From NCBI RefSeq assembly GCF_032302195.1, contig NZ_CP135275.1:1240001-1304000 (forward strand): 64,000 nt of DNA, written 5' to 3'. Every line of letters starts with the position of its first letter. Position 1 is the first letter of the stretch. A program made the translations under genes and the position numbers. This document shows positions 1-64,000 of this stretch, in pieces. The notes below the pieces were generated by a model. The model saw only the letters and a program-made list of their open reading frames with translations, was not told the origin of the DNA and ran no database searches. The stretch comes from Paenibacillus sp. MMS20-IR301 (GTDB lineage: Bacteria; Bacillota; Bacilli; Paenibacillales; Paenibacillaceae).

Positions 1-944
1 TCGGCGTAATCGGCTACAGCGGTGCCGGCAAAAGCACACTGATCCGTCTGGTCAATTATCTGGAACGGCCGACGACGGGGCAGGTGCTGGTAGACGGCCA
101 TGATCTCGGTGCTTACAGTGACAAGGAGCTGCGGACTGCCAAGAAGAACATCGGAATGATCTTTCAGCATTTCAACCTGCTGGAATCGAAGAAAGTGTTC
201 GACAATGTAGCGATTCCGCTCGTCCTGCTGAAGAAGAGCAAAGCGGAAATCCGCAAACGGGTGGAGGAGCTGCTGGCATTCGTAGGACTGAGCGATAAGG
301 CGGGGAGCTACCCGAGCGAATTATCCGGCGGACAGAAGCAGCGGGTCGGGATTGCCAGAGCGCTAGCCTCAAATCCCCAGATACTGCTCTGTGACGAAGC
401 GACTTCTGCCTTAGATCCGCAGACGACACAGTCGATTCTGCAGCTGCTCAAACGGATTAATGCCGAATACAACATTACCGTCATGATCATTACGCATGAG
501 ATGTCTGTCATTCAGGAAATCTGCAACAAGGTGGCGGTCATGGAAGAAGGCAGGATTATCGAGCAGGGAAGTGTACTGGATGTATTCGGTGATCCGAAGC
601 ATCCGACTACGCAGAACTTTGTGAAGACCGTCATTCAGAACAGCATGACCGCAAGTGTCCGCAAAACCCTTAAGACTGAGCAGGGAAGCCGGGTCTATAA
701 GCTGAATTTTGCCGGAGACAGTGCATCTGAGCCGATTCTCTACGAGGTCATCCGTTCCAGCGGGGTCAAGGTCAATATCCTGTTCGCGAATACGACGGAG
801 ATTCAGGAAACGACACTGGGTACGATCATCGTTCAGCTCCAGGGTGAAGAGCTGCAGATGGATCAGGCACTGGATTACTTGAAGCAGCATGAAGTCCGGG
901 TAGAGGAGGTGAAATCCTATGTTCTCGACATCGATCACAAGTGA
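1..944 (+). CDS. metN: Methionine ABC transporter ATP-binding protein MetN (5' end missing)
   Basis: ATPase subunit that would power methionine (or related compound) import with MetI and MetQ. The reading frame is open from base 3 and the true start lies before the window. A Walker A motif (GYSGAGKST) is at about nt 15-41, the ABC signature LSGGQ at about nt 318-335, and Walker B (ILLCDEATSALD) at about nt 379-415. The last ~90 codons form the NIL regulatory domain typical of MetN, which binds the substrate and inhibits transport in the family. The 3' end overlaps metI by 26 nt, so the two are translationally coupled. Any upstream leader, such as an S-box, lies outside the window. Confidence 0.95.
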   Translation, partial: GVIGYSGAGKSTLIRLVNYLERPTTGQVLVDGHDLGAYSDKELRTAKKNIGMIFQHFNLLESKKVFDNVAIPLVLLKKSKAEIRKRVEELLAFVGLSDKAGSYPSELSGGQKQRVGIARALASNPQILLCDEATSALDPQTTQSILQLLKRINAEYNITVMIITHEMSVIQEICNKVAVMEEGRIIEQGSVLDVFGDPKHPTTQNFVKTVIQNSMTASVRKTLKTEQGSRVYKLNFAGDSASEPILYEVIRSSGVKVNILFANTTEIQETTLGTIIVQLQGEELQMDQALDYLKQHEVRVEEVKSYVLDIDHK

Positions 945-1578
945 GCAATTTCTTAGAGCCATTATAGAAACGATTCAAATGGTGGGTGTATCCCTGTTTG
1001 TAGGATCACTTCTCGGGATTCCGCTGGGCATACTCCTGGTGATTACCCGTCCTGGCGGTGTACTGGAGAATAAAGCGCTCTATACCGGGCTGAATCCGGT
1101 GATCAATATTATCCGCTCGCTGCCTTTTATCATATTATTGGTAGCGATTATTCCGGTAACAAGAGCAATTGTTCACACCTCAATTGGGACCAATGCGGCG
1201 ATTGTTCCGCTCATTATCTACATCGCACCTTATATCGCACGGTTGGTAGAGAATTCTCTGCTGGAAGTAAATCCGGGGATTCTGGAAGCTGCTGAAGCAA
1301 TGGGGGCTACTCCGCTGCAAGTAATATGGTACTTCCTGCTGCCGGAGGCGATCGGCTCTTTAATCCTCTCCCTGACCACAGCGACGATCGGCCTCATCGG
1401 GGCAACGGCCATGGCTGGAACAGTAGGTGGAGGCGGCGTCGGGGATTTGGCCATCGTCTATGGCTACCAGCGTTTTGACAAGTTTGTTATGATCGCCACC
1501 GTAATTATTCTGATTATTCTGGTGCAGGGCATTCAATCTCTAGGCAACACACTGGCGCGGAAAATCCGCCGCTACTAA
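919..1578 (+). CDS. metI: Methionine ABC transporter permease MetI
   Basis: Membrane permease of 219 residues, the usual MetI length, with about five hydrophobic segments. It carries the EAA coupling loop (EAAEAMGATPLQVIWYF) that docks onto the MetN ATPase. The start ATG sits inside the end of metN and is preceded by GAGGAGGTGA. The glycine-rich stretch after the EAA loop (AGTVGGGGVGDLAI) is typical of the family. It is followed after 29 nt by the URO-D-type methyltransferase gene, so the transporter operon is interrupted before metQ. Confidence 0.95.
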   Translation: MFSTSITSEQFLRAIIETIQMVGVSLFVGSLLGIPLGILLVITRPGGVLENKALYTGLNPVINIIRSLPFIILLVAIIPVTRAIVHTSIGTNAAIVPLIIYIAPYIARLVENSLLEVNPGILEAAEAMGATPLQVIWYFLLPEAIGSLILSLTTATIGLIGATAMAGTVGGGGVGDLAIVYGYQRFDKFVMIATVIILIILVQGIQSLGNTLARKIRRY

Positions 1579-1607
1579 CTATTACATACACAGAAGGGGA
1601 CCGGCAG

Positions 1608-2627
1608 ATGAGTGCATGGAGCAAGCAGGACCGTTTTAAGGCATTATTATCCGGAGAACTTGCGGATCGTCCGATTGTCAGCGGATGGCGCCACTTTATT
1701 GACAAGGAACAGAATGCAGAAGATCTGGCAGCAACTACGATTGCTTTCACGAAGAAATACGACTGGGACTGGGTGAAAATCAACCCGCGGGCCACCTACC
1801 TGGCTGAAGCCTGGGGGAATGAGTACGACTTCGCGGATTATCAGACAGTGTTCCCGAGACAGCTGACTACGGCTATTCCCGCTGCGGCGAATCTCTGGGA
1901 TCTTGAAGTGAAAAAGGCATCCGGAACAGCTTCGCTGGCTGAGCATCTGGAGGCGGTACGGAAGATCCGCCAGGGTTTACCTGAGACTCCGCTGATTCAG
2001 ACGGTCTTCTCACCGCTGACAGTACTGCTGTTCATTGTAGGACGTTCTGCTTATGTCACCAAGACGGTATTCGGAATTGAGCAGCCGGTGACGCTGGAAT
2101 CCTTGTTCAAAGAACACCGGGCAGCCGCACATCATGCACTGCACGCCATTGCCTTGACCCTGGCGGATTTTGTGCAGGAGCTGAAGCAAGCGGGTTCAGA
2201 CGGTTTGTTCTATGCCGTGACAGGTACAGCACATCCCGGATTATTCGATGAAGCGATGTTCGATGAGCTGTCGAGACCGTATGATTCTATCGTCCTGGAA
2301 GCTGCGAGCTATGGCAAAAATGTTCTGCATACCTGCGGTGCCTATGCCCAGCCCGGGAAATTCAATGATTACCGGATTGACGGAATCAGCTGGGATACGA
2401 TTGCCGAAGGAAATCCGGGTCTTGAAGCTGATCTCAAAGCTACGAAGGTAGGCGGAGTGGATCACGGATTGTTTGCAGGGAACGACATTAAGCGAATTGA
2501 GCAGCAGGCCAGGGAAGCATTGGCACTCATGAAGGATCAGCCGTTTATCCTTTCGCCGAACTGTGCCATTCCGCTGAATGTTACAGACGAGGCGTTAGCG
2601 AATTTTAAAAACATAGTATTAGAATAG
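1608..2627 (+). CDS. URO-D family protein, probable MtaA/CmuA-type zinc thiol methyltransferase
   Basis: Protein of 339 residues from the uroporphyrinogen decarboxylase superfamily, a TIM barrel. Residues His241 and Cys243 (LHTCG) and Cys319 (SPNC) form an H-x-C-x75-C pattern. That is the zinc-binding motif of corrinoid-dependent methyltransferases of the MtaA/MtbA/CmuA group, in which zinc activates a thiol acceptor. True heme-pathway HemE enzymes lack this motif. The gene lies between metI and metQ in the same direction with short gaps. I therefore infer a methyl-transfer role linked to methionine or a methylated sulfur compound, possibly with homocysteine as acceptor. The acceptor and donor are unproven; the family assignment is firm, the function is not. 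Confidence 0.75.
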   Translation: MSAWSKQDRFKALLSGELADRPIVSGWRHFIDKEQNAEDLAATTIAFTKKYDWDWVKINPRATYLAEAWGNEYDFADYQTVFPRQLTTAIPAAANLWDLEVKKASGTASLAEHLEAVRKIRQGLPETPLIQTVFSPLTVLLFIVGRSAYVTKTVFGIEQPVTLESLFKEHRAAAHHALHAIALTLADFVQELKQAGSDGLFYAVTGTAHPGLFDEAMFDELSRPYDSIVLEAASYGKNVLHTCGAYAQPGKFNDYRIDGISWDTIAEGNPGLEADLKATKVGGVDHGLFAGNDIKRIEQQAREALALMKDQPFILSPNCAIPLNVTDEALANFKNIVLE

Positions 2628-2639
2628 GAGATGAAGGTT

Positions 2640-3473
2640 ATGAAGAAATTACTGGTAGTGATGTTGATTAGTGTGATGGCGGTGCTGGCGGCTTGCGGCA
2701 ACAATAAGGAAGCGGCAAATTCCGGGGACAAGAAAGAAATTACTGTCGGATTCGGTGTAGGTACATATGAGGAGCAATTCCGTCAATCCATTCTGCCGAT
2801 CCTGGAGGAAAAGGGCTATAAAGTAGACATCAAAACCTTCTCGCAAAATATGCAGGTGAACCCGGCGATGAAGGAAGGCTCGATTGACGCGAGTATTTTC
2901 CAGAGTACAGCATACATGGAAGCAATCAATGAAGAAATCGGTGCGGACATGACGGGTATTGCTTATGTTCCAGGTGCACCGCAAGGTCTCTATTCGGTAA
3001 ATCATACCACGCTTGACGATGTAAAAGACGGTACTACCGTGGCTGTTCCGAATGACCCTGTTAACCAGGAGCGCGCGCTGCGCATCTTAGAGGAGCTGGG
3101 CTGGATTAAAATCAAAGAAGGCGCCGGTGTTGCCGACTTCAATATTAACAGCATGGAAGCAGATAAATACAACATTGATATTAAAGTGCTGGACCCTGCA
3201 CAGATCCTGGTCTCCCTTCAGGACGTAGATTATGGGGTAGTCAACGGGAATTACATTGCCAATGCGCCGGACCGAAAGATTACAGACGCGCTGAAAATTG
3301 AGAATACGCCAATGCAGCACAGAATCATCGTATCGGTTAACAAGAAGGATGCAGATACCCAGTGGGCTAAGGACTTGAAGGCTGCATATGAATCCAAAGA
3401 ATTCGAAGAATACATCACAGGACAAGAGAAGTATGCCGGATTCATTCTGCCGGAAGCATGGGCAAATAACTAA
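2640..3473 (+). CDS. metQ: Methionine-binding lipoprotein MetQ
   Basis: Substrate-binding lipoprotein of the MetNIQ importer (NLPA family), 277 residues. A lipoprotein signal peptide ends in LAAC with the lipidated cysteine at residue 19. The frame also has an ATG at 2631, but that codon directly abuts the AGGAG at 2626-2630; the second ATG at 2640 has correct spacing and gives a normal signal peptide. The mature part shows the family pattern, with VGTYEEQF near the N-terminus and a VVNGNY segment. It follows the URO-D gene by 12 nt and precedes a ProC-like gene by 24 nt, so all are likely one transcript. Confidence 0.95.
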   Translation: MKKLLVVMLISVMAVLAACGNNKEAANSGDKKEITVGFGVGTYEEQFRQSILPILEEKGYKVDIKTFSQNMQVNPAMKEGSIDASIFQSTAYMEAINEEIGADMTGIAYVPGAPQGLYSVNHTTLDDVKDGTTVAVPNDPVNQERALRILEELGWIKIKEGAGVADFNINSMEADKYNIDIKVLDPAQILVSLQDVDYGVVNGNYIANAPDRKITDALKIENTPMQHRIIVSVNKKDADTQWAKDLKAAYESKEFEEYITGQEKYAGFILPEAWANN

Positions 3474-3497
3474 TCAGAGTCAGGAAGTGAGCTGCAA

Positions 3498-4307
3498 GTG
3501 GCAAATCAAAGGATTCATTTCATTGGCGGCGGACAGATGGCTGAAGCGATCATCCGGGCCAGTCTTGCGAATGGTACACTGACTGCCGGACAGATCAGTG
3601 TGGCGGATATTAACGAAGGACGTCTTCAGCTGTTGAAGAGCAAGTATAACGTAGACACGGAGAGTACACAGGAGCAAGCCCTCTCTCAAGCTGAGCTGAT
3701 CGTTATTGCGGTTCGTCCGCAGGATGATCTGACAGCACTTGGACAGCTTATCCGGAAGTCCGCATCGCCTGCTGCGGTGATTGTATCGATTGTGGCAGGG
3801 GTAACGATTGCCCAATTGGGAGATTACTTCGGAGCGGAACGCCCGATTGTCCGGGTCATTCCGAATACATTAACCGATACAGGTTACGGATATAGCGGCG
3901 TTGCCCTGAATGCTGTTGCCTCTCGTAGCCAGGTAGAAGAATTCCTGCTCGGCTTCGGCAAGGTGCAGTATCTGGAGGAATCGTATATTGATATCTTCAC
4001 CGGATTCGGCGTGGCCGGACCGAATTATATCTATTATTTCATTGAATCCTTCACGGATGCCGGTGTACTCGCCGGGCTGCCGCGGGAACAGGCCTGGAAC
4101 GTAGCCCTGGAGAATATGCTGGGAGCGGTAGCGATGCTGCGGCAGACCGGATTACATCCACGACAGCTGCTGGATATCAACAACTCGCCCGGCGGTGTCG
4201 GTATGCACGGCTTGTACGAGCTGAACAACAGCGACTTCGCCGCAGGACTGCAGCGCAGTGTGCTGGCCGCCGTGAAGCGGACCACTGAGCTGGGAGTGAA
4301 GAAATAA
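3498..4307 (+). CDS. Pyrroline-5-carboxylate reductase-like protein (ProC/ComER family)
   Basis: Rossmann-fold reductase of 269 residues, starting at GTG with AGGAAGTGA upstream. The N-terminal nucleotide motif is FIGGGQMAEA. The C-terminal P5CR signature is recognisable (NNSPGGVGMHGLYEL), but the Thr that normally follows SPGG(V/T) in proline-forming ProC enzymes is Gly here. This could be true ProC, a ComER-like paralogue, or a reductase acting on another imine. It is the fifth gene of the metNI-URO-D-metQ run, and its stop overlaps the start of the next gene (TAATG). The operon link to methionine transport is unexplained. Confidence 0.8.
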   Translation: MANQRIHFIGGGQMAEAIIRASLANGTLTAGQISVADINEGRLQLLKSKYNVDTESTQEQALSQAELIVIAVRPQDDLTALGQLIRKSASPAAVIVSIVAGVTIAQLGDYFGAERPIVRVIPNTLTDTGYGYSGVALNAVASRSQVEEFLLGFGKVQYLEESYIDIFTGFGVAGPNYIYYFIESFTDAGVLAGLPREQAWNVALENMLGAVAMLRQTGLHPRQLLDINNSPGGVGMHGLYELNNSDFAAGLQRSVLAAVKRTTELGVKK

Positions 4308-5071
4308 TGGCCGCACTGAAATGGGATCATCTGGTGCACTATGTGAATGATCTGGATCAGCCGGTGCAGCTCTTTGCTGATCACGGTCTGCTGGCTTTCC
4401 GGGGCGGCTCGCATACGGCTTGGGGCACCTATAACGCGTTGAGTTATTTCGGGCTAACCTATCTTGAGTTCCTTGGCATTGAGAACCTGGAGCTTGCACA
4501 AGCCACTAAGGACAATGTGGTTGTGCGGGATGCCGTTGCCGTTCTGCCGGAGCATGAAGTGTTAAGCAGAGTGGTGCTGCGGACGGATGATATTGAAGCA
4601 GTCGAGGCTGATCTGAAAGCTGCAGGCCTCTCGTTGTCGCCCATCATCGACGGCCGCCGCCTCGATAACAAAGGCCGGTTAATTGAGTGGCGGATGATGA
4701 CCATTGACGGTGACTTCCAGGGACTGGTCTATCCGTTCATCATTCAGTGGAATCAGCGGGATGAAGCGCGGCTGGACAGCCTGAACACAGCCGGGATCAA
4801 CCAGCCCCATCCTGCGGGCCAGGTGGAAATGGTGAGCGCGGTCTTCCGCGTTACAGATCCGGGCGCCGCCGCTAAGCATTGGAGCGGGCTGTTCGGTCTT
4901 CCGGTTACAGCGTCAGAAGACGGCAGCTTCAGCCTTAAGGCGGGCGGGCAGACCTTTGACTTCTTAGAAGGCGAAGAGAACCAGTTCAGCCAGGTTATTT
5001 TCAAGGCAGATTCATCTGCACTACAGGGAAAGACCATTCTTATAGGTGAAGGGGAATATGTCTTTAAGTAG
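4307..5071 (+). CDS. VOC-superfamily (glyoxalase-like) protein
   Basis: 254-residue protein with an N-terminal glyoxalase-like module (WDHLVHYVNDLDQPVQLF, then GGSHTAWGTYN). This is typical of the glyoxalase-like family in Firmicutes of about 250-280 residues. The conserved His at residue 8 and His/Glu residues further on could bind a metal. A second, weaker repeat begins around residue 175. Its ATG overlaps the stop codon of the ProC-like gene, and a hairpin follows, so it is the last gene of the methionine-transport operon. The substrate is unknown. Confidence 0.75.
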   Translation: MAALKWDHLVHYVNDLDQPVQLFADHGLLAFRGGSHTAWGTYNALSYFGLTYLEFLGIENLELAQATKDNVVVRDAVAVLPEHEVLSRVVLRTDDIEAVEADLKAAGLSLSPIIDGRRLDNKGRLIEWRMMTIDGDFQGLVYPFIIQWNQRDEARLDSLNTAGINQPHPAGQVEMVSAVFRVTDPGAAAKHWSGLFGLPVTASEDGSFSLKAGGQTFDFLEGEENQFSQVIFKADSSALQGKTILIGEGEYVFK

Positions 5072-5089
5072 ACGGATGCCCTAAGTAGA

Positions 5090-5129
5090 GAATAGGCTTG
5101 CTGCCGCAGTTGCGGTGGCAGGCCTATTC
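5090..5129 (+). terminator. Terminator hairpin after the met operon
   Basis: Long inverted repeat: GAATAGGC...GCTGCCGC pairs with GCGGTGGC...GCCTATTC across an AGTT loop. No clear T-tract follows, but it lies 18 nt after the VOC gene stop, before the next gene's own ribosome binding site. Confidence 0.7.
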
Positions 5130-5167
5130 TAGCTAATATTAGGAAGTAGAGGAGGGGAGCAGCAGCC

Positions 5168-6034
5168 GTGAGATATCTTACACAAGAGTGGTACGAGCTG
5201 TGCCAGCGGAGGGGACTTCATTTCGGCATGCGGGTACATAGAGGAGCAGCAGCGAAGGATGAAGCACTGTATACCAGGCTGTATGCAAGAAAAGAAAAAG
5301 CTTATTTGAAGCTGGAACGTGAAATCTACGATGTAGATCCCCGGTTTATGCTGGAGCATGACGGGGCAGAGCTGGTATCCGCAAGGGCACTATCCGGCAG
5401 CGGGGAGATTAAGGACGAGGATATCATAATCTATCGTATGCCGCCTGAAGAGAAGCTCCATATCGAGAAGCTGATTGCCGACTACGATGTGCGGCCGCCT
5501 TTTGACGTCACAGGCAGCAAGTACAAGTTCAAGGAGATTCACGGCTGGAGCTGTGAAGATCAGGCTCGACGGCTGTCAGGAGAGTTATATGAACAGATTG
5601 CCGATATACGGGTGTTCACACTGGGATATTGCACGAAGGAAGTGCTGCACCAGCTGAAGCGGGAGAGCAAGGCGAATGAAAGCCAAACAGGTGCGGTTAT
5701 GAGTGAATACAGATCCGCGCAGCAGGCGGAAGCCATTCCTGATCATATTAAGGACAAATTTCATTTCCACGACTGTACAGTCACCGGGATTCATATTTCA
5801 GAAGATATGGTTATCCGGCTAGATACAGACGGGGGATTCACCCATCTGAATCAGATTACACTGCTTAAAGCTGAGATTCTGCGGCAGGATGCGCATGTAC
5901 CAGGCAGCAGTTGGCTGTATGAAGAACTGTATGTTGTTAACGGCGGGTATGAGGTGCATGTGTTGTTGTCAGGGGCAGGAGGCATGCAGGAGCTGATTGT
6001 GCGGTGTAAGGATATTGTGCTGGAGGAGAGCTGA
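5168..6034 (+). CDS. DUF4085-like protein of unknown function
   Basis: 288-residue soluble protein beginning MRYLTQEWYELCQ, an opening I associate with the DUF4085 family of Bacillus and Paenibacillus. It starts at GTG with AGGAGGGGA 10 nt upstream. The C-terminal ~90 residues (from FHFHDCTVTGIH) resemble a small beta-rich domain and could be separate from the helical N-terminal part. There is no signal peptide or membrane segment. It is flanked by terminator hairpins and stands alone. The function is unknown and the family name is from memory. Confidence 0.75.
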   Translation: MRYLTQEWYELCQRRGLHFGMRVHRGAAAKDEALYTRLYARKEKAYLKLEREIYDVDPRFMLEHDGAELVSARALSGSGEIKDEDIIIYRMPPEEKLHIEKLIADYDVRPPFDVTGSKYKFKEIHGWSCEDQARRLSGELYEQIADIRVFTLGYCTKEVLHQLKRESKANESQTGAVMSEYRSAQQAEAIPDHIKDKFHFHDCTVTGIHISEDMVIRLDTDGGFTHLNQITLLKAEILRQDAHVPGSSWLYEELYVVNGGYEVHVLLSGAGGMQELIVRCKDIVLEES

Positions 6035-6135
6035 ATAGATGAATCAGCAAGCAGGTCCGTGCGTATAGCCGCAGGGGCTTGTTTGTGCTAAGATTTGCCA
6101 TATGGGATTTTTTGAGAATTGAAGGGGGACTAGGC

Positions 6136-7296
6136 ATGGGAATGGGGAAGAAGATAATTCAAGCTATGGGTCTGGGCATGCTTATTATGGGTGCAGTGCA
6201 CTCTCCGGGGGAAGCGGCAGCTGCTTCAGCTAAAGTGCAGAAGATCAGCCTGCCTGCAATCAAGGTATATCTGAACAACTCGCAGATTACCTCTTCTGTG
6301 GGGTATCCTTCCTTGGTGAATGGCACCGTGATGGTTCCGCTGGACGGCTTCTATGTCAGAGGAGGAGAGGTTACTTACGATAAAGGGAGACAAACAATCA
6401 CTATAGTGAATGTGTTCACCAAAGGCAGCATCAAGGTTGGCAGCAAAAACGCAGTCGTAAACGGCAAGAAAGTTACTTATGCAGCAGCCCCTCAGCAGAT
6501 TAACAAACAGCTCTATATCCCGCTGCGGTTCGTTAGTGATGCTATTGGAGGCGCTTTGAAATGGGATGCGGCCAGCCGGCAGGCGTTCATCAGTTATTCC
6601 GAATATACCGGTGAAGGCAGGACCCGTAAGGATGCCTATTTCCTGAACGGCGTAACCGGCACACTATACAAACGGGATGAGGCGGGTGTTGTTCACTCAC
6701 TGGGAGCCACTACAGCGAAGCTTGATCCCTATTTTATTTCCGGTGCTCAGGTTACTCATGTGAGAATTTCCGACGAGGCGGATCTGGTGACGATTCAATA
6801 CTCCTACGGCGAACCTTCAATTAATCTGGATATCATCCGTCTTTTTGTGAACAAAGGCGTCATTATGCGGCAAGCTAAAGTCCATTACTGGCAGTATGCT
6901 CCGCTGGAAGAGCTTAAGGTATACGAAGGCAATGCCGTAATGAATGACGGCCAGTCTTTCCGGTTAATTGCTCCCGATGGCTCCGTCAAGCAAACCTGGA
7001 ACATTGCGAAGCTGGCAGGCACCCCTGATGTCAGTTATTCGATTGAAGCAATAGGGGAGAATTATGTGCTTGCCCGTTCCTCAGATGAAGGAATGCTGAC
7101 ATTAATCGATACCGGAGCGAACCGCGCAGTCCTGCTCTACAAGGAGTTCGGAATTAATCCTCTGGATATGGCGGGATTCAAGTACGATGGAATTAAACTC
7201 ACCGGTACGGGCGGGGATCCTTCCGAGCTGGAGTTCGAATTCACAAGCGGGAAGAAGGAGAGTAAGACGTTTACTTATCGGCTGGGAACGGAGTAA
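6136..7296 (+). CDS. Exported protein with copper-amine-oxidase-type stalk domain
   Basis: 386-residue secreted protein. The open frame extends upstream to 6079, but GAAGGGGGA lies just before the ATG at 6136, which gives a proper signal peptide (MGMGKKIIQAMGLGMLIM...AAAA). Residues ~30-135 hold the stalk domain with the hallmark MVPLDGF and LYIPLRFVSDAIGG repeats seen in Paenibacillus cell-surface proteins. The remaining ~250 residues are beta-rich, with possible propeller-like repeats (SYSIEAIGENYVLARSSDEG). No catalytic motif was recognised. It is probably wall- or envelope-associated; there are two smaller relatives at 14.7 and 16.0 kb. Confidence 0.8.
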   Translation: MGMGKKIIQAMGLGMLIMGAVHSPGEAAAASAKVQKISLPAIKVYLNNSQITSSVGYPSLVNGTVMVPLDGFYVRGGEVTYDKGRQTITIVNVFTKGSIKVGSKNAVVNGKKVTYAAAPQQINKQLYIPLRFVSDAIGGALKWDAASRQAFISYSEYTGEGRTRKDAYFLNGVTGTLYKRDEAGVVHSLGATTAKLDPYFISGAQVTHVRISDEADLVTIQYSYGEPSINLDIIRLFVNKGVIMRQAKVHYWQYAPLEELKVYEGNAVMNDGQSFRLIAPDGSVKQTWNIAKLAGTPDVSYSIEAIGENYVLARSSDEGMLTLIDTGANRAVLLYKEFGINPLDMAGFKYDGIKLTGTGGDPSELEFEFTSGKKESKTFTYRLGTE

Positions 7297-7371
7297 ATGA
7301 AGTATATCTAAATATCATATGAGGTTAAGTGCTGTTCATTTGCAATGTTTACTGAGACGGAGGCTTTCAAC

Positions 7372-8385
7372 TTGGAAAATATCATCAGGGACCTATTCAA
7401 CACCCATAATATTCTGGAAATAGCAGCAGGCCGCTACGGAATTCATAGGGATGAAATATCGGACATCGGCGGTTTTCAGAATTTTGTATATGAGTACCAG
7501 CAATACGGTAAAAGCTATATCTTAAGAATTACTCCGGGAATGCACCGGACACCCGAGCTGGTAAGTGCAGAACTGGAATGGATCAAGTATTTGGCGCGCA
7601 ACGGGATTTCGGCTTCTGAGCCTATCCGCTCAATAAATCAGGCTTGGACCGAAGTGATCCGTACACCTGAGATGCCGTTTACTGCGGTCAGCTTCAATAA
7701 GGCTCCGGGGAGCAGGATCAACTATCCCGAATGCCTGAACGATAATGCAACCTATGAGCAGCTTGGTCAGCTCACCGGCAGAATGCACGCTCTCTCGAAA
7801 CAGTATAAGGTGCAGAATCCTGCATTGCAGCGGCATCATTGGCATCATAATTATTTCCTCCAGAACATCGATATTCTGCCGGCCTCGCATCAGCGGGTCA
7901 GAGAATGTTATTACAGCATTGTGGATACGCTCCGCAAGCTGCCTAAGGATATAGATTCGTACGGTCTCATTCACAGTGATATGGGCTTCGGGAATTTCAT
8001 GGTGAACGACCAGAGTGTGATTACTTTATTTGACTTCGATGAGGCGCAGTACAGCTGGTTCGTGGAGGATATTGCTATTCAGCTCTATTACCTGGTTTAT
8101 GTATATGGAGGGGACACGGCTAGAGCAGACCGGGAAGAACAGGCTTTGCGGTTCATGCAGCATTTCATGAGCGGATACAGTAAAGAGAACATATTAGATA
8201 AGTATTGGCTGGAGCAGATTCCGCACTTTCTCAAGCTGCGGGAGCTGATTGTGTACATCGGGGCATTCCGGAACTTCGACGGTGACGAAACCTTCAGCAG
8301 TTCAGATAATGAGTGGTATAAGGACTGGATCAGAGATAGCAGAGGCCGGCTGGAGAATAACCTTCCGATTGTTAATGTGTGGTAG
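7372..8385 (+). CDS. Aminoglycoside-phosphotransferase-fold kinase-like protein
   Basis: About 337 residues with the phosphotransferase (APH/ChoK) fold. The catalytic loop is LIHSDMGFGNFM, followed by the metal-binding LFDFDEAQ. The N-terminal lobe has the Gly/Val nucleotide loop (GGFQNFVYEY) and a lysine-containing strand. An ATG at 7345 is in frame but has no ribosome binding site. GGAGG at 7359-7363 is 8 nt upstream of a TTG at 7372, which I take as the start. The substrate is unknown; relatives act on small alcohols, homoserine or antibiotics. The stop lies next to the -35 of the ArsR gene. Confidence 0.8.
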   Translation: MENIIRDLFNTHNILEIAAGRYGIHRDEISDIGGFQNFVYEYQQYGKSYILRITPGMHRTPELVSAELEWIKYLARNGISASEPIRSINQAWTEVIRTPEMPFTAVSFNKAPGSRINYPECLNDNATYEQLGQLTGRMHALSKQYKVQNPALQRHHWHHNYFLQNIDILPASHQRVRECYYSIVDTLRKLPKDIDSYGLIHSDMGFGNFMVNDQSVITLFDFDEAQYSWFVEDIAIQLYYLVYVYGGDTARADREEQALRFMQHFMSGYSKENILDKYWLEQIPHFLKLRELIVYIGAFRNFDGDETFSSSDNEWYKDWIRDSRGRLENNLPIVNVW

Positions 8386-8386
8386 G

Positions 8387-8414
8387 TTGACATGTGCACA
8401 CAAATGCATATAAT
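8387..8414 (+). promoter_or_regulatory. SigA promoter of the ArsR gene with embedded operator
   Basis: TTGACA at 8387-8392 and TATAAT at 8409-8414 with a 16-bp spacer. The spacer contains GTGCACACAAATGCATAT (8394-8411), which recurs in inverted orientation just before the MFS gene. ArsR repressors normally bind here, so autorepression is likely. Confidence 0.75.
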
Positions 8415-8433
8415 GAAATCAGGCGGTGAGGAT

Positions 8434-8766
8434 ATGGGAATCAATCAGGACCCGGCGAAATGTAAAAAGTTAATCGAAGACAATATCGACATTGAATTTT
8501 ACAGGGCGATATTCGATTCCGTGCGAAGCGAGCTGCTGATCTTCCTGGCTGCCAACGGAGAGATGACGATCGGGGAGATTGCCGAGCATTTCCCGCAGAA
8601 CCGGTCCGTGATATCCCGCCATCTGGATTATATGAACCGGTACAAGATTGTCCAGCGCAGGAAGGAAGGCCGGGAAGTGTATTATACAGCCAACCGGGAG
8701 TTTATTGTCGATACGTTTACCGAGACAGCGAATAATATGAAAGCACTCATGAATCTGCTGCAGTAG
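8434..8766 (+). CDS. ArsR-family winged-helix transcriptional repressor
   Basis: 110-residue regulator with a winged helix at about residues 33-95. The recognition helix region is PQNRSVISRHLDYM and the wing is VQRRKEGREVYYTAN. No CxC metal site of the classic ArsR/SmtB metal sensors is present, so it probably senses an organic ligand or uses another site. An in-frame ATG at 8392 lies inside the promoter and is rejected. The ATG at 8434 has GGTGAG upstream. It is directly followed by an MFS pump carrying the same operator motif, so it most likely represses both. Confidence 0.85.
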   Translation: MGINQDPAKCKKLIEDNIDIEFYRAIFDSVRSELLIFLAANGEMTIGEIAEHFPQNRSVISRHLDYMNRYKIVQRRKEGREVYYTANREFIVDTFTETANNMKALMNLLQ

Positions 8767-8785
8767 AGTGCTTTTATTTTATACA

Positions 8786-8805
8786 ATATGTGCATATGTG
8801 TGCAC
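8786..8805 (-). promoter_or_regulatory. Second copy of the ArsR operator, before the MFS gene
   Basis: On the minus strand this reads GTGCACACATATGCACATAT. It shares GTGCACACA and ATGCA with the element inside the ArsR promoter. It overlaps the region between a possible -10 (TACAAT at 8782-8787) and the MFS start. Confidence 0.6.
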
Positions 8806-8829
8806 GGGTACATGAGAGGGGATAATGTT

Positions 8830-10407
8830 GTGGAACAATCGGTTAGAAAATGGTGGGTGCTGGTTACCGTCAGCTTAGCGGTCTTCATGGCGATGCTGGA
8901 TATTACGATCGTGAATGTGGCTTTACCGGAGATTCAGAAGAATTTCGCCTCCGATTTCTCCAGTCTGCAGTGGGTTTTGAATGCTTATACGCTGGTGTAT
9001 GCGGCGATGCTGCTGCCGGTCTCGAAACTAGGAGATATCATCGGACGCAAAAAAGTATTTCTGCTCGGATTAGCAGTCTTCGTGCTGGGTTCCCTGGCGA
9101 GCGGACTAGCGGGCAGCGACCTGTGGTTGAACATCTTCCGGGGATTCCAGGGGATCGGCGGGGCTGCAATGATGTCCTTGTCGCTGACGCTGGTTACATC
9201 TTCTTTTCCTGAGAGGCAAAGAGGGCTGGCCTTAGGCATCTGGAGCAGTGCGGTGGGGCTGGCGATTTCCGGCGGTCCGCTGATTGGCGGCGCGCTAGTG
9301 GATAGCTTGGGCTGGCGCTCCATTTTCCTGGTGAATATCCCGTTTGGTCTGCTGGCGATTGTGTTAGGCCTAATCTTTCTTCAGGAAAGTGACCGTAACC
9401 GTAACGGTAAAATCGATATTCCCGGATTTGTGCTAAGCACGGCACTTATTTTCACTACAATCTTCGCTCTGATCCAGAAAGAAATGCATGCTGATTATTC
9501 GTGGACGGACTGGCATATTGTAAGCCTGTTGGGATTAGCGGTGCTCTTCTTAATCGCCTTTATTCTAACAGAACGGAAAGTGAAGCAGCCGATGATCGAG
9601 CTGTCGATTTTCCGGAGTTGGTCGTTTAATGGGGCCAACATTGCGGCGTTTGTGCTGGGGGCCGGGCTGTATGGGGGGTTCACCTACCTGACCATTCTGA
9701 TGCAGAATTTTATGGGCTACTCCGCTACCGAAACAGGTGTGAAAATGCTGCTGATCAGCGGCTTTACGCTGGTACTCGGTCCGCTCGCGGGCATCATCTC
9801 CGGTAAAATCGGCAACCGCTGGCTGATCAGCGGGGCGCTGCTGATTGGGGCGACCGGCATCCTTGTACTCCGGCAGATGATCGGGGTCCCGTTTGAGTGG
9901 AGCTACTTAATGCCCGGGTTCGTGCTGCTTGGCATCAGCAATGCGCTCGTCAATCCGCCAATCTCCAATGCGGCCATGAGCGCTGTAGACAAAAGGCAGG
10001 TAGGGATGGCCTCCGGCATCCTCAACGTATTCCGCCAGGTCGGGATTTCCTTTGGTGTAGTGATGCTGGGCATTCAGCTTAGCGAAGGCTATAACGGTTC
10101 ACTGGATAAACCTATCCAGGCGATGGAGGATATCAGCCCCGAATTCAAAAATCAGCTGCTGGATGTATTCCATCAGGCTGGAGCTTTTGCCGGCTCGCAG
10201 ATTTTCGAGAGTAAACAGGCAGCAGCATTCAAGGCAATGCCAGGCTTTGCGGACATGAAGAATATTGTGTACAGTGCCTTCAATGCAGGGATGAAAGAGG
10301 TAAGTTTGTTTATTGCTGTGTTTTTGGTTATTGGGGCGGTTGCGAGTGCTGCGATGATTTCAACAAGCAAACCGAAAAAAAAGCGAGAGGGGACAAAGCT
10401 TAGCTAA
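8830..10407 (+). CDS. MFS drug efflux transporter, DHA2 (EmrB/QacA) family
   Basis: About 525 residues with 14 predicted membrane segments. The DHA2 hallmark (MLDITIVNVALPEI) is in the first helix and GDIIGRKK in the first cytoplasmic loop. Upstream in-frame ATGs at 8788 and 8812 fall in or next to the operator. GAGAGGGGAT sits 7 nt before a GTG at 8830, so that is the likely start. A large extracellular loop precedes the last helix, as in EmrB-type pumps. It is likely induced when the preceding ArsR regulator releases the shared operator. The substrate is unknown. Confidence 0.9.
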   Translation: MEQSVRKWWVLVTVSLAVFMAMLDITIVNVALPEIQKNFASDFSSLQWVLNAYTLVYAAMLLPVSKLGDIIGRKKVFLLGLAVFVLGSLASGLAGSDLWLNIFRGFQGIGGAAMMSLSLTLVTSSFPERQRGLALGIWSSAVGLAISGGPLIGGALVDSLGWRSIFLVNIPFGLLAIVLGLIFLQESDRNRNGKIDIPGFVLSTALIFTTIFALIQKEMHADYSWTDWHIVSLLGLAVLFLIAFILTERKVKQPMIELSIFRSWSFNGANIAAFVLGAGLYGGFTYLTILMQNFMGYSATETGVKMLLISGFTLVLGPLAGIISGKIGNRWLISGALLIGATGILVLRQMIGVPFEWSYLMPGFVLLGISNALVNPPISNAAMSAVDKRQVGMASGILNVFRQVGISFGVVMLGIQLSEGYNGSLDKPIQAMEDISPEFKNQLLDVFHQAGAFAGSQIFESKQAAAFKAMPGFADMKNIVYSAFNAGMKEVSLFIAVFLVIGAVASAAMISTSKPKKKREGTKLS

Positions 10408-10455
10408 CTGTTATTTAGCGGATGAAACGGATAGAAAAGAGGATTCGAGACGGAT

Positions 10456-10493
10456 AAGCCGGAGCGTAGAGAGAGCCTACGTGCCGGCTTTTT
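10456..10493 (+). terminator. Rho-independent terminator after the MFS gene
   Basis: AAGCCGG-GCGTAG pairs with CTACG-CCGGCTT around a short loop, followed by a T-run. The remaining ~250 nt up to the endoglucanase gene hold no recognisable gene. Confidence 0.85.
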
Positions 10494-10742
10494 CTATCTA
10501 CAACATCTCTGAATAGAGTTTACAAAATATGGCATATGTGGTATCTTTGCTATGAAAGCGCATCCATGATCTGATAGGTTGAACGAATATTTACCATTTT
10601 ATCATAGGGAGGAAGATACAAACGACAAAATAACTTAAGATGGCAAGCGTAATGCCGCTGGTTGCGAACAGGATAATCTTTCATTTCAGCGGAGTCAATA
10701 ATGCAGTGAATATACAACCACCCTATAAACGGAGGTAATGGC

Positions 10743-11960
10743 ATGTTAGTCCAAATGAAAAAAAGCGGAATCCACTGTCTAGCACTAGTATTACTGGCTT
10801 CAGTTGTCTTTGGCGGATGGAACGGGCGCGCAGCTGCGGCATCACCTATTACATCAGACTTCAGATCCTTGCAGGCCTCGCAGATCGTCAGCGAGATGGG
10901 AGCCGGATGGAATCTGGGCAATCAGCTTGAGGCATCGGTAAATGGTACACCCGGCGAGACAGCATGGGGGAACCCTACTGTAACTCCCGAACTAATCAAA
11001 AAGGTGAAAGCAGCAGGATTCAAAACAATTCGTATTCCGGTTTCCTATTTGAATTACATTGGAAGCGCTCCCGGATATACGGTCAATTCGGCATGGCTGG
11101 ATCGTGTGAAAGCAGTTGTTGATTACGCCTATAATGAAGGCTTGTATGTGGTCATTAATATTCACGGGGATGGTTACAATTCCGTTCAGGGCGGATGGCT
11201 TTTAGTCAATGGCAGCAACCAGACTGTCATCAAACAGAAGTATCAGAAGGTATGGCAGCAGATTGCCGACAAATTTGTCAATTACGACGAGCGGCTTATC
11301 TTTGAGTCGATGAACGAAGTGTTTGACGGCAGCTATAGCAATCCGAATTCGGCATATTACGCCAACCTTAATGCGTACAATCAAATCTTCGTGGATACGG
11401 TCAGACAGACAAGCGGCAACAATAGCGCCAGATGGCTGCTGGTTCCGGGCTGGAACACGAATATCGACTACACGGCCGGCAATTACGGATTTGTGCTTCC
11501 TACCGATACCTACAGATCGACTACAATTCCTGCTTCGGAAAAAAGAATCATGATCTCCGCCCACTACTATTCCCCGTGGGATTTTGCGGGCGAGGAATCA
11601 GGGAACATTACACAGTGGGGAGCGTCAGCCACGAATCCTTCCAAAAAATCAACCTGGGGACAAGAGGATTATCTCATTTCGCAGCTCCAGTCCATGTACA
11701 ATAAATTTGTTACCCAAGGCTACCCTGTAGTGATCGGAGAATTCGGTTCGATTGATAAATCCGCCTATGATTCAAGCAGTAACGTGTATCGTGCAGCTTA
11801 TGCCAAAGCCGTAACGGCGGCAGCCAAGACCTACAAAGCGGTACCGATCTATTGGGATAACGGCTACAACGGCCAGCACGGGTTCGGTTTGTTCAACCGT
11901 ACGAATAACACCGTAACCCAGCAAGGTATAATCAATGCAATTATGCAAGGCATGCAATAA
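10743..11960 (+). CDS. Secreted endoglucanase, glycoside hydrolase family 5
   Basis: 405-residue single-domain cellulase with an N-terminal signal peptide (to about AAAAS). The GH5 barrel shows GAGWNLGNQLEA, the acid/base Glu192 in FESMNEVFDG and the nucleophile Glu333 in VVIGEFGS. The WGNP and AHYYSPWDF motifs suggest the GH5 subfamily 4 group, active on cellulose, lichenan or xyloglucan. There is no carbohydrate-binding or anchoring module. GGAGGT lies just before the ATG. The gene stands alone between terminators, so control is probably from its own promoter region; no cre-like site was identified with confidence. Confidence 0.92.
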   Translation: MLVQMKKSGIHCLALVLLASVVFGGWNGRAAAASPITSDFRSLQASQIVSEMGAGWNLGNQLEASVNGTPGETAWGNPTVTPELIKKVKAAGFKTIRIPVSYLNYIGSAPGYTVNSAWLDRVKAVVDYAYNEGLYVVINIHGDGYNSVQGGWLLVNGSNQTVIKQKYQKVWQQIADKFVNYDERLIFESMNEVFDGSYSNPNSAYYANLNAYNQIFVDTVRQTSGNNSARWLLVPGWNTNIDYTAGNYGFVLPTDTYRSTTIPASEKRIMISAHYYSPWDFAGEESGNITQWGASATNPSKKSTWGQEDYLISQLQSMYNKFVTQGYPVVIGEFGSIDKSAYDSSSNVYRAAYAKAVTAAAKTYKAVPIYWDNGYNGQHGFGLFNRTNNTVTQQGIINAIMQGMQ

Positions 11961-11979
11961 TCGGGCGGTTTAGCTGAAG

Positions 11980-12010
11980 GAAGCTCCTGTGGAAATCACA
12001 AGAGCTTCTT
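11980..12010. terminator. Bidirectional terminator between endoglucanase and hydrolase genes
   Basis: GAAGCTC-TGTG pairs with CACA-GAGCTTC around a GAAAT loop, followed by TT. It belongs to a family of similar hairpins at 13.8, 15.5, 16.9 and 25.5 kb, all placed at the 3' end of minus-strand genes. Confidence 0.75.
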
Positions 12011-12050
12011 TGTGCTATAAATAATATTTTCGCCGGATAGTTCGGCTTCT

Positions 12051-12920
12051 TCACAGCAAATGTCTAATCAGCCAAGGCTTCAGTAGGGGCAGAACGGTGG
12101 CAGGCTGCATAGCTTTGGTGTGGTCCATATCTTGTCCCGCTACGACTTCTACATCCCACCCGAGCCCGGTTAATGCAGACTCATTTTGCTTGAGCGCGCC
12201 GATAATATCTACAGTTACATTGCCGAAGTTATCCCCATACACAATCGTATCCTTTTCTCCAGCAAAAGCGAGTCTTGGAAGTTCCAGCAGATGTTGAATC
12301 TCACGATCACGGAAATCCGTTAAGCTCTCATACATCGTAACAAACTGTTTCGTTTGAGCCGGGTTAATCTTCACCTGGATGTTATCCCAATCGATTGGAT
12401 CCGGATCAGCAGGGATCTGTACATCGGTATCTGAGAGAGTCAAGTTGCTTAAAGCCTGCCGGTACGTATGGTTGGTTACGATCAGCATTTCCTGATAAGG
12501 GCCATCCATTGGCGGGAAACCGCCCATGATCAAAGCCTCCAGCCTGTCAGTGCGGATGGCTAATTGCAATCCAACCAAGGCCAGCCAAGAATAACCGTAG
12601 TAGCTGAACTTGCCGACGTTCATTTCATCCGCAATGGTCAGCAGGTCCTGGACAATGCTCTCCGGGGTAAGCTGGTCCGGGTTCGGATGCTTGAGCCGGT
12701 GGCCCTCGTAGTCGAAGTAAAGTGCCTGGAACGTATCGTTGAGGCCCTCGATGAAATGCTGGCCCAGTTCAGGATCTACTCCCCACATCCGCAGATTCTC
12801 CGCTTCTTGCCCGTTTACGGATGGTTTGGCAACAGGAAGCATAATGACCGGAGAACCGGGTTTTCCAATGAGACCCACCTGCAGCTCTGTTTCATCTGAC
12901 AATTTAATAATCTTTTCCAC
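12051..12920 (-). CDS. Alpha/beta hydrolase
   Basis: About 289 residues with an alpha/beta-hydrolase core. The nucleophile elbow is YYGYSWLALVG (Gly-x-Ser-x-Leu, not the usual final Gly). The acid may be in EKDTIVYGDNF and the His in GQDMDHTKAM. The frame can start at 12968, but AGGAG at 12931-12935 fits a GTG at 12920, giving MEKIIKLSDETELQ. The substrate is unknown. It is divergent from the double-HTH MerR gene, and the 152-nt gap between them could be a shared control region. Confidence 0.8.
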   Translation of the reverse strand: MEKIIKLSDETELQVGLIGKPGSPVIMLPVAKPSVNGQEAENLRMWGVDPELGQHFIEGLNDTFQALYFDYEGHRLKHPNPDQLTPESIVQDLLTIADEMNVGKFSYYGYSWLALVGLQLAIRTDRLEALIMGGFPPMDGPYQEMLIVTNHTYRQALSNLTLSDTDVQIPADPDPIDWDNIQVKINPAQTKQFVTMYESLTDFRDREIQHLLELPRLAFAGEKDTIVYGDNFGNVTVDIIGALKQNESALTGLGWDVEVVAGQDMDHTKAMQPATVLPLLKPWLIRHLL

Positions 12921-13072
12921 TTCATCATCACTCCTGTGAACGTTATACCTCAATCTTATAACATTCATGCAAGCTTCCGGCTTACGGAACCCCGGTCCAG
13001 ATAGATTGCGGGTTATGAGCGGGATATGTTATCGTAGCACTTAAAGGTTCTACTTGAAGGAGGGGAGAGCGG

Positions 13073-13786
13073 ATGGAGACATATGCCCCAAACCAAATTG
13101 CAGATATCTTGCAGGTCAGCACCACAACACTTAGAAGATATGAAGAGCAAGGTCTCATTCCGGATGTACCGAGGACTCCAAGCAATTACCGTTACTATAG
13201 ACCGTTACACCTGCAGTCGTTCACTGCCATCAGAGTATTATTACAAGGCTATGAGATCCCGGTTGTGTATGAAGCTATGAGATTGATGAAGCAAGGGAGC
13301 ATGGAACAAGCCCTGTGGCTCTTGAATGAACAGCAATATCAGATTCAAATAGAGAAGCAGCGGGTGGAAGAGATTCTGACGATGATCCGAAGCACGGATT
13401 TCACCCGTTACCGCAATGTGCAATTGAAGGAACAGATGAATATAGGAGAAGCAGCCGCGATAGCAGGCGTGAACACTTCAGCGATCCGCCACTGGGAAGC
13501 CGAAGGACTCATCCGGTCAGTACGAAACCAGGACAATGGATTCAGAGTGTTCTCCCTGGCCGAGCTGCGCAAAATCCTGGTCATCAGCAGCTTGCGAAAA
13601 ACCGTCTATTACTTCGACAACATGAAGAGCCTGCTTAATAATCTGGACACGCAGGATAATGAGCAGATCGAGCAGTCTTTTCAGCTGGCGCTGGAAAATC
13701 TGAATAAACGGCTTGTCATCCAGTTTAAGGGAATTGCGGAGGCGGTTAAGTATTTGGAGGTTTGGGGTGGGGAGAAGGAAGGGTAA
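13073..13786 (+). CDS. MerR-family regulator with two HTH domains in one chain
   Basis: 237 residues. The first MerR-type winged helix is residues ~1-70 (YAPNQIADILQVSTTTLRRY then GLIPDVPRTPSNYRYY). The second starts at ~residue 126 (MNIGEAAAIAGVNTSAIRHW then GLIRSVRNQDNGFRVF). They are joined by a helical segment of ~50 residues, and a C-terminal helical tail follows. Ordinary MerR proteins dimerise to present two HTH units, so this protein may act as a pseudo-dimer or bind a longer site. There is no cysteine cluster for metal sensing. The AGGAGGGGAG ribosome site is ideal. It probably controls itself and the divergent hydrolase. Confidence 0.85.
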   Translation: METYAPNQIADILQVSTTTLRRYEEQGLIPDVPRTPSNYRYYRPLHLQSFTAIRVLLQGYEIPVVYEAMRLMKQGSMEQALWLLNEQQYQIQIEKQRVEEILTMIRSTDFTRYRNVQLKEQMNIGEAAAIAGVNTSAIRHWEAEGLIRSVRNQDNGFRVFSLAELRKILVISSLRKTVYYFDNMKSLLNNLDTQDNEQIEQSFQLALENLNKRLVIQFKGIAEAVKYLEVWGGEKEG

Positions 13787-13816
13787 GTGAGAGTTAGTAT
13801 AGTTAAACGTAAAAAG

Positions 13817-13845
13817 AGCTCCTGTGATTGGCACAGGGGCTTGTT
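13817..13845. terminator. Terminator hairpin between MerR and XRE genes
   Basis: AGCTCCTGTG pairs with CACAGGGGCT around ATTGG, then TTGTTTGTG. It serves the plus-strand MerR gene and the minus-strand XRE gene. Confidence 0.75.
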
Positions 13846-13860
13846 TGTGCTGTGAATGCT

Positions 13861-14079
13861 CTACTTAGCGGTATTGCGCTTGGGGTTATCTGTCTGCCCT
13901 AATAGGTAGTCGATGCTCACTTGATGAAAATTGGCTAATGTAATCAGAACAGCACTTGGAAGATCCAGATTACCATTTTCGTAGCGGGAATAAGTAGTCT
14001 GCGTAATATGTAGTAGCTCAGCCATTTGCTGTTGTGTCAGGTCTTTGTCTTCGCGCAGATTGCGGATTCTTGTGTACAA
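13861..14079 (-). CDS. Small XRE-family HTH regulator, cassette copy 1
   Basis: 72 residues, essentially one lambda-repressor-like HTH domain (LTQQQMAELLHITQTTYSRY) followed by a short SIDYLLGQTDNPK tail. The start is placed at TTG 14079 by analogy with the second copy, with AGGTGAT upstream; a GTG three codons earlier is also possible. It is divergent from a 94-residue DUF6809-like gene across a palindrome-rich spacer. A near-identical arrangement exists at 25.6-26.2 kb and a decayed one at 15.6 kb. It is likely the repressor of the divergent gene. Confidence 0.85.
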   Translation of the reverse strand: MYTRIRNLREDKDLTQQQMAELLHITQTTYSRYENGNLDLPSAVLITLANFHQVSIDYLLGQTDNPKRNTAK

Positions 14080-14103
14080 GGATATCACCTAAGCTCAGTT
14101 TAC

Positions 14104-14149
14104 TTTATGCGAAAAATGCATATTGTTATTTATGCGTTTTTCGCATAAA
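14104..14149. promoter_or_regulatory. Twin operator between divergent XRE and DUF6809-like genes, copy 1
   Basis: Two sites lie 25 bp apart. TTTATGCG-ttttt-CGCATAAA (14129-14149) is a perfect 8-bp inverted repeat. TTTATGCG-aaaaa-TGCATATT (14104 onward) is an imperfect version. The whole block is conserved almost base for base at 25815-25860, as expected for the XRE regulator's binding sites. Confidence 0.75.
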
Positions 14150-14191
14150 ATTTATACATAATAATACTATAGTCATTAAAAAGGAGGCCTG

Positions 14192-14476
14192 ATGAAGATT
14201 ATTCTGGAGGATTTCTACTATGAAAAGCTGCATCCCAATGAGCTAATTAAGCCAAATAATCCGGAAATTCTGGAACTAAGCCAAAAAGTCATGGAAGCAT
14301 CACAGCAGCTTAAAAAGAACTTAACTGTACAGGAGTTTCAGAAAGTTGAGAAGTTTCTTGATTTGCAAACAGAGTTGAATGCATTGCAAGCTGCATTATC
14401 ATTTATTCAGGGATATAAAATTGGGGCTTTGAAGATGATTGAAGTTTTTAGTGGAGAAAGTGAAGCTAAAGAATGA
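14192..14476 (+). CDS. DUF6809-like small protein, cassette copy 1
   Basis: 94-residue acidic, probably all-helical protein (MKIILEDFYYEKLHPNELIKP ... ALSFIQGYKIGALKMIEVF). I associate this pattern with the DUF6809 family; the name is from memory. AAAGGAGG precedes the ATG. It has no membrane segment. It is paired with a divergent XRE regulator and has a paralogue at 25902-26195. Possible roles are a phage-type accessory protein, or an antitoxin-like or signalling partner; none is shown. Confidence 0.75.
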   Translation: MKIILEDFYYEKLHPNELIKPNNPEILELSQKVMEASQQLKKNLTVQEFQKVEKFLDLQTELNALQAALSFIQGYKIGALKMIEVFSGESEAKE

Positions 14477-14493
14477 AATGAACAGTGGTTGAG

Positions 14494-14529
14494 TTAACCG
14501 GGGCGAAGGGATTTGCTTCGGTTTTTGTT
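14494..14529 (+). terminator. Terminator after DUF6809-like copy 1
   Basis: AACCG...CGAAG pairs with CTTCGGTT, then TTTTG. A related hairpin follows copy 2, and its 3' half survives next to the decayed third cassette. Confidence 0.6.
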
Positions 14530-14692
14530 GTTGAAAATGTAATTCAGATGGAGGAATTTAGTGCATTTAAAAGGACGAAAGGAAACCTTGTCGAATAATA
14601 AAAAGAAAATGATGAATGAGCATTAAAATAATGGATGGGATTAGGCATTAATTTTCGCACATATAATTTTTAGGTGAAGGAGTGTAACAATA

Positions 14693-15388
14693 GTGAAGAA
14701 AAAGTTAATGTTATCAGGTTTTCTTACTATTTTTTCAGTAGCATGTTTATCAATCACGGTCTATGCGGCCACTACAAGTTACTCTTTAAAGGTAAATGGG
14801 GCTGCAATTAAAGGAGAAGCAAAGGCCATTGACGGGGTAACCTATGTACCTTTGCGTACAGTTATTGAAGGAATGGGAGGCTCATATCACGTTATGCCTG
14901 ATTCAAAGACAATCAGCATCTCGCGAGAAGACAATAGTATGTACGGTGGATACACCAAGGCCAATCCATTACCTTTCGGTTCAAAAGCATATTTTGAAAT
15001 TAATGATAATTATGATAAGTACATAGGTTCAGTCACTATTGAAGATATGAGTACAGGAAAGGATGCATCGAAAATCCTTCAAGAGAAAACAGAGCCTGCT
15101 CCAAGTGGGTATACCTATGTTTTTGTAAAAGTGAATTTTGAAATCTTAGCATCTGAGAAGCCTGGAGCATCGCTAACAATAGACAATTATAGATTTCTAT
15201 ATATTGACCCGGCCACTCCGAAGGGAGTTCCCTCTTTTATGTTCCACAAATATTTGCCCAGCGTATCAAAAGGGGAATTCTTCAACGGCTGGGTTGGGTT
15301 TATAGTCCCGGAAGGTCCCCAGTCTGGATTGATTGTTTTATCAAGTTCTAATGACCGGCAGAATGCCTTGTGGATGGAAGTGGAGTGA
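14693..15388 (+). CDS. Small exported protein with one stalk-type domain
   Basis: 231 residues starting at GTG with AAGGAGTG upstream. A signal peptide ends near VYAAT. Residues ~32-80 carry one copper-amine-oxidase-type stalk repeat (VNGAAIKGEAKAIDGVTYVP then LRTVIEGMGG). The C-terminal ~140 residues are a beta-rich domain resembling the DUF4352/immunoglobulin-like folds of exported Firmicute proteins (YTYVFVKVNFEI). The function is unknown; it is probably anchored by or associated with the envelope. Upstream, 14530-14692 is AT-rich with no gene. Confidence 0.75.
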   Translation: MKKKLMLSGFLTIFSVACLSITVYAATTSYSLKVNGAAIKGEAKAIDGVTYVPLRTVIEGMGGSYHVMPDSKTISISREDNSMYGGYTKANPLPFGSKAYFEINDNYDKYIGSVTIEDMSTGKDASKILQEKTEPAPSGYTYVFVKVNFEILASEKPGASLTIDNYRFLYIDPATPKGVPSFMFHKYLPSVSKGEFFNGWVGFIVPEGPQSGLIVLSSSNDRQNALWMEVE

Positions 15389-15545
15389 CATTGTAAGTTA
15401 ATTTATAGTGGAAGGAAAATCTGAGAAGAATTAAAGCAGCTGTTACTCTAAAGAGAACACAAATCTCGCAGCAATGCATTTAGGAGATAGCCATAGTTAG
15501 ATTGCTAAATTGCTGGGCCAGCCTGTCCATACTACCAAAGGAGAT

Positions 15546-15575
15546 AGCCCCTGTGATTGTCACAAGGGCTTGTTT
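15546..15575. terminator. Terminator hairpin of the decayed XRE cassette
   Basis: AGCCCCTGTG pairs with CACAAGGGCT around ATTGT, then TGTTTTG. It matches the hairpins next to XRE copies 1 and 2 in position and sequence. Confidence 0.65.
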
Positions 15576-15588
15576 TGCTGCGGATACT

Positions 15589-15699
15589 TTAACTTTTTGG
15601 ATAGGAATCCTTCTGATTCGTCCTGTTTAATAAATAATCTGTACTCGTCTGGTGGAATTCTGCCAGCTTAATCAGGATTGCCTTAGGGATATCTACATC
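15589..15699 (-). pseudogene. C-terminal remnant of a third XRE regulator
   Basis: Read on the minus strand, these 37 codons give ...DVDIPKAILIKLAEFHQTS... and end in a stop. They align with the C-terminal half of the XRE regulators at 13.9 and 25.6 kb (LDLPSAVLITLANFHQVS). The N-terminal half, the operator and the divergent partner gene are missing. About 30 nt further on, a CTCCGGTTTTTG stretch matches the terminator that normally follows the partner gene, so an internal deletion removed the middle of the cassette. Confidence 0.7.
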
Positions 15700-15909
15700 A
15701 ATTGCTAGAAAGCCTGGGTGGAATTTTCACTCCGGTTTTTGTTTGAAATGATAACAGCTACTTCGAAGATACGCTATGTGAGGTAAAACTATTATAGGTA
15801 TAAAATCCTGATTAATAGGATGTAAAAGGAAACATGTGGTATAATTTCACTGTTAAAATAGACTTCATTTTACATATCAAACGTATCTCAACACGTAAGG
15901 AGAAATAAT

Positions 15910-16008
15910 ATGTCATTATTTAATAAATTCTTCGGACAAAAACGTACGATTCAAAGCTCGACATTCGCTAAGCTTAATGGCGGTCCATACGAAACTACAA
16001 CGTTATAG
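15910..16008 (+). CDS. Small 32-residue open frame of unknown function
   Basis: Starts at ATG with a good AAGGAGA ribosome site 6 nt upstream and reads MSLFNKFFGQKRT...YETTTL. It ends 14 nt before the ATG of the next stalk-domain gene and so could be its operon leader. The opening MSLFNKFFG resembles N-termini of larger cytosolic proteins, so this may be a gene cut short by a stop. The rest of 15389-16022 holds only the decayed cassette. Coding status is uncertain. Confidence 0.45.
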   Translation: MSLFNKFFGQKRTIQSSTFAKLNGGPYETTTL

Positions 16009-16022
16009 AAGGGGGGGATATT

Positions 16023-16877
16023 ATGAAAAAGGTACTTTCAGGAATTATGCTCATGTTTGCATTAGCGATGGCTTCTTCACCTGCTCATGCGGCAGCGAGG
16101 AATATTCAAATCAAGATTGACGATGTTGTGATTTCATCCGATGTGGCAGCCGAAATTAGAAACGGTCACACCATGGTACCTCTGCGGGTGATCAGTGAGA
16201 ATTTAGGCGCAAGGGTCACTGGGACTAACTCGGAAATCATCCTGACGAGAAACAATATGCAAGTGAAATTGAAATTAAACAGCGGTAACGTAACGAAAAA
16301 TGGAGAGTCTGTTTTTTTGGACGCAAAGCCGTATTTAAAGAATAACCGAACCATGGTTCCGCTTCGTTTTCTTTCAGAAACGTTTGGCTGCCAGGTGGGT
16401 TACAGCAATTCTACAGTGACGGTCAATTCTGAAGCTTTGGTTATTGATCAAGTCAAAATAAAAGCATTGCAGGAAGAATATCACATGATCATGGGCGGTG
16501 TAGTTCAGCAAATCGAAGGAAATGCATACATTACAGCCATTCATGATGTTATTACTGATAACTTGGGCAACAAGGTCGAAGCTCCTGAACATTATTCGTG
16601 GACCTCTAACATTGATATTCCGGGATCTTATTATAAAGAAAGACAATTCGATTTTCTGGACGCGAACGGTAAAAGCATCAAGCGTTATGACATTTACACT
16701 ATAAACAGATCCTTTCCAGAGCAAATGTTAAAGCCCTATCCAGAAGGCTTAATACATGATGCGACCTCAGACCAATGGTATTTATTCAGCGAGGCAGCGA
16801 GAACGCTTATTTATCAAAACATGGATACCGCTACCAAGAACGGGTTCCTGAAAATAATCAGTAATACGATTGCATAG
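16023..16877 (+). CDS. Exported protein with stalk-type domain pair
   Basis: 284 residues with a signal peptide (MKKVLSGIMLMFALAMASSPAHA). Two stalk repeats follow: MVPLRVISENLGARV near residue 43 and MVPLRFLSETFGCQV near residue 103. This is the complete copper-amine-oxidase N-terminal-like unit. The C-terminal ~140 residues are of unknown fold. GGGGGGAT precedes the ATG. With the proteins at 6.1 and 14.7 kb it makes three stalk-domain proteins in 11 kb, a frequent theme in Paenibacillus surface biology. Confidence 0.75.
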   Translation: MKKVLSGIMLMFALAMASSPAHAAARNIQIKIDDVVISSDVAAEIRNGHTMVPLRVISENLGARVTGTNSEIILTRNNMQVKLKLNSGNVTKNGESVFLDAKPYLKNNRTMVPLRFLSETFGCQVGYSNSTVTVNSEALVIDQVKIKALQEEYHMIMGGVVQQIEGNAYITAIHDVITDNLGNKVEAPEHYSWTSNIDIPGSYYKERQFDFLDANGKSIKRYDIYTINRSFPEQMLKPYPEGLIHDATSDQWYLFSEAARTLIYQNMDTATKNGFLKIISNTIA

Positions 16878-16896
16878 TGATGAATTCTTGAATAGC

Positions 16897-16931
16897 AAAT
16901 AAGCTCTTGTGAGAATAACAAGAGCTTATTT
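16897..16931. terminator. Bidirectional terminator between stalk-domain and TetR genes
   Basis: Perfect 14-bp arms (AAATAAGCTCTTGT with ACAAGAGCTTATTT) around GAGAATA. A/T runs on both sides allow action in both directions. Confidence 0.85.
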
Positions 16932-16955
16932 GCTTCCGCTAAATTCAACACTTAA

Positions 16956-17609
16956 TTAACGGCCGCTCCCATAAAACGTATGAATTAAGTTTAATAGGGA
17001 TCTGTCGTACAGCATTTTTGCTGTTGCTTCGTTTTGAATATGTCCCCCTGAATACAGGTGAATAACACCATGCAGCGATGCCCAAACAAGATTAACAACA
17101 ATAAAGGGGTCCTTCTCAGCAATATATCCCTGTTCAATGGCTGTTGAGATCATGTTGGTTAGTTGTTGCAATGCGGTTACCATTGCCTGTAAACTTTCCT
17201 CTTCCGGTTTGAATTCGCTAAAGGCCCCTCCAAACATGACCATATAATAGCTTGAATAATCCTTCGAGAAATCCCAATAGGCTTGCCCAAGGTCAAGAAA
17301 ATATTGTTTGAGATCTGCTTGCAGGGGAACGGCCTGAAAGGCATCAGCTAACAATTTGCAGCCTTCCAAAAAAAGTTCTTTTGCCAGACCTTCCTTACTT
17401 CCGAACAGGTTATAAATTACTTTTGTGGGACATTCCATTATTTCAGCTACTCTGCGGATCGTTACAGCTTCAGGACCTGATTTCAGCATAATTGATGCAG
17501 CGGATTCAATAATGTTGCGTCTTAACAGTTCATTATGCTGAAGCTTGACCTTTGCGTAGGTTGTAACCTGATGTTTGTCAGCGGAAGGGATACCGGATGA
17601 ATTTTGCAT
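16956..17609 (-). CDS. TetR-family transcriptional repressor
   Basis: 217 residues with an N-terminal TetR HTH at about residues 31-77 (IRRVAEIMECPTKVIYNLFGSKEGL) and a helical ligand-binding C-terminal domain (similar to the WHG/TetR_C groups). AAGGTGTG precedes the ATG on the minus strand. It is divergent from a short-chain dehydrogenase across 183 nt containing a consensus promoter and the palindrome AGAAACACTGTTTCT. It therefore very probably represses the dehydrogenase and perhaps itself. The ligand is unknown. Confidence 0.9.
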   Translation of the reverse strand: MQNSSGIPSADKHQVTTYAKVKLQHNELLRRNIIESAASIMLKSGPEAVTIRRVAEIMECPTKVIYNLFGSKEGLAKELFLEGCKLLADAFQAVPLQADLKQYFLDLGQAYWDFSKDYSSYYMVMFGGAFSEFKPEEESLQAMVTALQQLTNMISTAIEQGYIAEKDPFIVVNLVWASLHGVIHLYSGGHIQNEATAKMLYDRSLLNLIHTFYGSGR

Positions 17610-17709
17610 GTAATTTCACACCTTTAGAACTTTAGTTTTTTCTTGTTCAATATATTTTACAGGTATCTATTTAAATAAGCCAGCTGTTCAGAATGATTAT
17701 GTTCTTTAT

Positions 17710-17762
17710 TTGACAACGTAATTTCAATTAGATACAATGATTCGTATAGAAACACTGTTTCT
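17710..17762 (+). promoter_or_regulatory. SigA promoter and TetR-type operator of the SDR gene
   Basis: TTGACA at 17710-17715 and TACAAT at 17733-17738 with a 17-bp spacer. AGAAAC-ACT-GTTTCT at 17748-17762 sits at the expected transcription start, a fitting place for a TetR repressor. Confidence 0.75.
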
Positions 17763-17792
17763 GATGGGCAATCAAAAAGGAGAAGTGATTGA

Positions 17793-18578
17793 ATGATAGC
17801 AATAAAAAACAAATGGACCCTGATAACAGGTGCTTCCTCGGGGATCGGTGAAGCATTTGCGCATGAGTTTGCAGCAAGAGGAAGCCACTTGATTTTAGTT
17901 GCCCGCTCGGAAACTAAGCTGATTGCTTTAGCAGAGAAACTACATATAAAACACGGTATTCAAGCACAGGTAATTGTTTCTGATCTATCTCAAAAAGGGT
18001 CTGCGGCGGAGCTCTACCAACAATGTGCTGGGCGTGATCTGAGGGTTGATATTCTAATTAATAATGCAGGCTTCGCGACCCATGGACTATTTGAACAGCT
18101 GTCAGGAGCAAGACAACATGATGAAGTGATGCTGAATGTAGCGGCGGTAGTAGATCTTACTCATTTATTTTTACCGGATATGTTGAAAAAGAAAAGCGGA
18201 ATGGTTATTAATGTGGCATCCACTGCAGCATTTCAGCCTACTCCTAATATGGCGGTATATGGGGCTACAAAAGCATTCGTGTTATCATTTACAGAGGCGC
18301 TGTGGGAGGAAAACCGAAAACGCGGCGTACAATTTCTTGCATTATGTCCCGGCTCTACGGAGACTGAGTTTTTTAATATTGTGGGGGCGGAAGAGGCCTC
18401 TGTAGGTAAGCGGGATACTCCAGACAATGTTGTTCAGGTAGCAATTCGCGCGCTTCAAGCTAAAAAGGTATTTGCAATCCCAGGGGTGAAAAACTATATT
18501 TCAGCTCAAATGCCCCGCCTCTTCACAAGAAAACAAATGCTTTTTGTTGTTGGGAGAATGCTCCGGCCACGTCATTAA
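17793..18578 (+). CDS. Short-chain dehydrogenase/reductase
   Basis: 261-residue classical SDR. The nucleotide-binding TGASSGIG covers residues 12-19, NNAG is present, and the catalytic Ser143, Tyr156 and Lys160 show the usual 13- and 4-residue spacing. The pattern fits the DltE/YqjQ-like NAD(P)-dependent group acting on lipids or small carbonyls. AAAAGGAGAAG precedes the ATG. It is controlled by the divergent TetR regulator by context. The substrate is unknown. Confidence 0.88.
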   Translation: MIAIKNKWTLITGASSGIGEAFAHEFAARGSHLILVARSETKLIALAEKLHIKHGIQAQVIVSDLSQKGSAAELYQQCAGRDLRVDILINNAGFATHGLFEQLSGARQHDEVMLNVAAVVDLTHLFLPDMLKKKSGMVINVASTAAFQPTPNMAVYGATKAFVLSFTEALWEENRKRGVQFLALCPGSTETEFFNIVGAEEASVGKRDTPDNVVQVAIRALQAKKVFAIPGVKNYISAQMPRLFTRKQMLFVVGRMLRPRH

Positions 18579-18598
18579 CGCGTGAGACAATTATTATG

Positions 18599-18633
18599 AA
18601 ACTTCTGCTAACATTCCAGCAGGAGTTTTTTTA
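18599..18633 (+). terminator. Terminator after the SDR gene
   Basis: AACTTCTGCT pairs with AGCAGGAGTT around AACATTCC, followed by seven T residues. Confidence 0.85.
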
Positions 18634-18735
18634 TTACAACCAAAATCTAGTTTCGCAGGGATTCGCATGCAATTAACGTCTTATTTGTTAGAGGTGCCCT
18701 CAGTAAGAGATGCACGAATCTAAAGGAGATTAACC

Positions 18736-20214
18736 ATGAACAAGATACCGAAGAGAAGAGGAACAATCACTAAAGCAATCGCCATCCTGCTGATCGCAAT
18801 CATCACGACGATTGTTTGTTGGCATGAGCTTGGAACTCTAATAACGTCAGGGAATTACGATAGTGAGCCGAACATGGTGGAAACCATAATGGCCAAAACA
18901 GCAACACCAGGCGTAGCGGTCGTAACCTCCAAGCAGGGCAAGTCAGAATTTAAGACATACGGCTACGCGGATGCGAAACAAGAAAAGCTGGTCACGGAGG
19001 AATCACTCTTTGAGCTGGGCTCGACGACCAAGGCGTTTACGGCGCTGGCTGTTATTTTGTTACAAGAAGAGGGGGGCTTGGCGTATTCCGATTATATCTC
19101 AGAACATCTTCCCTGGTTTGCTCCAACCTATAAGGGGGAGAAGGCTGAGATTTCAATTAATCAGCTCTTGGCTCATACCAGCGGTATACCGTCTTGGAGC
19201 ATCAGACTAATTCCGGAAGGGTCTAGTACGGAAATGCTGGCTACAACCATACATAAGTTCTCTGACATTGCGCTGGATACAGATCCGGGGACTGCATATC
19301 AATATGCCACGGTGAATTATGATATTCTGGCGATGATTATTGAACAGGTTACAGGCATGCGCTATCAGGATTATGTGACGGAGCATATCCTGCTTCCGCT
19401 GGGGATGACGGACAGTTATTTTTCATCAGGACAGGAGGAGCAGCCGGAGCAGCTTGCGCAAGGCTATCGCGTGTTTTTTGGAAAAAGCGTAGCGTACAAT
19501 GCCCCCAGATATTACGGGAATATGGCTGCGGGGTACCTGGTAACGAATATCAAGGATCTGGAGCACTGGATCAATGCGCAGCTGGGCATAGGCGAAATAC
19601 CGGAGGATCTGAGGAACGCCATTCAGCAATCCCATGAGGTTGATATCCGGACAGCCGGAGTTGAAGCTAAGAACCAGTTCTATGCTTTCGGATGGAGTCA
19701 AGACCTGGACGGGCAGGTGATCAGTCATAGCGGGCGTAACCCGAATTATTCCTCTCAGGTCATTATGGATAAAGGGCGGCAGGAGGCGGTATTCGTACTC
19801 ACCAATCTGAACTCAACAGCCCCTTCGCTAATTGCTCAGAATATGTATGAACTAATGAACGGGAAGCCTATGCACACCTTTAAATATGATGACAGCAACA
19901 TCATTATTGACTGGGTAGCATCGTTGTTAGTCCTGTTATCGGTTATCGGAATTACTCTTAAGGTAATTTCACTGGCCGGGGGGATAAACCAGCACATCTT
20001 GGATGAACAAGCCAAACGGAGCAACAAGCTCCGGACTCGTGCAACTCTGATTGTTAGATCGCTGCTGTTACTCTTAGTGCTGATCTGGCCTTTTTTGATT
20101 AATTATAATTACTCGATGATTAGCGTCTGGCTATCCTGGTCCGTATTGTTGTGGATGGGGCTTGCTGTGATTAGCTGCGTGTTGTCGATGATATTAGTCC
20201 GTATCCGCCGCTGA
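18736..20214 (+). CDS. Membrane-anchored serine hydrolase (class C beta-lactamase fold)
   Basis: 492 residues. One N-terminal membrane segment (about 14-33) is followed by a beta-lactamase-fold domain with the S-x-x-K motif at Ser96-Thr-Thr-Lys99 (ELGSTTKAFTA). A Tyr-x-Asn-like element (YATVNYD) and an HSGR motif take the place of KTG. The C-terminal ~120 residues hold about three more membrane helices. This layout matches FmtA/PbpX-like or peptidase S12 proteins acting on peptidoglycan or D-amino-acid peptides outside the membrane. It is not a proven beta-lactamase. AAAGGAG precedes the ATG. Confidence 0.85.
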   Translation: MNKIPKRRGTITKAIAILLIAIITTIVCWHELGTLITSGNYDSEPNMVETIMAKTATPGVAVVTSKQGKSEFKTYGYADAKQEKLVTEESLFELGSTTKAFTALAVILLQEEGGLAYSDYISEHLPWFAPTYKGEKAEISINQLLAHTSGIPSWSIRLIPEGSSTEMLATTIHKFSDIALDTDPGTAYQYATVNYDILAMIIEQVTGMRYQDYVTEHILLPLGMTDSYFSSGQEEQPEQLAQGYRVFFGKSVAYNAPRYYGNMAAGYLVTNIKDLEHWINAQLGIGEIPEDLRNAIQQSHEVDIRTAGVEAKNQFYAFGWSQDLDGQVISHSGRNPNYSSQVIMDKGRQEAVFVLTNLNSTAPSLIAQNMYELMNGKPMHTFKYDDSNIIIDWVASLLVLLSVIGITLKVISLAGGINQHILDEQAKRSNKLRTRATLIVRSLLLLLVLIWPFLINYNYSMISVWLSWSVLLWMGLAVISCVLSMILVRIRR

Positions 20215-20227
20215 TCATTTATATTTA

Positions 20228-20246
20228 ACATAACGCTGCGTTATGT
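20228..20246. promoter_or_regulatory. Perfect 19-bp palindrome, possible operator
   Basis: ACATAACGC-T-GCGTTATGT, lying 14 nt after the serine hydrolase stop and ~90 nt before the CPBP gene. There is no T-run, so an operator is at least as likely as a terminator. Confidence 0.45.
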
Positions 20247-20334
20247 AAGTAGTTTATATAAATGGTTAATTTATGATATGGTAGAAATATATTAATTGGT
20301 TTGATAAATACATAGCTGGAGGTATGTACTAATA

Positions 20335-21039
20335 GTGAAGTCAGGAATGCAATTGAGAAATCGGGTTCAAATAAGTATCCAAATGCTAATTCTTTTTCTT
20401 ATCGGATACACCATTTCACATTTTCTAATGGAAGGGATTGCTGCAGTTTTTTATTACGAAGGAATGCCAGACGAAGTCCGGATTATTGTTTCGAGATTTA
20501 GTGTGCTCGGGTATATTCTGCCTTTTCTTTTCCTGGCTCCGCGGAGTGTTTTTAATTCTGAGTTTTTTCGTATTGGAGATTTCCAATCCAGTATCTTTTT
20601 TCCTTTTATCTGGCGGGGAAAAGAAGATCCGGTATGGAGGTTTCTCATTATCTTTGTGTTTGTAGCGCCAGCTGGGTCAAGTTTCTTTATATATTTCTTT
20701 ATAAGTCATTTAGATGGCAGCTCATTAAGGCTTCTGTTGTATTATGGACTGCTTTTTTCGCTAGTTAATTCAATTCTGGAGGAACTAGTATGGAGAGGGA
20801 TTATACTTAACCAATTCGTCAAATGGTCTGGAAACGTATATGGATTAATTGTAACCAGCCTGTTCTTTGGTATGGCTCATTATGATTTGGGGTTTTCGCT
20901 TGGAATGTGCATCGCCTTTTCAGTTGGAGGTTTCTTTATGGGAGGAACGGCCATACGGTCTAAGGGGCTTGTTGCGTCCATACTGATGCATATTTATATG
21001 AATTTAGTTTTTGTATTGACTGGATTGATTTTCAGTTAA
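20335..21039 (+). CDS. CPBP-family intramembrane metalloprotease
   Basis: 234 residues with about seven membrane segments. Motif 1 is Glu149-Glu150-x3-Arg154 (EELVWRG) and motif 2 ends in His182 (FFGMAH), the expected glutamate and histidine residues of CPBP (Abi/Rce1-like) proteases. It starts at GTG with GGAGGT upstream. In bacteria such proteins often act on bacteriocin-type peptides or give self-immunity. A second, more diverged membrane protein follows 53 nt downstream. Confidence 0.88.
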   Translation: MKSGMQLRNRVQISIQMLILFLIGYTISHFLMEGIAAVFYYEGMPDEVRIIVSRFSVLGYILPFLFLAPRSVFNSEFFRIGDFQSSIFFPFIWRGKEDPVWRFLIIFVFVAPAGSSFFIYFFISHLDGSSLRLLLYYGLLFSLVNSILEELVWRGIILNQFVKWSGNVYGLIVTSLFFGMAHYDLGFSLGMCIAFSVGGFFMGGTAIRSKGLVASILMHIYMNLVFVLTGLIFS

Positions 21040-21092
21040 AGACTGTTTCTGCAATGAAAAACAAATTTAACTTGGTTGGGAGGATTCAGTTT

Positions 21093-21740
21093 ATGGAAGC
21101 GAAGAAGATTGGGGCAAGCGATTATCTTGCATTAGGTTTATACGCTTTTGCAGGATTCGGTCTTGAGGTTGTTTTGTCAATGCTATTGCCTTCTATATTG
21201 GGGGTTGAAAGCTCTGAGTATACCCTCATCCATCATTGCATACACTGGGGGCTTACATGCATTTTGTGGGGAAGTATGGCTCTATTACTGATAAGGCTTT
21301 CAAGGAAGAAATACGCCTTTGATCTTATGAAGTTAAACGAAGCGCCTGACTCCAAGGGATGGTTACTTGCGGCTCTGATTTCTGTTATAGCAATAGCTGC
21401 TACTACCATTGTATGGGGCGGCTTTAAGCCGGTTGAGGAGTACAAGGGGATCGTTAGATTTATTGCCCAGAATATCTATTACTTATTCGAAGCGGCCTTG
21501 ATTCTGCTGACAATTGCTTTTGGCCAAAAATTCGGTGAAACGCTCTTTAAAAGAGGCGGTCTGCCTTATGGAGGATTCTTTCTTGCTCTCACATGGGGGC
21601 TTATACATATTCTACTGCAGGGCGGGCCGACTGGTGCTTATGCGTTCTTCATGTCTCTTCTATATGGCACTATATACATACTTTTGAAAAAGAACATCCG
21701 GTATTCTTATGTGATGATTGCGGTTGTGTTTATTTTGTAA
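21093..21740 (+). CDS. Polytopic membrane protein, probably a diverged CPBP-type protein
   Basis: 215 residues from the ATG at 21093, which has GGGAGGATT at the right distance; the frame also opens at 21054 without a ribosome site. About six to seven membrane helices. LTWGLIHILLQGG resembles CPBP motif 2 with its histidine, but a clear EExxxR motif is missing; FEAALIL is a weak candidate. It may be a catalytically altered partner of the preceding CPBP protease, in the same transcription unit. Confidence 0.6.
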   Translation: MEAKKIGASDYLALGLYAFAGFGLEVVLSMLLPSILGVESSEYTLIHHCIHWGLTCILWGSMALLLIRLSRKKYAFDLMKLNEAPDSKGWLLAALISVIAIAATTIVWGGFKPVEEYKGIVRFIAQNIYYLFEAALILLTIAFGQKFGETLFKRGGLPYGGFFLALTWGLIHILLQGGPTGAYAFFMSLLYGTIYILLKKNIRYSYVMIAVVFIL

Positions 21741-21804
21741 GCCTTCCCAGCGCAGGGACATACATAAGAATGTGCAATACAGACAAAGGAAGTGTCGTTA
21801 GCTT

Positions 21805-22566
21805 ATGAAAATTGGAGTGATTGCCGATGTTCACGGTAACGCTCCTGCCCTACAAGCAGTCCTTAATGAGTTTGACATGAGGCAGGACATTGAACATATT
21901 TATTGTCTGGGAGATATGATAGGGATTGGTCCTGATTCAAATGAAGTCTTGGCAATCTTGTTTGCCAGAAATGATGTCTCTATGATTACCGGAAATCACG
22001 ATGAAGCAGTGTTGGCCCTTTTAAAAGGGGGAGAGTATCCGGTAAGCCACACTCATGCTAAAGAGCATCACCAATGGATAGCAGATCATCTGGACAAAAG
22101 GTTCATCACACCGTTAGAGCAGCTTTCACGGATAATTACTGTAACCATCGAAGGCAAGTCTATATTATTTATCCATTATCACATGGAGCATGCCAAACGG
22201 GATGAGCATATAAGCAAGGACCCTTTTAGTGAGATTGTTGAGCCAGGTTTAGATCATTTGATCTCTCTGTTCAAAGGAAACGAAGCTGACTTAATATGTT
22301 TTGGGCATCATCATCCCATTCATTTTTTTGAGGGTAAAGATACAATCTTTCTAAATCCAGGTTCTTTAGGATGCAACTCGAAACCTGCTGCCCCCTATTC
22401 AGTAGTAGAACTGGCAAAAGACAATATTACAGTTCGTTTAGAAGCAGCCTCCTACGATAACACGAAATTCTTAGAATCATATGAAGTATTGCAGGTTCCG
22501 CAACGTGATTTTCTTATGAAAGCTTTTCATGGTAATCAGTGCAGGGGAAGGAGGGAAAAGTCTTGA
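21805..22566 (+). CDS. Calcineurin-like metallophosphoesterase (YfcE/MJ0936-type)
   Basis: 253 residues. The metallophosphoesterase motifs occur in order: DVHGN (residues ~8-12), GDMIGIGP, GNHDEA, and the C-terminal GHHHP. This is a two-metal phosphodiesterase or phosphatase active site of the kind found in YfcE-like enzymes. The substrate is unknown. The start ATG has AGGAAGTG upstream. The 3' end (CRGRREKS) overlaps a strong AGGAGGG ribosome site that now leads only into a short broken frame. Confidence 0.85.
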   Translation: MKIGVIADVHGNAPALQAVLNEFDMRQDIEHIYCLGDMIGIGPDSNEVLAILFARNDVSMITGNHDEAVLALLKGGEYPVSHTHAKEHHQWIADHLDKRFITPLEQLSRIITVTIEGKSILFIHYHMEHAKRDEHISKDPFSEIVEPGLDHLISLFKGNEADLICFGHHHPIHFFEGKDTIFLNPGSLGCNSKPAAPYSVVELAKDNITVRLEAASYDNTKFLESYEVLQVPQRDFLMKAFHGNQCRGRREKS

Positions 22567-22879
22567 AAAAACTCGGGATGCAAGGAATCCCCACCAATAA
22601 TGAGTTCGCCCATTTGCCATGGTTTACGGGGCTGAGATGATGGATGATAATAGGAAAGATGCTTAGGTAACCTTATCGAATATACTAGAGAAAGCAAATG
22701 AGTTAGTAGATATAGGGCTTGAACTATTGCACACGATTGTTGGCGTTCGCTCCCACTAAGGAAGCCAAACGTGGGGTTGGAGCAGGTTATAGAGGGCTAT
22801 TGCCATCTGTCTGGTTCAATACAATCCAGGGAAGGACACCACAGCCTTTATTTGCTCAAAAAAAGTCATTTGGGCGGGC
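22567..22879 (+). other. Gene-free stretch with broken coding remnants
   Basis: AGGAGGG just before 22563 would serve a TTG start reading MKKLGMQGIPTNNEFAHL... for 25 codons to a TGA. A second frame from the ATGs near 22637 reads MMDDNRKDA, hits a TAG, then continues for ~32 codons (VTLSNILEKANELVDIGLEL...). This looks like a decayed small gene, but I cannot name it. Confidence 0.35.
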
Positions 22880-23013
22880 TTACGGACATGAGGGTCCTTA
22901 TCCGCCGCTTATCATGGGCAAACACCATTTTTTCGGTGAAATAACGGCGCTGATGTCCGCAAGTCCGGCACTCAGGTAGCTTTCTGCAGGCTTAACGTCT
23001 CTCATGTCCGTAA
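22880..23013. repeat. MITE-like element bounded by 13-bp inverted repeats
   Basis: TTACGGACATGAG (22880-22892) is repeated in perfect inverse as CTCATGTCCGTAA (23001-23013), enclosing 108 bp of non-coding sequence. A further partial TGATGTCCG lies inside. No coding capacity was recognised. Confidence 0.5.
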
Positions 23014-23190
23014 CGCTAAGCTAGTCATTTGAACAACCGTTGCGTGGCTGGCTGCATTTCTTAATCGAGGGTACATTCAACCATTTACCGGTCGCTAGTG
23101 CCCCTATATATCCCACCACCACCGACTCTCTTTTTCTAAAGTTTTTAATTCAACTTATATAGAATATTTAAAGAGAATCGAGGATCTCAA

Positions 23191-23982
23191 ATGAAATTGG
23201 GAATGCCCACTTTAGCCGAATACACATCTATAGCTGATAATGTCCAATTATGTAAAGCACTTGGATTGGAATTTATCGAATTAAATATGAACCTTCCGAT
23301 CTGCACACCAGAGAAATTAAGTCCTTCGGAAATAGGTTACTACAAAGAAAAATACGGAATCGATTTTACAATTCATCTCCCTGAAGAATTAGATTTATCC
23401 TCCTATCACCCGTCAATAAGGAAGGGGCATCTAGAACGTTGCAGACAAGCGATGGAGTGGGCAAATCTGTCAGGAATAAAAACGCTGAACATGCACTTAA
23501 ATAATGGGATTTATTTCACCCTGCCGCAAACAAAGATCTGGATTAATGAACAGTATGAAGCCGATTTTTTAGAATTACTTTATGATTCGTATTCAGAACT
23601 TTATCATTTGGCTAAAATGTTTGAGGTTGAATTATGTATTGAGAACACGGGGAATTTTCACATTCCGCATATTCGAAAGGCTCTTGATCAGTTAAGTTCA
23701 TTCAATAACTTCTATCTTACCTGGGATGTGGGTCATGATGCGAAGGCAGGTTTCGATGAAGAATCCATCTTTACTTATTTCAGTGATCATATCAAACATA
23801 TGCATCTTCACGATTATAATGGCAAATCGGATCATCAGCCCTTATATACTGGAATTGTTCCAATCGATAACCGGCTGGAATTTGCTCAGCGAAACGATTT
23901 GTCTGTTGTTATTGAAATTAAAACCAGTCAGTCTTTAACTGAATCCGTATCGGAGCTTAAGAAAAAAGATTACCTAAGCTAA
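23191..23982 (+). CDS. Sugar phosphate isomerase/epimerase-like TIM-barrel protein
   Basis: 263 residues of the xylose-isomerase-like/AP-endonuclease-2 superfamily. Metal-ligand candidates appear in the expected order: FTIHLPEELD, LNMHLNNG, ELCIENTGN, TWDVGHDAK, HMHLHDYNG and VVIEIK. Relatives include inosose dehydratases and hydroxypyruvate isomerases. It has no neighbouring sugar genes, so the substrate is open. The upstream 23014-23190 region has no gene. Confidence 0.85.
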   Translation: MKLGMPTLAEYTSIADNVQLCKALGLEFIELNMNLPICTPEKLSPSEIGYYKEKYGIDFTIHLPEELDLSSYHPSIRKGHLERCRQAMEWANLSGIKTLNMHLNNGIYFTLPQTKIWINEQYEADFLELLYDSYSELYHLAKMFEVELCIENTGNFHIPHIRKALDQLSSFNNFYLTWDVGHDAKAGFDEESIFTYFSDHIKHMHLHDYNGKSDHQPLYTGIVPIDNRLEFAQRNDLSVVIEIKTSQSLTESVSELKKKDYLS

Positions 23983-24011
23983 CGAGAATGCTAACTCATA
24001 ATACTAATAGA

Positions 24012-24041
24012 ACCCATGGGATTTTCCGTGGGGTATTTGTT
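24012..24041 (+). terminator. Terminator after the TIM-barrel gene
   Basis: ACCCATGG pairs with CCGTGGGGT around GATTTT, then ATTTGTTTT. Further on, 24119-24150 is a short run of repeated GTAAGTA-type units before the next gene. Confidence 0.6.
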
Positions 24042-24225
24042 TTGGTTAAATACTTTTTCGGATGAACAAGGGATGGCATTTCGCCGTTGACAATATTTTG
24101 AAAGTGACGTACAGTAAATGGTAAGTGATAAGTAGTAAGTAGTAAGTAAAACGGATATAAATAAAATTCTTCATTCACAGGAAACATGAACCGGATTGTC
24201 AAATCATGGGTAGGGGTGGATGGCT

Positions 24226-25218
24226 ATGACGGATTTGAATTTAGCTCAAAGTTTTGCGCTGGTCGCATTAAATGCACAGAGTAGTCTTTACATGACTAAT
24301 GCAAAGAAAGTGTCTCTGCGTTCTATTGCTGCAGCGGTTGTTTTGGAGGCTTACTTAGAGGGATATTTCACACAAGAGGATAACAAGCTGTTTATCCGCA
24401 AAGAAGCTCTGGACCAATCCAGTTCAACGCTCTACAGAGAAACTGTTCTATTACCATTGCTCCATAATCATGCTGAGATGCAAGGTGATCTGGGATGGTG
24501 TCTGAAGAAAGCTTCCATGCTGCCTAACAAAAAATTAAAAGAGCTTGAAATCGCGTTAGCGGATGATCTAAAGGCAATGAATTTGCTGGAAGAGATCCCA
24601 AGTCTGTTAGGAAGCGATATGTATTTTGATTCAGCGGGTGTTGAAATGAAAGCCTATCGCAGCCACAATGGAGTGTATACAAGCATTACAGAGAACCTTC
24701 GGGCAGAAATTCTGGAAGAGGGAACGGTAACGGATGAGATTATTGGCATGCTGTGGCTGCTTCGCGAAAGTGGATGTATGCATGATTTCTTCTCGCGGAA
24801 TGAACTGGAGCAGATTAATACCAGAATGCACGATCTGTACGTCAGTAACTTATGGGCAAAGTCATTGTTTCGGACCCAGATTCATCATGGATTTGAGTTA
24901 GGGGTCAAACAGTTCCTGCAATTGAAGTCGAAGTTGGTGAAGACATCTGCGGGCAGCAGTATCAATTTTTTCTTCCCTTTCCTTGAGCGGTCACAAGCAG
25001 TCTTTATAGAGACAGAGGCTTGGTTTGATAATAGTAATAAAAGGCTAAACTTCGTCCTTGCAAGGTTAACCTCCTATGGACATGAAGTTACGGTGATTGA
25101 AAAAGGATCAATTGCAACCCTCAAGATTGATAATCTGCTATACGATGTGATTCCGCATTTTGTAATGATGAAAGTACCGATTCAAGGTGTGCGTCTTGTT
25201 CCGAAGCGCCCACTGTAA
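24226..25218 (+). CDS. Unrecognised 330-residue protein, possibly GPP34-like
   Basis: Soluble, helix-rich protein of about 330 residues. The ATG at 24226 is placed 6 nt after GGGGTGG; an ATG at 24220 is too close to it. The first ~60 residues (SFALVALNAQSS ... SLRSIAAAVVLEAYLEGYFTQ) recall the opening of bacterial GPP34/GOLPH3-like proteins, but this is a pattern impression only. There is no signal peptide. It is followed after 14 nt by a small MerR regulator in the same operon. Confidence 0.55.
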   Translation: MTDLNLAQSFALVALNAQSSLYMTNAKKVSLRSIAAAVVLEAYLEGYFTQEDNKLFIRKEALDQSSSTLYRETVLLPLLHNHAEMQGDLGWCLKKASMLPNKKLKELEIALADDLKAMNLLEEIPSLLGSDMYFDSAGVEMKAYRSHNGVYTSITENLRAEILEEGTVTDEIIGMLWLLRESGCMHDFFSRNELEQINTRMHDLYVSNLWAKSLFRTQIHHGFELGVKQFLQLKSKLVKTSAGSSINFFFPFLERSQAVFIETEAWFDNSNKRLNFVLARLTSYGHEVTVIEKGSIATLKIDNLLYDVIPHFVMMKVPIQGVRLVPKRPL

Positions 25219-25232
25219 AGGAGTGGGATCTA

Positions 25233-25517
25233 TTGTCCAGGCAACGTTCGATGGAGGCGATTCTGGCCTCAGAGTATGTATCTATTGGTGAATTAGTAAG
25301 AATTACAGGTTCTCGTTACAGCACGCTGAAACATTACACCGAGGAAGGCATGCTGCCCTTTGAACAGGCTGAAGAGAATTTAACACGCCGATATAAAAGA
25401 GAGGATACCGTCGCACGCATCCTTTGGATAAAAGAGCTGAAAGCGAACGGGTTATCTATTCCGCAGATTAAAGAGGCTATAGGGATAACAGTCGTTAGTC
25501 TGAAGGAGGGGGAATAA
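25233..25517 (+). CDS. Small MerR-type DNA-binding protein
   Basis: 94 residues, essentially only a MerR winged helix (YVSIGELVRITGSRYSTLKHYTEEGMLPF) with a short helical tail and no effector domain. It starts at TTG with AAGGAG 9 nt upstream. It is co-transcribed with the preceding unrecognised gene and may regulate it. Confidence 0.8.
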   Translation: MSRQRSMEAILASEYVSIGELVRITGSRYSTLKHYTEEGMLPFEQAEENLTRRYKREDTVARILWIKELKANGLSIPQIKEAIGITVVSLKEGE

Positions 25518-25521
25518 CATG

Positions 25522-25557
25522 AAACAAGCTCATGTGGTTCGTAAATGAGCTTGTTTT
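25522..25557. terminator. Bidirectional terminator between MerR and XRE copy 2
   Basis: AAACAAGCTCAT pairs with ATGAGCTTGTTT around GTGGTTCGTAA. It has the same context and following TTGCTGCGAAT sequence as the hairpins at 13.8 and 15.5 kb. Confidence 0.8.
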
Positions 25558-25567
25558 GCTGCGAATA

Positions 25568-25789
25568 TTATTTTTTAACAGGGTAGCGCTTGGGATTATC
25601 GGTCTGCCCTAAAATATAATCAATGCTTACGTTATGGAAATTAGCCAGCGTAATCAAAACGGCGCTCGGAACATCCAAATTCCCATTCTCGTAGCGGGAG
25701 TAGGTGGCTTGTGTAATATGTAAAAGTTCAGCCATTTGTTGCTGTGTTAGATCTTTGTCTTCGCGCAAGTCGCGGATTTTTGTATACAA
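25568..25789 (-). CDS. Small XRE-family HTH regulator, cassette copy 2
   Basis: 73 residues starting at TTG, about 85% identical by eye to the regulator at 13.9 kb (LTQQQMAELLHITQATYSRY then SIDYILGQTDNPK). GGGTGAAGAGC is upstream. It is divergent from the second DUF6809-like gene. The intergenic operator block is nearly identical in both copies, so the two regulators probably cross-regulate. Confidence 0.85.
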   Translation of the reverse strand: MYTKIRDLREDKDLTQQQMAELLHITQATYSRYENGNLDVPSAVLITLANFHNVSIDYILGQTDNPKRYPVKK

Positions 25790-25814
25790 TGCTCTTCACC
25801 CAAGCCAAGTTTAC

Positions 25815-25860
25815 TTTATGCGAAAAATGCATATTGTTATTTATGCGTTTTTCGCATAAA
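25815..25860. promoter_or_regulatory. Twin operator between divergent XRE and DUF6809-like genes, copy 2
   Basis: Site B, TTTATGCG-ttttt-CGCATAAA (25840-25860), is a perfect inverted repeat. Site A starts at 25815. The spacing is identical to copy 1. Confidence 0.75.
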
Positions 25861-25901
25861 ATTTATACATGGTAGAGTATTAGTCTGCGAAAGGAGGCTT
25901 G

Positions 25902-26195
25902 ATGGTAATCATTTTGGAGGATTTCTATTACGCAAAATTACGACCGAATGAGTTGATTAAGCCTAATGATCCGGAATTGCAGAAGATTAATCAGAGAATT
26001 ATTGATGTACTGCACATGCTTAAAACAAAAATGTCCGAAGAAGATTTTGAACAAGTTGAAGAGCTATATGATTTACAGAGTGACTCAAATTCTTTGCACT
26101 CAGCATTATCTTTTATCCAAGGCTATAAGATAGGAGCATTAATGATGATTGATGTCTTTAGTGGGGAGAAAGATTCCATCTATGAAGGCATATAA
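25902..26195 (+). CDS. DUF6809-like small protein, cassette copy 2
   Basis: 97 residues from the ATG at 25902 (a TTG one codon earlier is also in frame), with AAAGGAGG upstream. It aligns end to end with the copy at 14.2 kb. IILEDFYYAKL, RPNELIKPNDPE and ALSFIQGYKIGALMMIDVF are conserved, while the middle helix has diverged (LHMLKTKMSEEDFEQVEEL). Strong conservation of both ends suggests that both copies are functional. The function is unknown. Confidence 0.75.
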   Translation: MVIILEDFYYAKLRPNELIKPNDPELQKINQRIIDVLHMLKTKMSEEDFEQVEELYDLQSDSNSLHSALSFIQGYKIGALMMIDVFSGEKDSIYEGI

Positions 26196-26208
26196 TTAGC
26201 AGTGAAGG

Positions 26209-26240
26209 AACCGGAGTGTAAGTTTGCTTCGGTTTTTTTG
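26209..26240 (+). terminator. Terminator after DUF6809-like copy 2
   Basis: AACCGGAG pairs with CTTCGGTT, followed by TTTTTTTG. Confidence 0.75.
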
Positions 26241-26254
26241 TTTGGTAATAACTG

Positions 26255-27099
26255 AAAAAAACCATTAGAGTCGGAATCGATCTTGGGCATATTGCGATAT
26301 GGTTAACGGATAACAAGATACCTATGCCGTACAACAACGAAATGTGGCCAAATGGAGATTCCCTGAAGAAGAACGAATCAAGGTTATGAGAACACATGAG
26401 AAATTGAAGACACAGGAAGAACATGATGCCATCGTAGGAGGTTTAGTGAAGAATAGGCTGATGAATCCCAATAGCTGGAGATGAATATTTCCCCTGTTGG
26501 AATTACTCTACTGTGAGAAATGCGGAAGTAGAATGCAGTTCAGAGTCGGTAAAAGCAAGAAACAGGGCCAATTTTGGAGTGCTTTATGCTATCACCATTA
26601 TAAGGATGGCAGCAAATGTGAGCAGAAGGGGAAGGTGTTGGACGAAGCGTTTTTTGATACTTTATATGAGCGGATCAGCAATGTTGACCCGATTATTTTG
26701 CAGGAAATCGAGCAGCAAGGTCGCGGTTATAACGATACGAAGATTATGATTGCCGTGAAGGAGCAGGAGCTGCAAAAGCATAAACGGGCATTAGATAAAC
26801 TACATGAATCCTATGAAGAGGACATGATTGCAAAGCAGGTCTTCTTGGAGCGGAAAATTGTTAGAACAAGACAGATTCAGAAACTCGAGGAAGAATTGCA
26901 GGATTTGCGGAAGGTGGTAGTGGATGAAGGTAATTATCCTACGATGGAGCAGATCGTTGAACGGATTGGGCAGTTTTGAGAGCTGTGTAGTGAAGCGGTG
27001 ACAAGTGAAGAGAAGAATCGGGCGTTGAGGAAGCTAGTGGAGCGGATTGTTTATAACCGGGAAGGAAATCGGGTGGAGTTGACGGTTTGTTATAGGTAG
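26255..27099 (+). pseudogene. Decayed large serine recombinase (C-terminal part)
   Basis: Pieces of a phage/ICE-type large serine recombinase. At ~26262-26360 one frame reads ...IAIWLTDNKIPMPYNN, which resembles the recombinase domain. A frame change then leads into VAKWRFPEEERIKVMRTH..., an in-frame TGA at 26482, and the zinc-ribbon region LLYCEKCGSRMQF with a second CxnC in SALCYHHY. A coiled coil follows. A second in-frame TGA at 26977 interrupts the end, after which the same frame continues (EEKNRALRKLVERIVYNREG) to a TAG at 27097. The N-terminal catalytic domain is absent, so it is inactive. It marks an old integrated element next to the AT-rich module. Confidence 0.85.
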
Positions 27100-27128
27100 T
27101 AAAAATAAGAATATCAAATCATAGTAAA

Positions 27129-27154
27129 GGGCCTCTAGAATTTATTCTAGAGCC
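27129..27154. terminator. Hairpin between the recombinase remnant and the AT-rich module
   Basis: GGCCTCTAGAAT pairs with ATTCTAGAGCC around TT. The following 27155-27439 is AT-rich and gene-free; a TATAAT at 27403-27408 may belong to the next gene's promoter, but no good -35 was seen. Confidence 0.55.
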
Positions 27155-27439
27155 ATTTGCATGGGGTAATTTGGTCTTTTTGGGAGGGGAAAATCAATTC
27201 TTGTCGAATATTTTTAACAGTAGTAGTTTCACAACTAATAAATGGTTAATAGTGCAAAGAAATTCTATAAGTTCGAGTTTTCAATTCAGTTAACATTTTA
27301 TCTAAGTAAAGTTTCACTTAATAAAAAGGGCTCATTTCCTTTTTTAAAAGTGATTATTATTTGATATAGAACTGTATGTAACTTGGAAATGTCTTGGTAA
27401 TTTATAATGATTAGGATCACTAAATTATAAAAGGGGAAG

Positions 27440-30400
27440 ATGGGGAAATTGAGAACAAATTTAAATGCATATAATTTTCAAAAATTAACACCTATAAAAA
27501 ATGCTGATTTAAGCATTTACGAGGCTGCTTTAGATTTTGTATTTCAAGAAGAAGATCTAAAGAATATTGCCATAACAGGCCCCTATAGTGCAGGGAAAAG
27601 TAGTGCTGTTGAATCATACTTATTTAGTAGACCTGATAAACAATTCTTGAATATTTCGCTTGCGCATTTCGATTCAGTGAAAAATGAAGGTGAGATGAGT
27701 GATCCTGAGATAATAGAAACCTTAAAAAACACAACAAATAATGATGCTGCAATTGAAGGGAAAATCCTAAATCAGTTAATTCATCAAATTAATCCTCAGA
27801 GTATTCCTCAATCACATTTTAAGGTGAAAAGAAAGGTATCAAAACGAAAGATCTTCCGAATTTCTTCTCTTTTTACTATTTCGATTATATTGATACTATA
27901 TATTTTGAATTTTAAAACTTGGAAAGATACATTTGATGGTTTATCCAGTAAATGGTTAAAAACTTTCCTTGAATTTTCAACTTACGATAGCTCTTTTTTC
28001 TTGGGAGGAGTATGTGCAGTTATCATTTTGTTAGTTACAATTTACAGTATTGTTAAAATTCAATATAACCGAAATATATTTAAGAAAATAACAGTTCAAG
28101 GAAACGAAATTGAAATATTTTCAGAAGCAAATGAATCCTATTTTGATAAATACCTTAACGAAGTGCTTTACCTTTTTGAAAATGCTGACGTTGAAGTCAT
28201 AGTTTTTGAAGATATTGATAGATTTAATAGTAATCATATTTTTGAAAAACTAAGGGAAATCAATCTTCTAATTAACAAGAAGTCTGGAAAAGTTATACGT
28301 TTCTTTTATCTTCTTCGTGATGACATTTTCACTTCTAAGGATCGAACTAAGTTTTTTGATTTTATAATACCGATTGTACCTGTTGTTGACGCTTCAAATT
28401 CATATGATCAATTTATTAATCATTTTAAGAAAGGAAATATATTTGGGAATTTTGACGAAAGTTTTTTACAGGGACTCTCTCTATATATTGACGATATGCG
28501 TATGCTTAAAAATATTTACAATGAGTATGTAATTTATCATGACCGTATACAATCTACAGAATTAAATCCAAATAAATTATTGGCGGTAATTACATATAAA
28601 AATATATTTCCTAAAGATTTTAGCGAATTACAGCTTGGAAAGGGATTCATTCATAATTTATTTGAAAATAAAAATACTCTAATAGAAATAGAAATGAATA
28701 AATTCAGTCGCGAAATTCAAGAGAAAGAAATTCAAATTCTTAATACTGAAAATGAAATTTGTAATAAAATTGACGAATTAGATGCATTATATTTTAAAAC
28801 GGAAATGTTGGGTGTTATAGATGTAGGGGGACAATATGAGAATCAATTTAACTCCAGGGCGTCTTTTATAAGACGAATGAAAAGCAATCCTCAGCAAGTA
28901 TATATTAGTCGACCAAATTATAATGGAAGATATCAGTTAGATTTTGAAACTGAATATGCAAAGCTAGACCTAAATACTGAATATACTGATAGAAAACGAA
29001 AAGTTGAGAATAAATCTAGAATTAATGTTATAAGGTCTGAGATCAGTGAATTAAGCAATAAAAAAGTATTATTGGAAAGTAGAAAGCTCAGTGAAATAAT
29101 TAACAAAGATAATATAAATGAAGTTTTTAAAGTCACTTTTACTAATGAAATAGGTGAGAATGTTTCATATAATGAGGTCAAGTCAAGCCCATATTTTGGA
29201 CTAATCAAATTCCTAATTAGAAATGCTTATATTGATGAAACTTATTCAGATTATATGACATATTTTTATGAAAATAGTCTTAGTAGGGCGGATAAAATCT
29301 TTTTACGCAGTGTGACCGATGAAATTCCTAAGGAGTACTCATATCAGCTTAAAAATCCGTCATTAGTTGTTACTCGACTTAAGTCTGCAAATTATAATCA
29401 AGAAGAGATTTTAAACTTCGACCTATTGGAGTACTTGTTACATAACGAGAATGAGAACTTAAATAGATTTATTATTCAACTTAAAACTAAAAATAGGTAC
29501 GATTTTGTTTTGCAGTTTTGGATTACAGAGCGAGAAAAGGTTTCTTTTATTAAGTCATTGAATCATCTTTGGCCCCATGTATTAAAAGGCGTACTCAATG
29601 ATAATAATTTTTCTGAGATTCAAAAAGCAAACTTTATTCTTGACGCTCTTTACTACTCGCTGACTAGTGATTTAGAAGAACAAAATGATGAAAATTGTCT
29701 AACTGTATATTTATCAGAAAATAAAGATTTTCTGAATATAAATGAACCAGATATATCTACTATTATTGCAAAATTAAAATTATTGAACGTGAAATTCAAA
29801 CAAATTAACTATGCTAATGCTAACAGGTCACTCTTTTTAGCCGTTTATGAGGATGAACTCTATGAAATAAATATGTATTTAATCGAAGTGATTTTAAAAG
29901 AAATATATAATTTACCAACTGTCAATGATAGTTACAAACATAATAGTTACACACTTATAGTATCTAAACCTGAAGAGGCTCTGGTTAAATATGTGAAGAG
30001 AAATATTGAACAATATGTCGAATTAATTTTAGAACATTGCGATTCGATAATAACAGATGATGAAAATGTTGCACTTGAAATTATTAATCAAGAAGATATT
30101 AAACCTGAACTTATATTTACATATATCGAATATCTCCAAACAACAATAGAGAAGTTAGAAAGTGTTATTAATAAAGATTATTGGCCTAAATTATTGTTGC
30201 AAAAGAATTTGCGCTACTCTGAACACAATATATTACAATACTACTTTTACTTAGAGGATGATTTTGGGGAGGTTCTAGTAGATTTCATTAATGGTAATGG
30301 AGTAGATTTGAATTTTAATTATAATGAAATAAAAGATGAATTTGGGACGAGTGAAACTGCATCTTTTTTTAGAAAAATAATTATAAGTGAAAGCTTAAGC

Positions 30401-31198
30401 AATGAAAAATATGAAATATTCATAAGAGATTTCAAAAGGTATTATAATGAGTTTAAATTTGAGGGAATCTCCGATGCTAAGCTTCAAATTTTAATGAAGT
30501 ATGAAGTTGTAAGGATGAATGATTTTAACCTGAAGTTTGTAAGAGATAATTATTCTGAACAACTGATTTATTTTATTATCCTAAATATTGATATTTATAT
30601 TAATGAAGTAATAAACGATGATAATTTTGAGATTTCTGAATTACTGAGTTTGCTGGATAAAGACATAAACGATGATCATAAGTTGAATTTAATGGCCTAT
30701 TCCACTGAACCCATATCCATGACTGGTAAGCAGTATTCTGAAAGACTTGAGTATAATATCTTAGAAAACAATTTTAACATTATTGATCTTCCGTATATAG
30801 TGAGTGGATATGATCAAAAAAGTACAAGTCTGCGTAAGAAGATCAAATCTATTAGTATTCAGCATTTTGACCAAATTCTTAGAGAGAATTATAAAGTTCC
30901 GTATGATCTTCTAATTGATATTTTTGAATCGAGTGAAGTTGGAAAATCAAGCAAAAAAAGATTACTGGTTTCTCATATTATTCACCTAAATGAAGTACAA
31001 ACAACTACTTGTTTGCAACTTTTGGATATGACTGATGTTATAAGTTTATTTTCCGGTAGAAGGCCGAAAATTGAGAGAAATAATGAAAATGAAAAAATCC
31101 TGGAAATATTTAAAACAAAAGGATGGATTACTAGTTTTAACATAGATAGGCAAGATAATGATTATTTTAGAGCGATAGGACGCAGAGCTTATATATAA
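27440..31198 (+). CDS. Large YobI-like membrane P-loop NTPase
   Basis: 1252 residues. Walker A is GPYSAGKSS (residues 47-55) and Walker B is VIVFEDIDRF (about 253-262). Two membrane helices (~141-158 and ~186-205) lie between them, inside the NTPase domain. A coiled coil follows at ~415-455, then ~750 residues of mostly helical sequence without recognisable motifs. This matches the YobI-type P-loop NTPases of Firmicutes, a group related to KAP/STAND NTPases. A membrane-inserted NTPase with a long helical sensor region is typical of conflict proteins, but activity against phage is inference. The gene is far more AT-rich than its neighbours, with AAAGGGGAAG before the ATG, and pairs with the zinc-finger gene 50 nt downstream. 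Confidence 0.8.
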   Translation: MGKLRTNLNAYNFQKLTPIKNADLSIYEAALDFVFQEEDLKNIAITGPYSAGKSSAVESYLFSRPDKQFLNISLAHFDSVKNEGEMSDPEIIETLKNTTNNDAAIEGKILNQLIHQINPQSIPQSHFKVKRKVSKRKIFRISSLFTISIILILYILNFKTWKDTFDGLSSKWLKTFLEFSTYDSSFFLGGVCAVIILLVTIYSIVKIQYNRNIFKKITVQGNEIEIFSEANESYFDKYLNEVLYLFENADVEVIVFEDIDRFNSNHIFEKLREINLLINKKSGKVIRFFYLLRDDIFTSKDRTKFFDFIIPIVPVVDASNSYDQFINHFKKGNIFGNFDESFLQGLSLYIDDMRMLKNIYNEYVIYHDRIQSTELNPNKLLAVITYKNIFPKDFSELQLGKGFIHNLFENKNTLIEIEMNKFSREIQEKEIQILNTENEICNKIDELDALYFKTEMLGVIDVGGQYENQFNSRASFIRRMKSNPQQVYISRPNYNGRYQLDFETEYAKLDLNTEYTDRKRKVENKSRINVIRSEISELSNKKVLLESRKLSEIINKDNINEVFKVTFTNEIGENVSYNEVKSSPYFGLIKFLIRNAYIDETYSDYMTYFYENSLSRADKIFLRSVTDEIPKEYSYQLKNPSLVVTRLKSANYNQEEILNFDLLEYLLHNENENLNRFIIQLKTKNRYDFVLQFWITEREKVSFIKSLNHLWPHVLKGVLNDNNFSEIQKANFILDALYYSLTSDLEEQNDENCLTVYLSENKDFLNINEPDISTIIAKLKLLNVKFKQINYANANRSLFLAVYEDELYEINMYLIEVILKEIYNLPTVNDSYKHNSYTLIVSKPEEALVKYVKRNIEQYVELILEHCDSIITDDENVALEIINQEDIKPELIFTYIEYLQTTIEKLESVINKDYWPKLLLQKNLRYSEHNILQYYFYLEDDFGEVLVDFINGNGVDLNFNYNEIKDEFGTSETASFFRKIIISESLSNEKYEIFIRDFKRYYNEFKFEGISDAKLQILMKYEVVRMNDFNLKFVRDNYSEQLIYFIILNIDIYINEVINDDNFEISELLSLLDKDINDDHKLNLMAYSTEPISMTGKQYSERLEYNILENNFNIIDLPYIVSGYDQKSTSLRKKIKSISIQHFDQILRENYKVPYDLLIDIFESSEVGKSSKKRLLVSHIIHLNEVQTTTCLQLLDMTDVISLFSGRRPKIERNNENEKILEIFKTKGWITSFNIDRQDNDYFRAIGRRAYI

Positions 31199-31248
31199 GA
31201 TTTATAGTTTTAACAATTAAAATAATTTTCATTAAGAAGGTGAGATTC

Positions 31249-32127
31249 GTGAAAATAGAGTGGGCCTATTATGAAAACGGTGATGATACAGAAGAAGTTT
31301 ACTATGAACATCTTGATAAAGATTTGTATGAATCAAAATATCAAGAACACCTTTACTGTATTAGTGATGAATGTGATGCAATGATTAAATTTACACATCG
31401 TAAAAATGGAGTGAAGTTTTTTAGTACTTGGAATGGTCAAGGCGATTTACATGACATCGAATGTCCGTATTTTCTCAAAGATAAAGGAGAAGTTGAACGA
31501 AAAAATATACTTCATCAAATTGAATCTGCTCCGGTTACTGATGAACATATAATTAATACTATACTTAATAAAAGTAAAAAATTGAAAGAAAAAGAAAAAA
31601 GGAAAAAGCAAAACACAAGAATTATGACAAGAAGAACTTTACAAGGTAAACAAACAAGTCAACCAGAGAAAATTGATAATGGTGAAATAGATCAGTTTGG
31701 CAGTTCTAGCATAAGAATCTTTAGTTTGGATTCAAAACACATAACCCCTGATTATGTTGGATATAGGAAATGCGTATTCGGTAAGATAAGGCATGTTTAC
31801 TTCCACGAAACTGACGGTTATGTTTATCTGAATCTTGATAATGCTCAGTACAGAGTTAGTATATATTTGCCTCAAGCATTTTATGCTGATCCAGAAAAAA
31901 CCACAAAATCAGCATTGGTTTCCTTTGTTGATATAATTAAACAAGAGCTACATGTTCATAAAGAGCTTGTTATTATATGTGTTGGAATGATTCAATTTAA
32001 AAAAGGAAGTCAACAAGATGTAAATATCCATGTTATTAATCCGTCTCATTTACTAATAAATGATATGAAGTACTACGAGATTATTACGAACAGTTCGGTA
32101 AGTTCAAATCCTTATAATTATTTGTAG
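31249..32127 (+). CDS. Zinc-finger protein partner of the YobI-like NTPase
   Basis: About 292 residues from GTG 31249 (AAGGTGAG upstream; a GTG at 31240 is also in frame). An N-terminal C-x4-C-x25-H-x3-C cluster (YCISDEC ... LHDIEC) looks like a zinc ribbon, reminiscent of the N-terminus of CoiA-like proteins. A strongly basic linker follows (KLKEKEKRKKQNTR). The C-terminal ~140 residues are beta-rich (VFGKIRHVYFHETDGYVYLNL) and could be an OB-like fold. It is AT-rich like the preceding gene and almost certainly co-transcribed. No known family was recognised; a nucleic-acid-binding role is inferred. Confidence 0.7.
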   Translation: MKIEWAYYENGDDTEEVYYEHLDKDLYESKYQEHLYCISDECDAMIKFTHRKNGVKFFSTWNGQGDLHDIECPYFLKDKGEVERKNILHQIESAPVTDEHIINTILNKSKKLKEKEKRKKQNTRIMTRRTLQGKQTSQPEKIDNGEIDQFGSSSIRIFSLDSKHITPDYVGYRKCVFGKIRHVYFHETDGYVYLNLDNAQYRVSIYLPQAFYADPEKTTKSALVSFVDIIKQELHVHKELVIICVGMIQFKKGSQQDVNIHVINPSHLLINDMKYYEIITNSSVSSNPYNYL

Positions 32128-32358
32128 CTAAATGAATCTCTAATTAATATATTATTAATCTAAGGGATTTGATATTGCGTTAGACAAAGGATGTTTGGTC
32201 TTTTTATGGGGTCAGTCTTCCAGAACGTGTGTGTAGATATAAATTAGGTTTTTATTACGAAGTTAATATCAGAAGAAGGGAAGTTTATATAGAGTACTTT
32301 AATAAAGGGGAACTGAGTTTTACCAAAATATTCAAGCTAAAGTTTCAGAGTAGTCATG

Positions 32359-32393
32359 AAAGGTAACCCCAAACCTATGGAGTTACCTTTTTG
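32359..32393 (+). terminator. Terminator closing the AT-rich module
   Basis: AAAGGTAAC-CCCA pairs with TGG-GTTACCTTT around AAACCTA, followed by TTT. The stretch 32128-32358 has no recognisable gene. Confidence 0.8.
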
Positions 32394-32479
32394 TATTCCT
32401 TGCGCCTTCTCCCGCCAAATTGGGTAAACTAACCCTAGATGTACTTTACCCAAATTCATCTGAAATGAGGGGACGCCCC

Positions 32480-34588
32480 GTGACAACTCACAAGTCACCC
32501 AATAGATTAGCCAACGAAAAATCGCCCTATTTACTACAACATGCTCACAACCCCGTGGATTGGTATCCATGGGGAGAAGAGGCTTTTGCCAAAGCCAGGT
32601 CAGAAAACAAGCCGATCTTCCTTTCAGTCGGCTATTCGACTTGCCATTGGTGTCACGTAATGAATCACGAATCCTTCGAAGACAACGAAGTCGCAGAGCT
32701 CCTTAACAATCACTACGTAGCGATCAAAGTCGACCGCGAAGAGCGGCCGGACATAGATGCGCTGTATATGTCGGTGTGTCAGGCGCTGACGGGGAGCGGG
32801 GGATGGCCGCTGACGGTGCTGCTGACGCCGGAGAAGAAGCCGTTCTATGCGGGAACGTATTTCCCGAAGCGGCAGATGTTCGGCCGGATCGGGCTGATGG
32901 ATGTGCTGGAGCAGATCCATACGAAGTGGGAGCAGGACGGCGGGGCGCTCAATAAGCTGGGCGACGACCTGCTCGCGGAGCTGCAGAGTCTTGACCGGAA
33001 GAATGCGCACAGCCCGGGCGCTGCGGACAGTGGCATTCCTGGTGAAGAGCTGCTGCATGAAGCGTATGAGCTGTACCGCCGCCAGTTCGATGAGGAATAC
33101 GGCGGGTTCGGCAATGCGCCGAAGTTCCCTTCGCCGCATAATTTGTCCTTCCTGCTGGCGTACAGCCAGATGTATGACCAGCCGCAGGCGCTCGCGATGG
33201 TCGAGAAGACGCTGAAGGCGATGTATCAGGGCGGCGTGTACGACCATGTGGGCTTCGGGTTCGCACGGTATTCGACGGACCGGGAATGGCTGGTGCCGCA
33301 TTTTGAGAAAATGCTCTACGATAACGCGCTGCTCGCGAACGTCTATCTGGAAGCCTTCCAGATTACCGGGATCTCGCTGTATGCGGACATTGCGGAGCAG
33401 ATCTTTACGTATGTCGCCCGTGATATGACCTCGCCGGAAGGAGCATTCTACTCTGCTGAAGATGCCGATTCGGAAGGGGTGGAAGGCAAATTCTATGTAT
33501 TCTCACGCGATCAGGTTGAGGAAGCGCTGGGGCTGGAGGATATGCATTCGTACTGCCATGTGTACGGAATCACACCGGAAGGCAACTTCGAAGGGCTGAA
33601 CATTCCTAATCTGCTGCAAGGATTACCGGAAGAGGTGGCGGAGCGCATGGGCATGAATCCGCTGGCGCTGCGGACAAGAGTGGAGGAATGGCGGGAGAAG
33701 CTGTTCCAGTACCGGGAGCAGCGGATTCACCCGTCCAAGGATGATAAGGTGCTTACCTCCTGGAACGGGCTGATGATTGCGGCACTGGCGAAGGGAGCAA
33801 AAGCTCTGCAAAAGCCCGGATATGCCAAAGCCGCCGCCCGTGCTGCGGACTTCATCTGGGACAAGCTGCGGCGTGAAGATGGCCGGCTTCTGGCCCGTTA
33901 CCGTGACGGGGAGGCGGCGATCCCTGCCTATGTGGACGACTATGCCTTCCTGATCTGGGGGCTGACGGAGCTATATGAAGCAACCGGTCAAGCGGTCTAT
34001 CTGGAGCGTGCTTTGCTGCTCAAAGACGGGCTGCTGGAGCTGTTCCATGATCCGGATGGCGGCGGGTTCTTCTTCACAGGCCATGACGGCGAGGAGCTGC
34101 CGATCCGTCCGAAGGAGCTGTATGACGGCGCCCTTCCCTCCGGCAATGCGGTGGCCGCGAAGCTGCTCTGGAAGCTGTCTGTGATTGCCCAGGATGTGGA
34201 GCTGAAAGGCATTGCCGAGCGGACTGCTGCGGTGCTGGCTTCTGCGGCGGCAGGGTATCCTCCCGGTTATGCGATGTATCTGCAGGCGCATCTGGGAATG
34301 CTCTCAGGCGGCAGGGAATGGGTACTCTCCGGCAAAAAAGAAGATCCGGCGCTGCACGGTATGCTCGCCCAGGTCCAGCAGGCTTATCTGCCGGATGCGG
34401 CTGTGCTCGTGAACTGGCAGGAGGATGGCGGAGCTCCGCTGCAGAAGCTGCTGCCTCATCTTGCAGATAAACCGGCGCTCAGCGGACAGGCTACAGCCTA
34501 TGAGTGCCGGAATTTCGCCTGCCGGGCACCGGTTACGAATGCGGAGGCGGTCAGGGAGCTGCTGGCTGCCGGGCTGCGTGAAGTATAA
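32480..34588 (+). CDS. YyaL-type thioredoxin-domain protein (DUF255 family)
   Basis: About 702 residues from GTG 32480, which has TGAGGGG upstream; the frame opens earlier at 32420, but family members begin near [17 protein letters not shown]. The N-terminal thioredoxin-like domain has the CHWC motif (STCHWCHVM) and [10 protein letters not shown]. The C-terminal two thirds form an alpha/alpha barrel like six-hairpin glycosidases. Homologues (YyaL, human SPATA20) are widespread, but their reaction is unknown. The length is normal. Base composition returns sharply to GC-rich here. Confidence 0.88.
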
Positions 34589-34602
34589 AATGTACATCTA
34601 CG

Positions 34603-34626
34603 GGCAGCCCGGTTCAGGGCTGCTCT
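34603..34626 (+). terminator. Terminator after the YyaL-type gene
   Basis: GCAGCCC pairs with GGGCTGC around GGTTCA, then TCTTT. Confidence 0.65.
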
Positions 34627-34668
34627 TTGCCATGGGCGGTTTGCGCCGCAGAAGCAGAACAACACAAA

Positions 34669-34689
34669 TAAGCCGGCATAAGGCCGGCT
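34669..34689 (-). terminator. Hairpin downstream of the PaaX-like gene
   Basis: AAGCCGGC pairs with GCCGGCTT around ATAAG. Read on the minus strand it ends in an A/T-rich stretch 37 nt beyond the PaaX-like stop. Confidence 0.65.
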
Positions 34690-34725
34690 TACATCACTGC
34701 TTTTATAGGAAAACCCGGATGTACA

Positions 34726-35514
34726 TTACTTAATAAAAGGGGCGTAATCGGAATCCGGCGGAACCGCCTGGGCCAGTGTCTGCATATATCCGCTCATTTC
34801 GAGGGTAATTGCTTTCCCGGTCCAATGCTCCGGCAGCAGCTCATCCGGCAGGTACGGGTCGGCCATGAACAGCCCGCTTAATTCCTCCCCCATTTGCAGG
34901 TAGAGCAGGAACAGCAGGAGCGGCTGCTTCGCCTGAAGCGCTTTCTGCATGGCCGGGATGAACTCCTGCTGCAGCCAGAGCGCTTTTGACTTATACAGCC
35001 CTGCAATCTTGCTCAACTCCCAGATCGTTTGGGCTCTCTGCGGCGTAATCGAGCCCTCCAGAAACCGGCCTTGGAGGATGGATACCCGTCCTTCCAGCTC
35101 CAGCTTCTGAATCTGCACGGCTACCTCAGTCTGATAGTTCCAGGGAGAAATGTACACACTGTTATATAAAAGCCCATAGCCAAGCTGCCCGAGCGCCGTG
35201 CGGAACAGATCCCGCTTCTTGCGTTCCGCTTCAGGAACCTCAAGCATGACGACATCCCAGGTATGGTCCCACTGCTCCTGGTAACGGGCGGGCTTGCCGT
35301 TGATCGCTTTAATGTAAGCGAGACCTGCGGCCGTGACCTGATACCATGAACGTGACGGGGAGGTGATATAGCCTTCTTTTTTCAACCGGGACAGGGAGTT
35401 ACGTATATAGGTGGAGGTGTACCCCCGATGCTCATAGATTTCAACAAACTGCTGGGCGCCCATCTGCTCTACCTTGGATAAGAGGAACAGCATGGTTTTC
35501 TCAACGGACAGCAC
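34726..35514 (-). CDS. PaaX-family transcriptional regulator
   Basis: 262 residues. The N-terminal winged helix (GYTSTYIRNSLSRLKKEGYI) is followed by the PaaX central domain (WDHTWDVVMLEVPEAERKKRDLF) and C-terminal helical domain. PaaX represses phenylacetate catabolism in other bacteria; no such genes are nearby, so its target is unknown. It is divergent from the UPF0173 hydrolase gene across ~200 nt, which may hold its operator. Confidence 0.85.
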   Translation of the reverse strand: MLSVEKTMLFLLSKVEQMGAQQFVEIYEHRGYTSTYIRNSLSRLKKEGYITSPSRSWYQVTAAGLAYIKAINGKPARYQEQWDHTWDVVMLEVPEAERKKRDLFRTALGQLGYGLLYNSVYISPWNYQTEVAVQIQKLELEGRVSILQGRFLEGSITPQRAQTIWELSKIAGLYKSKALWLQQEFIPAMQKALQAKQPLLLFLLYLQMGEELSGLFMADPYLPDELLPEHWTGKAITLEMSGYMQTLAQAVPPDSDYAPFIK

Positions 35515-35721
35515 TTCTCTTCACACCTCTCTTGACATTCGGCAGCAATGAATATATCATGAAAACGAACGAACGTATTAAAAATAGTTATAATCTTATT
35601 ATCCCATGAAGTCAACGGACTTCCGGATGGCTTGTTGTCATTGTATCGTAAACTATGTTTTATTGCACGGTTCAAGCGGCTTGGAATTACAGAAACCATC
35701 TGCGAAGAGGAGAGACAAATT

Positions 35722-36411
35722 ATGAAAATCATTTATCACGGCCATTCCTGTGTGCAAATTGAGACGAACGGCAAATCGCTGATCATCGATCCGTTCATTA
35801 GCGGCAACCCGGCGGCTGTCACGAAGGTTGAAGATATTAAGACGGACGCGGTGCTGCTTACGCATGCCCATACCGATCATATTCTGGATGCTGCACCGAT
35901 TGCGATAAGCAACAATGTTCCTGTGGTTGCCACGGTAGAGCTGGCATCTTATATCGGGTGGAAGGGTGCGCAGACCATCGGGATGAACATTGGCGGGACG
36001 GTCGATCTGGGCTTCGCCAAAGCAACGATGATCCATGCATTCCATACCAGCGGCATCACTTTGGACGATGAGCAGCAGATCATATACGGCGGTATGCCTG
36101 CCGGATTCATTATCGAAGCCGAAGGCCGTACGGTGCTGCATGCCGGAGACACGGGACTATTCAGTGACCTGAAGATGTTCGGGGAGCTGTATGAGATTGA
36201 CCTGGCTATCCTGCCGATTGGCGGACATTTCACGATGGGGCCTGAGCACGCGCTGATTGCGGCCAAGTGGCTGGGTGCCAAGCAGGTGCTGCCAATTCAC
36301 TTCAATACGTTCCCGCCGATCCGCCAGGATGCAGGGGCTTTCGTTCAGAAGCTGGAAGATGCGGGCATCCGCGGTGCGGCGCTTGAGTATGGAGAGGCGC
36401 TGGAGCTGTAG
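35722..36411 (+). CDS. UPF0173-type metal-dependent hydrolase (YtkL-like)
   Basis: 229-residue metallo-beta-lactamase-fold protein of normal family length. HGHSCVQIE opens the protein, LTHAHTDHI is the HxHxDH metal motif, and HAGDTGLFSD and PIGGHFTMGP provide later ligands. The ATG at 35722 has AGAGGAGAG upstream; the frame extends further upstream without support. The cellular substrate is not known. Confidence 0.92.
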   Translation: MKIIYHGHSCVQIETNGKSLIIDPFISGNPAAVTKVEDIKTDAVLLTHAHTDHILDAAPIAISNNVPVVATVELASYIGWKGAQTIGMNIGGTVDLGFAKATMIHAFHTSGITLDDEQQIIYGGMPAGFIIEAEGRTVLHAGDTGLFSDLKMFGELYEIDLAILPIGGHFTMGPEHALIAAKWLGAKQVLPIHFNTFPPIRQDAGAFVQKLEDAGIRGAALEYGEALEL

Positions 36412-36447
36412 TGGCAGGCGGGATAACTGAATATCTGTAAAAAAATA

Positions 36448-36488
36448 AAAACGCTTAAGGTACGTTATACGTATCTTAGGCGTTTTTT
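36448..36488 (+). terminator. Terminator after the UPF0173 gene
   Basis: AAAACGCTTAAG-TACGT pairs with ACGTA-CTTAGGCGTTTT, followed by TT. From here to 36695 there is only a 42-codon open frame without a ribosome site, not annotated. Confidence 0.88.
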
Positions 36489-36695
36489 GATGCTTGGTGA
36501 AGGACATAAGTTAGCGTACCTCAAACGAATCAAATCCGTTGAATTAAGATACATTTTTCCGTCTACTGTCGCAGGGTACCAGGACAATATCAGCTATACC
36601 TTAGAACGCGGGGAGTAGAGGCTGTTATGCGTTCAACCATATACAGGACCGCAACCGGCTGGCTTTGATGTATATTTAAAGCGCTCTAGCTCAAA

Positions 36696-36733
36696 AAACC
36701 TCCTATCCCGCTCTGTAAGCGGGTAGGAGGTTT
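36696..36733 (-). terminator. Terminator of the minus-strand hydrolase
   Basis: AAACCTCCT-CCCGCT pairs with AGCGGG-AGGAGGTTT around CTGTA; on the minus strand it is followed by a T-run. Confidence 0.85.
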
Positions 36734-36760
36734 GCGTGTAACAACGGATAATCTGCTATT

Positions 36761-37570
36761 TCACTTGGCGAAGTTAGCCAGCTCGCGGTTGAACCGCTCA
36801 CGTTCGTCATAGAACAAGCCGTGGCCGCTGTTCTCGAAGGGAATCAGCACCGAACCCCGTATCCCCTGATGCTGCGCCTCGGCCAGCGGGAAGTAACACA
36901 CCTGATCATGAATTCCGTGAAGGATGAGCGCGGGAACACAGATTTGCGGGAGATCATCGAATAGCTGCTCGGCGAGCCAGGCTTTGGATACGGCGACTGT
37001 GGCCCAGCTGGCTGCTTCAAGCCCTAACTGGAAGAACCAGTCGGAGAATGGCTCTGACACTTTGTGGTAAAAGAAGATTTCACCGAAATCATGCAGCATC
37101 TTGGGCCGGTCCTGGCCGGTTGCCTGAATGATCTGCTCGATCGCTTCTCTGGTCTGTCCGTAGGGGAAGCCCGGCCGCTGAATCAGACTGGGGGCGGCTG
37201 CAGCGAATAGCGCAAGCTTCGATACACCATATCCGTTATGGCGGGCCATGTAGCGGATAGCTACGGCTCCGCCGGTAGAATGTCCGCACAGTGTAATATC
37301 TTTTAACCCCAACGCACCGATTACACAGCGGATATCATCGGCGAGCCGGTTGTAGTCATATCCGCCTTCTGGTTTATCCGACCGGCCGAAGCCCCGCATA
37401 TCCATCCCGATACATCGGTATCCCAGCGGCACAAGCTGATTGTACTGGTACTCAAACATCTGGTGATTGGCCGGCCAGCCGTGGAGGAACAGAATCGTGC
37501 GGCTGCCGGACGGATTCAGATCATTCACATAAATTTTCACATTGGCTTCAGCTCTAATCCAGTGTTCCAT
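36761..37570 (-). CDS. Alpha/beta hydrolase (haloperoxidase/epoxide hydrolase-like)
   Basis: 269 residues from the ATG at 37570, preceded by GAGGGAAA on the minus strand; the frame runs further upstream to 37684 without a ribosome site. Motifs: oxyanion region FLHGWPANHQMF, DMRGFGRSDKPEGGYDY, nucleophile elbow CGHSTGGAVA, acid in HGIHDQVCYF and catalytic His in NSGHGLFYDE. It fits the haloperoxidase/esterase group. The substrate is unknown. It is a single gene with its own terminator. Confidence 0.88.
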   Translation of the reverse strand: MEHWIRAEANVKIYVNDLNPSGSRTILFLHGWPANHQMFEYQYNQLVPLGYRCIGMDMRGFGRSDKPEGGYDYNRLADDIRCVIGALGLKDITLCGHSTGGAVAIRYMARHNGYGVSKLALFAAAAPSLIQRPGFPYGQTREAIEQIIQATGQDRPKMLHDFGEIFFYHKVSEPFSDWFFQLGLEAASWATVAVSKAWLAEQLFDDLPQICVPALILHGIHDQVCYFPLAEAQHQGIRGSVLIPFENSGHGLFYDERERFNRELANFAK

Positions 37571-37750
37571 TAGATTTCCCTCATTTATCCGTTGATTTGA
37601 CTGCTGGAAACAGTGTATTCGGCGAAAATGGGAAAATGCCTGAAAACGCTTATTGGATAATCCGTATTTGTATGAGATGCTCAACTATGCAGGGCGCTGC
37701 CGCTGCCTGGTTCAACATTACAGCTTGAAGGGAAAGGAATAGATATTGTT

Positions 37751-38611
37751 ATGAGCAATGTACTGAGCGGGATCTGCTGGAAGGGGCAGTCGGCCAGGTG
37801 GGAGGAATTATTGCCTGTGGCTTCTACTGCGGTTATCACCCCGATGAAGGGGGGATTGGAAGCCGAGGTGTACAGAATTACTCTGCCCGAAGCGGAGCTG
37901 GTCCTCAAAATCTGGAACCGGGAGTCAAGGCCTGATATATCCATGCAATACCGGATGCTGGAGCAGCTGCACCTCCGGGGACTGGCGGTATCACAGCCAT
38001 GGGGCTGGGGCGTGGATGAGCTGAACCATAAGGTGCTGCTGACAAGCTTTGACGGTGTTCCTGTGGCGACAGTGGACTCCAGTTTTCTGTTAGAGATGGC
38101 GGATATACTGCTCGATATACATAAGCTGCCGGCCGGTGTTTGTAGTGTCATGAATGTGCCTGTGTATGATTTCACCGATTATTTCTTCTTTGAAATTGCA
38201 GGTCATCCGGAGATCAGGATGCTGGCACGGGAGCTGGCGGATCAGGCGGGAGTTACCCGGCAGCATCTCATTCATGCGGACTACCACCCCGGCAACATTC
38301 TTGAGGCCGAGGGGAAATATACGGTTATCGACTGGACCAATGTACAGCTGGGTGATCCGCGGTATGATATCGCCTGGTCCATTATTCTGATCCGGATCTA
38401 TATCAGCGGGCGTTATGCCGATGGTTATCAGCGAAGATTCTTGGAGCAAAGCGGCTATACGCCGGCAGAGCTGGAGCTGTTCGAAGCCCTGGCCTGCCTG
38501 CGCTGGCTGCAGCTTCACCGGAGCACAGGAATTCCGGTAGAGCGCAATACGATACGAAATGTGCGGAGTATTATTGGAAGAAATGCTTTTTTGCCGGAAG
38601 GGCTGCTCTGA
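37751..38611 (+). CDS. Phosphotransferase-family (APH-like) protein
   Basis: 286 residues with the aminoglycoside phosphotransferase fold. The catalytic loop is LIHADYHPGNIL and the metal-binding stretch is VIDWTNVQLGDPRYDIAW. The N-terminal lobe is shortened (GGLEAEVYRITLPEAELVLKIW). Substrates of such proteins range from choline to antibiotics, and no resistance can be inferred. Only a weak GAAAGGAA lies upstream of the ATG. It is unlinked to the earlier phosphotransferase at 7.4 kb. Confidence 0.82.
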   Translation: MSNVLSGICWKGQSARWEELLPVASTAVITPMKGGLEAEVYRITLPEAELVLKIWNRESRPDISMQYRMLEQLHLRGLAVSQPWGWGVDELNHKVLLTSFDGVPVATVDSSFLLEMADILLDIHKLPAGVCSVMNVPVYDFTDYFFFEIAGHPEIRMLARELADQAGVTRQHLIHADYHPGNILEAEGKYTVIDWTNVQLGDPRYDIAWSIILIRIYISGRYADGYQRRFLEQSGYTPAELELFEALACLRWLQLHRSTGIPVERNTIRNVRSIIGRNAFLPEGLL

Positions 38612-38679
38612 GGGGGAGACGGGGGAGTGCAGTGCTGAGTATGCTTGCATTGCTGGGAAAATGTCAGAGAGATGAACAT

Positions 38680-38714
38680 AAAGAGGAACCGCGGATGTCC
38701 GGCGGTTCCTCTTT
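38680..38714 (+). terminator. Terminator after the phosphotransferase gene
   Basis: AAAGAGGAACCGC pairs with GCGGTTCCTCTTT around a short GATGTCC loop. Confidence 0.85.
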
Positions 38715-38832
38715 ATGTGCTGGATGGTAATAGTAAGCTTAAAGTAGCTGTTGCGATTTCCCGCTTCACTATGATGTGGCGCAGGTAATCTATTACACAA
38801 GCGGGTACGCAGCAAGCCAGCCGGAGAGACTG

Positions 38833-39060
38833 TTATTTGCCTTGGTCCGGGTTCTGTGGTTTCACGCGGGCCGGTCTCGTAACCCAATTGCTGCGGTTCA
38901 TCGGTTTAACCGTATCGATACGCGGATTGGGCTGCTCCTCACGGCTGACAGCCTCTGCCGGAGCCTGATCCTCTGAGGCCGCTTCCGGGGCAACCGGATT
39001 TTTCTTGGACAAACCGGCACCATTATGCTTGCCTCTATTCCATACTCTGTTCTTGCTCAT
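38833..39060 (-). CDS. Small hydrophilic protein of unknown function
   Basis: 75 residues, rich in Pro, Asn, Arg and Glu, with no hydrophobic core and so probably disordered (MSKNRVWNRGKHNGAGLSKK...). GGAGTG lies 5 nt before the ATG on the minus strand. No family was recognised. It is divergent from degV. Coding status rests on the ribosome site and an otherwise empty locus. Confidence 0.5.
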   Translation of the reverse strand: MSKNRVWNRGKHNGAGLSKKNPVAPEAASEDQAPAEAVSREEQPNPRIDTVKPMNRSNWVTRPARVKPQNPDQGK

Positions 39061-39209
39061 GTGTACACTCCATTTCTGTTTGCTTATTCCTAAACCATAT
39101 CATAAGAGAGGCTAAGCACAAAAATTTGATTTTGACAAGTTATAAATTGTACTATTGGTTTCCCGCGAAGCTGACTATACTGGTATAGAATTGAAAGGAG
39201 AGCACCCTG

Positions 39210-40049
39210 ATGCCCATCAAGATTATAACCGATAGCGGTTCAGATTTACCCCCTGAATATGTTAAACAATATGATATTTCAATTGTGCATTTGCCGGTGC
39301 ATTTCGGCCATGAGCTGATGCCTGAGGATACGGATGCGAAGACTTTTTATGCGCGGATGCATGAATCGAAGGAGCTGCCGACTACGGCAAGCCCGAGCCC
39401 GCAGGCTTTCCTGGACAGCTTCAAGCAAGTGGAAGCAGGCACTGACATTCTGGTCATCTGCATGTCCTCCAATATCAGCAGTACTTATCAGACCGCGACG
39501 ATCGCGAAGGAAATGTATGAGGAAGAAGGACATCCTAATACAATTGAAGTTATAGATTCCAAATTTTTCTCCGGCGGCTTGACCCTGATTGTGGCACTGG
39601 CGGCGAAATGGTCGCTGACTGCTGCAAATCTTGCCGAGCTGAAGGATAAAGTTATGCATAAGATTACAGAAACCAATGCCTACTTTACGCTGGATACACT
39701 TGAGAACGTAATCAAGGGCGGACGGCTGAGCCGGATCTCCGGTGCTGTGGCTTCCGTGCTGAATATTAAGCTGCTGCTCAAAATCAGCGAAGAGGGCACC
39801 GTTGAAGTAGTAGAGAAGACCCGGGGCCTGCCGAAGGCACTGACGAATCTGCTGGCCAAGCTGGATCAGAAGCAGTATGACTATGAGCAGGCTGTCATCG
39901 CTATCGTACATAGCAATTGTGAGAAGCTTGCACTGGAGATCAAGGAACGGATTCTGGAGAAGCATCCCTTCAAGGAGGTTCTGCTGTCCACAATGGGACC
40001 TGTCATGGGCACCTATGCCGGCCAGGGCGGAATCGGGGTAGCTTTCTAG
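39210..40049 (+). CDS. DegV-family fatty-acid-binding protein
   Basis: 279 residues, normal for DegV/FakB. It opens with KIITDSGSDLPPEYV; TTASPSPQAF carries the family Ser contact, and GRLSRISGAVASVLNIKLLL is the second signature. FakB proteins present fatty acids to a FakA kinase; whether this one does so is unknown. AAAGGAGAG precedes the ATG. It is monocistronic, with a terminator downstream. Confidence 0.92.
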   Translation: MPIKIITDSGSDLPPEYVKQYDISIVHLPVHFGHELMPEDTDAKTFYARMHESKELPTTASPSPQAFLDSFKQVEAGTDILVICMSSNISSTYQTATIAKEMYEEEGHPNTIEVIDSKFFSGGLTLIVALAAKWSLTAANLAELKDKVMHKITETNAYFTLDTLENVIKGGRLSRISGAVASVLNIKLLLKISEEGTVEVVEKTRGLPKALTNLLAKLDQKQYDYEQAVIAIVHSNCEKLALEIKERILEKHPFKEVLLSTMGPVMGTYAGQGGIGVAF

Positions 40050-40077
40050 GCTGCCTGCAGGTGACAGACATTTAACT

Positions 40078-40112
40078 AAGCCGTATCGGAGAGTTCATGG
40101 GTACGGCTTTTT
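40078..40112 (+). terminator. Terminator after degV
   Basis: AAGCCGTA pairs with TACGGCTT across a 19-nt loop, followed by TTT. Confidence 0.75.
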
Positions 40113-40238
40113 GAGCTGCCTGGGGACCGGAAGCAGCGGCATGATGACCAGGGAGGCTTCCCTGCAGCGGGCTAGGCACCTCGGGATGGGCAGATGCATA
40201 GTATGGAGCAAATCCATTTACACGGAGGTCAAACAACC

Positions 40239-40601
40239 ATGTCGACTTATCCTGCTAATCCGCAAACGGCGGTTATTTATCAGGCAGATCCTGCAGTTGT
40301 CCAGCATCTGCACGGTGTCCGGGATTCTCTGCATCAGTCCTGCAAGCCTTATCTCAATCATAAAGTACAGGTACAGACCATCGACGGAGTGATGCATGAA
40401 GGCACTATTGCCGGCATGGACAGCAAGCATCTCTACCTGACGGTGACAGTAGCTGTGGAAATGGGCCGCGGATACTACAATCCTTACTACAAGCCGTATC
40501 CAGGCTACCCTGGACCGGGATATCCTTACCCGGGTCCGGTCAACAACAACGTGATCCTGCCGCTGGTTCTGTTTGAGCTTCTGGCAATTTCGTTAATCTG
40601 A
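40239..40601 (+). CDS. LSm-like small protein with hydrophobic C-terminal tail (paralogue A)
   Basis: 120 residues from the ATG at 40239, which has GGAGGT upstream. Residues ~45-80 read HKVQVQTIDGVMHEGTIAG then MDSKHLYLTV. This matches the Sm1 pattern of LSm/Hfq-like beta barrels (x-DG-x4-G-x-I-x3-D). A Tyr/Pro/Gly-rich linker (PYYKPYPGYPGPGYPYPGP) and a hydrophobic tail ending LLAISLI follow. The protein at 53.5 kb has the same three-part design. A surface- or membrane-tethered role is inferred; the function is unknown. Confidence 0.65.
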   Translation: MSTYPANPQTAVIYQADPAVVQHLHGVRDSLHQSCKPYLNHKVQVQTIDGVMHEGTIAGMDSKHLYLTVTVAVEMGRGYYNPYYKPYPGYPGPGYPYPGPVNNNVILPLVLFELLAISLI

Positions 40602-40694
40602 GGAAGTCGCGGCAATTTGGTGTGATGCGGCGCTTAGCGATATTCCTGGCCCGGTGAACAAGATGTTTTTGCCGAGAATACCTTGCCTTGGATA

Positions 40695-40740
40695 CAAATA
40701 ACCGGAGCGGTTAAAAATGCCCTCCGGTTATTTGGCTGCG
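40695..40740 (+). terminator. Terminator-like hairpin after paralogue A
   Basis: CAAATAACCGGAG pairs perfectly with CTCCGGTTATTTG across 14 nt; there is no T-run. Confidence 0.6.
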
Positions 40741-40817
40741 TCTTCATCCGCTGAAGATGAGTCCGGCCAATTTTTCACTGATTGGTTTAGTTTCAAGGGA
40801 AAGAAAACTCAGGGATA

Positions 40818-40948
40818 GCTGCATTTAGTACAATTATAAATTGTATAAAGGTGCTTATAAAGCATTTAACTGTAGTCTGTACATCTAAATCCGCAAGAAT
40901 TGGTTAAATCGGTCCATATCTGATAGGTTAGTTGCACTAAATACAGCT
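40818..40948. repeat. Inverted pair of a dispersed intergenic motif
   Basis: GCTGCATTTAGTACAAT (40818-40834) and its near-inverse ATTTAGTGCAACTAA on the minus strand (40928-40948) enclose ~90 nt without a gene. Together they look like a small palindromic element and belong to the CTGCA...TACAACA motif family also seen at 42.9-43.1 and 59.4 kb. Confidence 0.5.
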
Positions 40949-41040
40949 AAAAAGAGGATCGGCAGAAAAATAGGTGTTTTAGTTGTACAATATGCAATTA
41001 TGCGTTAATCCAGTGGTGAAGATCGTTTTGACAGACCAGA

Positions 41041-41071
41041 CCTGAGCAGGACGGGATTATTCCTGTTCAGG
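41041..41071 (-). terminator. Possible terminator of the low-complexity lipoprotein gene
   Basis: CCTGA-CAGGA pairs with TCCTG-TCAGG around CGGGATTAT, ~45 nt beyond the stop. There is no clear T-run. Confidence 0.4.
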
Positions 41072-41116
41072 CAGGTTCTGCAGATATTACGGGTGCATGC
41101 GCTGACAGCGGCTTTC

Positions 41117-42712
41117 TTATTTACCGCCGGGATTGCCGCTGTTGAGGCTTATACTCTCAGCTTCAGTTGTGCCTGATTTGAGAGTGTACTGGATGATGTC
41201 GTCAGCCTTAAGCGCAGACAGGGCGATAACGGTCTCCGTACGCTTGCCATCAGCGAATGTAACCGAGACAAGCTTAGCAGCTGTGGACACCGTAATCACG
41301 GTGGTCTCAGCTGAGAAGCTCATCTGCCCGCCGCCTTGTCCTTGCGGCCTTCCGCCCTCACCGCCAGCCTTGCCGCCTCCGGCGCCCGGCTCGGCGCTGG
41401 GCCGGCCCGCAGGCTCTGCGCCTTGCGGGCCGCCGTCTGCTCCATTCTGCGGAGCAGCAGCTGGCGCTTCGGCTGTGTACAGAGTAATCTTGCTGCCGCT
41501 GATACTCTTGATCTTGCCGAAGCTCATGCCCCCGGCGGCATTCATCCCGCCGCCGCCCTCACCTGCCGCCGGCTTCGCATCCGCCGCAGGCTTCGCACTT
41601 GCGCCTGCGCTGGCGCCAGCCGCAGGCGTACAGCCGGCCGCGGGCTTCGCACCCGCGGCCGGGGTTGCCGCCGGCTTCGCGCTGGCGGCTGCCCCTGGCT
41701 TGTCCGGCGCACCTGCGGATGCGCCGGCACTTCCCGGAGCAGCGCTGCCAGCTGCTCCGCCCCCGGCACCCGCAGGCGCAGCGCCCTGCGGTGCCCCGAC
41801 TGCGGGACCGCCGCCCGTGCCGGCGGCGGGACGTTCGCCTGCCTTGCCGCCCTGCGGCGGGGCAGGCTGTCCGTCCGGGCTGGATTCAGGAGCCGGCTGC
41901 GGCTCCCCGGTGATGCCCGGACTGGAGAGCGGGAGGGGGCTGGCACTGGCCTCCGGCACAGCCGTCAGGTTACCGCCCCCGGTAACAAAAGCCTCCTGCA
42001 GCTCAATACTCGCTGCCACCAGAGTACCAGCATGCAGTGTAACCCGGATGATGTCCCCTGCCTGCAAGTCCGCAAGAGCCGCGTTTCCGGCGCTTGTCCC
42101 GCTTGAGCTTTCTGCTCCGCCCATGCCGGACCGCAGCACAAACTCTGTATCTTCAGCAACTGTAATCACAACAGTTTCATCGCTCCCGCCGATCCCCGCC
42201 GCATCACTTCCACTGCCAATCTGGCTAACCGCCTGATTCTCAGCACCATTCCCGGAAGCACTCGCAGTATCGCCTACACCAGATACAGTAGCATCGCTCC
42301 CGCCGATCCCCGCCGTATCACTCCCGCTGCCAATCTGGCTAACCGCCTGATTCTCAGCACCATTCCCGGAAGCACTCGCAGTATCACCTTCACCAGATAC
42401 AGTAGCATCGCTCCCGCCGATCCCCGCCGTGTAACTAACATTACCGTCCGGGCTAGCTGGCGCATCACTGGCACTGCCATTCTCTGCATAATCCGCTTCA
42501 TCCTCTCCGCCGCCTGACTTAGCCTTATACAGTGTAATTTCATTTCCGCTGATGCTGCTGATTTTACCAATGAAGCTGTGTGCTGTAGCAATTGCCGGAT
42601 CATCCGGACTAGCAACAGGAATGGCCTCTTCCTGTGCATTGCCGCTGCAGCCTGATAAGAGCAGGGCGGAGAGCAGCGTTCCGGTGAGCAGGCTTTTTGT
42701 GAATCTCAACAT
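41117..42712 (-). CDS. Low-complexity lipoprotein with internal tandem repeats
   Basis: About 531 residues from the ATG at 42712 (AGGAGG upstream on the minus strand). The lipobox ends LLSGC with Cys22. Two related beta modules, FIGKISSISGNEITLYKA near the N-terminus and FGKIKSISGSKITLYTAE near the C-terminus, each end in a TVITV...-AGDII/ADDII segment. Between them are a 38-residue unit repeated two to three times (TAGIGGSDATVSG...SQIGSGSD) and a ~150-residue Ala/Pro/Gly/Lys stretch that is surely disordered. It is probably an envelope lipoprotein with a spacer. The antisense strand is also open over 1.1 kb, only because of GC-rich codons. Confidence 0.8.
   Translation of the reverse strand: MLRFTKSLLTGTLLSALLLSGCSGNAQEEAIPVASPDDPAIATAHSFIGKISSISGNEITLYKAKSGGGEDEADYAENGSASDAPASPDGNVSYTAGIGGSDATVSGEGDTASASGNGAENQAVSQIGSGSDTAGIGGSDATVSGVGDTASASGNGAENQAVSQIGSGSDAAGIGGSDETVVITVAEDTEFVLRSGMGGAESSSGTSAGNAALADLQAGDIIRVTLHAGTLVAASIELQEAFVTGGGNLTAVPEASASPLPLSSPGITGEPQPAPESSPDGQPAPPQGGKAGERPAAGTGGGPAVGAPQGAAPAGAGGGAAGSAAPGSAGASAGAPDKPGAAASAKPAATPAAGAKPAAGCTPAAGASAGASAKPAADAKPAAGEGGGGMNAAGGMSFGKIKSISGSKITLYTAEAPAAAPQNGADGGPQGAEPAGRPSAEPGAGGGKAGGEGGRPQGQGGGQMSFSAETTVITVSTAAKLVSVTFADGKRTETVIALSALKADDIIQYTLKSGTTEAESISLNSGNPGGK
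42179..42430. repeat. 114-bp tandem repeat inside the lipoprotein gene
   Basis: The string CGCTCCCGCCGATCCCCGCCG recurs at 42181, 42295 and 42409, exactly 114 bp apart, giving two full units and part of a third. The unit is a multiple of three, so the repeat number can change without frameshift. Confidence 0.85.
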
Positions 42713-42917
42713 GATTCTGATCCTCCTAATCAAGGTATGAGCTTTTGCTTTGCCGGCAAGTCCTCAGTACGATCCGCTATTGAAATCCAGCTGTAGTCCG
42801 GCAGGCAAAGGGTCTGAGATAATATAGCAGCAGTACCTGAAAGAAAGATGAAAACTTTACCTTTTTTATTGTTGCTGAGATTGATATTAATCGTTAAGCT
42901 CCAGGTTTTTCACCAAT

Positions 42918-43094
42918 CCTGCACAAATTACAACATAATTCTCCGAATTCACGCTAAAATCGAAAAATGTTGTACAAAAGGCAGCATTCTGTCTGTTCTC
43001 GGCAGATTTTTGGAGCGGATTTTGTATTTTCTACAACAATCCACATATTGACCGGGTTACTTAAGAATCAAAGCTGCATTTCCTGCAACATTTC
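42918..43094. repeat. Cluster of the dispersed CTGCA...TACAACA motif
   Basis: Four copies lie in a gene-free region: CCTGCACAAATTACAACAT (42918), GCTGCCTTTTGTACAACATT on the minus strand (42962-42985), TGTATTTTCTACAACAA (43022) and GCTGCATTTCCTGCAACATT (43073). The rest of 42734-43180 holds nothing else recognisable. Confidence 0.55.
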
Positions 43095-43180
43095 AACCGG
43101 CACGACCAGCAAAGACCCAGCTTGTCAGCGTGCACAATCATACGGCATGGTTCATCCGCTGAAAAGAAACAAAACACAAA

Positions 43181-43210
43181 AACACCGCCCGCTGATTCAG
43201 CGGACGGTGT
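43181..43210 (-). terminator. Terminator of the DUF2653 operon
   Basis: AACACCG-CCGCTG pairs with CAGCGG-CGGTGT around ATT; the minus strand continues into a T-rich run. Confidence 0.82.
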
Positions 43211-43218
43211 ATTCATTG

Positions 43219-43506
43219 CTAGGCGGTAACAACTGCAGTAATCTCTTCATCCAGCTCGAGACGCACATCTTCACGGTAAGCGCGGATGCCGTATTCGCTG
43301 TGCATGTACTGCAGAATGGCTTCAATCAGGTTGGATTCCACCAGAAACTGGCTGCGGCCCTGGATCCAGACCTCTGCGGTATAACCGGTGTCTTCATCCC
43401 AGCTGAGCTCGACCTGGACCTCTTCAACCCGGACAGCTTTGCGCTGCGCCATATGCAGGCAGACCGCATTAATGATCTCATCCATGCTGAGAACGGTGGT
43501 ACCCAT
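43219..43506 (-). CDS. DUF2653 (YxcD-like) protein
   Basis: 95 residues (MDEIINAVCLHMAQRKAVRV then DTGYTAEVWIQGRSQFLVE), matching the small DUF2653/YxcD family of Bacillales. It is soluble, with no catalytic motif. Its ATG overlaps the stop of the upstream membrane-protein gene (TGATG), so the two are co-translated. The function is unknown. Confidence 0.78.
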   Translation of the reverse strand: MGTTVLSMDEIINAVCLHMAQRKAVRVEEVQVELSWDEDTGYTAEVWIQGRSQFLVESNLIEAILQYMHSEYGIRAYREDVRLELDEEITAVVTA

Positions 43507-43940
43507 CAGTAACGGCCGTCTCTTTCCTGCATTCTGCGCCGCTCCTGTCTGCGCCGGAAGAAGGACATAATCATCATTACGATAAGATAGATGGCCAGCA
43601 TGTTAATGAAGAGTCCGATGATGTTACCGAAAGCGCCCATGCCGGAGAACATTCCGCCGAAGAGGAAGCCGGCGATGCCGCCGATCATCAGGCCTTTCAT
43701 CAGGCTGCCGCCGCTGAAGAATCCGCGGTTAGTGTTCGCTGTAGTACCGGCTGTAGTTCCTTTGGTGCTATCGCTTTGCTTCACATTATTGGTTGTTGAT
43801 TTCTTCGGGGTTGTGGTGAAGCCCCGGGTTCCTGATTTGAAGCCGCCGCCGCGGCGTGCATCTGCAAAGTCAGGGACAGTTACGGCAAAAAAGAGAGTGA
43901 AGGCCATTACGATCATCATTACGCGTTTCATTGGTTTCAT
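43506..43940 (-). CDS. Exported glycine-rich membrane protein
   Basis: 144 residues from the ATG at 43940 (AGGAGG ~12 nt upstream). An N-terminal signal or anchor (MKRVMMIVMAFTLFFAVTVP) is followed by an Arg/Gly/Thr-rich linker, a glycine-zipper-like hydrophobic hairpin (MIGGIAGFLFGGMFSGMGAFG) and a last membrane helix ending in FFRRRQERRRMQERDGRY. The layout resembles small import-like inner membrane proteins. It is coupled with the DUF2653 gene downstream. Confidence 0.7.
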   Translation of the reverse strand: MKPMKRVMMIVMAFTLFFAVTVPDFADARRGGGFKSGTRGFTTTPKKSTTNNVKQSDSTKGTTAGTTANTNRGFFSGGSLMKGLMIGGIAGFLFGGMFSGMGAFGNIIGLFINMLAIYLIVMMIMSFFRRRQERRRMQERDGRY

Positions 43941-44157
43941 TGAGTACGAGAACCTCCTAGAAGTATGGTAAGCGCAGACATTTCCGAAATCTGCCGGAGA
44001 CTGCCGGCCTGCAATCAGCAGTGCTCCTGCAGCAGTAGTTTCTGCATGTCTGTCCGGTAATACGCATACAAAGCCATGAGGTTTCAATTTTTAATAATCA
44101 GAAATAAAAGGAATAAAATTAACCGTAAGACTGGGGCCTCCCAGGGCAAAAAAAAGT

Positions 44158-44178
44158 GCGTGGATCCGGGATCCACGC
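44158..44178 (-). terminator. Terminator of the carbonic anhydrase gene
   Basis: GCGTGGATC pairs with GATCCACGC around CGG; on the minus strand it runs into a T-tract (plus-strand AAAAAAAA at 44148-44155). Confidence 0.85.
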
Positions 44179-44189
44179 AAACAGCAGTT

Positions 44190-44774
44190 TCAGAGAGTTG
44201 CCTTATGCTCCGCGTATCCATCCGAGACAAGCTCAAGCGCTCCGGTGGCCGGATCAATGATCATGCCGTGAATAGGTACGTTTGGGGGGAGTAAGGGATG
44301 GCGCTTGATCAGCTCCACAGTCTGAATTACCCCTTCCTCCACATTGTCAAACCCGCGCAGCCATTTGGTCAGCTTAATTCCCGAATTCTCCAGCGTTGAC
44401 AGTACTTCCTCTGACACGCCGCGTTCTTTGATGGAATTAATCATCCGGTCAGCATTCAGGGAAGCCATACCGCATTCATAATGCCCGACAACAATGACTT
44501 CATCTGCATCCAGCTCATACAGGGCAACCATTACGCTGCGCATTACGCTCCCGAACGGCTGGGAAATGACGGCACCGGCATTTTTGATAATTTTGACATC
44601 ACCGTTCTTGAAATTCATTGCTTTGGGCAGAAGCTCAACCAGCCGGGTGTCCATGCAGGTGATAATCAGCATTTTTTTATCCGGGAAGCGGCTGGTCAGA
44701 TAGGCTTCATATTCTTTTTCCTCAACAAAATGCTTGTTAAATTCCATAATTTTAGTAATCTGACTCATGACCAT
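44190..44774 (-). CDS. Beta-class carbonic anhydrase
   Basis: 194 residues. Zinc ligands Cys40, His99 and Cys102 and the Asp42-x-Arg44 dyad (CMDTRL ... GHYECGM) are all present, so CO2 hydration is likely. The sequence is closest in style to the YtiB group. GAGGAGGCAGC precedes the first ATG; a second ATG two codons on is also possible. Single gene. Confidence 0.9.
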   Translation of the reverse strand: MVMSQITKIMEFNKHFVEEKEYEAYLTSRFPDKKMLIITCMDTRLVELLPKAMNFKNGDVKIIKNAGAVISQPFGSVMRSVMVALYELDADEVIVVGHYECGMASLNADRMINSIKERGVSEEVLSTLENSGIKLTKWLRGFDNVEEGVIQTVELIKRHPLLPPNVPIHGMIIDPATGALELVSDGYAEHKATL

Positions 44775-45072
44775 GCTGCCTCCTCAAAATTAATTTTGCA
44801 TTATAAATTGTATCCATTCTACAGCGTCTTGCTGCAAATATAAAGCTCTTCATGATAAATACAATGATCAGGCAGCAGTGTTCAAAGATACCGGACTGAT
44901 TCATCAAGTATTTCAAATTAGAGATATTTGCTCTGGAATTGATTATACGTACTTTACTGAACGGCCGTCAATTTGAATTTGGGGCATCCCTGTAAATAAC
45001 CCGTCCGGAGACTGATTAGCATTGTTTCAATTTGCTTTATACTGGGACCATGACAAATATTGGAGGAGTATT

Positions 45073-45519
45073 ATGAGAAGCTACCGGATTCAATTTTCGC
45101 TGAGCGGTCTATTATTGTATGCTCTGCAGCTGCTCCCTAACCTGCTTTGGATGCTGGTGCCTCCGGCAAATGATGTGCTTACCGGGAACAGCTCGGCCTA
45201 TCCTCTGCTGAATATAACTGAAGGCTCATTCGGGGTACTGACCGTTATTCTGATGGTGATTCTGATCCGGAAGGGCGAAGGGAAGAACAGCAGGGTTTTT
45301 ATCAGACTGGCAGGGCTGTTCCTGGCCGTATATTATCTGGCTTGGGTCCTTTATTATAACGGGATCGTTGCTCCTTGGCTGCTCATCCTGGGGATTGCGC
45401 TGATGCCGCCGCTGTACTTTTTCTTTACGGGGCTTTGGATGAAGAATTATGTTCTCCTCATTCCGTGCGCGGTTTTTGGGATTACCCATATCCTGATTAC
45501 CGGCATGAATTTTTTGTGA
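45073..45519 (+). CDS. Small polytopic membrane protein of unknown function
   Basis: 148 residues from the ATG at 45073 with GGAGGAG upstream; the frame opens further upstream at 45022 without support. Four hydrophobic segments (LLLYALQLLPNLLWML, LTVILMVILI, LFLAVYYLAWVLYY, LLIPCAVFGITHILI). No family was recognised. The preceding 44842-45072 has no other gene. Confidence 0.7.
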   Translation: MRSYRIQFSLSGLLLYALQLLPNLLWMLVPPANDVLTGNSSAYPLLNITEGSFGVLTVILMVILIRKGEGKNSRVFIRLAGLFLAVYYLAWVLYYNGIVAPWLLILGIALMPPLYFFFTGLWMKNYVLLIPCAVFGITHILITGMNFL

Positions 45520-45581
45520 TGTCAGCTATTGCCGCAAGCCGTGTTTGATTATGGAGCTTATAAAAAGTATCATCAAGAGGA

Positions 45582-47132
45582 GTGGATAAATTAGACAAGG
45601 CAGGTGCTCAAACGATGGAACAACGGGTCAAAGACGAGTGGGACAAGTTTAAGGAGCTATTATCTAAAATCAGAGGCTATTATGAAGCAATCGGACTTCT
45701 GGGCTGGGATCTGCGGACAGGTGCACCGCGTAAAGGGGTGGAGACCCGTTCAGCTACACTCGGCATGCTGAGTGCAGAAGCGTTCAAGCTGCAGGTGTCG
45801 GAGGAAATCGGGAAATTCACAGAGTACTTCAGCAAGCCGGAAGTGATGAGTCAGCTCTCAGATAATGAGAACAAGATTGTCAAGGATACACGTAAGGAAT
45901 ATCAGCGCAGCAAAAGCATTCCCTCCAAAAGATTCGAGGAATACTCTGTCCTGGCGGCCCACGCGCAGACAATCTGGGAAGAAGCCAAGGATCATAATGA
46001 TTTTGCTTCCTTTGAGCCTTATCTGACCCGGATTGTCGAGTTCAAAAAAGAGTTCATCGGTTACTGGGGCGCAGAAAGCTCGGCGTATGATACGCTGCTA
46101 GATATGTATGAACCGGATCTCACGGTGGAGAAAGTAGACGCCATCTTCAGCCGTCTGCGCAGCCGTCTCGTTCCGCTGGCTGAAGCGATCAGTGCATCGC
46201 CGAATAAGCCGGATACAGAATTCCTGAGCCAGATCTTCCCTAAGGAGCAGCAGGAGAAGTTTGGCCTCTTCCTGCTTGGGCAGATGGGTTATGATTTTGA
46301 AGCAGGGCGTCTGGATGAGAGTGTCCACCCGTTCGCCACCGGCCTGAATCCCGGCGATGTACGTATTACGACCAACTACCTGCTGGATAATGTGACCAGC
46401 TCCATCTTCAGCTCGCTGCATGAGGGCGGACATGCCCTGTACGAGCAAAATTTCGGTGCAGACATTATCGGTAGTCCGCTGGCTCAAGGAGCGTCCATGG
46501 GGATTCATGAATCCCAGTCCAGACTGTGGGAGAATATGATCGGCCGCAGCCGGGCCTTCTGGCAGCGTTATTACGGTGATCTGCAGCAGCATTTCCCGGA
46601 ACAGCTTGCTAATGTAGAGGTGGAGGATTTCTACCGGGCGATTAACAGTGTCGGCAATTCGTTCATCCGGATCGAAGCGGATGAGCTGACATATAACCTG
46701 CACATCATCATCCGTTACGAGATTGAGAAGCTGATCTTCAATGAAGGGCTGGAAGTGAAGGACCTCCCGAAGACCTGGAATGCGAAATATCAGGAATATC
46801 TCGGGATCACCCCTCCAACGGATGCGCTTGGCGTGCTGCAGGATGTTCACTGGTCGGGCGGAGACTTTGGCTATTTCGCCTCCTATTCACTAGGCAACAT
46901 GTACGCTGCCCAAATGCTGAATACGCTGCGTAAAGAGCTGCCGGAGTTCGATGAGCTGATTGCTGCAGGCAATCTGCTGCCGATCAAGGAATGGCTCACG
47001 GACAAAATCTACCGCTACGGCCAGAGCCTGACCCCTTCACAGATTATCGAGCAGGTTACAGGCGAGCCGCTGAATCCGGATTATCTGGCTGATTATCTGG
47101 AAGCGAAGTACACGGATCTGTACAAGCTGTAA
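45582..47132 (+). CDS. Metallocarboxypeptidase, M32 (Taq/YpwA) family
   Basis: About 505-516 residues depending on start (GTG 45582 or ATG 45615; the shorter form matches YpwA-type N-termini). The zinc motif HEGGH is at residues 280-284 counted from the GTG, followed by the GIHESQSR segment with the third zinc ligand Glu. The N-terminal GLLGWDLRTGAPRKGVETR is a family hallmark. It cleaves single C-terminal residues from peptides in the cytoplasm. Monocistronic. Confidence 0.93.
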   Translation: MDKLDKAGAQTMEQRVKDEWDKFKELLSKIRGYYEAIGLLGWDLRTGAPRKGVETRSATLGMLSAEAFKLQVSEEIGKFTEYFSKPEVMSQLSDNENKIVKDTRKEYQRSKSIPSKRFEEYSVLAAHAQTIWEEAKDHNDFASFEPYLTRIVEFKKEFIGYWGAESSAYDTLLDMYEPDLTVEKVDAIFSRLRSRLVPLAEAISASPNKPDTEFLSQIFPKEQQEKFGLFLLGQMGYDFEAGRLDESVHPFATGLNPGDVRITTNYLLDNVTSSIFSSLHEGGHALYEQNFGADIIGSPLAQGASMGIHESQSRLWENMIGRSRAFWQRYYGDLQQHFPEQLANVEVEDFYRAINSVGNSFIRIEADELTYNLHIIIRYEIEKLIFNEGLEVKDLPKTWNAKYQEYLGITPPTDALGVLQDVHWSGGDFGYFASYSLGNMYAAQMLNTLRKELPEFDELIAAGNLLPIKEWLTDKIYRYGQSLTPSQIIEQVTGEPLNPDYLADYLEAKYTDLYKL

Positions 47133-47196
47133 AGCTGGAAGGCCTTCAGGGAAAGAGCTATAATAGAAGGAAACCGCAAACGGAAGGAATAGTGGG

Positions 47197-47844
47197 ATGG
47201 CAAATACTCACACATACAGCCGCAAGGAAGAAGTCGCTAATGCGATTACACATGGAATCGGTGCAGTCTTAAGTGTTGCTGCGCTGGTTCTGCTGATTGT
47301 ATTCGCTGCTCAGAGCGGCACGGCCTGGCATGTTGTCAGCTTCTCCATTTATGGGGCAACCATGCTGCTGCTGTATATTAATTCAACCCTGGTGCATAGT
47401 CTCAGGGAAGGCAAGGCGAAGGATTTCTTCGAATTTATGGATCACTCCTCGATTTACTTGTTCATCGCCGGGACGTACACACCGTTTATGCTGGTGGCGA
47501 TCCGCGGGCCGCTGGGCTGGACCCTGTTTGGCATCGCTTGGGGAGTAGCGGTGTTTGGTGTCTTTTTCAAAGCTTTTTTCGTCAAAAGATTCCTCTTCAT
47601 GTCGACCATATTTTACATCGCCATGGGCTGGATGATTGTAATCGCCTGGGGGCCGCTTACGGAGGCGGTGGCCAGCGGCGGAATATTGCTGCTGGTTCTT
47701 GGCGGAGTAACGTATACGCTGGGCACGGTTTTTTATGTGTGGCGGGGCTTCCCGTACCATCATGCCATCTGGCATTTATTCGTTCTGGCAGGGACAATAC
47801 TGCATTTCTTCGTTGTATTGTTATACATTACTCCGATCCAGTAA
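47197..47844 (+). CDS. Hemolysin III / TrhA-type membrane protein (PAQR superfamily)
   Basis: 215 residues, seven membrane segments. The EEVANAITHGIGA opening, the FMDHSSIYLFIAGTYTP loop and the C-terminal HAIWHLFVLAGTILHFF carry the conserved His and Asp/Ser metal-site residues of the CREST/PAQR superfamily. Homologues in bacteria influence membrane fluidity; haemolysis is not implied. Terminator downstream. Confidence 0.92.
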   Translation: MANTHTYSRKEEVANAITHGIGAVLSVAALVLLIVFAAQSGTAWHVVSFSIYGATMLLLYINSTLVHSLREGKAKDFFEFMDHSSIYLFIAGTYTPFMLVAIRGPLGWTLFGIAWGVAVFGVFFKAFFVKRFLFMSTIFYIAMGWMIVIAWGPLTEAVASGGILLLVLGGVTYTLGTVFYVWRGFPYHHAIWHLFVLAGTILHFFVVLLYITPIQ

Positions 47845-47888
47845 GATGGCCGGATAACGCCCCGGAAATACCGGTTTTATGCAAAGAA

Positions 47889-47920
47889 AAAGATGACAAG
47901 CAAAAAAGCTTGACATCTTT
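47889..47920 (+). terminator. Terminator after the hemolysin III gene
   Basis: AAAGATG-CAAGC pairs with GCTTG-CATCTTT around six A residues, one mismatch, then CTTTGTTTT. Its 3' arm contains the -35 of the next operon. Confidence 0.8.
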
Positions 47921-47938
47921 CTTTGTTTTCGGTATCAT
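47910..47938 (+). promoter_or_regulatory. SigA promoter of the ylxM-ffh operon
   Basis: TTGACA at 47910-47915, a 17-bp spacer and TATCAT at 47933-47938, ~55 nt before ylxM. Confidence 0.75.
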
Positions 47939-47992
47939 AAGGGACGTTGTGAAGCTGTAAAGTGTTTTTCCTTGACGAAGGGAGTGCCCTTA

Positions 47993-48349
47993 ATGAGTCA
48001 GGAGAATAGGCTCGAGAAGACGAACCGGATTAACCTGTTATTCGCGTTCTATGAGCGGCTGCTTACTGACAAGCAGCAGACTTTTCTCAAATATTATTTC
48101 CATGATGATTTCTCTCTGGGAGAGATTGCAGCGGAATTTGACATCAGCCGACAGGCCGTGTATGAACATATTAAGCGGGCAGAGCAGGTTCTTGAGAATT
48201 ATGAAGAGAAGCTGGGACTGCTGGCCAAACATGAAGAACGTACAAGATATCTAGAAGAACTGCGCAGACTGCCGGAGAATGGGATGCTGCCTGAGCAAGA
48301 TAAGTTGCGGTTCACAGAGCTTGTGGATCGATTGCAGAGGTTAGAGTAG
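47993..48349 (+). CDS. ylxM: YlxM, UPF0122 DNA-binding-like SRP operon protein
   Basis: 118 residues from the ATG at 47993 (GAAGGGAG 8 nt upstream). A sigma-70 region-4-like HTH covers LGEIAAEFDISRQAVYEHIKRAE, and RINLLFAFYERLLTDKQQ is the family opening. YlxM is found beside ffh in Firmicutes and interacts with the signal recognition particle. The extended C-terminus is charged. It is 22 nt from ffh. Confidence 0.93.
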   Translation: MSQENRLEKTNRINLLFAFYERLLTDKQQTFLKYYFHDDFSLGEIAAEFDISRQAVYEHIKRAEQVLENYEEKLGLLAKHEERTRYLEELRRLPENGMLPEQDKLRFTELVDRLQRLE

Positions 48350-48370
48350 CATGAAGGGAGCAAGCCGCAT

Positions 48371-49762
48371 ATGGCATTTGAGGGTTTAACCGGAAGATTG
48401 CAGAATGTGTTCAGCAAGCTGCGCGGCAAAGGGAAGGTATCCGAAGATGACGTGAACGAAGCCATGCGTGAAGTACGGCTCGCGCTTCTGGAAGCCGATG
48501 TTAACTTCAAGGTCGTCAAGGACTTCGTGTCCAAGGTGAAAGAGAAGTCCGTCGGCAAGGAAGTGATGGACAGCTTCACACCGGGCATGGTTATTATCGA
48601 CATCGTTAACAAGGAACTGACCGAGCTGATGGGCGGAAGCCAGGCGAAGCTGGCCAAGTCGAACAAGCCGCCGACCGTCATTATGATGACGGGTCTGCAG
48701 GGTGCTGGTAAGACTACCACTTCAGGCAAGCTGGCCAAGCTGCTGCAGAAGGGCAATCACCGCCCGCTGCTCGTAGCGGCTGATATCTACCGTCCGGCAG
48801 CGATTAAGCAGCTGCAGGTGCTCGGTGAACAGATTAAAGTCCCGGTATTTGCGTTAGGTGATCAGGTCAGTCCGGTAGAGATCGCCAGACAGGGCGTACA
48901 GCATGCGAAGGACAATAATCTTGATTATGTCCTTATCGATACCGCAGGCCGCCTGCATATTGATGAAGAGCTGATGGAAGAGCTGAAGCAGATCCATAGC
49001 GTCGTAACTCCGGATGAAGTGCTGCTTGTAGTCGACGCCATGACCGGTCAGGATGCCGTGAATGTGGCGGACAGCTTCAACAAACAGCTGGAGCTAACCG
49101 GTGTCGTGCTGACGAAGCTCGATGGTGACACCCGTGGCGGTGCCGCGTTATCCGTCAAAGCTGTAACCGGCTGCCCGATCAAATTCGCCGCGCTTGGCGA
49201 GAAGATCGATGCGCTGGAGCCGTTCCATCCGGAACGTATGGCTTCGCGGATTCTCGGAATGGGCGACATGCTGTCGCTGATCGAGAAGGCTCAGGCCAAT
49301 ATCGATACTGAGAAAGCGAAGGAAATGGAACGTAAGATGCGCAATGCGGAGTTTACGTTCGATGACTTCCTGGAGCAGATGGATCAGGTCAAGAAGCTTG
49401 GCCCGATTGACCAGATTCTTGATATGCTGCCCGGCATGAACAAAGCCAAGGGCATGAAGGATCTGAAGGTTGACGATAAACAGATGGGACGCGTCGAAGC
49501 CATTGTTCATTCCATGACTAAGGCCGAGAAAGCCCAGCCTGAGATCATCAACCACAACCGCCGCAAGCGGATTGCGGCCGGCAGCGGTACGAATGTTGCC
49601 GAAGTCAACCGGCTCATCAAGCAGTTTGATGAAATGCGCAAGATGATGAAGCAGTTCTCCGGTATGATGGGCGGCGGCGGTAAGGGCGGCAAGAAGAACG
49701 CCATGAAGCAGCTCAAAGCCCTTGGCGGCAAAGGCGGAATGAAGTTCCCTCCTTTCCGTTAA
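48371..49762 (+). CDS. ffh: Signal recognition particle protein Ffh (SRP54)
   Basis: 463 residues. The N domain is followed by the G domain with the P-loop at residues 108-114 (GLQGAGKTTT), DTAGRLHIDEEL (G3) and TKLDGDTRGGAAL (G4). A methionine-rich M domain (MRKMMKQFSGMMGGGGKGG) binds 4.5S RNA and signal peptides. The length is normal. It targets nascent membrane and secretory proteins together with FtsY. It is co-transcribed with ylxM. Confidence 0.97.
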   Translation: MAFEGLTGRLQNVFSKLRGKGKVSEDDVNEAMREVRLALLEADVNFKVVKDFVSKVKEKSVGKEVMDSFTPGMVIIDIVNKELTELMGGSQAKLAKSNKPPTVIMMTGLQGAGKTTTSGKLAKLLQKGNHRPLLVAADIYRPAAIKQLQVLGEQIKVPVFALGDQVSPVEIARQGVQHAKDNNLDYVLIDTAGRLHIDEELMEELKQIHSVVTPDEVLLVVDAMTGQDAVNVADSFNKQLELTGVVLTKLDGDTRGGAALSVKAVTGCPIKFAALGEKIDALEPFHPERMASRILGMGDMLSLIEKAQANIDTEKAKEMERKMRNAEFTFDDFLEQMDQVKKLGPIDQILDMLPGMNKAKGMKDLKVDDKQMGRVEAIVHSMTKAEKAQPEIINHNRRKRIAAGSGTNVAEVNRLIKQFDEMRKMMKQFSGMMGGGGKGGKKNAMKQLKALGGKGGMKFPPFR

Positions 49763-49779
49763 CATTTGGTAGGTTTCAT

Positions 49780-49849
49780 CCTTTATGGTTTACCCTTAAT
49801 GGTTTACCCTTAATGGTTTATCCTTAATGGTTTATCCTTAATGGTTTCC
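49780..49849. repeat. Five tandem copies of a 14-bp unit
   Basis: The unit CCTTAATGGTTTAT/C is repeated exactly every 14 bp (49780, 49794, 49808, 49822, 49836), with slight decay in the first and last copies. It begins 17 nt after the ffh stop and is non-coding. Confidence 0.9.
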
Positions 49850-49897
49850 CATAGATCAGATATAGTACAACATCAGATGATCGAGAGTGGTTTTGTC

Positions 49898-49940
49898 TTT
49901 AATCTTTTGATCTTAATCTTTTGATCTTAATCTTTATGAC
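49898..49940. repeat. Second array of ~14-bp units
   Basis: About three imperfect copies of CTTAATCTTTTGAT, with nearly the same period and a shared CTTAAT core as the preceding array. Confidence 0.75.
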
Positions 49941-50013
49941 CTTTAATCTTTACCCTGTATCCAGGTAACGCCGTAGTCAAGCGTATCCCGCAGGGAGGAA
50001 AAGCGGTCATTCA

Positions 50014-50122
50014 CCCAAACTCCTCCAAGTCCCGCCAGTCTGACCGCCTACGCCAGTTGCACTTAAGCGGGTGTCCAGAGGGCAGAGCCCTTGGGGCCCT
50101 CCCTTGGAAGGGAGGGTTTGGG
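50014..50122. repeat. Long inverted-repeat structure upstream of rpsP
   Basis: CCCAAACTCCTCC (50014-50026) can pair with GGAGGGTTTGGG (50111-50122). Inside, CCCTCCCTT-gg-AAGGGAGGG forms a local hairpin at 50099-50117. It could be a ribosomal leader structure or an intergenic repeat element. Confidence 0.5.
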
Positions 50123-50189
50123 AGGGATCGAAAAAGGTTTGTCCCAAAGGTTAACAATATTCCGATATTCTTATAAGGAGGTGAATTTC

Positions 50190-50462
50190 GTGGCAGTACG
50201 TATTCGTTTGAAAAGAATGGGTGCACATAAAGCGCCTTTCTACCGTGTAGTGGTTTCCGATTCCCGGTCCCCTCGTGACGGTCGTTTTATCGAGGAAATC
50301 GGTTACTATAATCCGATTGAAGTACCGGCAGTCGTTAAGATTGATGAAGAGAAAGCTCTTAAATGGCTTCAAACAGGTGCACAAGCATCTGATACCGTTC
50401 GCAACCTGCTTTCCAAAGCTGGTGTGATGAAGAAGTTCCATGAGCTGAAGCAACAGAAATAA
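50190..50462 (+). CDS. rpsP: 30S ribosomal protein S16
   Basis: 90 residues from GTG 50190 with the ideal AAGGAGGTGA upstream; the frame is open further upstream but is not coding. The [19 protein letters not shown] opening and YNP(I)...EEKALKWL segment are diagnostic. First gene of the rpsP-khpA(-rimM-trmD) block. Confidence 0.97.
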
Positions 50463-50484
50463 TGACTGATTGCGAGGGTCCTCT

Positions 50485-50715
50485 ATGGAAGAATTAGTTG
50501 GTGTTATTGCTAAGGCTTTAGTGGATCATCCAGAGGATGTGACCGTACGGACCGTGGAGAAGGATCACCTGATTGTCTATGAGCTCTCCGTACATCCTGA
50601 TGATGTCGGCAAGGTCATCGGCAAGCAGGGGCGGATCGCCAAAGCGCTTCGTACCGTAGTTACATCGGCAGCAGTCAAGAGCGATAAACGCGTTACCGTA
50701 GATATTTTATCTTAA
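50485..50715 (+). CDS. khpA: KhpA, KH-domain RNA-binding protein
   Basis: 76 residues from the ATG at 50485. A single KH domain with the GKQG loop (VIGKQGRIAKALRTVV). KhpA (YlqC) pairs with KhpB/Jag in Gram-positive bacteria and affects cell division and small-RNA function. It follows rpsP by 22 nt. The ylqD gene that follows in Bacillus is absent; rimM comes next. Confidence 0.93.
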   Translation: MEELVGVIAKALVDHPEDVTVRTVEKDHLIVYELSVHPDDVGKVIGKQGRIAKALRTVVTSAAVKSDKRVTVDILS

Positions 50716-50724
50716 GGATGCGCA

Positions 50725-50765
50725 CAAGGAGGGGCCTGGATAGTATATCCCGGCTCCTTTTTGTT
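50725..50765 (+). terminator. Terminator-like hairpin between khpA and rimM
   Basis: AAGGAG-GGCC pairs imperfectly with GGC-CTCCTT across ~14 nt, followed by TTTG. It may partly uncouple rpsP-khpA from rimM-trmD. Confidence 0.6.
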
Positions 50766-50805
50766 GAAATATATAGATAACCGAACCTGCAAAAGGAGAG
50801 ATCAT

Positions 50806-51330
50806 ATGACCGAAGAGTTAACTGTAGGCAGACTGGTGAATACACACGGAATCCGCGGAGAGGTCAAAATCCTGTCCCATACCGATTTTCCGGAAGTCCG
50901 CTTCGCACCGGGGAAGAAGCTGCTGCTGATTCCTGCAGACGGCAGTGCGAAATTTGAAGTAACCATTGAATCGGCCAGAGAGCATAAAGGGATGTATATT
51001 GCTAAGCTCAAAGGCTACACCAACATCAATCAGATTGAGAAGTACAAGGGCAGTATGCTTAAGGTGCCAAGTGATGACCTGGTTGAGCTGCCGGAGAACG
51101 AATATTATTTCCATCAGATTGTCGGCTGTGAGGTGTACACGGATGAGGATGCCGGAAGTCCGCTCGGTACGATAACAGAGATTCTGCAGCCGGGGGCGAA
51201 TGATGTATGGGTAGTCAAGCCGGCTAAGGGCCAGGAGATTCTCATTCCGGTTATCAACGATGTAGTGCTCAACGTAGATATTGAAGCGAAGAAAATCACG
51301 GTGCACATTATGGAAGGGCTGCTTCCATGA
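50806..51330 (+). CDS. rimM: Ribosome maturation factor RimM
   Basis: 174 residues from the ATG at 50806 (AAAGGAGAG upstream). The N-terminal beta-barrel opens [16 protein letters not shown], and the C-terminal PRC-barrel contains [10 protein letters not shown] and [10 protein letters not shown]. It binds S19 and helps 30S head assembly. Its stop overlaps the trmD start (ATGA). Confidence 0.96.
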
Positions 51331-52154
51331 TCCGGATTGATGTCCTTACACTTTTCCCGGAAATGTGTGAAGGGGTATTCAGTACGAGCATCCTCGGAAA
51401 AGCCCGTGATAAAGGAATTGTTACGCTGAATGCGGTGAATTTCCGTGAGTTCTCGGGAAACAAGCACAACACTGTAGACGACACACCCTATGGGGGCGGC
51501 GGCGGGATGGTGCTGAAGCCGGATCCGATCTTCGCAGCGGTTGAGCATGTACTGGCCCAGACCGCTGATACCGCATCTGCGGGCGGGACTGCCGCTGTGA
51601 AGACTGAAGAGGCGGCGGAAGAGGGCGGCAGCGCTTCTCCGGTGAAGCCGCGGATTATTCTGATGTGCCCGCAGGGCCAGACGTATACACAGCAAATCGC
51701 GGAGGAGCTTGCCGGGGAAGAGCATCTGATCTTCATCTGCGGCCATTATGAAGGCTATGATGAGCGGATCCGCGAGCATCTGGTAACCGATGAGCTGTCG
51801 GTTGGCGACTATGTCCTGACCGGCGGGGAGCTGCCTGCGCTGACCGTTATTGATTCGGTAGTCCGGCTGCAGCCGGGAGCGCTCGGGAATGAGACTTCAG
51901 CAGTGACCGACTCCTTCAGCACCGGGCTGCTGGAGTACCCGCATTACACCCGTCCGGCAGAATTCCGCGGCTGGAAGGTGCCGGATATGCTCCTCAGCGG
52001 ACATCACGCCAACATTGAGCTCTGGCGGCGTGAACAGGCGCTGCAGCGGACTCTGGAGCGCAGGCCCGATCTTCTGGAGACGGCTGACCTGTCCGCGAAG
52101 GATAAGCAGGTGCTGAAGCGGCTGCGGGAACAGGGGAGTACGGATACGAATTAA
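51327..52154 (+). CDS. trmD: tRNA (guanine37-N1)-methyltransferase TrmD with an internal insertion
   Basis: 275 residues. SPOUT-fold enzyme using S-adenosylmethionine to methylate G37 of tRNAs. [13 protein letters not shown] and [14 protein letters not shown] form the trefoil-knot cofactor site, and [10 protein letters not shown] is the later signature. Family members are usually ~240-250 residues. The excess is an Ala/Gly/Glu-rich stretch at about residues 79-107 between the first strands and RIILMCPQG. This should be a surface loop away from the knot. It overlaps rimM and is followed by a strong terminator instead of rplS. Confidence 0.96.
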
Positions 52155-52182
52155 TAAAAATGGGCCGGGAAAAGAGTCATAA

Positions 52183-52229
52183 CAAGCGTCTTTTTAACGT
52201 ATATTACGTTAGGGAGGCGTTTTTTTGCT
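52183..52229 (+). terminator. Terminator after trmD
   Basis: AAGCGTC and TAACGT pair with ACGTTA and GGCGTT, followed by seven T residues. Confidence 0.82.
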
Positions 52230-52417
52230 GTGTACTGAGGAGCGGGGAAGAAGTTCAGCCAAATATAAGAGTTTAGCAGACACAGAAGATTCACATAATA
52301 GAATGCGAGCAAATGTGCGTCGATATCCTTTTTCTAGGGTAATAGATAGAGGTGCCGCAGCAATGAAACTTGCAGCTTTAGACGCAGCTAGCTTAACTAT
52401 CGGAGGGAATGACAGAA

Positions 52418-52534
52418 GTGACTACGAATACGCATGAACCATTCAAGCCAGCCGTGGACACTGTCCACAAGGAGGCGGAGCCGCTCCGCACGGTAAGTGA
52501 TATCATTGATTATTATAAGAACCGCAAATCGTAA
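52418..52534 (+). CDS. Small 38-residue acidic protein
   Basis: Starts at GTG 52418 with GGAGGG 10 nt upstream; an in-frame ATG at 52409 is too close to that site. It reads MTTNTHEPFKPAVDTVHKEA... and ends SDIIDYYKNRKS. No family was recognised. Upstream, 52230-52405 has a possible structured leader (GATAG at ~52346 can pair with CTATC just before the ribosome site) but no convincing longer gene. A strong terminator follows, so a real short transcript is plausible. Confidence 0.5.
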   Translation: MTTNTHEPFKPAVDTVHKEAEPLRTVSDIIDYYKNRKS

Positions 52535-52605
52535 TCTTATTGCTAAGCATTGAGCAGACCCTGGTAACAGGTTCCATAGCCAGAGCGATATAATATCCTG
52601 CCGAT

Positions 52606-52655
52606 AACCACTGAAGACAGGCGAACCTCTTGTTCGCTGCTTCAGTGGTTTTTTG
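52606..52655 (+). terminator. Strong terminator after the small acidic protein
   Basis: AACCACTGAAG and CAGGCGAAC pair with GTTCGCTG and CTTCAGTGGTT, followed by TTTT. Confidence 0.88.
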
Positions 52656-52680
52656 GCGGGACCCCGTAGCATATAAAAAA

Positions 52681-52844
52681 AGACCGTCCGAAGACGGTCT
52701 CTCTACCCGAGGCGCTTACTTATTACCTTGATCCGTATCCCGCGCCACCAGGGCCAGTAATTCAGCCGTTGGTCCGGGTAAGGGATACGTTCAGCATGTC
52801 ATGCTTGATGTGAACGCACCTCCTTTCCTTGTGCCAAGAGTATA
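52681..52844 (-). ncRNA. Candidate stand-alone small RNA or mini-gene transcript
   Basis: On the minus strand an extended -10 (TGATATACT, -10 hexamer at 52839-52844) is followed by ~150 nt and a clean terminator (AGACCGTC-CGAA-GACGGTCT at 52681-52700, with T-run). Inside, CGTATCCC/GGGATACG (52734-52741 and 52782-52789) form a perfect 8-bp stem. A strong AAAGGAGG leads only to very short frames (M-T-C-stop at 52802). A 31-codon open stretch without a start (52706-52798, containing YWPWWRGIRI) ends just before the terminator. No Rfam family was recognised. It could be a regulatory RNA or an unusual small protein gene. Confidence 0.45.
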
Positions 52845-52952
52845 TCACAGCTTGTTTGAGAAAACCATTAAATTTTAATAATAAATAAAAAAAGTTTGGA
52901 TCGGAACGGCATTAAAGCAGATGTCCTTTTCGTGATCCGCTCCGATTACAAA

Positions 52953-52993
52953 AAACACTTCCGTCAGCACTGCGGCTCTGGCGGAAGTGTTTT
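52953..52993. terminator. Terminator downstream of the small membrane protein gene
   Basis: AACACTTCCG-CAG pairs with CTG-CGGAAGTGTT around CACTGCGG; A- and T-runs on both sides. Confidence 0.82.
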
Positions 52994-53032
52994 AATAAGG
53001 AATAATGTAATGGATGAAGCATGACCTGCAGG

Positions 53033-53221
53033 TTAGGCTTTGCCCCGGCGGTCGCGGGTAAGCATAATTACACCTGTAACTAATGAATACAAGGCAACAA
53101 CCATAAGCAGTACAATTGCCCAAGTGTAATGGCGCACCGTATAGGTGAGTGATGTGAATATGATAAACCAGGCGATACGAAGTATTCCTTCATTAATGAA
53201 ACGTCTGCCTGCTGTACTCAT
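53033..53221 (-). CDS. Small membrane protein of unknown function
   Basis: 62 residues with two membrane helices (ILRIAWFIIFTSLTYTV and WAIVLLMVVALYSLVTGVIML) and basic ends (MSTAGRRF ... TRDRRGKA). GGAGGCAGG precedes the ATG on the minus strand. No family was recognised. Confidence 0.7.
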   Translation of the reverse strand: MSTAGRRFINEGILRIAWFIIFTSLTYTVRHYTWAIVLLMVVALYSLVTGVIMLTRDRRGKA

Positions 53222-53450
53222 GATTCCTGCCTCCTTATGAATTGTAGATTATTGTTCACAATCGTAAGCGCTTCAATTCAACTCTATACCCTAATAATAC
53301 CCCTTTTTGCTGGAAAATGATACAGAATGTTCACAAGTTCTTTGTTTCACAGCTAAAATAATTATAGACATTTGCCTCGTGACGATTGCCGTTACCGGCT
53401 TATCCCTCCCCTCATAAAATACAGCAACACGATTGAGGAGGAATCATCAG

Positions 53451-53708
53451 ATGGAAGCTTATTATAATTGTCTGCACTGCAAAAATAAGCGGGTACGCAT
53501 TATGACCAATGACGGCAAACGTCATGAAGGCATTATTGTCGATGTGGACCGGAACAATGTATATCTGAAAACAAAAGGCAACGGCAGAATGCAGACTTCG
53601 GCATTCTATCCGGGCGGTCCGGGGAATTACTATGGCGGCTATTATGGTTATGGCAGTGAAATCCTTACCCTCAGTTTATTTACCCTGCTGGCGATTGCTC
53701 TGATCTGA
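53451..53708 (+). CDS. LSm-like small protein with hydrophobic C-terminal tail (paralogue B)
   Basis: 85 residues from the ATG at 53451 with GAGGAGGAAT upstream. A C-x2-C pair (LHCKNK preceded by YYNC) opens the protein. The Sm1-like strand pattern is KRVRIMTNDGKRHEGIIVD then VDRNNVYLKT. A Gly/Tyr linker (GNYYGGYYGYG) and hydrophobic tail LFTLLAIALI follow. It shares domain order, HEG-x-I-x3-D and the LLAI-x-LI tail with the protein at 40.2 kb. The function is unknown. Confidence 0.65.
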   Translation: MEAYYNCLHCKNKRVRIMTNDGKRHEGIIVDVDRNNVYLKTKGNGRMQTSAFYPGGPGNYYGGYYGYGSEILTLSLFTLLAIALI

Positions 53709-53709
53709 T

Positions 53710-53779
53710 AACTGTCTGCACACATAAAGCGGGCCTCCCTGGCGTATCAGGGAGGCCCGCTTTATGTGTGTGCAGAGTT
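53710..53779. terminator. Very long bidirectional terminator
   Basis: A 31-nt arm (AACT..CTGCACACATAAAGCGGG..) pairs with its inverse with few mismatches around GGCGTATC. It separates convergent paralogue B and the DUF4097-like gene. Confidence 0.88.
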
Positions 53780-53794
53780 ATTTATAATGGAATG

Positions 53795-54748
53795 CTATGG
53801 ATTAACTGAAATTGCCCCGATCTGTGTCGTCAGCGAGACCAGCGGTCCGCCGCCGTTATAATCCTGCGGTTTGCCTGCTTCAGCTCCGGCGATATGACCC
53901 AGCTCGCTGTCTGCCTTCACAGTACACTGCAGGGAGTGATCCAGATCGGCAGTAATTCTGCCGATGTCGCTCCGCGCCTTCAGGCTGCTGCCGCTTTCCA
54001 TACCGGAGATTCCAAGTTCAATGCTTCCTGTATTGGAGACTACTGCGGATTTGCCGGTGAAGACAGCATCCTGAACAATAATGCTGCCGACATTGCTGGT
54101 AACATCGAAAGAACCTTTCAGGCCGCGTAATTGAATGGCCCCAACATTATTGGTAAGCTCATACCTGTCAACATCCGCAGGAAGCCCGATTGCATAATTA
54201 ATGCTGAAGTCGGAGTCTCCGTATTCCTTCTTAGCCCAGTCCCACAGGTCCTTCTCAGTATTGCCCGTTCCATGCATAGAGACGATCAGCGCATTTCCTG
54301 CATGCTCGATCGATAGTTCAGCGTTATCCAGTATAGCTGTTGTTGATTCCTTGTTGTTACGGTCATGGACAATTACGGTAGCTGTAACTACAATTTCATC
54401 ACCGGAAGACGGGGAGAGCGCGATTTCACCCAGGGCATTCTCCACTTTGACTACGGAGGCTGAACCGGCCGGCAGGGAAGTGGAGAACTCTCTGCTTATC
54501 CCTTCGGCATTAATCTTGTCTTCCAGCTTCTCGGTGGTCTCTTGAACGGCCTCGCCGACAGCTGTGGTAATATTCCCGATGCTACTCTTCACGGCCTGGG
54601 CAGCCTCCTGCTGGAAATTGCCGGATAAGCGCTGCTCCAGCTGGTTATCGGCAGCCTCCTTGCCCGGAAGCTCCCGGCAGCCGGCCAGTATGGCAATTGA
54701 GAATACGGCTACGGCAGCGAGGAGTGCTGTGTTCTGATTTTTCTTCAA
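53795..54748 (-). CDS. DUF4097-like beta-helix lipoprotein
   Basis: 317 residues with lipobox ILAGC (Cys24). After a helical linker, residues ~100-317 contain repeated short beta rungs (TNNVGAIQLRGL, TSNVGSIIVQDA, VSNTGSIELGIS, SDIGRITADL, TQIGAISVN), typical of the DUF4097 adhesin-like fold found in LiaG. It is probably an envelope protein. A palindrome resembling LiaR/VraR-type boxes lies ~100 nt upstream of the start. Confidence 0.8.
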   Translation of the reverse strand: MKKNQNTALLAAVAVFSIAILAGCRELPGKEAADNQLEQRLSGNFQQEAAQAVKSSIGNITTAVGEAVQETTEKLEDKINAEGISREFSTSLPAGSASVVKVENALGEIALSPSSGDEIVVTATVIVHDRNNKESTTAILDNAELSIEHAGNALIVSMHGTGNTEKDLWDWAKKEYGDSDFSINYAIGLPADVDRYELTNNVGAIQLRGLKGSFDVTSNVGSIIVQDAVFTGKSAVVSNTGSIELGISGMESGSSLKARSDIGRITADLDHSLQCTVKADSELGHIAGAEAGKPQDYNGGGPLVSLTTQIGAISVNP

Positions 54749-54844
54749 TATAGTTACCCTCCTGAGGGTTAATAATATGCTTATGTATACTCAATATTAT
54801 ATATTATGGAAAATCATTGGATAACGGGCTGGCGGCGGGTTGCT

Positions 54845-54866
54845 GTACTAGACTAAAGTCCAGTAC
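54845..54866. promoter_or_regulatory. Palindrome upstream of the DUF4097-like gene
   Basis: GTACTAGACTAAAGTCCAGTAC; the half-sites AGACT and AGTC(C)A face each other around AA. It resembles binding sites of NarL-type regulators such as LiaR. Confidence 0.4.
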
Positions 54867-55018
54867 TTCCGGCCGACTACATTTTACCGGCCCGATATGT
54901 TAAACTAGCGTTAGATCTAAGACCGGAATGATCAATTTTTGCAGCTGGAACAGACCGGTACAGAAGGTTGACGGAGCCTGGTCTGTTTACTATTTTGACT
55001 GAAAAGTCAGAGGAGCGG

Positions 55019-55321
55019 ATGAGCCAAATGCAATATGCGGCGGTCTTCATTATTTTAATAATTGGTGCAGCGGTTTATGTAGCATTCCGCAGCCGGATGG
55101 ACAAAGGACGGTCCGCCGGAGTGGTGCAGGGTAAGACCAGTAACGTAATATCGATGGAAAGCCACCGCAGGGCGAAGCAGAATGCTGCCGAACAGCTCTG
55201 CTCTTCATGCAAGAAGAAGAACGGCAAGCTGATCTTCTATGCCCAGGATAACGGAAGTGTGGTCGGGCTCTGCAAGGATTGCAAGGCTAAAGCGAAGAAA
55301 CGGGATATGCTGCCGCTATAA
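55019..55321 (+). CDS. Membrane-anchored protein with a zinc-ribbon-like C-terminus
   Basis: 100 residues from the ATG at 55019 (AGAGGAG upstream). One N-terminal membrane helix (YAAVFIILIIGAAVYVAF), a basic linker, then C-x2-C (LCSSCKKK) and a second C-x2-C (LCKDCKAK) 20 residues later, a likely zinc ribbon. No family was recognised. It directly precedes the rplS promoter. Confidence 0.7.
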   Translation: MSQMQYAAVFIILIIGAAVYVAFRSRMDKGRSAGVVQGKTSNVISMESHRRAKQNAAEQLCSSCKKKNGKLIFYAQDNGSVVGLCKDCKAKAKKRDMLPL

Positions 55322-55348
55322 ATTAAACCAGCAAACTAAAAATAACTA

Positions 55349-55480
55349 TTGCAGAAGCCTGTCCTTTGTGATATTATTATTTCTGTTGTGTGGAATACGG
55401 TGGTCCTCTGCGGATAATGAGGGAGAGCAATGGCTCTCCGGAAGAGGCAAGAACACCTGTACGGAAGGAGGAAGTCCTTA
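55349..55480 (+). promoter_or_regulatory. rplS promoter and probable L19 leader
   Basis: TTGCAG (55349-55354), 17 bp, TATTAT (55372-55377). The ~95-nt leader contains GGAGAGC-AATG-GCTCTCC (55422-55439), enclosed by CCTCT (55405-55409) and AGAGG (55443-55447). This resembles the autoregulatory L19 leaders of Firmicutes, which bind the protein; the assignment is by position and fold only. Confidence 0.6.
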
Positions 55481-55825
55481 ATGAATATCCTACAAGCTAT
55501 TACGCAAGAGCAACTTCGCAAAGATATCCCGAGTTTTCGCCCGGGTGACACTTTGAAAGTGCACGTAAAAGTTATCGAAGGAACTCGTGAGCGGATCCAG
55601 TTGTTCGAAGGCGTTGTAATCAAACGCCGCGGCGGTGGTATCGGAGAGACTTTTACAGTGCGTAAAATCTCTTATGGTGTTGGTGTGGAAAGAACATTCC
55701 CAGTCAACTCCCCTAAAATCGAGAAAATCGAAGTGGCTCGCCGTGGTAAAGTGCGTCGTGCGAAGCTGTACTATCTTCGTGACCTGCGCGGTAAAGCTGC
55801 AAGAATTAAAGAAATCCGTCGCTAG
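55481..55825 (+). CDS. rplS: 50S ribosomal protein L19
   Basis: 114 residues from the ATG at 55481 (GGAAGGAGG upstream). [34 protein letters not shown] and [15 protein letters not shown] are diagnostic. It normally follows trmD directly; here it has its own promoter after 3.3 kb of other genes. Confidence 0.97.
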
Positions 55826-55839
55826 AATAGTGACAAAGG

Positions 55840-55866
55840 AAAGGGGCTTGAATTCAAGCCCCTTTC
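55840..55866 (+). terminator. Terminator after rplS
   Basis: Perfect 13-bp arms AAAGGGGCTTGAA/TTCAAGCCCCTTT, centred on the EcoRI-like GAATTC. Confidence 0.82.
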
Positions 55867-56030
55867 GTTTATTCTTGTTCTGTAATGAAAACCTTAAGTG
55901 TAAGAATATGTGCCTTAGGATCAGCTTCTCCGAAAAGGCCTCCTGAAGGAGTAATCGCGGGGGAGTTTTTGGCAGGAGTTTTTTTGTATTGTATAGTGGA
56001 GATAACAACATATGGAGAGGACGGTGAACT

Positions 56031-56651
56031 ATGCAGCAGGATTTGCAGCCGGGACAAGGTGAGATTACTGAGCAAGGCAGCCAAAGCCCCCGGAAGCCAA
56101 AGAATGAAGTTCTGGAATGGATTAAAGCCATTGCGATTGCATTGGTTCTGGTTATTCTGATACGCTGGCTTTTGTTCAAACCGTTTATTGTAGACGGGCC
56201 TTCCATGCAGCCTAACTTCCATACCGGAGAACGGGTTATTGTGAATGAAATTCTCTATGATATCCGTAAGCCGCAGCGCGGTGAGGTTATCGTATTCCAT
56301 GTGCCTTCTGAAGGCAGGGATTTCATTAAACGTGTTATTGGCGTAGCCGGAGATACGGTCAAGGTTGAAGGGGATGTCGTATCCGTTAACGGCGAACCGG
56401 TGAATGAAACGTATATTCAAGGTGCGATTGATGAAGCGCATAATAACAATTCTTTGTACAACAATAAGAACTTCCCGAATGAAGACTTCACCGACGGCAC
56501 TGTGCCGGAAGGCCATGTATTTGTTATGGGTGACAACCGCTCAGACAGTACAGACAGCCGGATGATCGGTTATGTACCGCTTGGGGATATTGTGGGCCGT
56601 GCAGACCTGATCTTCTGGCCGGTCAAAGATATTACAGTAATTAATCATTAA
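56031..56651 (+). CDS. lepB: Signal peptidase I
   Basis: 206 residues with one N-terminal membrane helix (~33-49), as in SipS-type enzymes. The catalytic Ser58 is in DGPSMQPNF and the general base Lys100 in FIKRVIGVAGD; GDNRSDSTDSR is the third box. It removes signal peptides outside the membrane. The frame is consistent from ATG 56031; the GGAGAGG upstream is usable. It sits between rplS and rbgA as in other Bacillales. Confidence 0.96.
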   Translation: MQQDLQPGQGEITEQGSQSPRKPKNEVLEWIKAIAIALVLVILIRWLLFKPFIVDGPSMQPNFHTGERVIVNEILYDIRKPQRGEVIVFHVPSEGRDFIKRVIGVAGDTVKVEGDVVSVNGEPVNETYIQGAIDEAHNNNSLYNNKNFPNEDFTDGTVPEGHVFVMGDNRSDSTDSRMIGYVPLGDIVGRADLIFWPVKDITVINH

Positions 56652-56680
56652 GCTGACAGAAGTCAAAGGAGGTGACGGCA

Positions 56681-57541
56681 ATGGCCATTCAATGGTTTCC
56701 TGGTCATATGACGAAGGCTAGACGGCAAATTGAGGATAAGCTGAAGCTGATTGATGTTGCGATTGAGCTGCTTGATTCCCGTCTGCCGCTTTCCAGCCGT
56801 AATCCGATGATTGACGATATTTTGCGGGACAAGCCTAGGCTGATTATTCTCAACAAAGCCGATCTGGCCGATCCGGAGTCTACGCGCAAGTGGCTTGCTT
56901 ACTTCAAGGAACAGGGACATGTTGCTTATCCTGTAGATGCTTCTACAGGAACTGGCATCAAGGAGATTCCTGAGCAGGTCAAGCTGCTGCTGAAGGACAA
57001 GATCGACCGGCAAATTGCTAAAGGGATTAATCCGCGGGCGATGCGTGCATTGATCGTAGGAATTCCCAATGTAGGCAAATCGACACTCATTAACCGGATG
57101 GCGGGCAGAAGTATTGCGATTACCGGCGACCGTCCGGGGGTTACCAAGGGCCAGCAATGGATCAAGACAGGCGGTAATCTGGAACTGCTGGATACGCCGG
57201 GGATTCTCTGGCCGAAGTTCGAAGACCAGACTGTAGGCTATAAGCTGGCAGTAACCGGGGCAATCAAGGAAGAAATCCTGAATATCGAGGATATCGCCTT
57301 TTATGCGGTGAAATATCTGGTGAAGGATTACGGCAGCCGGTTCCAGGAGCGCTTCGGTATTACTAAGCTGCCTGAGGACTTGGAGAACCCGGATGAAATT
57401 GTTGCTGTCATGGAAGCCGTAGGGCGCAAGCGCGGCTGTCTGCTGAGCGGCGGCCGGGTAGACCTGGAGAAAGCTTCACGGGCACTGCTGCATGAGCTGC
57501 GCGCGGGCAAGCTCGGGCGCTTTACGCTGGAGACTCCGTAA
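56681..57541 (+). CDS. rbgA: Ribosome biogenesis GTPase RbgA (YlqF)
   Basis: 286 residues from the ATG at 56681 (AAAGGAGGTGA upstream). It is a circularly permuted GTPase: G4 NKAD at 58-61 comes before G1 GIPNVGKS at 127-134 and G3 DTPG. The C-terminal domain binds 23S rRNA. It is essential for late 50S assembly in Bacillus subtilis. In relatives it is followed directly by rnhB; here an IS separates them. Confidence 0.96.
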
Positions 57542-57565
57542 GCAATAGAATGAATTAGGGTATGG

Positions 57566-57602
57566 AAGAGCCATCCGTGTTACTGGGATAGGCTCTTTTT
57601 TG
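57566..57602 (+). terminator. Terminator after rbgA
   Basis: AAGAGCC pairs with GGCTCTT across a ~18-nt loop, followed by TTTT. Confidence 0.75.
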
Positions 57603-57661
57603 CGTAGAAGAACCGGCATTTGGCGAGTAGCGCGGGTGAGCGCAGTAATTATTGTATGTAA

Positions 57662-59322
57662 GAGTCAATTTCATAATTCAGTTTGCTGAATAGCAAGACT
57701 GGGCCAAAAGCTGAGTTTGTTTTTTAAAAAAAGTTAGGCCACTTGCTGGGAGTTACTCAACTGCTTGTTCAACTTGTCTAGCGCAAACTTACTCAAATTG
57801 TAGGCCAATGTGCTGAGCTGGAAATCGACACTTGCCCGGACGCCGCGGTGACGTGTGCGTTTCATCCCAAAATACTCTTTGAGGTAGGCAAAAACACGTT
57901 CTACAGCCGTTCGTTTGTTATACAGTTGCGTAAAGCTCTCGCTCCCTCTTGCTGGGTAAGCGTGCTTTCGCAAATCGGTTTGAATTCGGATCTTAAACAC
58001 TTTTTGGCAGCCGGATTCGGAAAATGGACAGTCTTTACACTGGTTCGGCCTGGTGTAACGCAGCGTTTCGTATTTGGCATCGAAACTGTCGTAACGGTAG
58101 GCGTGTCCCTGCGAGCACACAGGGGTGTAATCCTGGTTCATCCCCTCGGGCGGTTTTTTGTGGTGAATCATTTTAATAATAGGAAAAGCGCCTAAGGAAT
58201 GAATCAACTGGTAAATGGCTGAACTGTCATACCCTTTGTCGCCCAAGATATGCTTTACGTTTAGCGAAGGGAACTTCAGAAGCAGGCCTTTGAGGAGAAC
58301 AACCGCCATACGCTGGTCATTGGGATTCGCTGAACTCCATAAGCCACTAACAATATATTGACTGTCCGTATCAACCAGCAGATTTGCCTTGAACCCGTAA
58401 TAACTGGTGAGTCGCCCCTTCGTATTTTTCTTGTCACAACGTGCGGCATGCCGGGGCAGCGCGGCCAACAGTTCGTCATAGGTGTAAGGCAACATTGCTT
58501 CAATGGTTTTCTGAAACGGTCCGAGGCTTTGTTCATAAGCTTCTTGTTCCTCCCGTCGGCATTCTCGTTCTGCATGCGATGGACGTCCACGCTTGGCGTA
58601 GGCAGGTTTCTTCGGTGGCCCGTTCACTACGGTGGGCTTCGGCTCCGGGAGTTCAAACTGGAGCTGCGGCTCTGCCACCGAAGCCTCACTTGGCTTTGGT
58701 GGACGGCGAGCGGCGCGGCGTTTCGCCGCAGCTTCGCTGAATTGGCAATCCCAAGCCTCCACAATAGAGGAATCCACGGCGAGATGTGTACCGCTAACAA
58801 ACCCTTCCTCTAGGGCAGACAGGACCAACGAATCCTGCAGGTTCTCGAGCATTCCGGTTTGCTCTAGCGCATGAATCAAACGGGAATACGAGGCTTCACT
58901 CGGGATATTGTCGGAGCCGGTAAATCGGCACTGCGCCCGAAACTCTTCACTGTGCAAAAGACGCCAGACCAGAGAAGAAATAAACTCGATGTTCTCCATT
59001 TTGGCGATGAGCAATGAATAGATCATCGCAGGTACATTCAGTTTTTCGGGTCGGCCACGGTTACTCTTTTTCCGGAGGGTGTGCAGCACCTTGGAGAGAT
59101 CTAAGTGCTCAAAAATATGGTTGTATTTATCTTCGGGGTTCATCTGGAACAATTCCTTAAAGGAAAACAGTTCTTCTTGTCGAATTGAATAGATAGGGAT
59201 TACCTCTTTTCGTTCTCGGGTGGGTTTCGTCGCCTATAAATTCGAGAATGTGGGGAGGTACTCCTTTTTCTATGCTCAACAAAACCAGATATAGCAAGGG
59301 TTTTGAATTATGAAATTGACTC
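57662..59322. mobile_element. 1661-bp insertion sequence with DDE transposase
   Basis: Perfect 19-bp terminal inverted repeats: GAGTCAATTTCATAATTCA at 57662-57680 and its inverse at 59304-59322. A 5-bp direct repeat TGTAA flanks both ends (57657-57661 and 59323-59327). One intact transposase gene lies inside. It is inserted between rbgA and rnhB. Intact ends and gene point to a recent insertion. It appears IS1182/IS5-like. Confidence 0.92.
57734..59143 (-). CDS. DDE transposase (IS1182/IS5-like, DUF772 N-terminus)
   Basis: About 469 residues from the ATG at 59143 (AAGGA upstream; a TTG three codons earlier is possible). The N-terminal DUF772-type helical region includes FRAQCRFTGSDNIPSEASYS. 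The catalytic triad candidates are Asp in HLAVDSSIVEAWD, Asp in HILGDKGYDS and Glu in TAVERVFAYLKEYFG. A C-x2-C pair in NQCKDCPF lies before the Glu, as in IS1182 transposases. It is intact and probably active. Confidence 0.9.
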   Translation of the reverse strand: MNPEDKYNHIFEHLDLSKVLHTLRKKSNRGRPEKLNVPAMIYSLLIAKMENIEFISSLVWRLLHSEEFRAQCRFTGSDNIPSEASYSRLIHALEQTGMLENLQDSLVLSALEEGFVSGTHLAVDSSIVEAWDCQFSEAAAKRRAARRPPKPSEASVAEPQLQFELPEPKPTVVNGPPKKPAYAKRGRPSHAERECRREEQEAYEQSLGPFQKTIEAMLPYTYDELLAALPRHAARCDKKNTKGRLTSYYGFKANLLVDTDSQYIVSGLWSSANPNDQRMAVVLLKGLLLKFPSLNVKHILGDKGYDSSAIYQLIHSLGAFPIIKMIHHKKPPEGMNQDYTPVCSQGHAYRYDSFDAKYETLRYTRPNQCKDCPFSESGCQKVFKIRIQTDLRKHAYPARGSESFTQLYNKRTAVERVFAYLKEYFGMKRTRHRGVRASVDFQLSTLAYNLSKFALDKLNKQLSNSQQVA

Positions 59323-59369
59323 TGTAATACAACTTTGATTCATTGATTCTTGGGTGTTCTGGAGGATTG

Positions 59370-59488
59370 TTGCAGGAAATACAATAATAATCTATCAAAA
59401 CAGCTTGAAGGCGAAGGAATACTGCAATTCATACAACATTTTTGAAATGGGGCGGAAATAATGAAGGGAATGTTGTATTTCGTGCAGG
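59370..59488. repeat. Cluster of the dispersed CTGCA...TACAACA motif next to the IS
   Basis: TTGCAGGAAATACAATAAT (59370), ACTGCAATTCATACAACATT (59421) and CCTGCACGAAATACAACATT on the minus strand (59468-59488). The remainder of 59323-59817 shows no gene. Confidence 0.55.
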
Positions 59489-59817
59489 AAAGTAAATCGG
59501 GAGACTGTTAAGATGCGGCGGCTAACCCAATTAAATAACGGCAAGCAAGAATTAAGGAATGCAAAATAGGAACATAGGGAATTTTGGACTTGCAGAAGTG
59601 ATAGCGAGCGGTTGGGTAAACTGATCTCAGCTGTAAACAGCAGGTTATTTCAAGAAAAATGGTTGCAGGCAGCAGCTGGAATTCCAATTGTTCACCGCAG
59701 GGGAGGCTTAGCTTCAAGTTAAAAAATCATTATAATGGCAGATGACCATAATGGCCGCGTATGTTAAGCTGGCAAGTAGAGGAACCGGATAATTTATGAA
59801 GTGGCAGGTGGAGTAAC

Positions 59818-60450
59818 GTGAGTGAAATCGATATGCTTTTATATGAAAAGGAAGGCTGGGAACAGTCCTATCAGCATATAGCCGGAGTAGATGAAGTTGG
59901 CAGGGGCTGTCTGTTCGGAGATGTGGTGGCTGCCGCAGTCATTCTGCCGGTGGGCCTTATTATAGAAGGTGTAGATGATTCCAAGAAGCTGACAGCCAAG
60001 AAGCGGGAAGCCTTGTACGATATCATCATGGACCAGGCGCTGGCGGTAAGTGTAGGGCATGTGGAATCAACGGTAATTGATGAGATTAACATTAAGCAGG
60101 CTGCGCGTCTGGCGATGAGGAAGGCTATTGAGGGACTAAGCAGGCAGCCTGATTATATGCTGGTTGATGCCGAAAAGGTGGACCTGCCCTTGCCGCAGCG
60201 GGCGATCATCAAAGGGGATGCCAACAGTCAGTCGATCGCGGCCGCCTCGATTGTCGCCAAGGTTACACGCGACCGGCTGTGTGAAGGGCTGTGGGAGGAA
60301 TTATACCCGGACTACGGTATCAAAATACATAAAGGCTATGCGACCAAGCTGCACCGTGAACAGATCAAGTCACTGGGGGTAACCCCTATGCACCGCCGCA
60401 GCTTCATCGGTAACATTCTGGCGGAGCAGGAGCAGATGACCTTATTCTAG
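59818..60450 (+). CDS. rnhB: Ribonuclease HII
   Basis: 210 residues starting at GTG with GGTGGAG upstream. The active-site motif VDEVGRG, the ADDSKK-like DDSKKL, the D in YMLVDAEKV and GDANSQSIAAASIVAKVTRD are all present. It cleaves RNA in RNA-DNA hybrids and at single ribonucleotides. In the usual gene order it follows rbgA; its promoter may lie just after the IS (TATAAT at ~59731). Confidence 0.95.
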   Translation: MSEIDMLLYEKEGWEQSYQHIAGVDEVGRGCLFGDVVAAAVILPVGLIIEGVDDSKKLTAKKREALYDIIMDQALAVSVGHVESTVIDEINIKQAARLAMRKAIEGLSRQPDYMLVDAEKVDLPLPQRAIIKGDANSQSIAAASIVAKVTRDRLCEGLWEELYPDYGIKIHKGYATKLHREQIKSLGVTPMHRRSFIGNILAEQEQMTLF

Positions 60451-60547
60451 GGCGGATTGCAGGGAAACTGGCGCAGACAGCGGGATTTATTTAATCATCA
60501 ATTAAGAAATTGCCGATATAAAGTAGAAGAGAAGGGAGGCGGACAGC

Positions 60548-62704
60548 ATGAATATCGGGTCACTTATTCGCGGCTTGCTTGGAGACACCAAAGCGGGAGA
60601 AGCTAAAACTGTTGAACTGAAGGAAGGTCAGGTTGTTCGCGGCGTAGTACTCAGCGTATCTGATTCAGGTAAAGAGGCTGTTGTACAGATTCAGGGAACC
60701 CCTGTCCGCGCAGAGCTGGAAACACCGCTTGCCGCCGGCCAGACCTTGAATCTGCAGGTGGGCTCGCCCGGCGAAGGCGGATTGCCGGTTCTTAAGCCGG
60801 TCACACTGGGTGAAGCTGCACTATCTTCGCCGCAAAGCATGGGCGAGGCTATCGAATCGCTGGGGCTGGCGAATTCCAAAGCCGGGCGGGAGATCATTCA
60901 GGCCATGCAGTCCGGGGGCCTGGCCCTGACAAAGGAGACAGCAGCGAAGCTGGATGCAGTCATGAACGCCAAACCTCCCGGCGTGCCGGCTTCAGAGTGG
61001 CTGGAAGCGGCGGTCATCTCCGTGAAGCGCGGGTTGCCGGTTACTGCGGAGAGCGTGAGGGGACTGCAGCAGGCTGTGTTCGGGCCGAAGCTGCATCAGT
61101 TGCTGGCTAAGCTGGAGACTGAGCTTCACGTATGGGCTCAGCAGCAGGATGCTGAGGGGAGTGAGGCCTCAGCAGGAACGGCTAAGCCGCCAGCGGGGAA
61201 CGGACCGGCTGCATCTGCTCCTGCCCCTGCCCCAACAAATGCAGGGAATTCTGCTGCTTCAGCCGGACAGCCGGGACTGGCGGCAGAGCCGGAGACTGCT
61301 GGCGGCAGACCTGCCGGCTCTGCTTCTGTTACGGGAGCTGCTTCTCCGGCGGAAGGGCAAACGCGACTGGTACAGGACCTGACAAGCGGCGCTGGTAATA
61401 CAGGAGCAATCCGGCAGGCTGATGGTCCGGCAGGACCGAGTGCTGATGCAGCAGCTGTTATAAATGCCGGTCCGGCGGATGGAGAGGAACCCTCCGCAGG
61501 GGCTGGCCCGAAGCTGGGAGCAGCAGCTGGAGCTGACCCTGCGGCTGCCGGAGCTGCACAGGCGGACGGCGGGCCGGAGGCGGCAGGACCCGCAGCGGCG
61601 CGGGCAGGCAGACCTGCTGATCCGGCCGCAGCAGGGACTGTCCGCACGGATGGCGAGCCGGAGGCGGCAAGACCGGGTGCTGCCCGGCCCGCCGGCGGTA
61701 CCGATCCAGCCGCTTCCGCGCCTGCACGCGCGGGCGGCAACCCGGAGGCTGCCGCAGCTACAGCGGCGCAGGCGGGCGGCGCTGTAGCTGCGGGCCGGCA
61801 TGAGGCCGCAGCCCCGCGGGAGGCTGCCGCTGCGCAGCTGGCAGCCGGCACTGACCCGCAGCCGCAGCCCCGTGCTGCGGCCTCCGGGCCGGCCCTGCTC
61901 GCGAAGCTGCAGGGCGTGCTGACCCAGCTGCGCGGCAGCCTGCCGCAGCTCGCCGGGGACCCGCCCGCCTCCGGTGCGGCGGGCAACACCGCCCCGCCCG
62001 TCCAGGCCTCCTCCGATACGGAGGCCTGGGTAGGGCGGGTGCTGAAGCTGCTCGGTGCGGAGCACGAGCAGCAGGCCGTGCGCGGCGGCGGGGCCGGGGC
62101 CGCGGGCGGGCGCGAAGCAGCGCTGCCGGCTGCGGCGCTGCAGGGAGCGTCCGGCGGCGCGGATGAAGCCGCCGGGACGCTCAAGGGCGTGCTGCTGCAG
62201 ATGCTTGGCGCAAGCGAGGTGCCGCCCGCGGTCAAGGATGCCGCGGGCCAGCTTGTCCAGCAGCTGACGGGCCAGCAGCTGCTGCTGAATACGGACCGCA
62301 CCGCGCCGTTCGCGCAGGTGACGATGTTCCTGCCGCTGCGCGGACCGGACGGCCAGGAGACGGCCTCCGTCCATATCCAGTCGCGGCGCGGCCGCAAAGG
62401 AGAGCTGGATGCGGCGAACTGCCGCCTGTGGTTTGACCTGGACATGAAACAGCTCGGCCAGACGATGGTGGATGTGCAGGTGGCAAGCAAAATTGTCAGC
62501 CTCAAGCTGCATAACAATGAGCCGTGGGTGCTGGAGCTGCTGGAAGGGCGCCGTGAAGAGATTAAGACAGCAGTTGAGGGCATCGGTTACCAGCTGTCCA
62601 GCCTGCGCACTGAGCCGTTGCCGGAGCCGGGGGCAGCGGCGGTGTCTGCCAAGCAGGCAGATTATGTGCCGGATGCCTACAAAGGAGTAGATTACCGTAT
62701 ATGA
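60548..62704 (+). CDS. FliK-like protein with long disordered middle (YlqG position)
   Basis: 718 residues. The N-terminal ~130 residues are structured (ELKEGQVVRGVVLSVSDSG, a small beta-barrel). Residues ~190-480 are extremely Ala/Gly/Pro-rich and surely disordered. The C-terminal ~150 residues match the flagellar hook-length control (Flg_hook) domain (FLPLRGPDGQETASVHIQSR, LWFDLDMKQLGQTMVDVQV). It occupies the place of ylqG, with the FlhB-like gene overlapping its end. No flagellar genes are nearby; the role is unknown. Confidence 0.75.
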   Translation: MNIGSLIRGLLGDTKAGEAKTVELKEGQVVRGVVLSVSDSGKEAVVQIQGTPVRAELETPLAAGQTLNLQVGSPGEGGLPVLKPVTLGEAALSSPQSMGEAIESLGLANSKAGREIIQAMQSGGLALTKETAAKLDAVMNAKPPGVPASEWLEAAVISVKRGLPVTAESVRGLQQAVFGPKLHQLLAKLETELHVWAQQQDAEGSEASAGTAKPPAGNGPAASAPAPAPTNAGNSAASAGQPGLAAEPETAGGRPAGSASVTGAASPAEGQTRLVQDLTSGAGNTGAIRQADGPAGPSADAAAVINAGPADGEEPSAGAGPKLGAAAGADPAAAGAAQADGGPEAAGPAAARAGRPADPAAAGTVRTDGEPEAARPGAARPAGGTDPAASAPARAGGNPEAAAATAAQAGGAVAAGRHEAAAPREAAAAQLAAGTDPQPQPRAAASGPALLAKLQGVLTQLRGSLPQLAGDPPASGAAGNTAPPVQASSDTEAWVGRVLKLLGAEHEQQAVRGGGAGAAGGREAALPAAALQGASGGADEAAGTLKGVLLQMLGASEVPPAVKDAAGQLVQQLTGQQLLLNTDRTAPFAQVTMFLPLRGPDGQETASVHIQSRRGRKGELDAANCRLWFDLDMKQLGQTMVDVQVASKIVSLKLHNNEPWVLELLEGRREEIKTAVEGIGYQLSSLRTEPLPEPGAAAVSAKQADYVPDAYKGVDYRI

Positions 62705-63006
62705 GTGATGAGCCTAAGACTGAAATTTCGCGAAATCTCAAAAAGGCAGTCGCCCTCAAATATACCCCCGGTCAAAATGAAGCGCCGGTCGTAGTAGCCA
62801 AGGGTCAAGGCTCAGTTGCGGATATCATTCTGCAAAAAGCGAAAGAGAACGGTGTGGCCGTTCAGGAGGATGCGGCGCTGGTAGAGGTTCTGTCCAAGCT
62901 TGATCTCGATCAGCAGATTCCGCCGCAGCTCTACCAGCTGGTCGCGGAAATTCTGAGCTATGTGTATCAGAGTGACCGTTCAGCCGGGGAACGGAGAATG
63001 AAGTGA
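62701..63006 (+). CDS. FlhB C-terminal-domain homologue (YlqH)
   Basis: 101 residues resembling only the cytoplasmic domain of FlhB/YscU (AVALKYTPGQNEAPVVVAKG, IILQKAKENGVAVQED, IPPQLYQLVAEILSYVY). The autocleavage NPTH of true FlhB is absent and is replaced by KYTPG at the start. The ATG overlaps the upstream stop. YlqH proteins are widespread companions of YlqG; the function is unknown. Confidence 0.88.
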   Translation: MSDEPKTEISRNLKKAVALKYTPGQNEAPVVVAKGQGSVADIILQKAKENGVAVQEDAALVEVLSKLDLDQQIPPQLYQLVAEILSYVYQSDRSAGERRMK

Positions 63007-63389
63007 AACCTGCGTCAGAGGGAGAGCCCTTCTCCCGTAAGCAGAAGGGGGCGGCTGCCGAGCAGGCGGCATGTTTGTATCTGTCCACCCGGGGATACCT
63101 GATCAGGGAATGCAACTGGCGCTGCCGCAGCGGTGAGCTGGATGTGATTGCTGAGCATGAAGGGGAGATTGTCTTCGTTGAAGTACGCAGCCGCAGCGGA
63201 GCGGGTGTACAGGGAACCGCGGAAGAGTCGGTGGATAACCGCAAAATCCGCCAGGTCAGGAATACGGCGCAGGTATATCTGCATATGAAGGCCTTGCATC
63301 TTGCGGTAATTTCCTTTGATGTGATTGCCGTGCAGCTTAATCCGGATCTCAGTGTGGCATCACTGCGGCATATCCGTAAGGCATTTTGA
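63003..63389 (+). CDS. YraN family protein (UPF0102), nuclease-like fold
   Basis: 128 residues from GTG 63003, overlapping the ylqH stop. RKQKGAAAEQAACLYLSTRGY, ELDVIAEHEGEIVFVEVRSR and the Gln/Lys-rich helix (NRKIRQVRNTAQVYL) form the restriction-endonuclease-like core with an E-x-D...E-x-R/K pattern. The natural role is unresolved; relatives are linked to DNA processing. Confidence 0.9.
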   Translation: MKPASEGEPFSRKQKGAAAEQAACLYLSTRGYLIRECNWRCRSGELDVIAEHEGEIVFVEVRSRSGAGVQGTAEESVDNRKIRQVRNTAQVYLHMKALHLAVISFDVIAVQLNPDLSVASLRHIRKAF

Positions 63390-63520
63390 TTTTTTTTGAT
63401 AATTATCTGCGAAAAACATAATTTTCCCCTTGACACTACCTCGGCTTCATGGGTCATTTCTCAAAAGAAATGGGTAAACATTAGTGTATCTTTTAATGCA
63501 CCATGAGGAGGGCTGCCAGA

Positions 63521-63934
63521 GTGACTAATCAACCGATTGATATACAGGTGAGTTTTACTTGCCAATATTGTGAACACAAAGTAGTGGCAGAGCTTGGCGG
63601 AGAGCCCTTGTCAGTGATCTGCTGTAGCCATTGTAACAAGACATTTACCGTTATGCGGCCGAATATAGCGGAAGAAATATTGATTGACTGGGAGAATGAG
63701 GCATTATTCCATAAGATGCGCGCCGAGCAGACTGAAAGCAGCAACAGCAGTCTCCTGTCACTGGTCATAAACGTGATTGAACTGCTGACCTGGAGAGACA
63801 AGGGCAACGGGCAGGTCGAGGCGATTAAGGCAATGCGGCAGTGGCTGATTGATCATGAGGAGGCCCCGCCGCTGGCGGAGCTGATTCAGATGGATACAAA
63901 CCGCCGGTCTTCCAAGCGTAACTGGAATAAATAA
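63521..63934 (+). CDS. Zinc-ribbon protein of unknown function
   Basis: 137 residues from GTG 63521, 9 nt after GAGGAGGG; an in-frame ATG at 63503 overlaps that ribosome site and is rejected. The N-terminal C-x2-C (FTCQYCEHK) and second C-x2-C (ICCSHCNKTF) form a likely zinc ribbon. The rest is helical. No family was recognised. TTGACA at 63430-63435 may be the -35 of its promoter; a matching -10 is weak. Confidence 0.7.
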   Translation: MTNQPIDIQVSFTCQYCEHKVVAELGGEPLSVICCSHCNKTFTVMRPNIAEEILIDWENEALFHKMRAEQTESSNSSLLSLVINVIELLTWRDKGNGQVEAIKAMRQWLIDHEEAPPLAELIQMDTNRRSSKRNWNK

Positions 63935-63968
63935 GTCTACAGCTGGTATGCGGAAAGGAGAAGGCGGA

Positions 63969-64000
63969 TTGTCCACTGTATATTTTACTTCGGATCATCA
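63969..64000 (+). CDS. Start of a probable metallophosphoesterase (cut by window end)
   Basis: A TTG at 63969 has GAAAGGAG ~8 nt upstream and opens MSTVYFTSDHH-, the typical first strand and D-x-H metal motif of calcineurin-like phosphoesterases. Only ten codons are in the window, so the identification is tentative. It overlaps no other gene and follows the zinc-ribbon gene in the same direction. Confidence 0.5.
   Translation, partial: MSTVYFTSDH

Follow-up and report, generated by a model that had tools for sequence, protein, structure and literature searches.

A Tmn/YobI-family NTPase gene and a gene for a predicted zinc-finger/OB-fold protein form a mobile pair at a putative integration hotspot in Paenibacillus

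Two adjacent genes in the window (the whole stretch of 64,000 nucleotides of Paenibacillus sp. MMS20-IR301 DNA that was analysed), one for a large NTPase (gene 1) and one for a zinc-finger protein (gene 2), raise the question of whether they form a single anti-phage system or are two defence-island genes that came to lie side by side. The initial annotation described the pair as more AT-rich than its flanks, and the numbers agree: GC content is 0.281 for gene 1 and 0.306 for gene 2 (292-aa form), the window as a whole averages 0.474, and 1-kb bins give 0.38–0.43 upstream (20–27 kb) and 0.45–0.59 downstream (32–35 kb). The claim that terminators bound the pair is half supported, because the right-hand hairpin is stable while the left-hand one is weak and has no T run: the hairpin after gene 2 (32358..32391, + strand; −15.1 kcal/mol, z −3.9; 0 of 200 shuffles equally stable) carries a T run and is a terminator candidate, whereas the one before gene 1 (27120..27163, + strand; −17.6 kcal/mol, z −1.7) is a weak candidate. 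A consensus scan found no terminator-like sites and listed neither hairpin. The dead recombinase beside the pair was found as a 160-aa C-terminal remnant of a serine recombinase (26497..26979, + strand), with matches to Pfam Zn_ribbon_recom (E 6.5e-7) and to PHROG 95 integrase (E 4.9e-14); a 56% identical counterpart lies at the corresponding position in one relative (G126). A 12-base direct repeat, TTTGGTCTTTTT, occurs at 27170 and 32194 and nowhere else in the window; it was dropped as an element boundary because, by a rough estimate, a 64-kb sequence should contain about a hundred pairs of 12-mers by chance.

Gene 1 (27440..31198, + strand; ORF and profile matches) encodes a transmembrane P-loop NTPase of 1252 aa. 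It has a Walker A motif (GPYSAGKS, residues 47–54; 27578..27601, + strand), a Walker B motif (VIVFED, residues 253–258; 28196..28213, + strand) and, inside the NTPase domain as first annotated, two hydrophobic membrane helices between them according to hydropathy (approximately residues 138–157 and 187–208, with peaks at 138–156 and 187–205; 27851..28063, + strand). The protein matches the Pfam family YobI-ATPase (PF20693) with an E-value of 2.1e-120 (403 bits, the cut-off being 27), and the PADLOC Tmn profile (PDLC02220, for which no curated cut-off is shown) with an E-value of 1.1e-70 over residues 9–917. An E. coli plasmid protein that carries the annotation anti-phage transmembrane ATPase shares 28% identity with it over 721 aa. 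By homology, gene 1 is a member of the named anti-phage family Tmn/YobI; the initial statement that the pairing has no name does not apply to gene 1 by itself, which bears a family name already, and the two profile matches rule out an unnamed NTPase. Its long C-terminal region was expected to be helical, and residues 401–1252 (28640..31195, + strand) are indeed modelled by AlphaFold2 as an almost entirely helical alpha-solenoid (mean pLDDT 89.5, pTM 0.54). A Foldseek comparison of this solenoid model with the PDB gave zero matches at E 0.001 or better, the best E-value in a sequence search for solved structures of gene 1 was just 0.89, and no relatives of gene 1 were found among phages.

Among 295 genomes of the family, the two genes occur together only in the window and in one congener, at the same site. 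Both genes are intact in both carriers, with gene order and the 41-bp spacing of the ORFs identical, and identity between the carriers peaks across gene 1 and gene 2. Between the carriers dS is 0.21 for gene 1 and 0.19 for gene 2, against 0.705 for a flanking gene, and dN/dS is 0.157 and 0.114, respectively; the similar, low values of the two genes indicate that the carrier copies moved as a unit and are constrained. Gene 2 is probably co-transcribed with gene 1, because the spacing is 50 bp and no conserved sequence lies far upstream of gene 2.

The place where the pair landed is probably itself a site of recurrent insertion. Extra truncated 5′ ends of yyaL are present in five out of 15 relatives, with an internal control segment single in all of them, and we infer from these copies that a yyaL-like gene offers an integration hotspot at its 5′ end (32388..32658, + strand), where the pair sits. 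The hotspot region in relatives holds Hachiman and OLD/Gabija-like genes, and five out of 10 hotspot cargo proteins scanned had defence matches. (Searching the window's own genome with the OLD profile returned nothing beyond generic ATPases, the best at E 2.5e-17, and was set aside.) Term searches of the open-access literature turned up, among the papers listed, none that describes gene 2 or the yyaL hotspot, and none in which this locus or a Bacillales YobI is challenged with phage; the two papers that name yobI together with phage and B. subtilis are, by their titles, about nitrogen regulators. The latter result would suit a pair that is island cargo with no role in phage defence, gene 1 serving the cell in some other way; but the Tmn assignment of gene 1, joint transfer together with a dN/dS of 0.11–0.16, and the known defence genes at the hotspot in relatives make this very unlikely.

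Gene 2 is a rare, previously undescribed protein with a predicted zinc-finger/OB-fold layout. Its preferred start is the GTG at 31249, after AAGAAGGTGAG, which gives 292 aa (31249..32127, + strand); the ORF from 31240 to 32127 has 295 aa. The finger reported at the outset, C37-x4-C42...H68-x3-C72 (31357..31464, + strand), is conserved over 32 aligned relatives: none departs from H68 or C72, and conservation of C37 and C42 is at least 90%. A basic linker is present, and the C-terminus, first described as beta-rich, is predicted to be a five-stranded OB barrel (approximately residues 158–286; 31720..32106, + strand), with pLDDT mostly 90 or higher in residues 171–289. Foldseek assigned this part to the OB fold with an E-value of 1.5e-4, with match lists filled by OB domains; a sequence search of the PDB with gene 2 gave no match. 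The predicted OB fold and the conserved finger suggest that gene 2 is a nucleic-acid-binding protein.

Is gene 2 then a partner of Tmn? The initial annotation saw in the pair the logic of an anti-phage or plasmid-conflict system. Membership of gene 1 in the Tmn family and the variable hotspot with defence genes in relatives speak for an anti-phage role; conserved pairing, which was to be looked for elsewhere, was seen in just the two carriers among the 295 genomes, although these two copies moved as a unit. YobI above the cut-off occurs without gene 2 in six out of eight family genomes, consistent with Tmn/YobI acting as a single gene, yet the copy in the window is paired; gene 2 matches (some of them fragments) occur without YobI above the cut-off in 18 out of 20 genomes. 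An obligate partnership as a family-wide rule is ruled out by these lone copies of both genes and by co-occurrence in two of 295 genomes. A true two-gene variant of Tmn, with gene 2 as a dedicated partner relaying a nucleic-acid signal to one Tmn subtype, would be in line with the kept order and spacing, the similar dS, and identity that peaks over exactly these two genes. We consider it unlikely: the two carriers are two out of eight genomes with YobI above the cut-off and two out of 20 with gene 2 matches, and both belong to one genus and hold the pair at one site; the closest relatives of gene 2 with known surroundings (L002 and L052) lack Tmn in the part of those surroundings that was examined (the search for Tmn around gene 2 loci covered loci other than L146–L159).

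Genomic contexts of gene 2 relatives are varied. Some lie beside IetS (of IetAS), others beside restriction genes of type I or type II, and one broken copy neighbours Gabija. These neighbours come from a PADLOC scan of 20 proteins from 15 gene 2 loci, picked by size and closeness; IetAS at locus L006 was assigned via approximately 90% identity to that of L004. For 23 out of 30 tabulated relatives the nearest 5′ neighbour is not a recognised defence gene, many of these neighbours being unscanned, and similarity to lone copies starts 11–29 bp before the start codon and stops by the stop codon. Both observations would be expected if gene 2 stood alone, as a one-gene defence or with some other island function, its place behind tmn being incidental; that adjacency to unrelated defence genes recurs and that gene 2 moved jointly with tmn make this improbable as well. 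As for distribution, a scan of genome contigs found five relatives, and two plasmid records (E. eligens) carry gene 2; there was no match besides the window's own in a phylum sample of 397 genomes, with limited candidates scored per genome, and none was found in viral contigs and phages.

The reading we prefer, which we hold to be about evenly balanced between right and wrong, is a mobile anti-phage cassette at the yyaL hotspot, consisting of a Tmn NTPase and a non-obligate, nucleic-acid-binding defence-island gene. We base it on the Tmn/YobI homology and membrane layout of gene 1; on the low dS and dN/dS and the highest identity across the pair; on the hotspot (5/15) and its defence cargo (5/10); on lone tmn (6/8) and lone gene 2 copies (18/20); and on gene 2 relatives beside defence genes together with the OB fold. 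The cassette would have been mobile recently, with the yyaL 5′ end as its site of entry. The two helices would hold the NTPase domain of gene 1 at the membrane, where, by analogy with the family, the alpha-solenoid is most likely the part that recognises a cue of infection, and the cue would switch the NTPase into an infection-blocking state. Gene 2 would have joined this tmn copy and travelled with it since, as an accessory or independent gene; a non-obligate defence-island gene is the better reading of it than a Tmn subunit. It most likely binds phage nucleic acid and may supplement or modulate the defence system next to it. More speculatively, and rather doubtfully, gene 2 may found a new family of promiscuous defence accessories: a finger/OB nucleic-acid sensor beside unrelated systems (Tmn, IetAS, type I/II restriction and Gabija), signalling phage nucleic acid to, or tuning, whichever system it has joined. 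If gene 2 were such a plug-in, this would hint that unrelated defence systems share a layer of nucleic-acid recognition. A Gram-positive Tmn copy whose linked gene is conserved and probably encodes a nucleic-acid-binding protein offers a handle on what Tmn senses, and the yyaL 5′ end is a spot at which to seek new defence genes in this group.

Among known proteins, the C-terminus of gene 2 resembles in structural matches the anticodon-binding OB domains of AspRS, AsnRS and LysRS, the OB domain of PolC and OB-B of Teb1, but identity in the structural alignments is 7–20% and gene 2 has no synthetase domain. The systems of PMC9519451 include a CoiA-domain protein, and the finger of gene 2 is like the N-terminal finger of the one CoiA_N protein compared in having C...C...H...C near the N-terminus; unlike that protein, gene 2 has C-x4-C in place of C-x2-C and no HFAH motif. 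The CoiA_N profile was absent at E 1 or better from the families of 18 gene 2 family members, and hhalign of gene 2 against one CoiA_N protein gave a probability of 0.2 with the alignment outside the finger; a CoiA-like N-terminus, with no Pfam or profile match, is unsupported. The name Tmn reportedly dates from a 2020 defence-island screen. PMC11846954 describes Tmn as a KAP-type NTPase with two membrane segments and terms its mechanism unexplored. These segments are present in gene 1 between Walker A and Walker B, and gene 1 and Tmn are alike in the NTPase domain, the position of the helices and a similar length. They differ in that gene 1 comes from a Gram-positive lineage and that its C-terminal third, past residue 917, falls outside the PADLOC Tmn match; and whereas the annotated E. 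coli Tmn stretch is without gene 2, here gene 2 directly follows gene 1.

The two open reading frames, their AT-richness and their anatomy were confirmed on the window sequence as the initial annotation had described them. Overall GC is 0.281 for gene 1 (tmn, 27440-31198) and 0.306 for gene 2 (31249-32127, forward strand; the best start is the GTG at 31249), and their third-position GC is 0.23 and 0.22, respectively (0.68 for the next downstream gene and 0.45 for the upstream 332-aa gene). The dead recombinase proposed beside the pair is indeed there, as a remnant on the left. The terminators said to bound the pair held up on one side: the right-hand hairpin is significant against shuffled sequences, but the left-hand hairpin is not clearly a terminator, and a consensus scan listed no terminator on either side. 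Farther upstream, 23191-23982 encodes a protein of the AP_endonuc_2 family whose match to CbiR, a cobamide remodelling phosphodiesterase, is below the cut-off. A small DUF6809 protein (25899-26195) recurs near these islands in loci fetched from relatives (L053 15009-15341, L055 11996-12310 and L063 7276-7563); it lies upstream of tmn in the window, in the congener genome G126 and in L063.

Gene 1 matches Pfam YobI-ATPase (E 2.1e-120) and, over residues 9-917, the PADLOC Tmn model (E 1.1e-70), which establishes its family; it is the single YobI match of its own genome. A plasmid homologue annotated as 'anti-phage transmembrane ATPase' shares 28% identity with it over 721 residues, and profile comparison of the two gives a probability of 100. 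The domain layout is established by sequence and model: a pair of membrane helices separates Walker A from Walker B, and residues 401-1252 were modelled template-free as a long alpha-solenoid (mean pLDDT 89.5, pTM 0.54), for which no PDB match was found at E 0.001 or better. YobI proteins are common: of 7995 candidates scored, 5483 reached E 1e-10 or better. The family occurs in 639 plasmid records, 467 of them from Escherichia, and none was found in phage records.

The pairing itself is rare. YobI matches over the cut-off occur in eight of 295 family genomes (G245 only just), and gene 2 matches, counting fragments, at E 0.001 or better in 20 (14 with a smaller profile). Co-occurrence, proposed earlier as a check on the module, was seen in the window genome and G126, but nowhere else among the 295; in G126 the genes are adjacent, in the same order and at the same chromosomal site. 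In L063-L067, five other loci with strong Tmn genes, the 20-kb stretch examined has no gene 2, and Tmn is likewise missing from the stretches examined around lone gene 2 copies. Gene 2 matches were found in seven of 100 genomes of a genus sample (three being short fragments), 12 of 398 of a class sample and one of 398 of a phylum sample, the window itself, although clostridial relatives do exist. Linked tmn and gene 2 are a local variant.

Compared with their G126 counterparts, gene 1 has a dS of 0.206 and gene 2 one of 0.186; for the adjoining yyaL-like gene the value is 0.705. Identity, computed in 250-base steps, is 0.88-0.98 across 27.5 to 32.0 kb, drops to 0.70 and 0.69-0.79 in the flanking spacers, and reaches 0.79-0.89 in yyaL. 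These figures are most simply explained by joint transfer of the two genes after the species had split. Purifying selection acts on both, with dN/dS of 0.157 (gene 1) and 0.114 (gene 2; 0.105 for the yyaL-like gene). DNA similarity to lone gene 2 copies begins 11-29 bases 5' of the start codon and ends no later than the stop codon, which suggests that gene 2 came to lie beside tmn without flanking sequence of its own.

The yyaL-like gene (Thioredox_DsbH and DUF255 domains) was found at E 1e-100 or better in 35 of 61 genus genomes, 15 of which, G126 included, were compared. Stretches upstream of it vary and are often of low GC, and in five of the 15 (L100, L102, L104, L111 and L112) extra truncated yyaL 5' ends, with variable cargo around them, precede the complete gene; an internal yyaL segment, used as a control, occurs once in each of the 15 and in the window. 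Repeated integration at the yyaL 5' end would leave such a pattern, and the site (window 32388-32658) is an apparent hotspot; neither the window nor G126 has an extra 5'-end copy. Five of ten cargo proteins from six loci had a PADLOC match at E 0.001 or better: HamA and HamB (a Hachiman pair upstream of yyaL, L109 11836-15319), an OLD/GajA-like protein (L100), an AriA/GajA-type AAA ATPase (L111) and a patatin-like effector (L110, E 1.9e-10); the other five had none. The defence genes of L109 and L110 lie farther out, past a homologue of another conserved gene, and are therefore markers of the region and not of the exact site.

Does gene 2 belong with defence genes elsewhere? We tabulated the closest 5' ORF (150 aa or longer) for the window and for 29 relatives whose own ORF reaches 240 aa; short fragments and the broken L058 copy were left out. 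This neighbour is a recognised defence gene in seven of the 30: in the window and G126 it is Tmn; the others are IetS in L004 and L006 (the latter assigned through its identity to the L004 protein), REase_II in L149 (450 bp away), REase_I in L150 (338 bp) and MTase_II in L057 (1130 bp), at most five independent cases. In L058, the broken copy is 85 bp away from GajA, and GajB comes next. Among 20 neighbour proteins from 15 gene 2 loci, a subset chosen for size, 12, from eight loci, matched PADLOC at E 1e-30 or better; in L056, L062 and L148 the matching proteins are encoded 2.6-6.5 kb from gene 2. As a control not matched for islands, 18 random stretches of the same genomes were used, and 103 of their 112 ORFs with at least 300 aa were scanned (two of 20 overlapped gene 2 stretches and were dropped); 31 families matched at the same threshold, and the best 25 of these have one member each under seven names (PD-T4-6, dGTPase, mad6, SspA, DndA, C3a189 and MkoA), with no restriction, Gaj, Iet or Ham family among them. 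Counting against a defence tie are the ordinary neighbours in L146, L147, L154 and the E. eligens copy, and low-GC ORFs without PADLOC or Pfam match in L052 (7775-9166, 463 aa) and L055 (7787-9187, 466 aa), which begin 320 and 244 bp from the respective gene 2 relatives, on their upstream side. The tie is suggestive but unproven.

Two further neighbourhoods were observed. In L153 (5317-9412), phospholipase-D/NgoFVII-like (47 bp away) and NucS_C proteins, with no PADLOC match at E 1e-8, are encoded directly downstream of the gene 2 relative, possibly an undescribed nuclease system; in L060 (11383-12831), a caspase-domain (Peptidase_C14) protein lies ∼1.7 kb from the gene 2 relative.

Tmn may sense infection through its solenoid and act at the membrane; the gene 2 protein, probably co-transcribed, would bind nucleic acid via its predicted OB fold and finger. 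It may act with Tmn, with whichever system it joins, or alone; we give most weight to a non-obligate accessory or independent defence-island gene. As far as our profile, family and literature searches show, gene 2 represents an undescribed family. Gene 1 adds a new member to a known defence family. According to PMC11846954, which calls the mechanism unexplored, E. coli Tmn inhibits several phages, there is a phage inhibitor, and mutations that allow escape lie in a DNA-modification gene.
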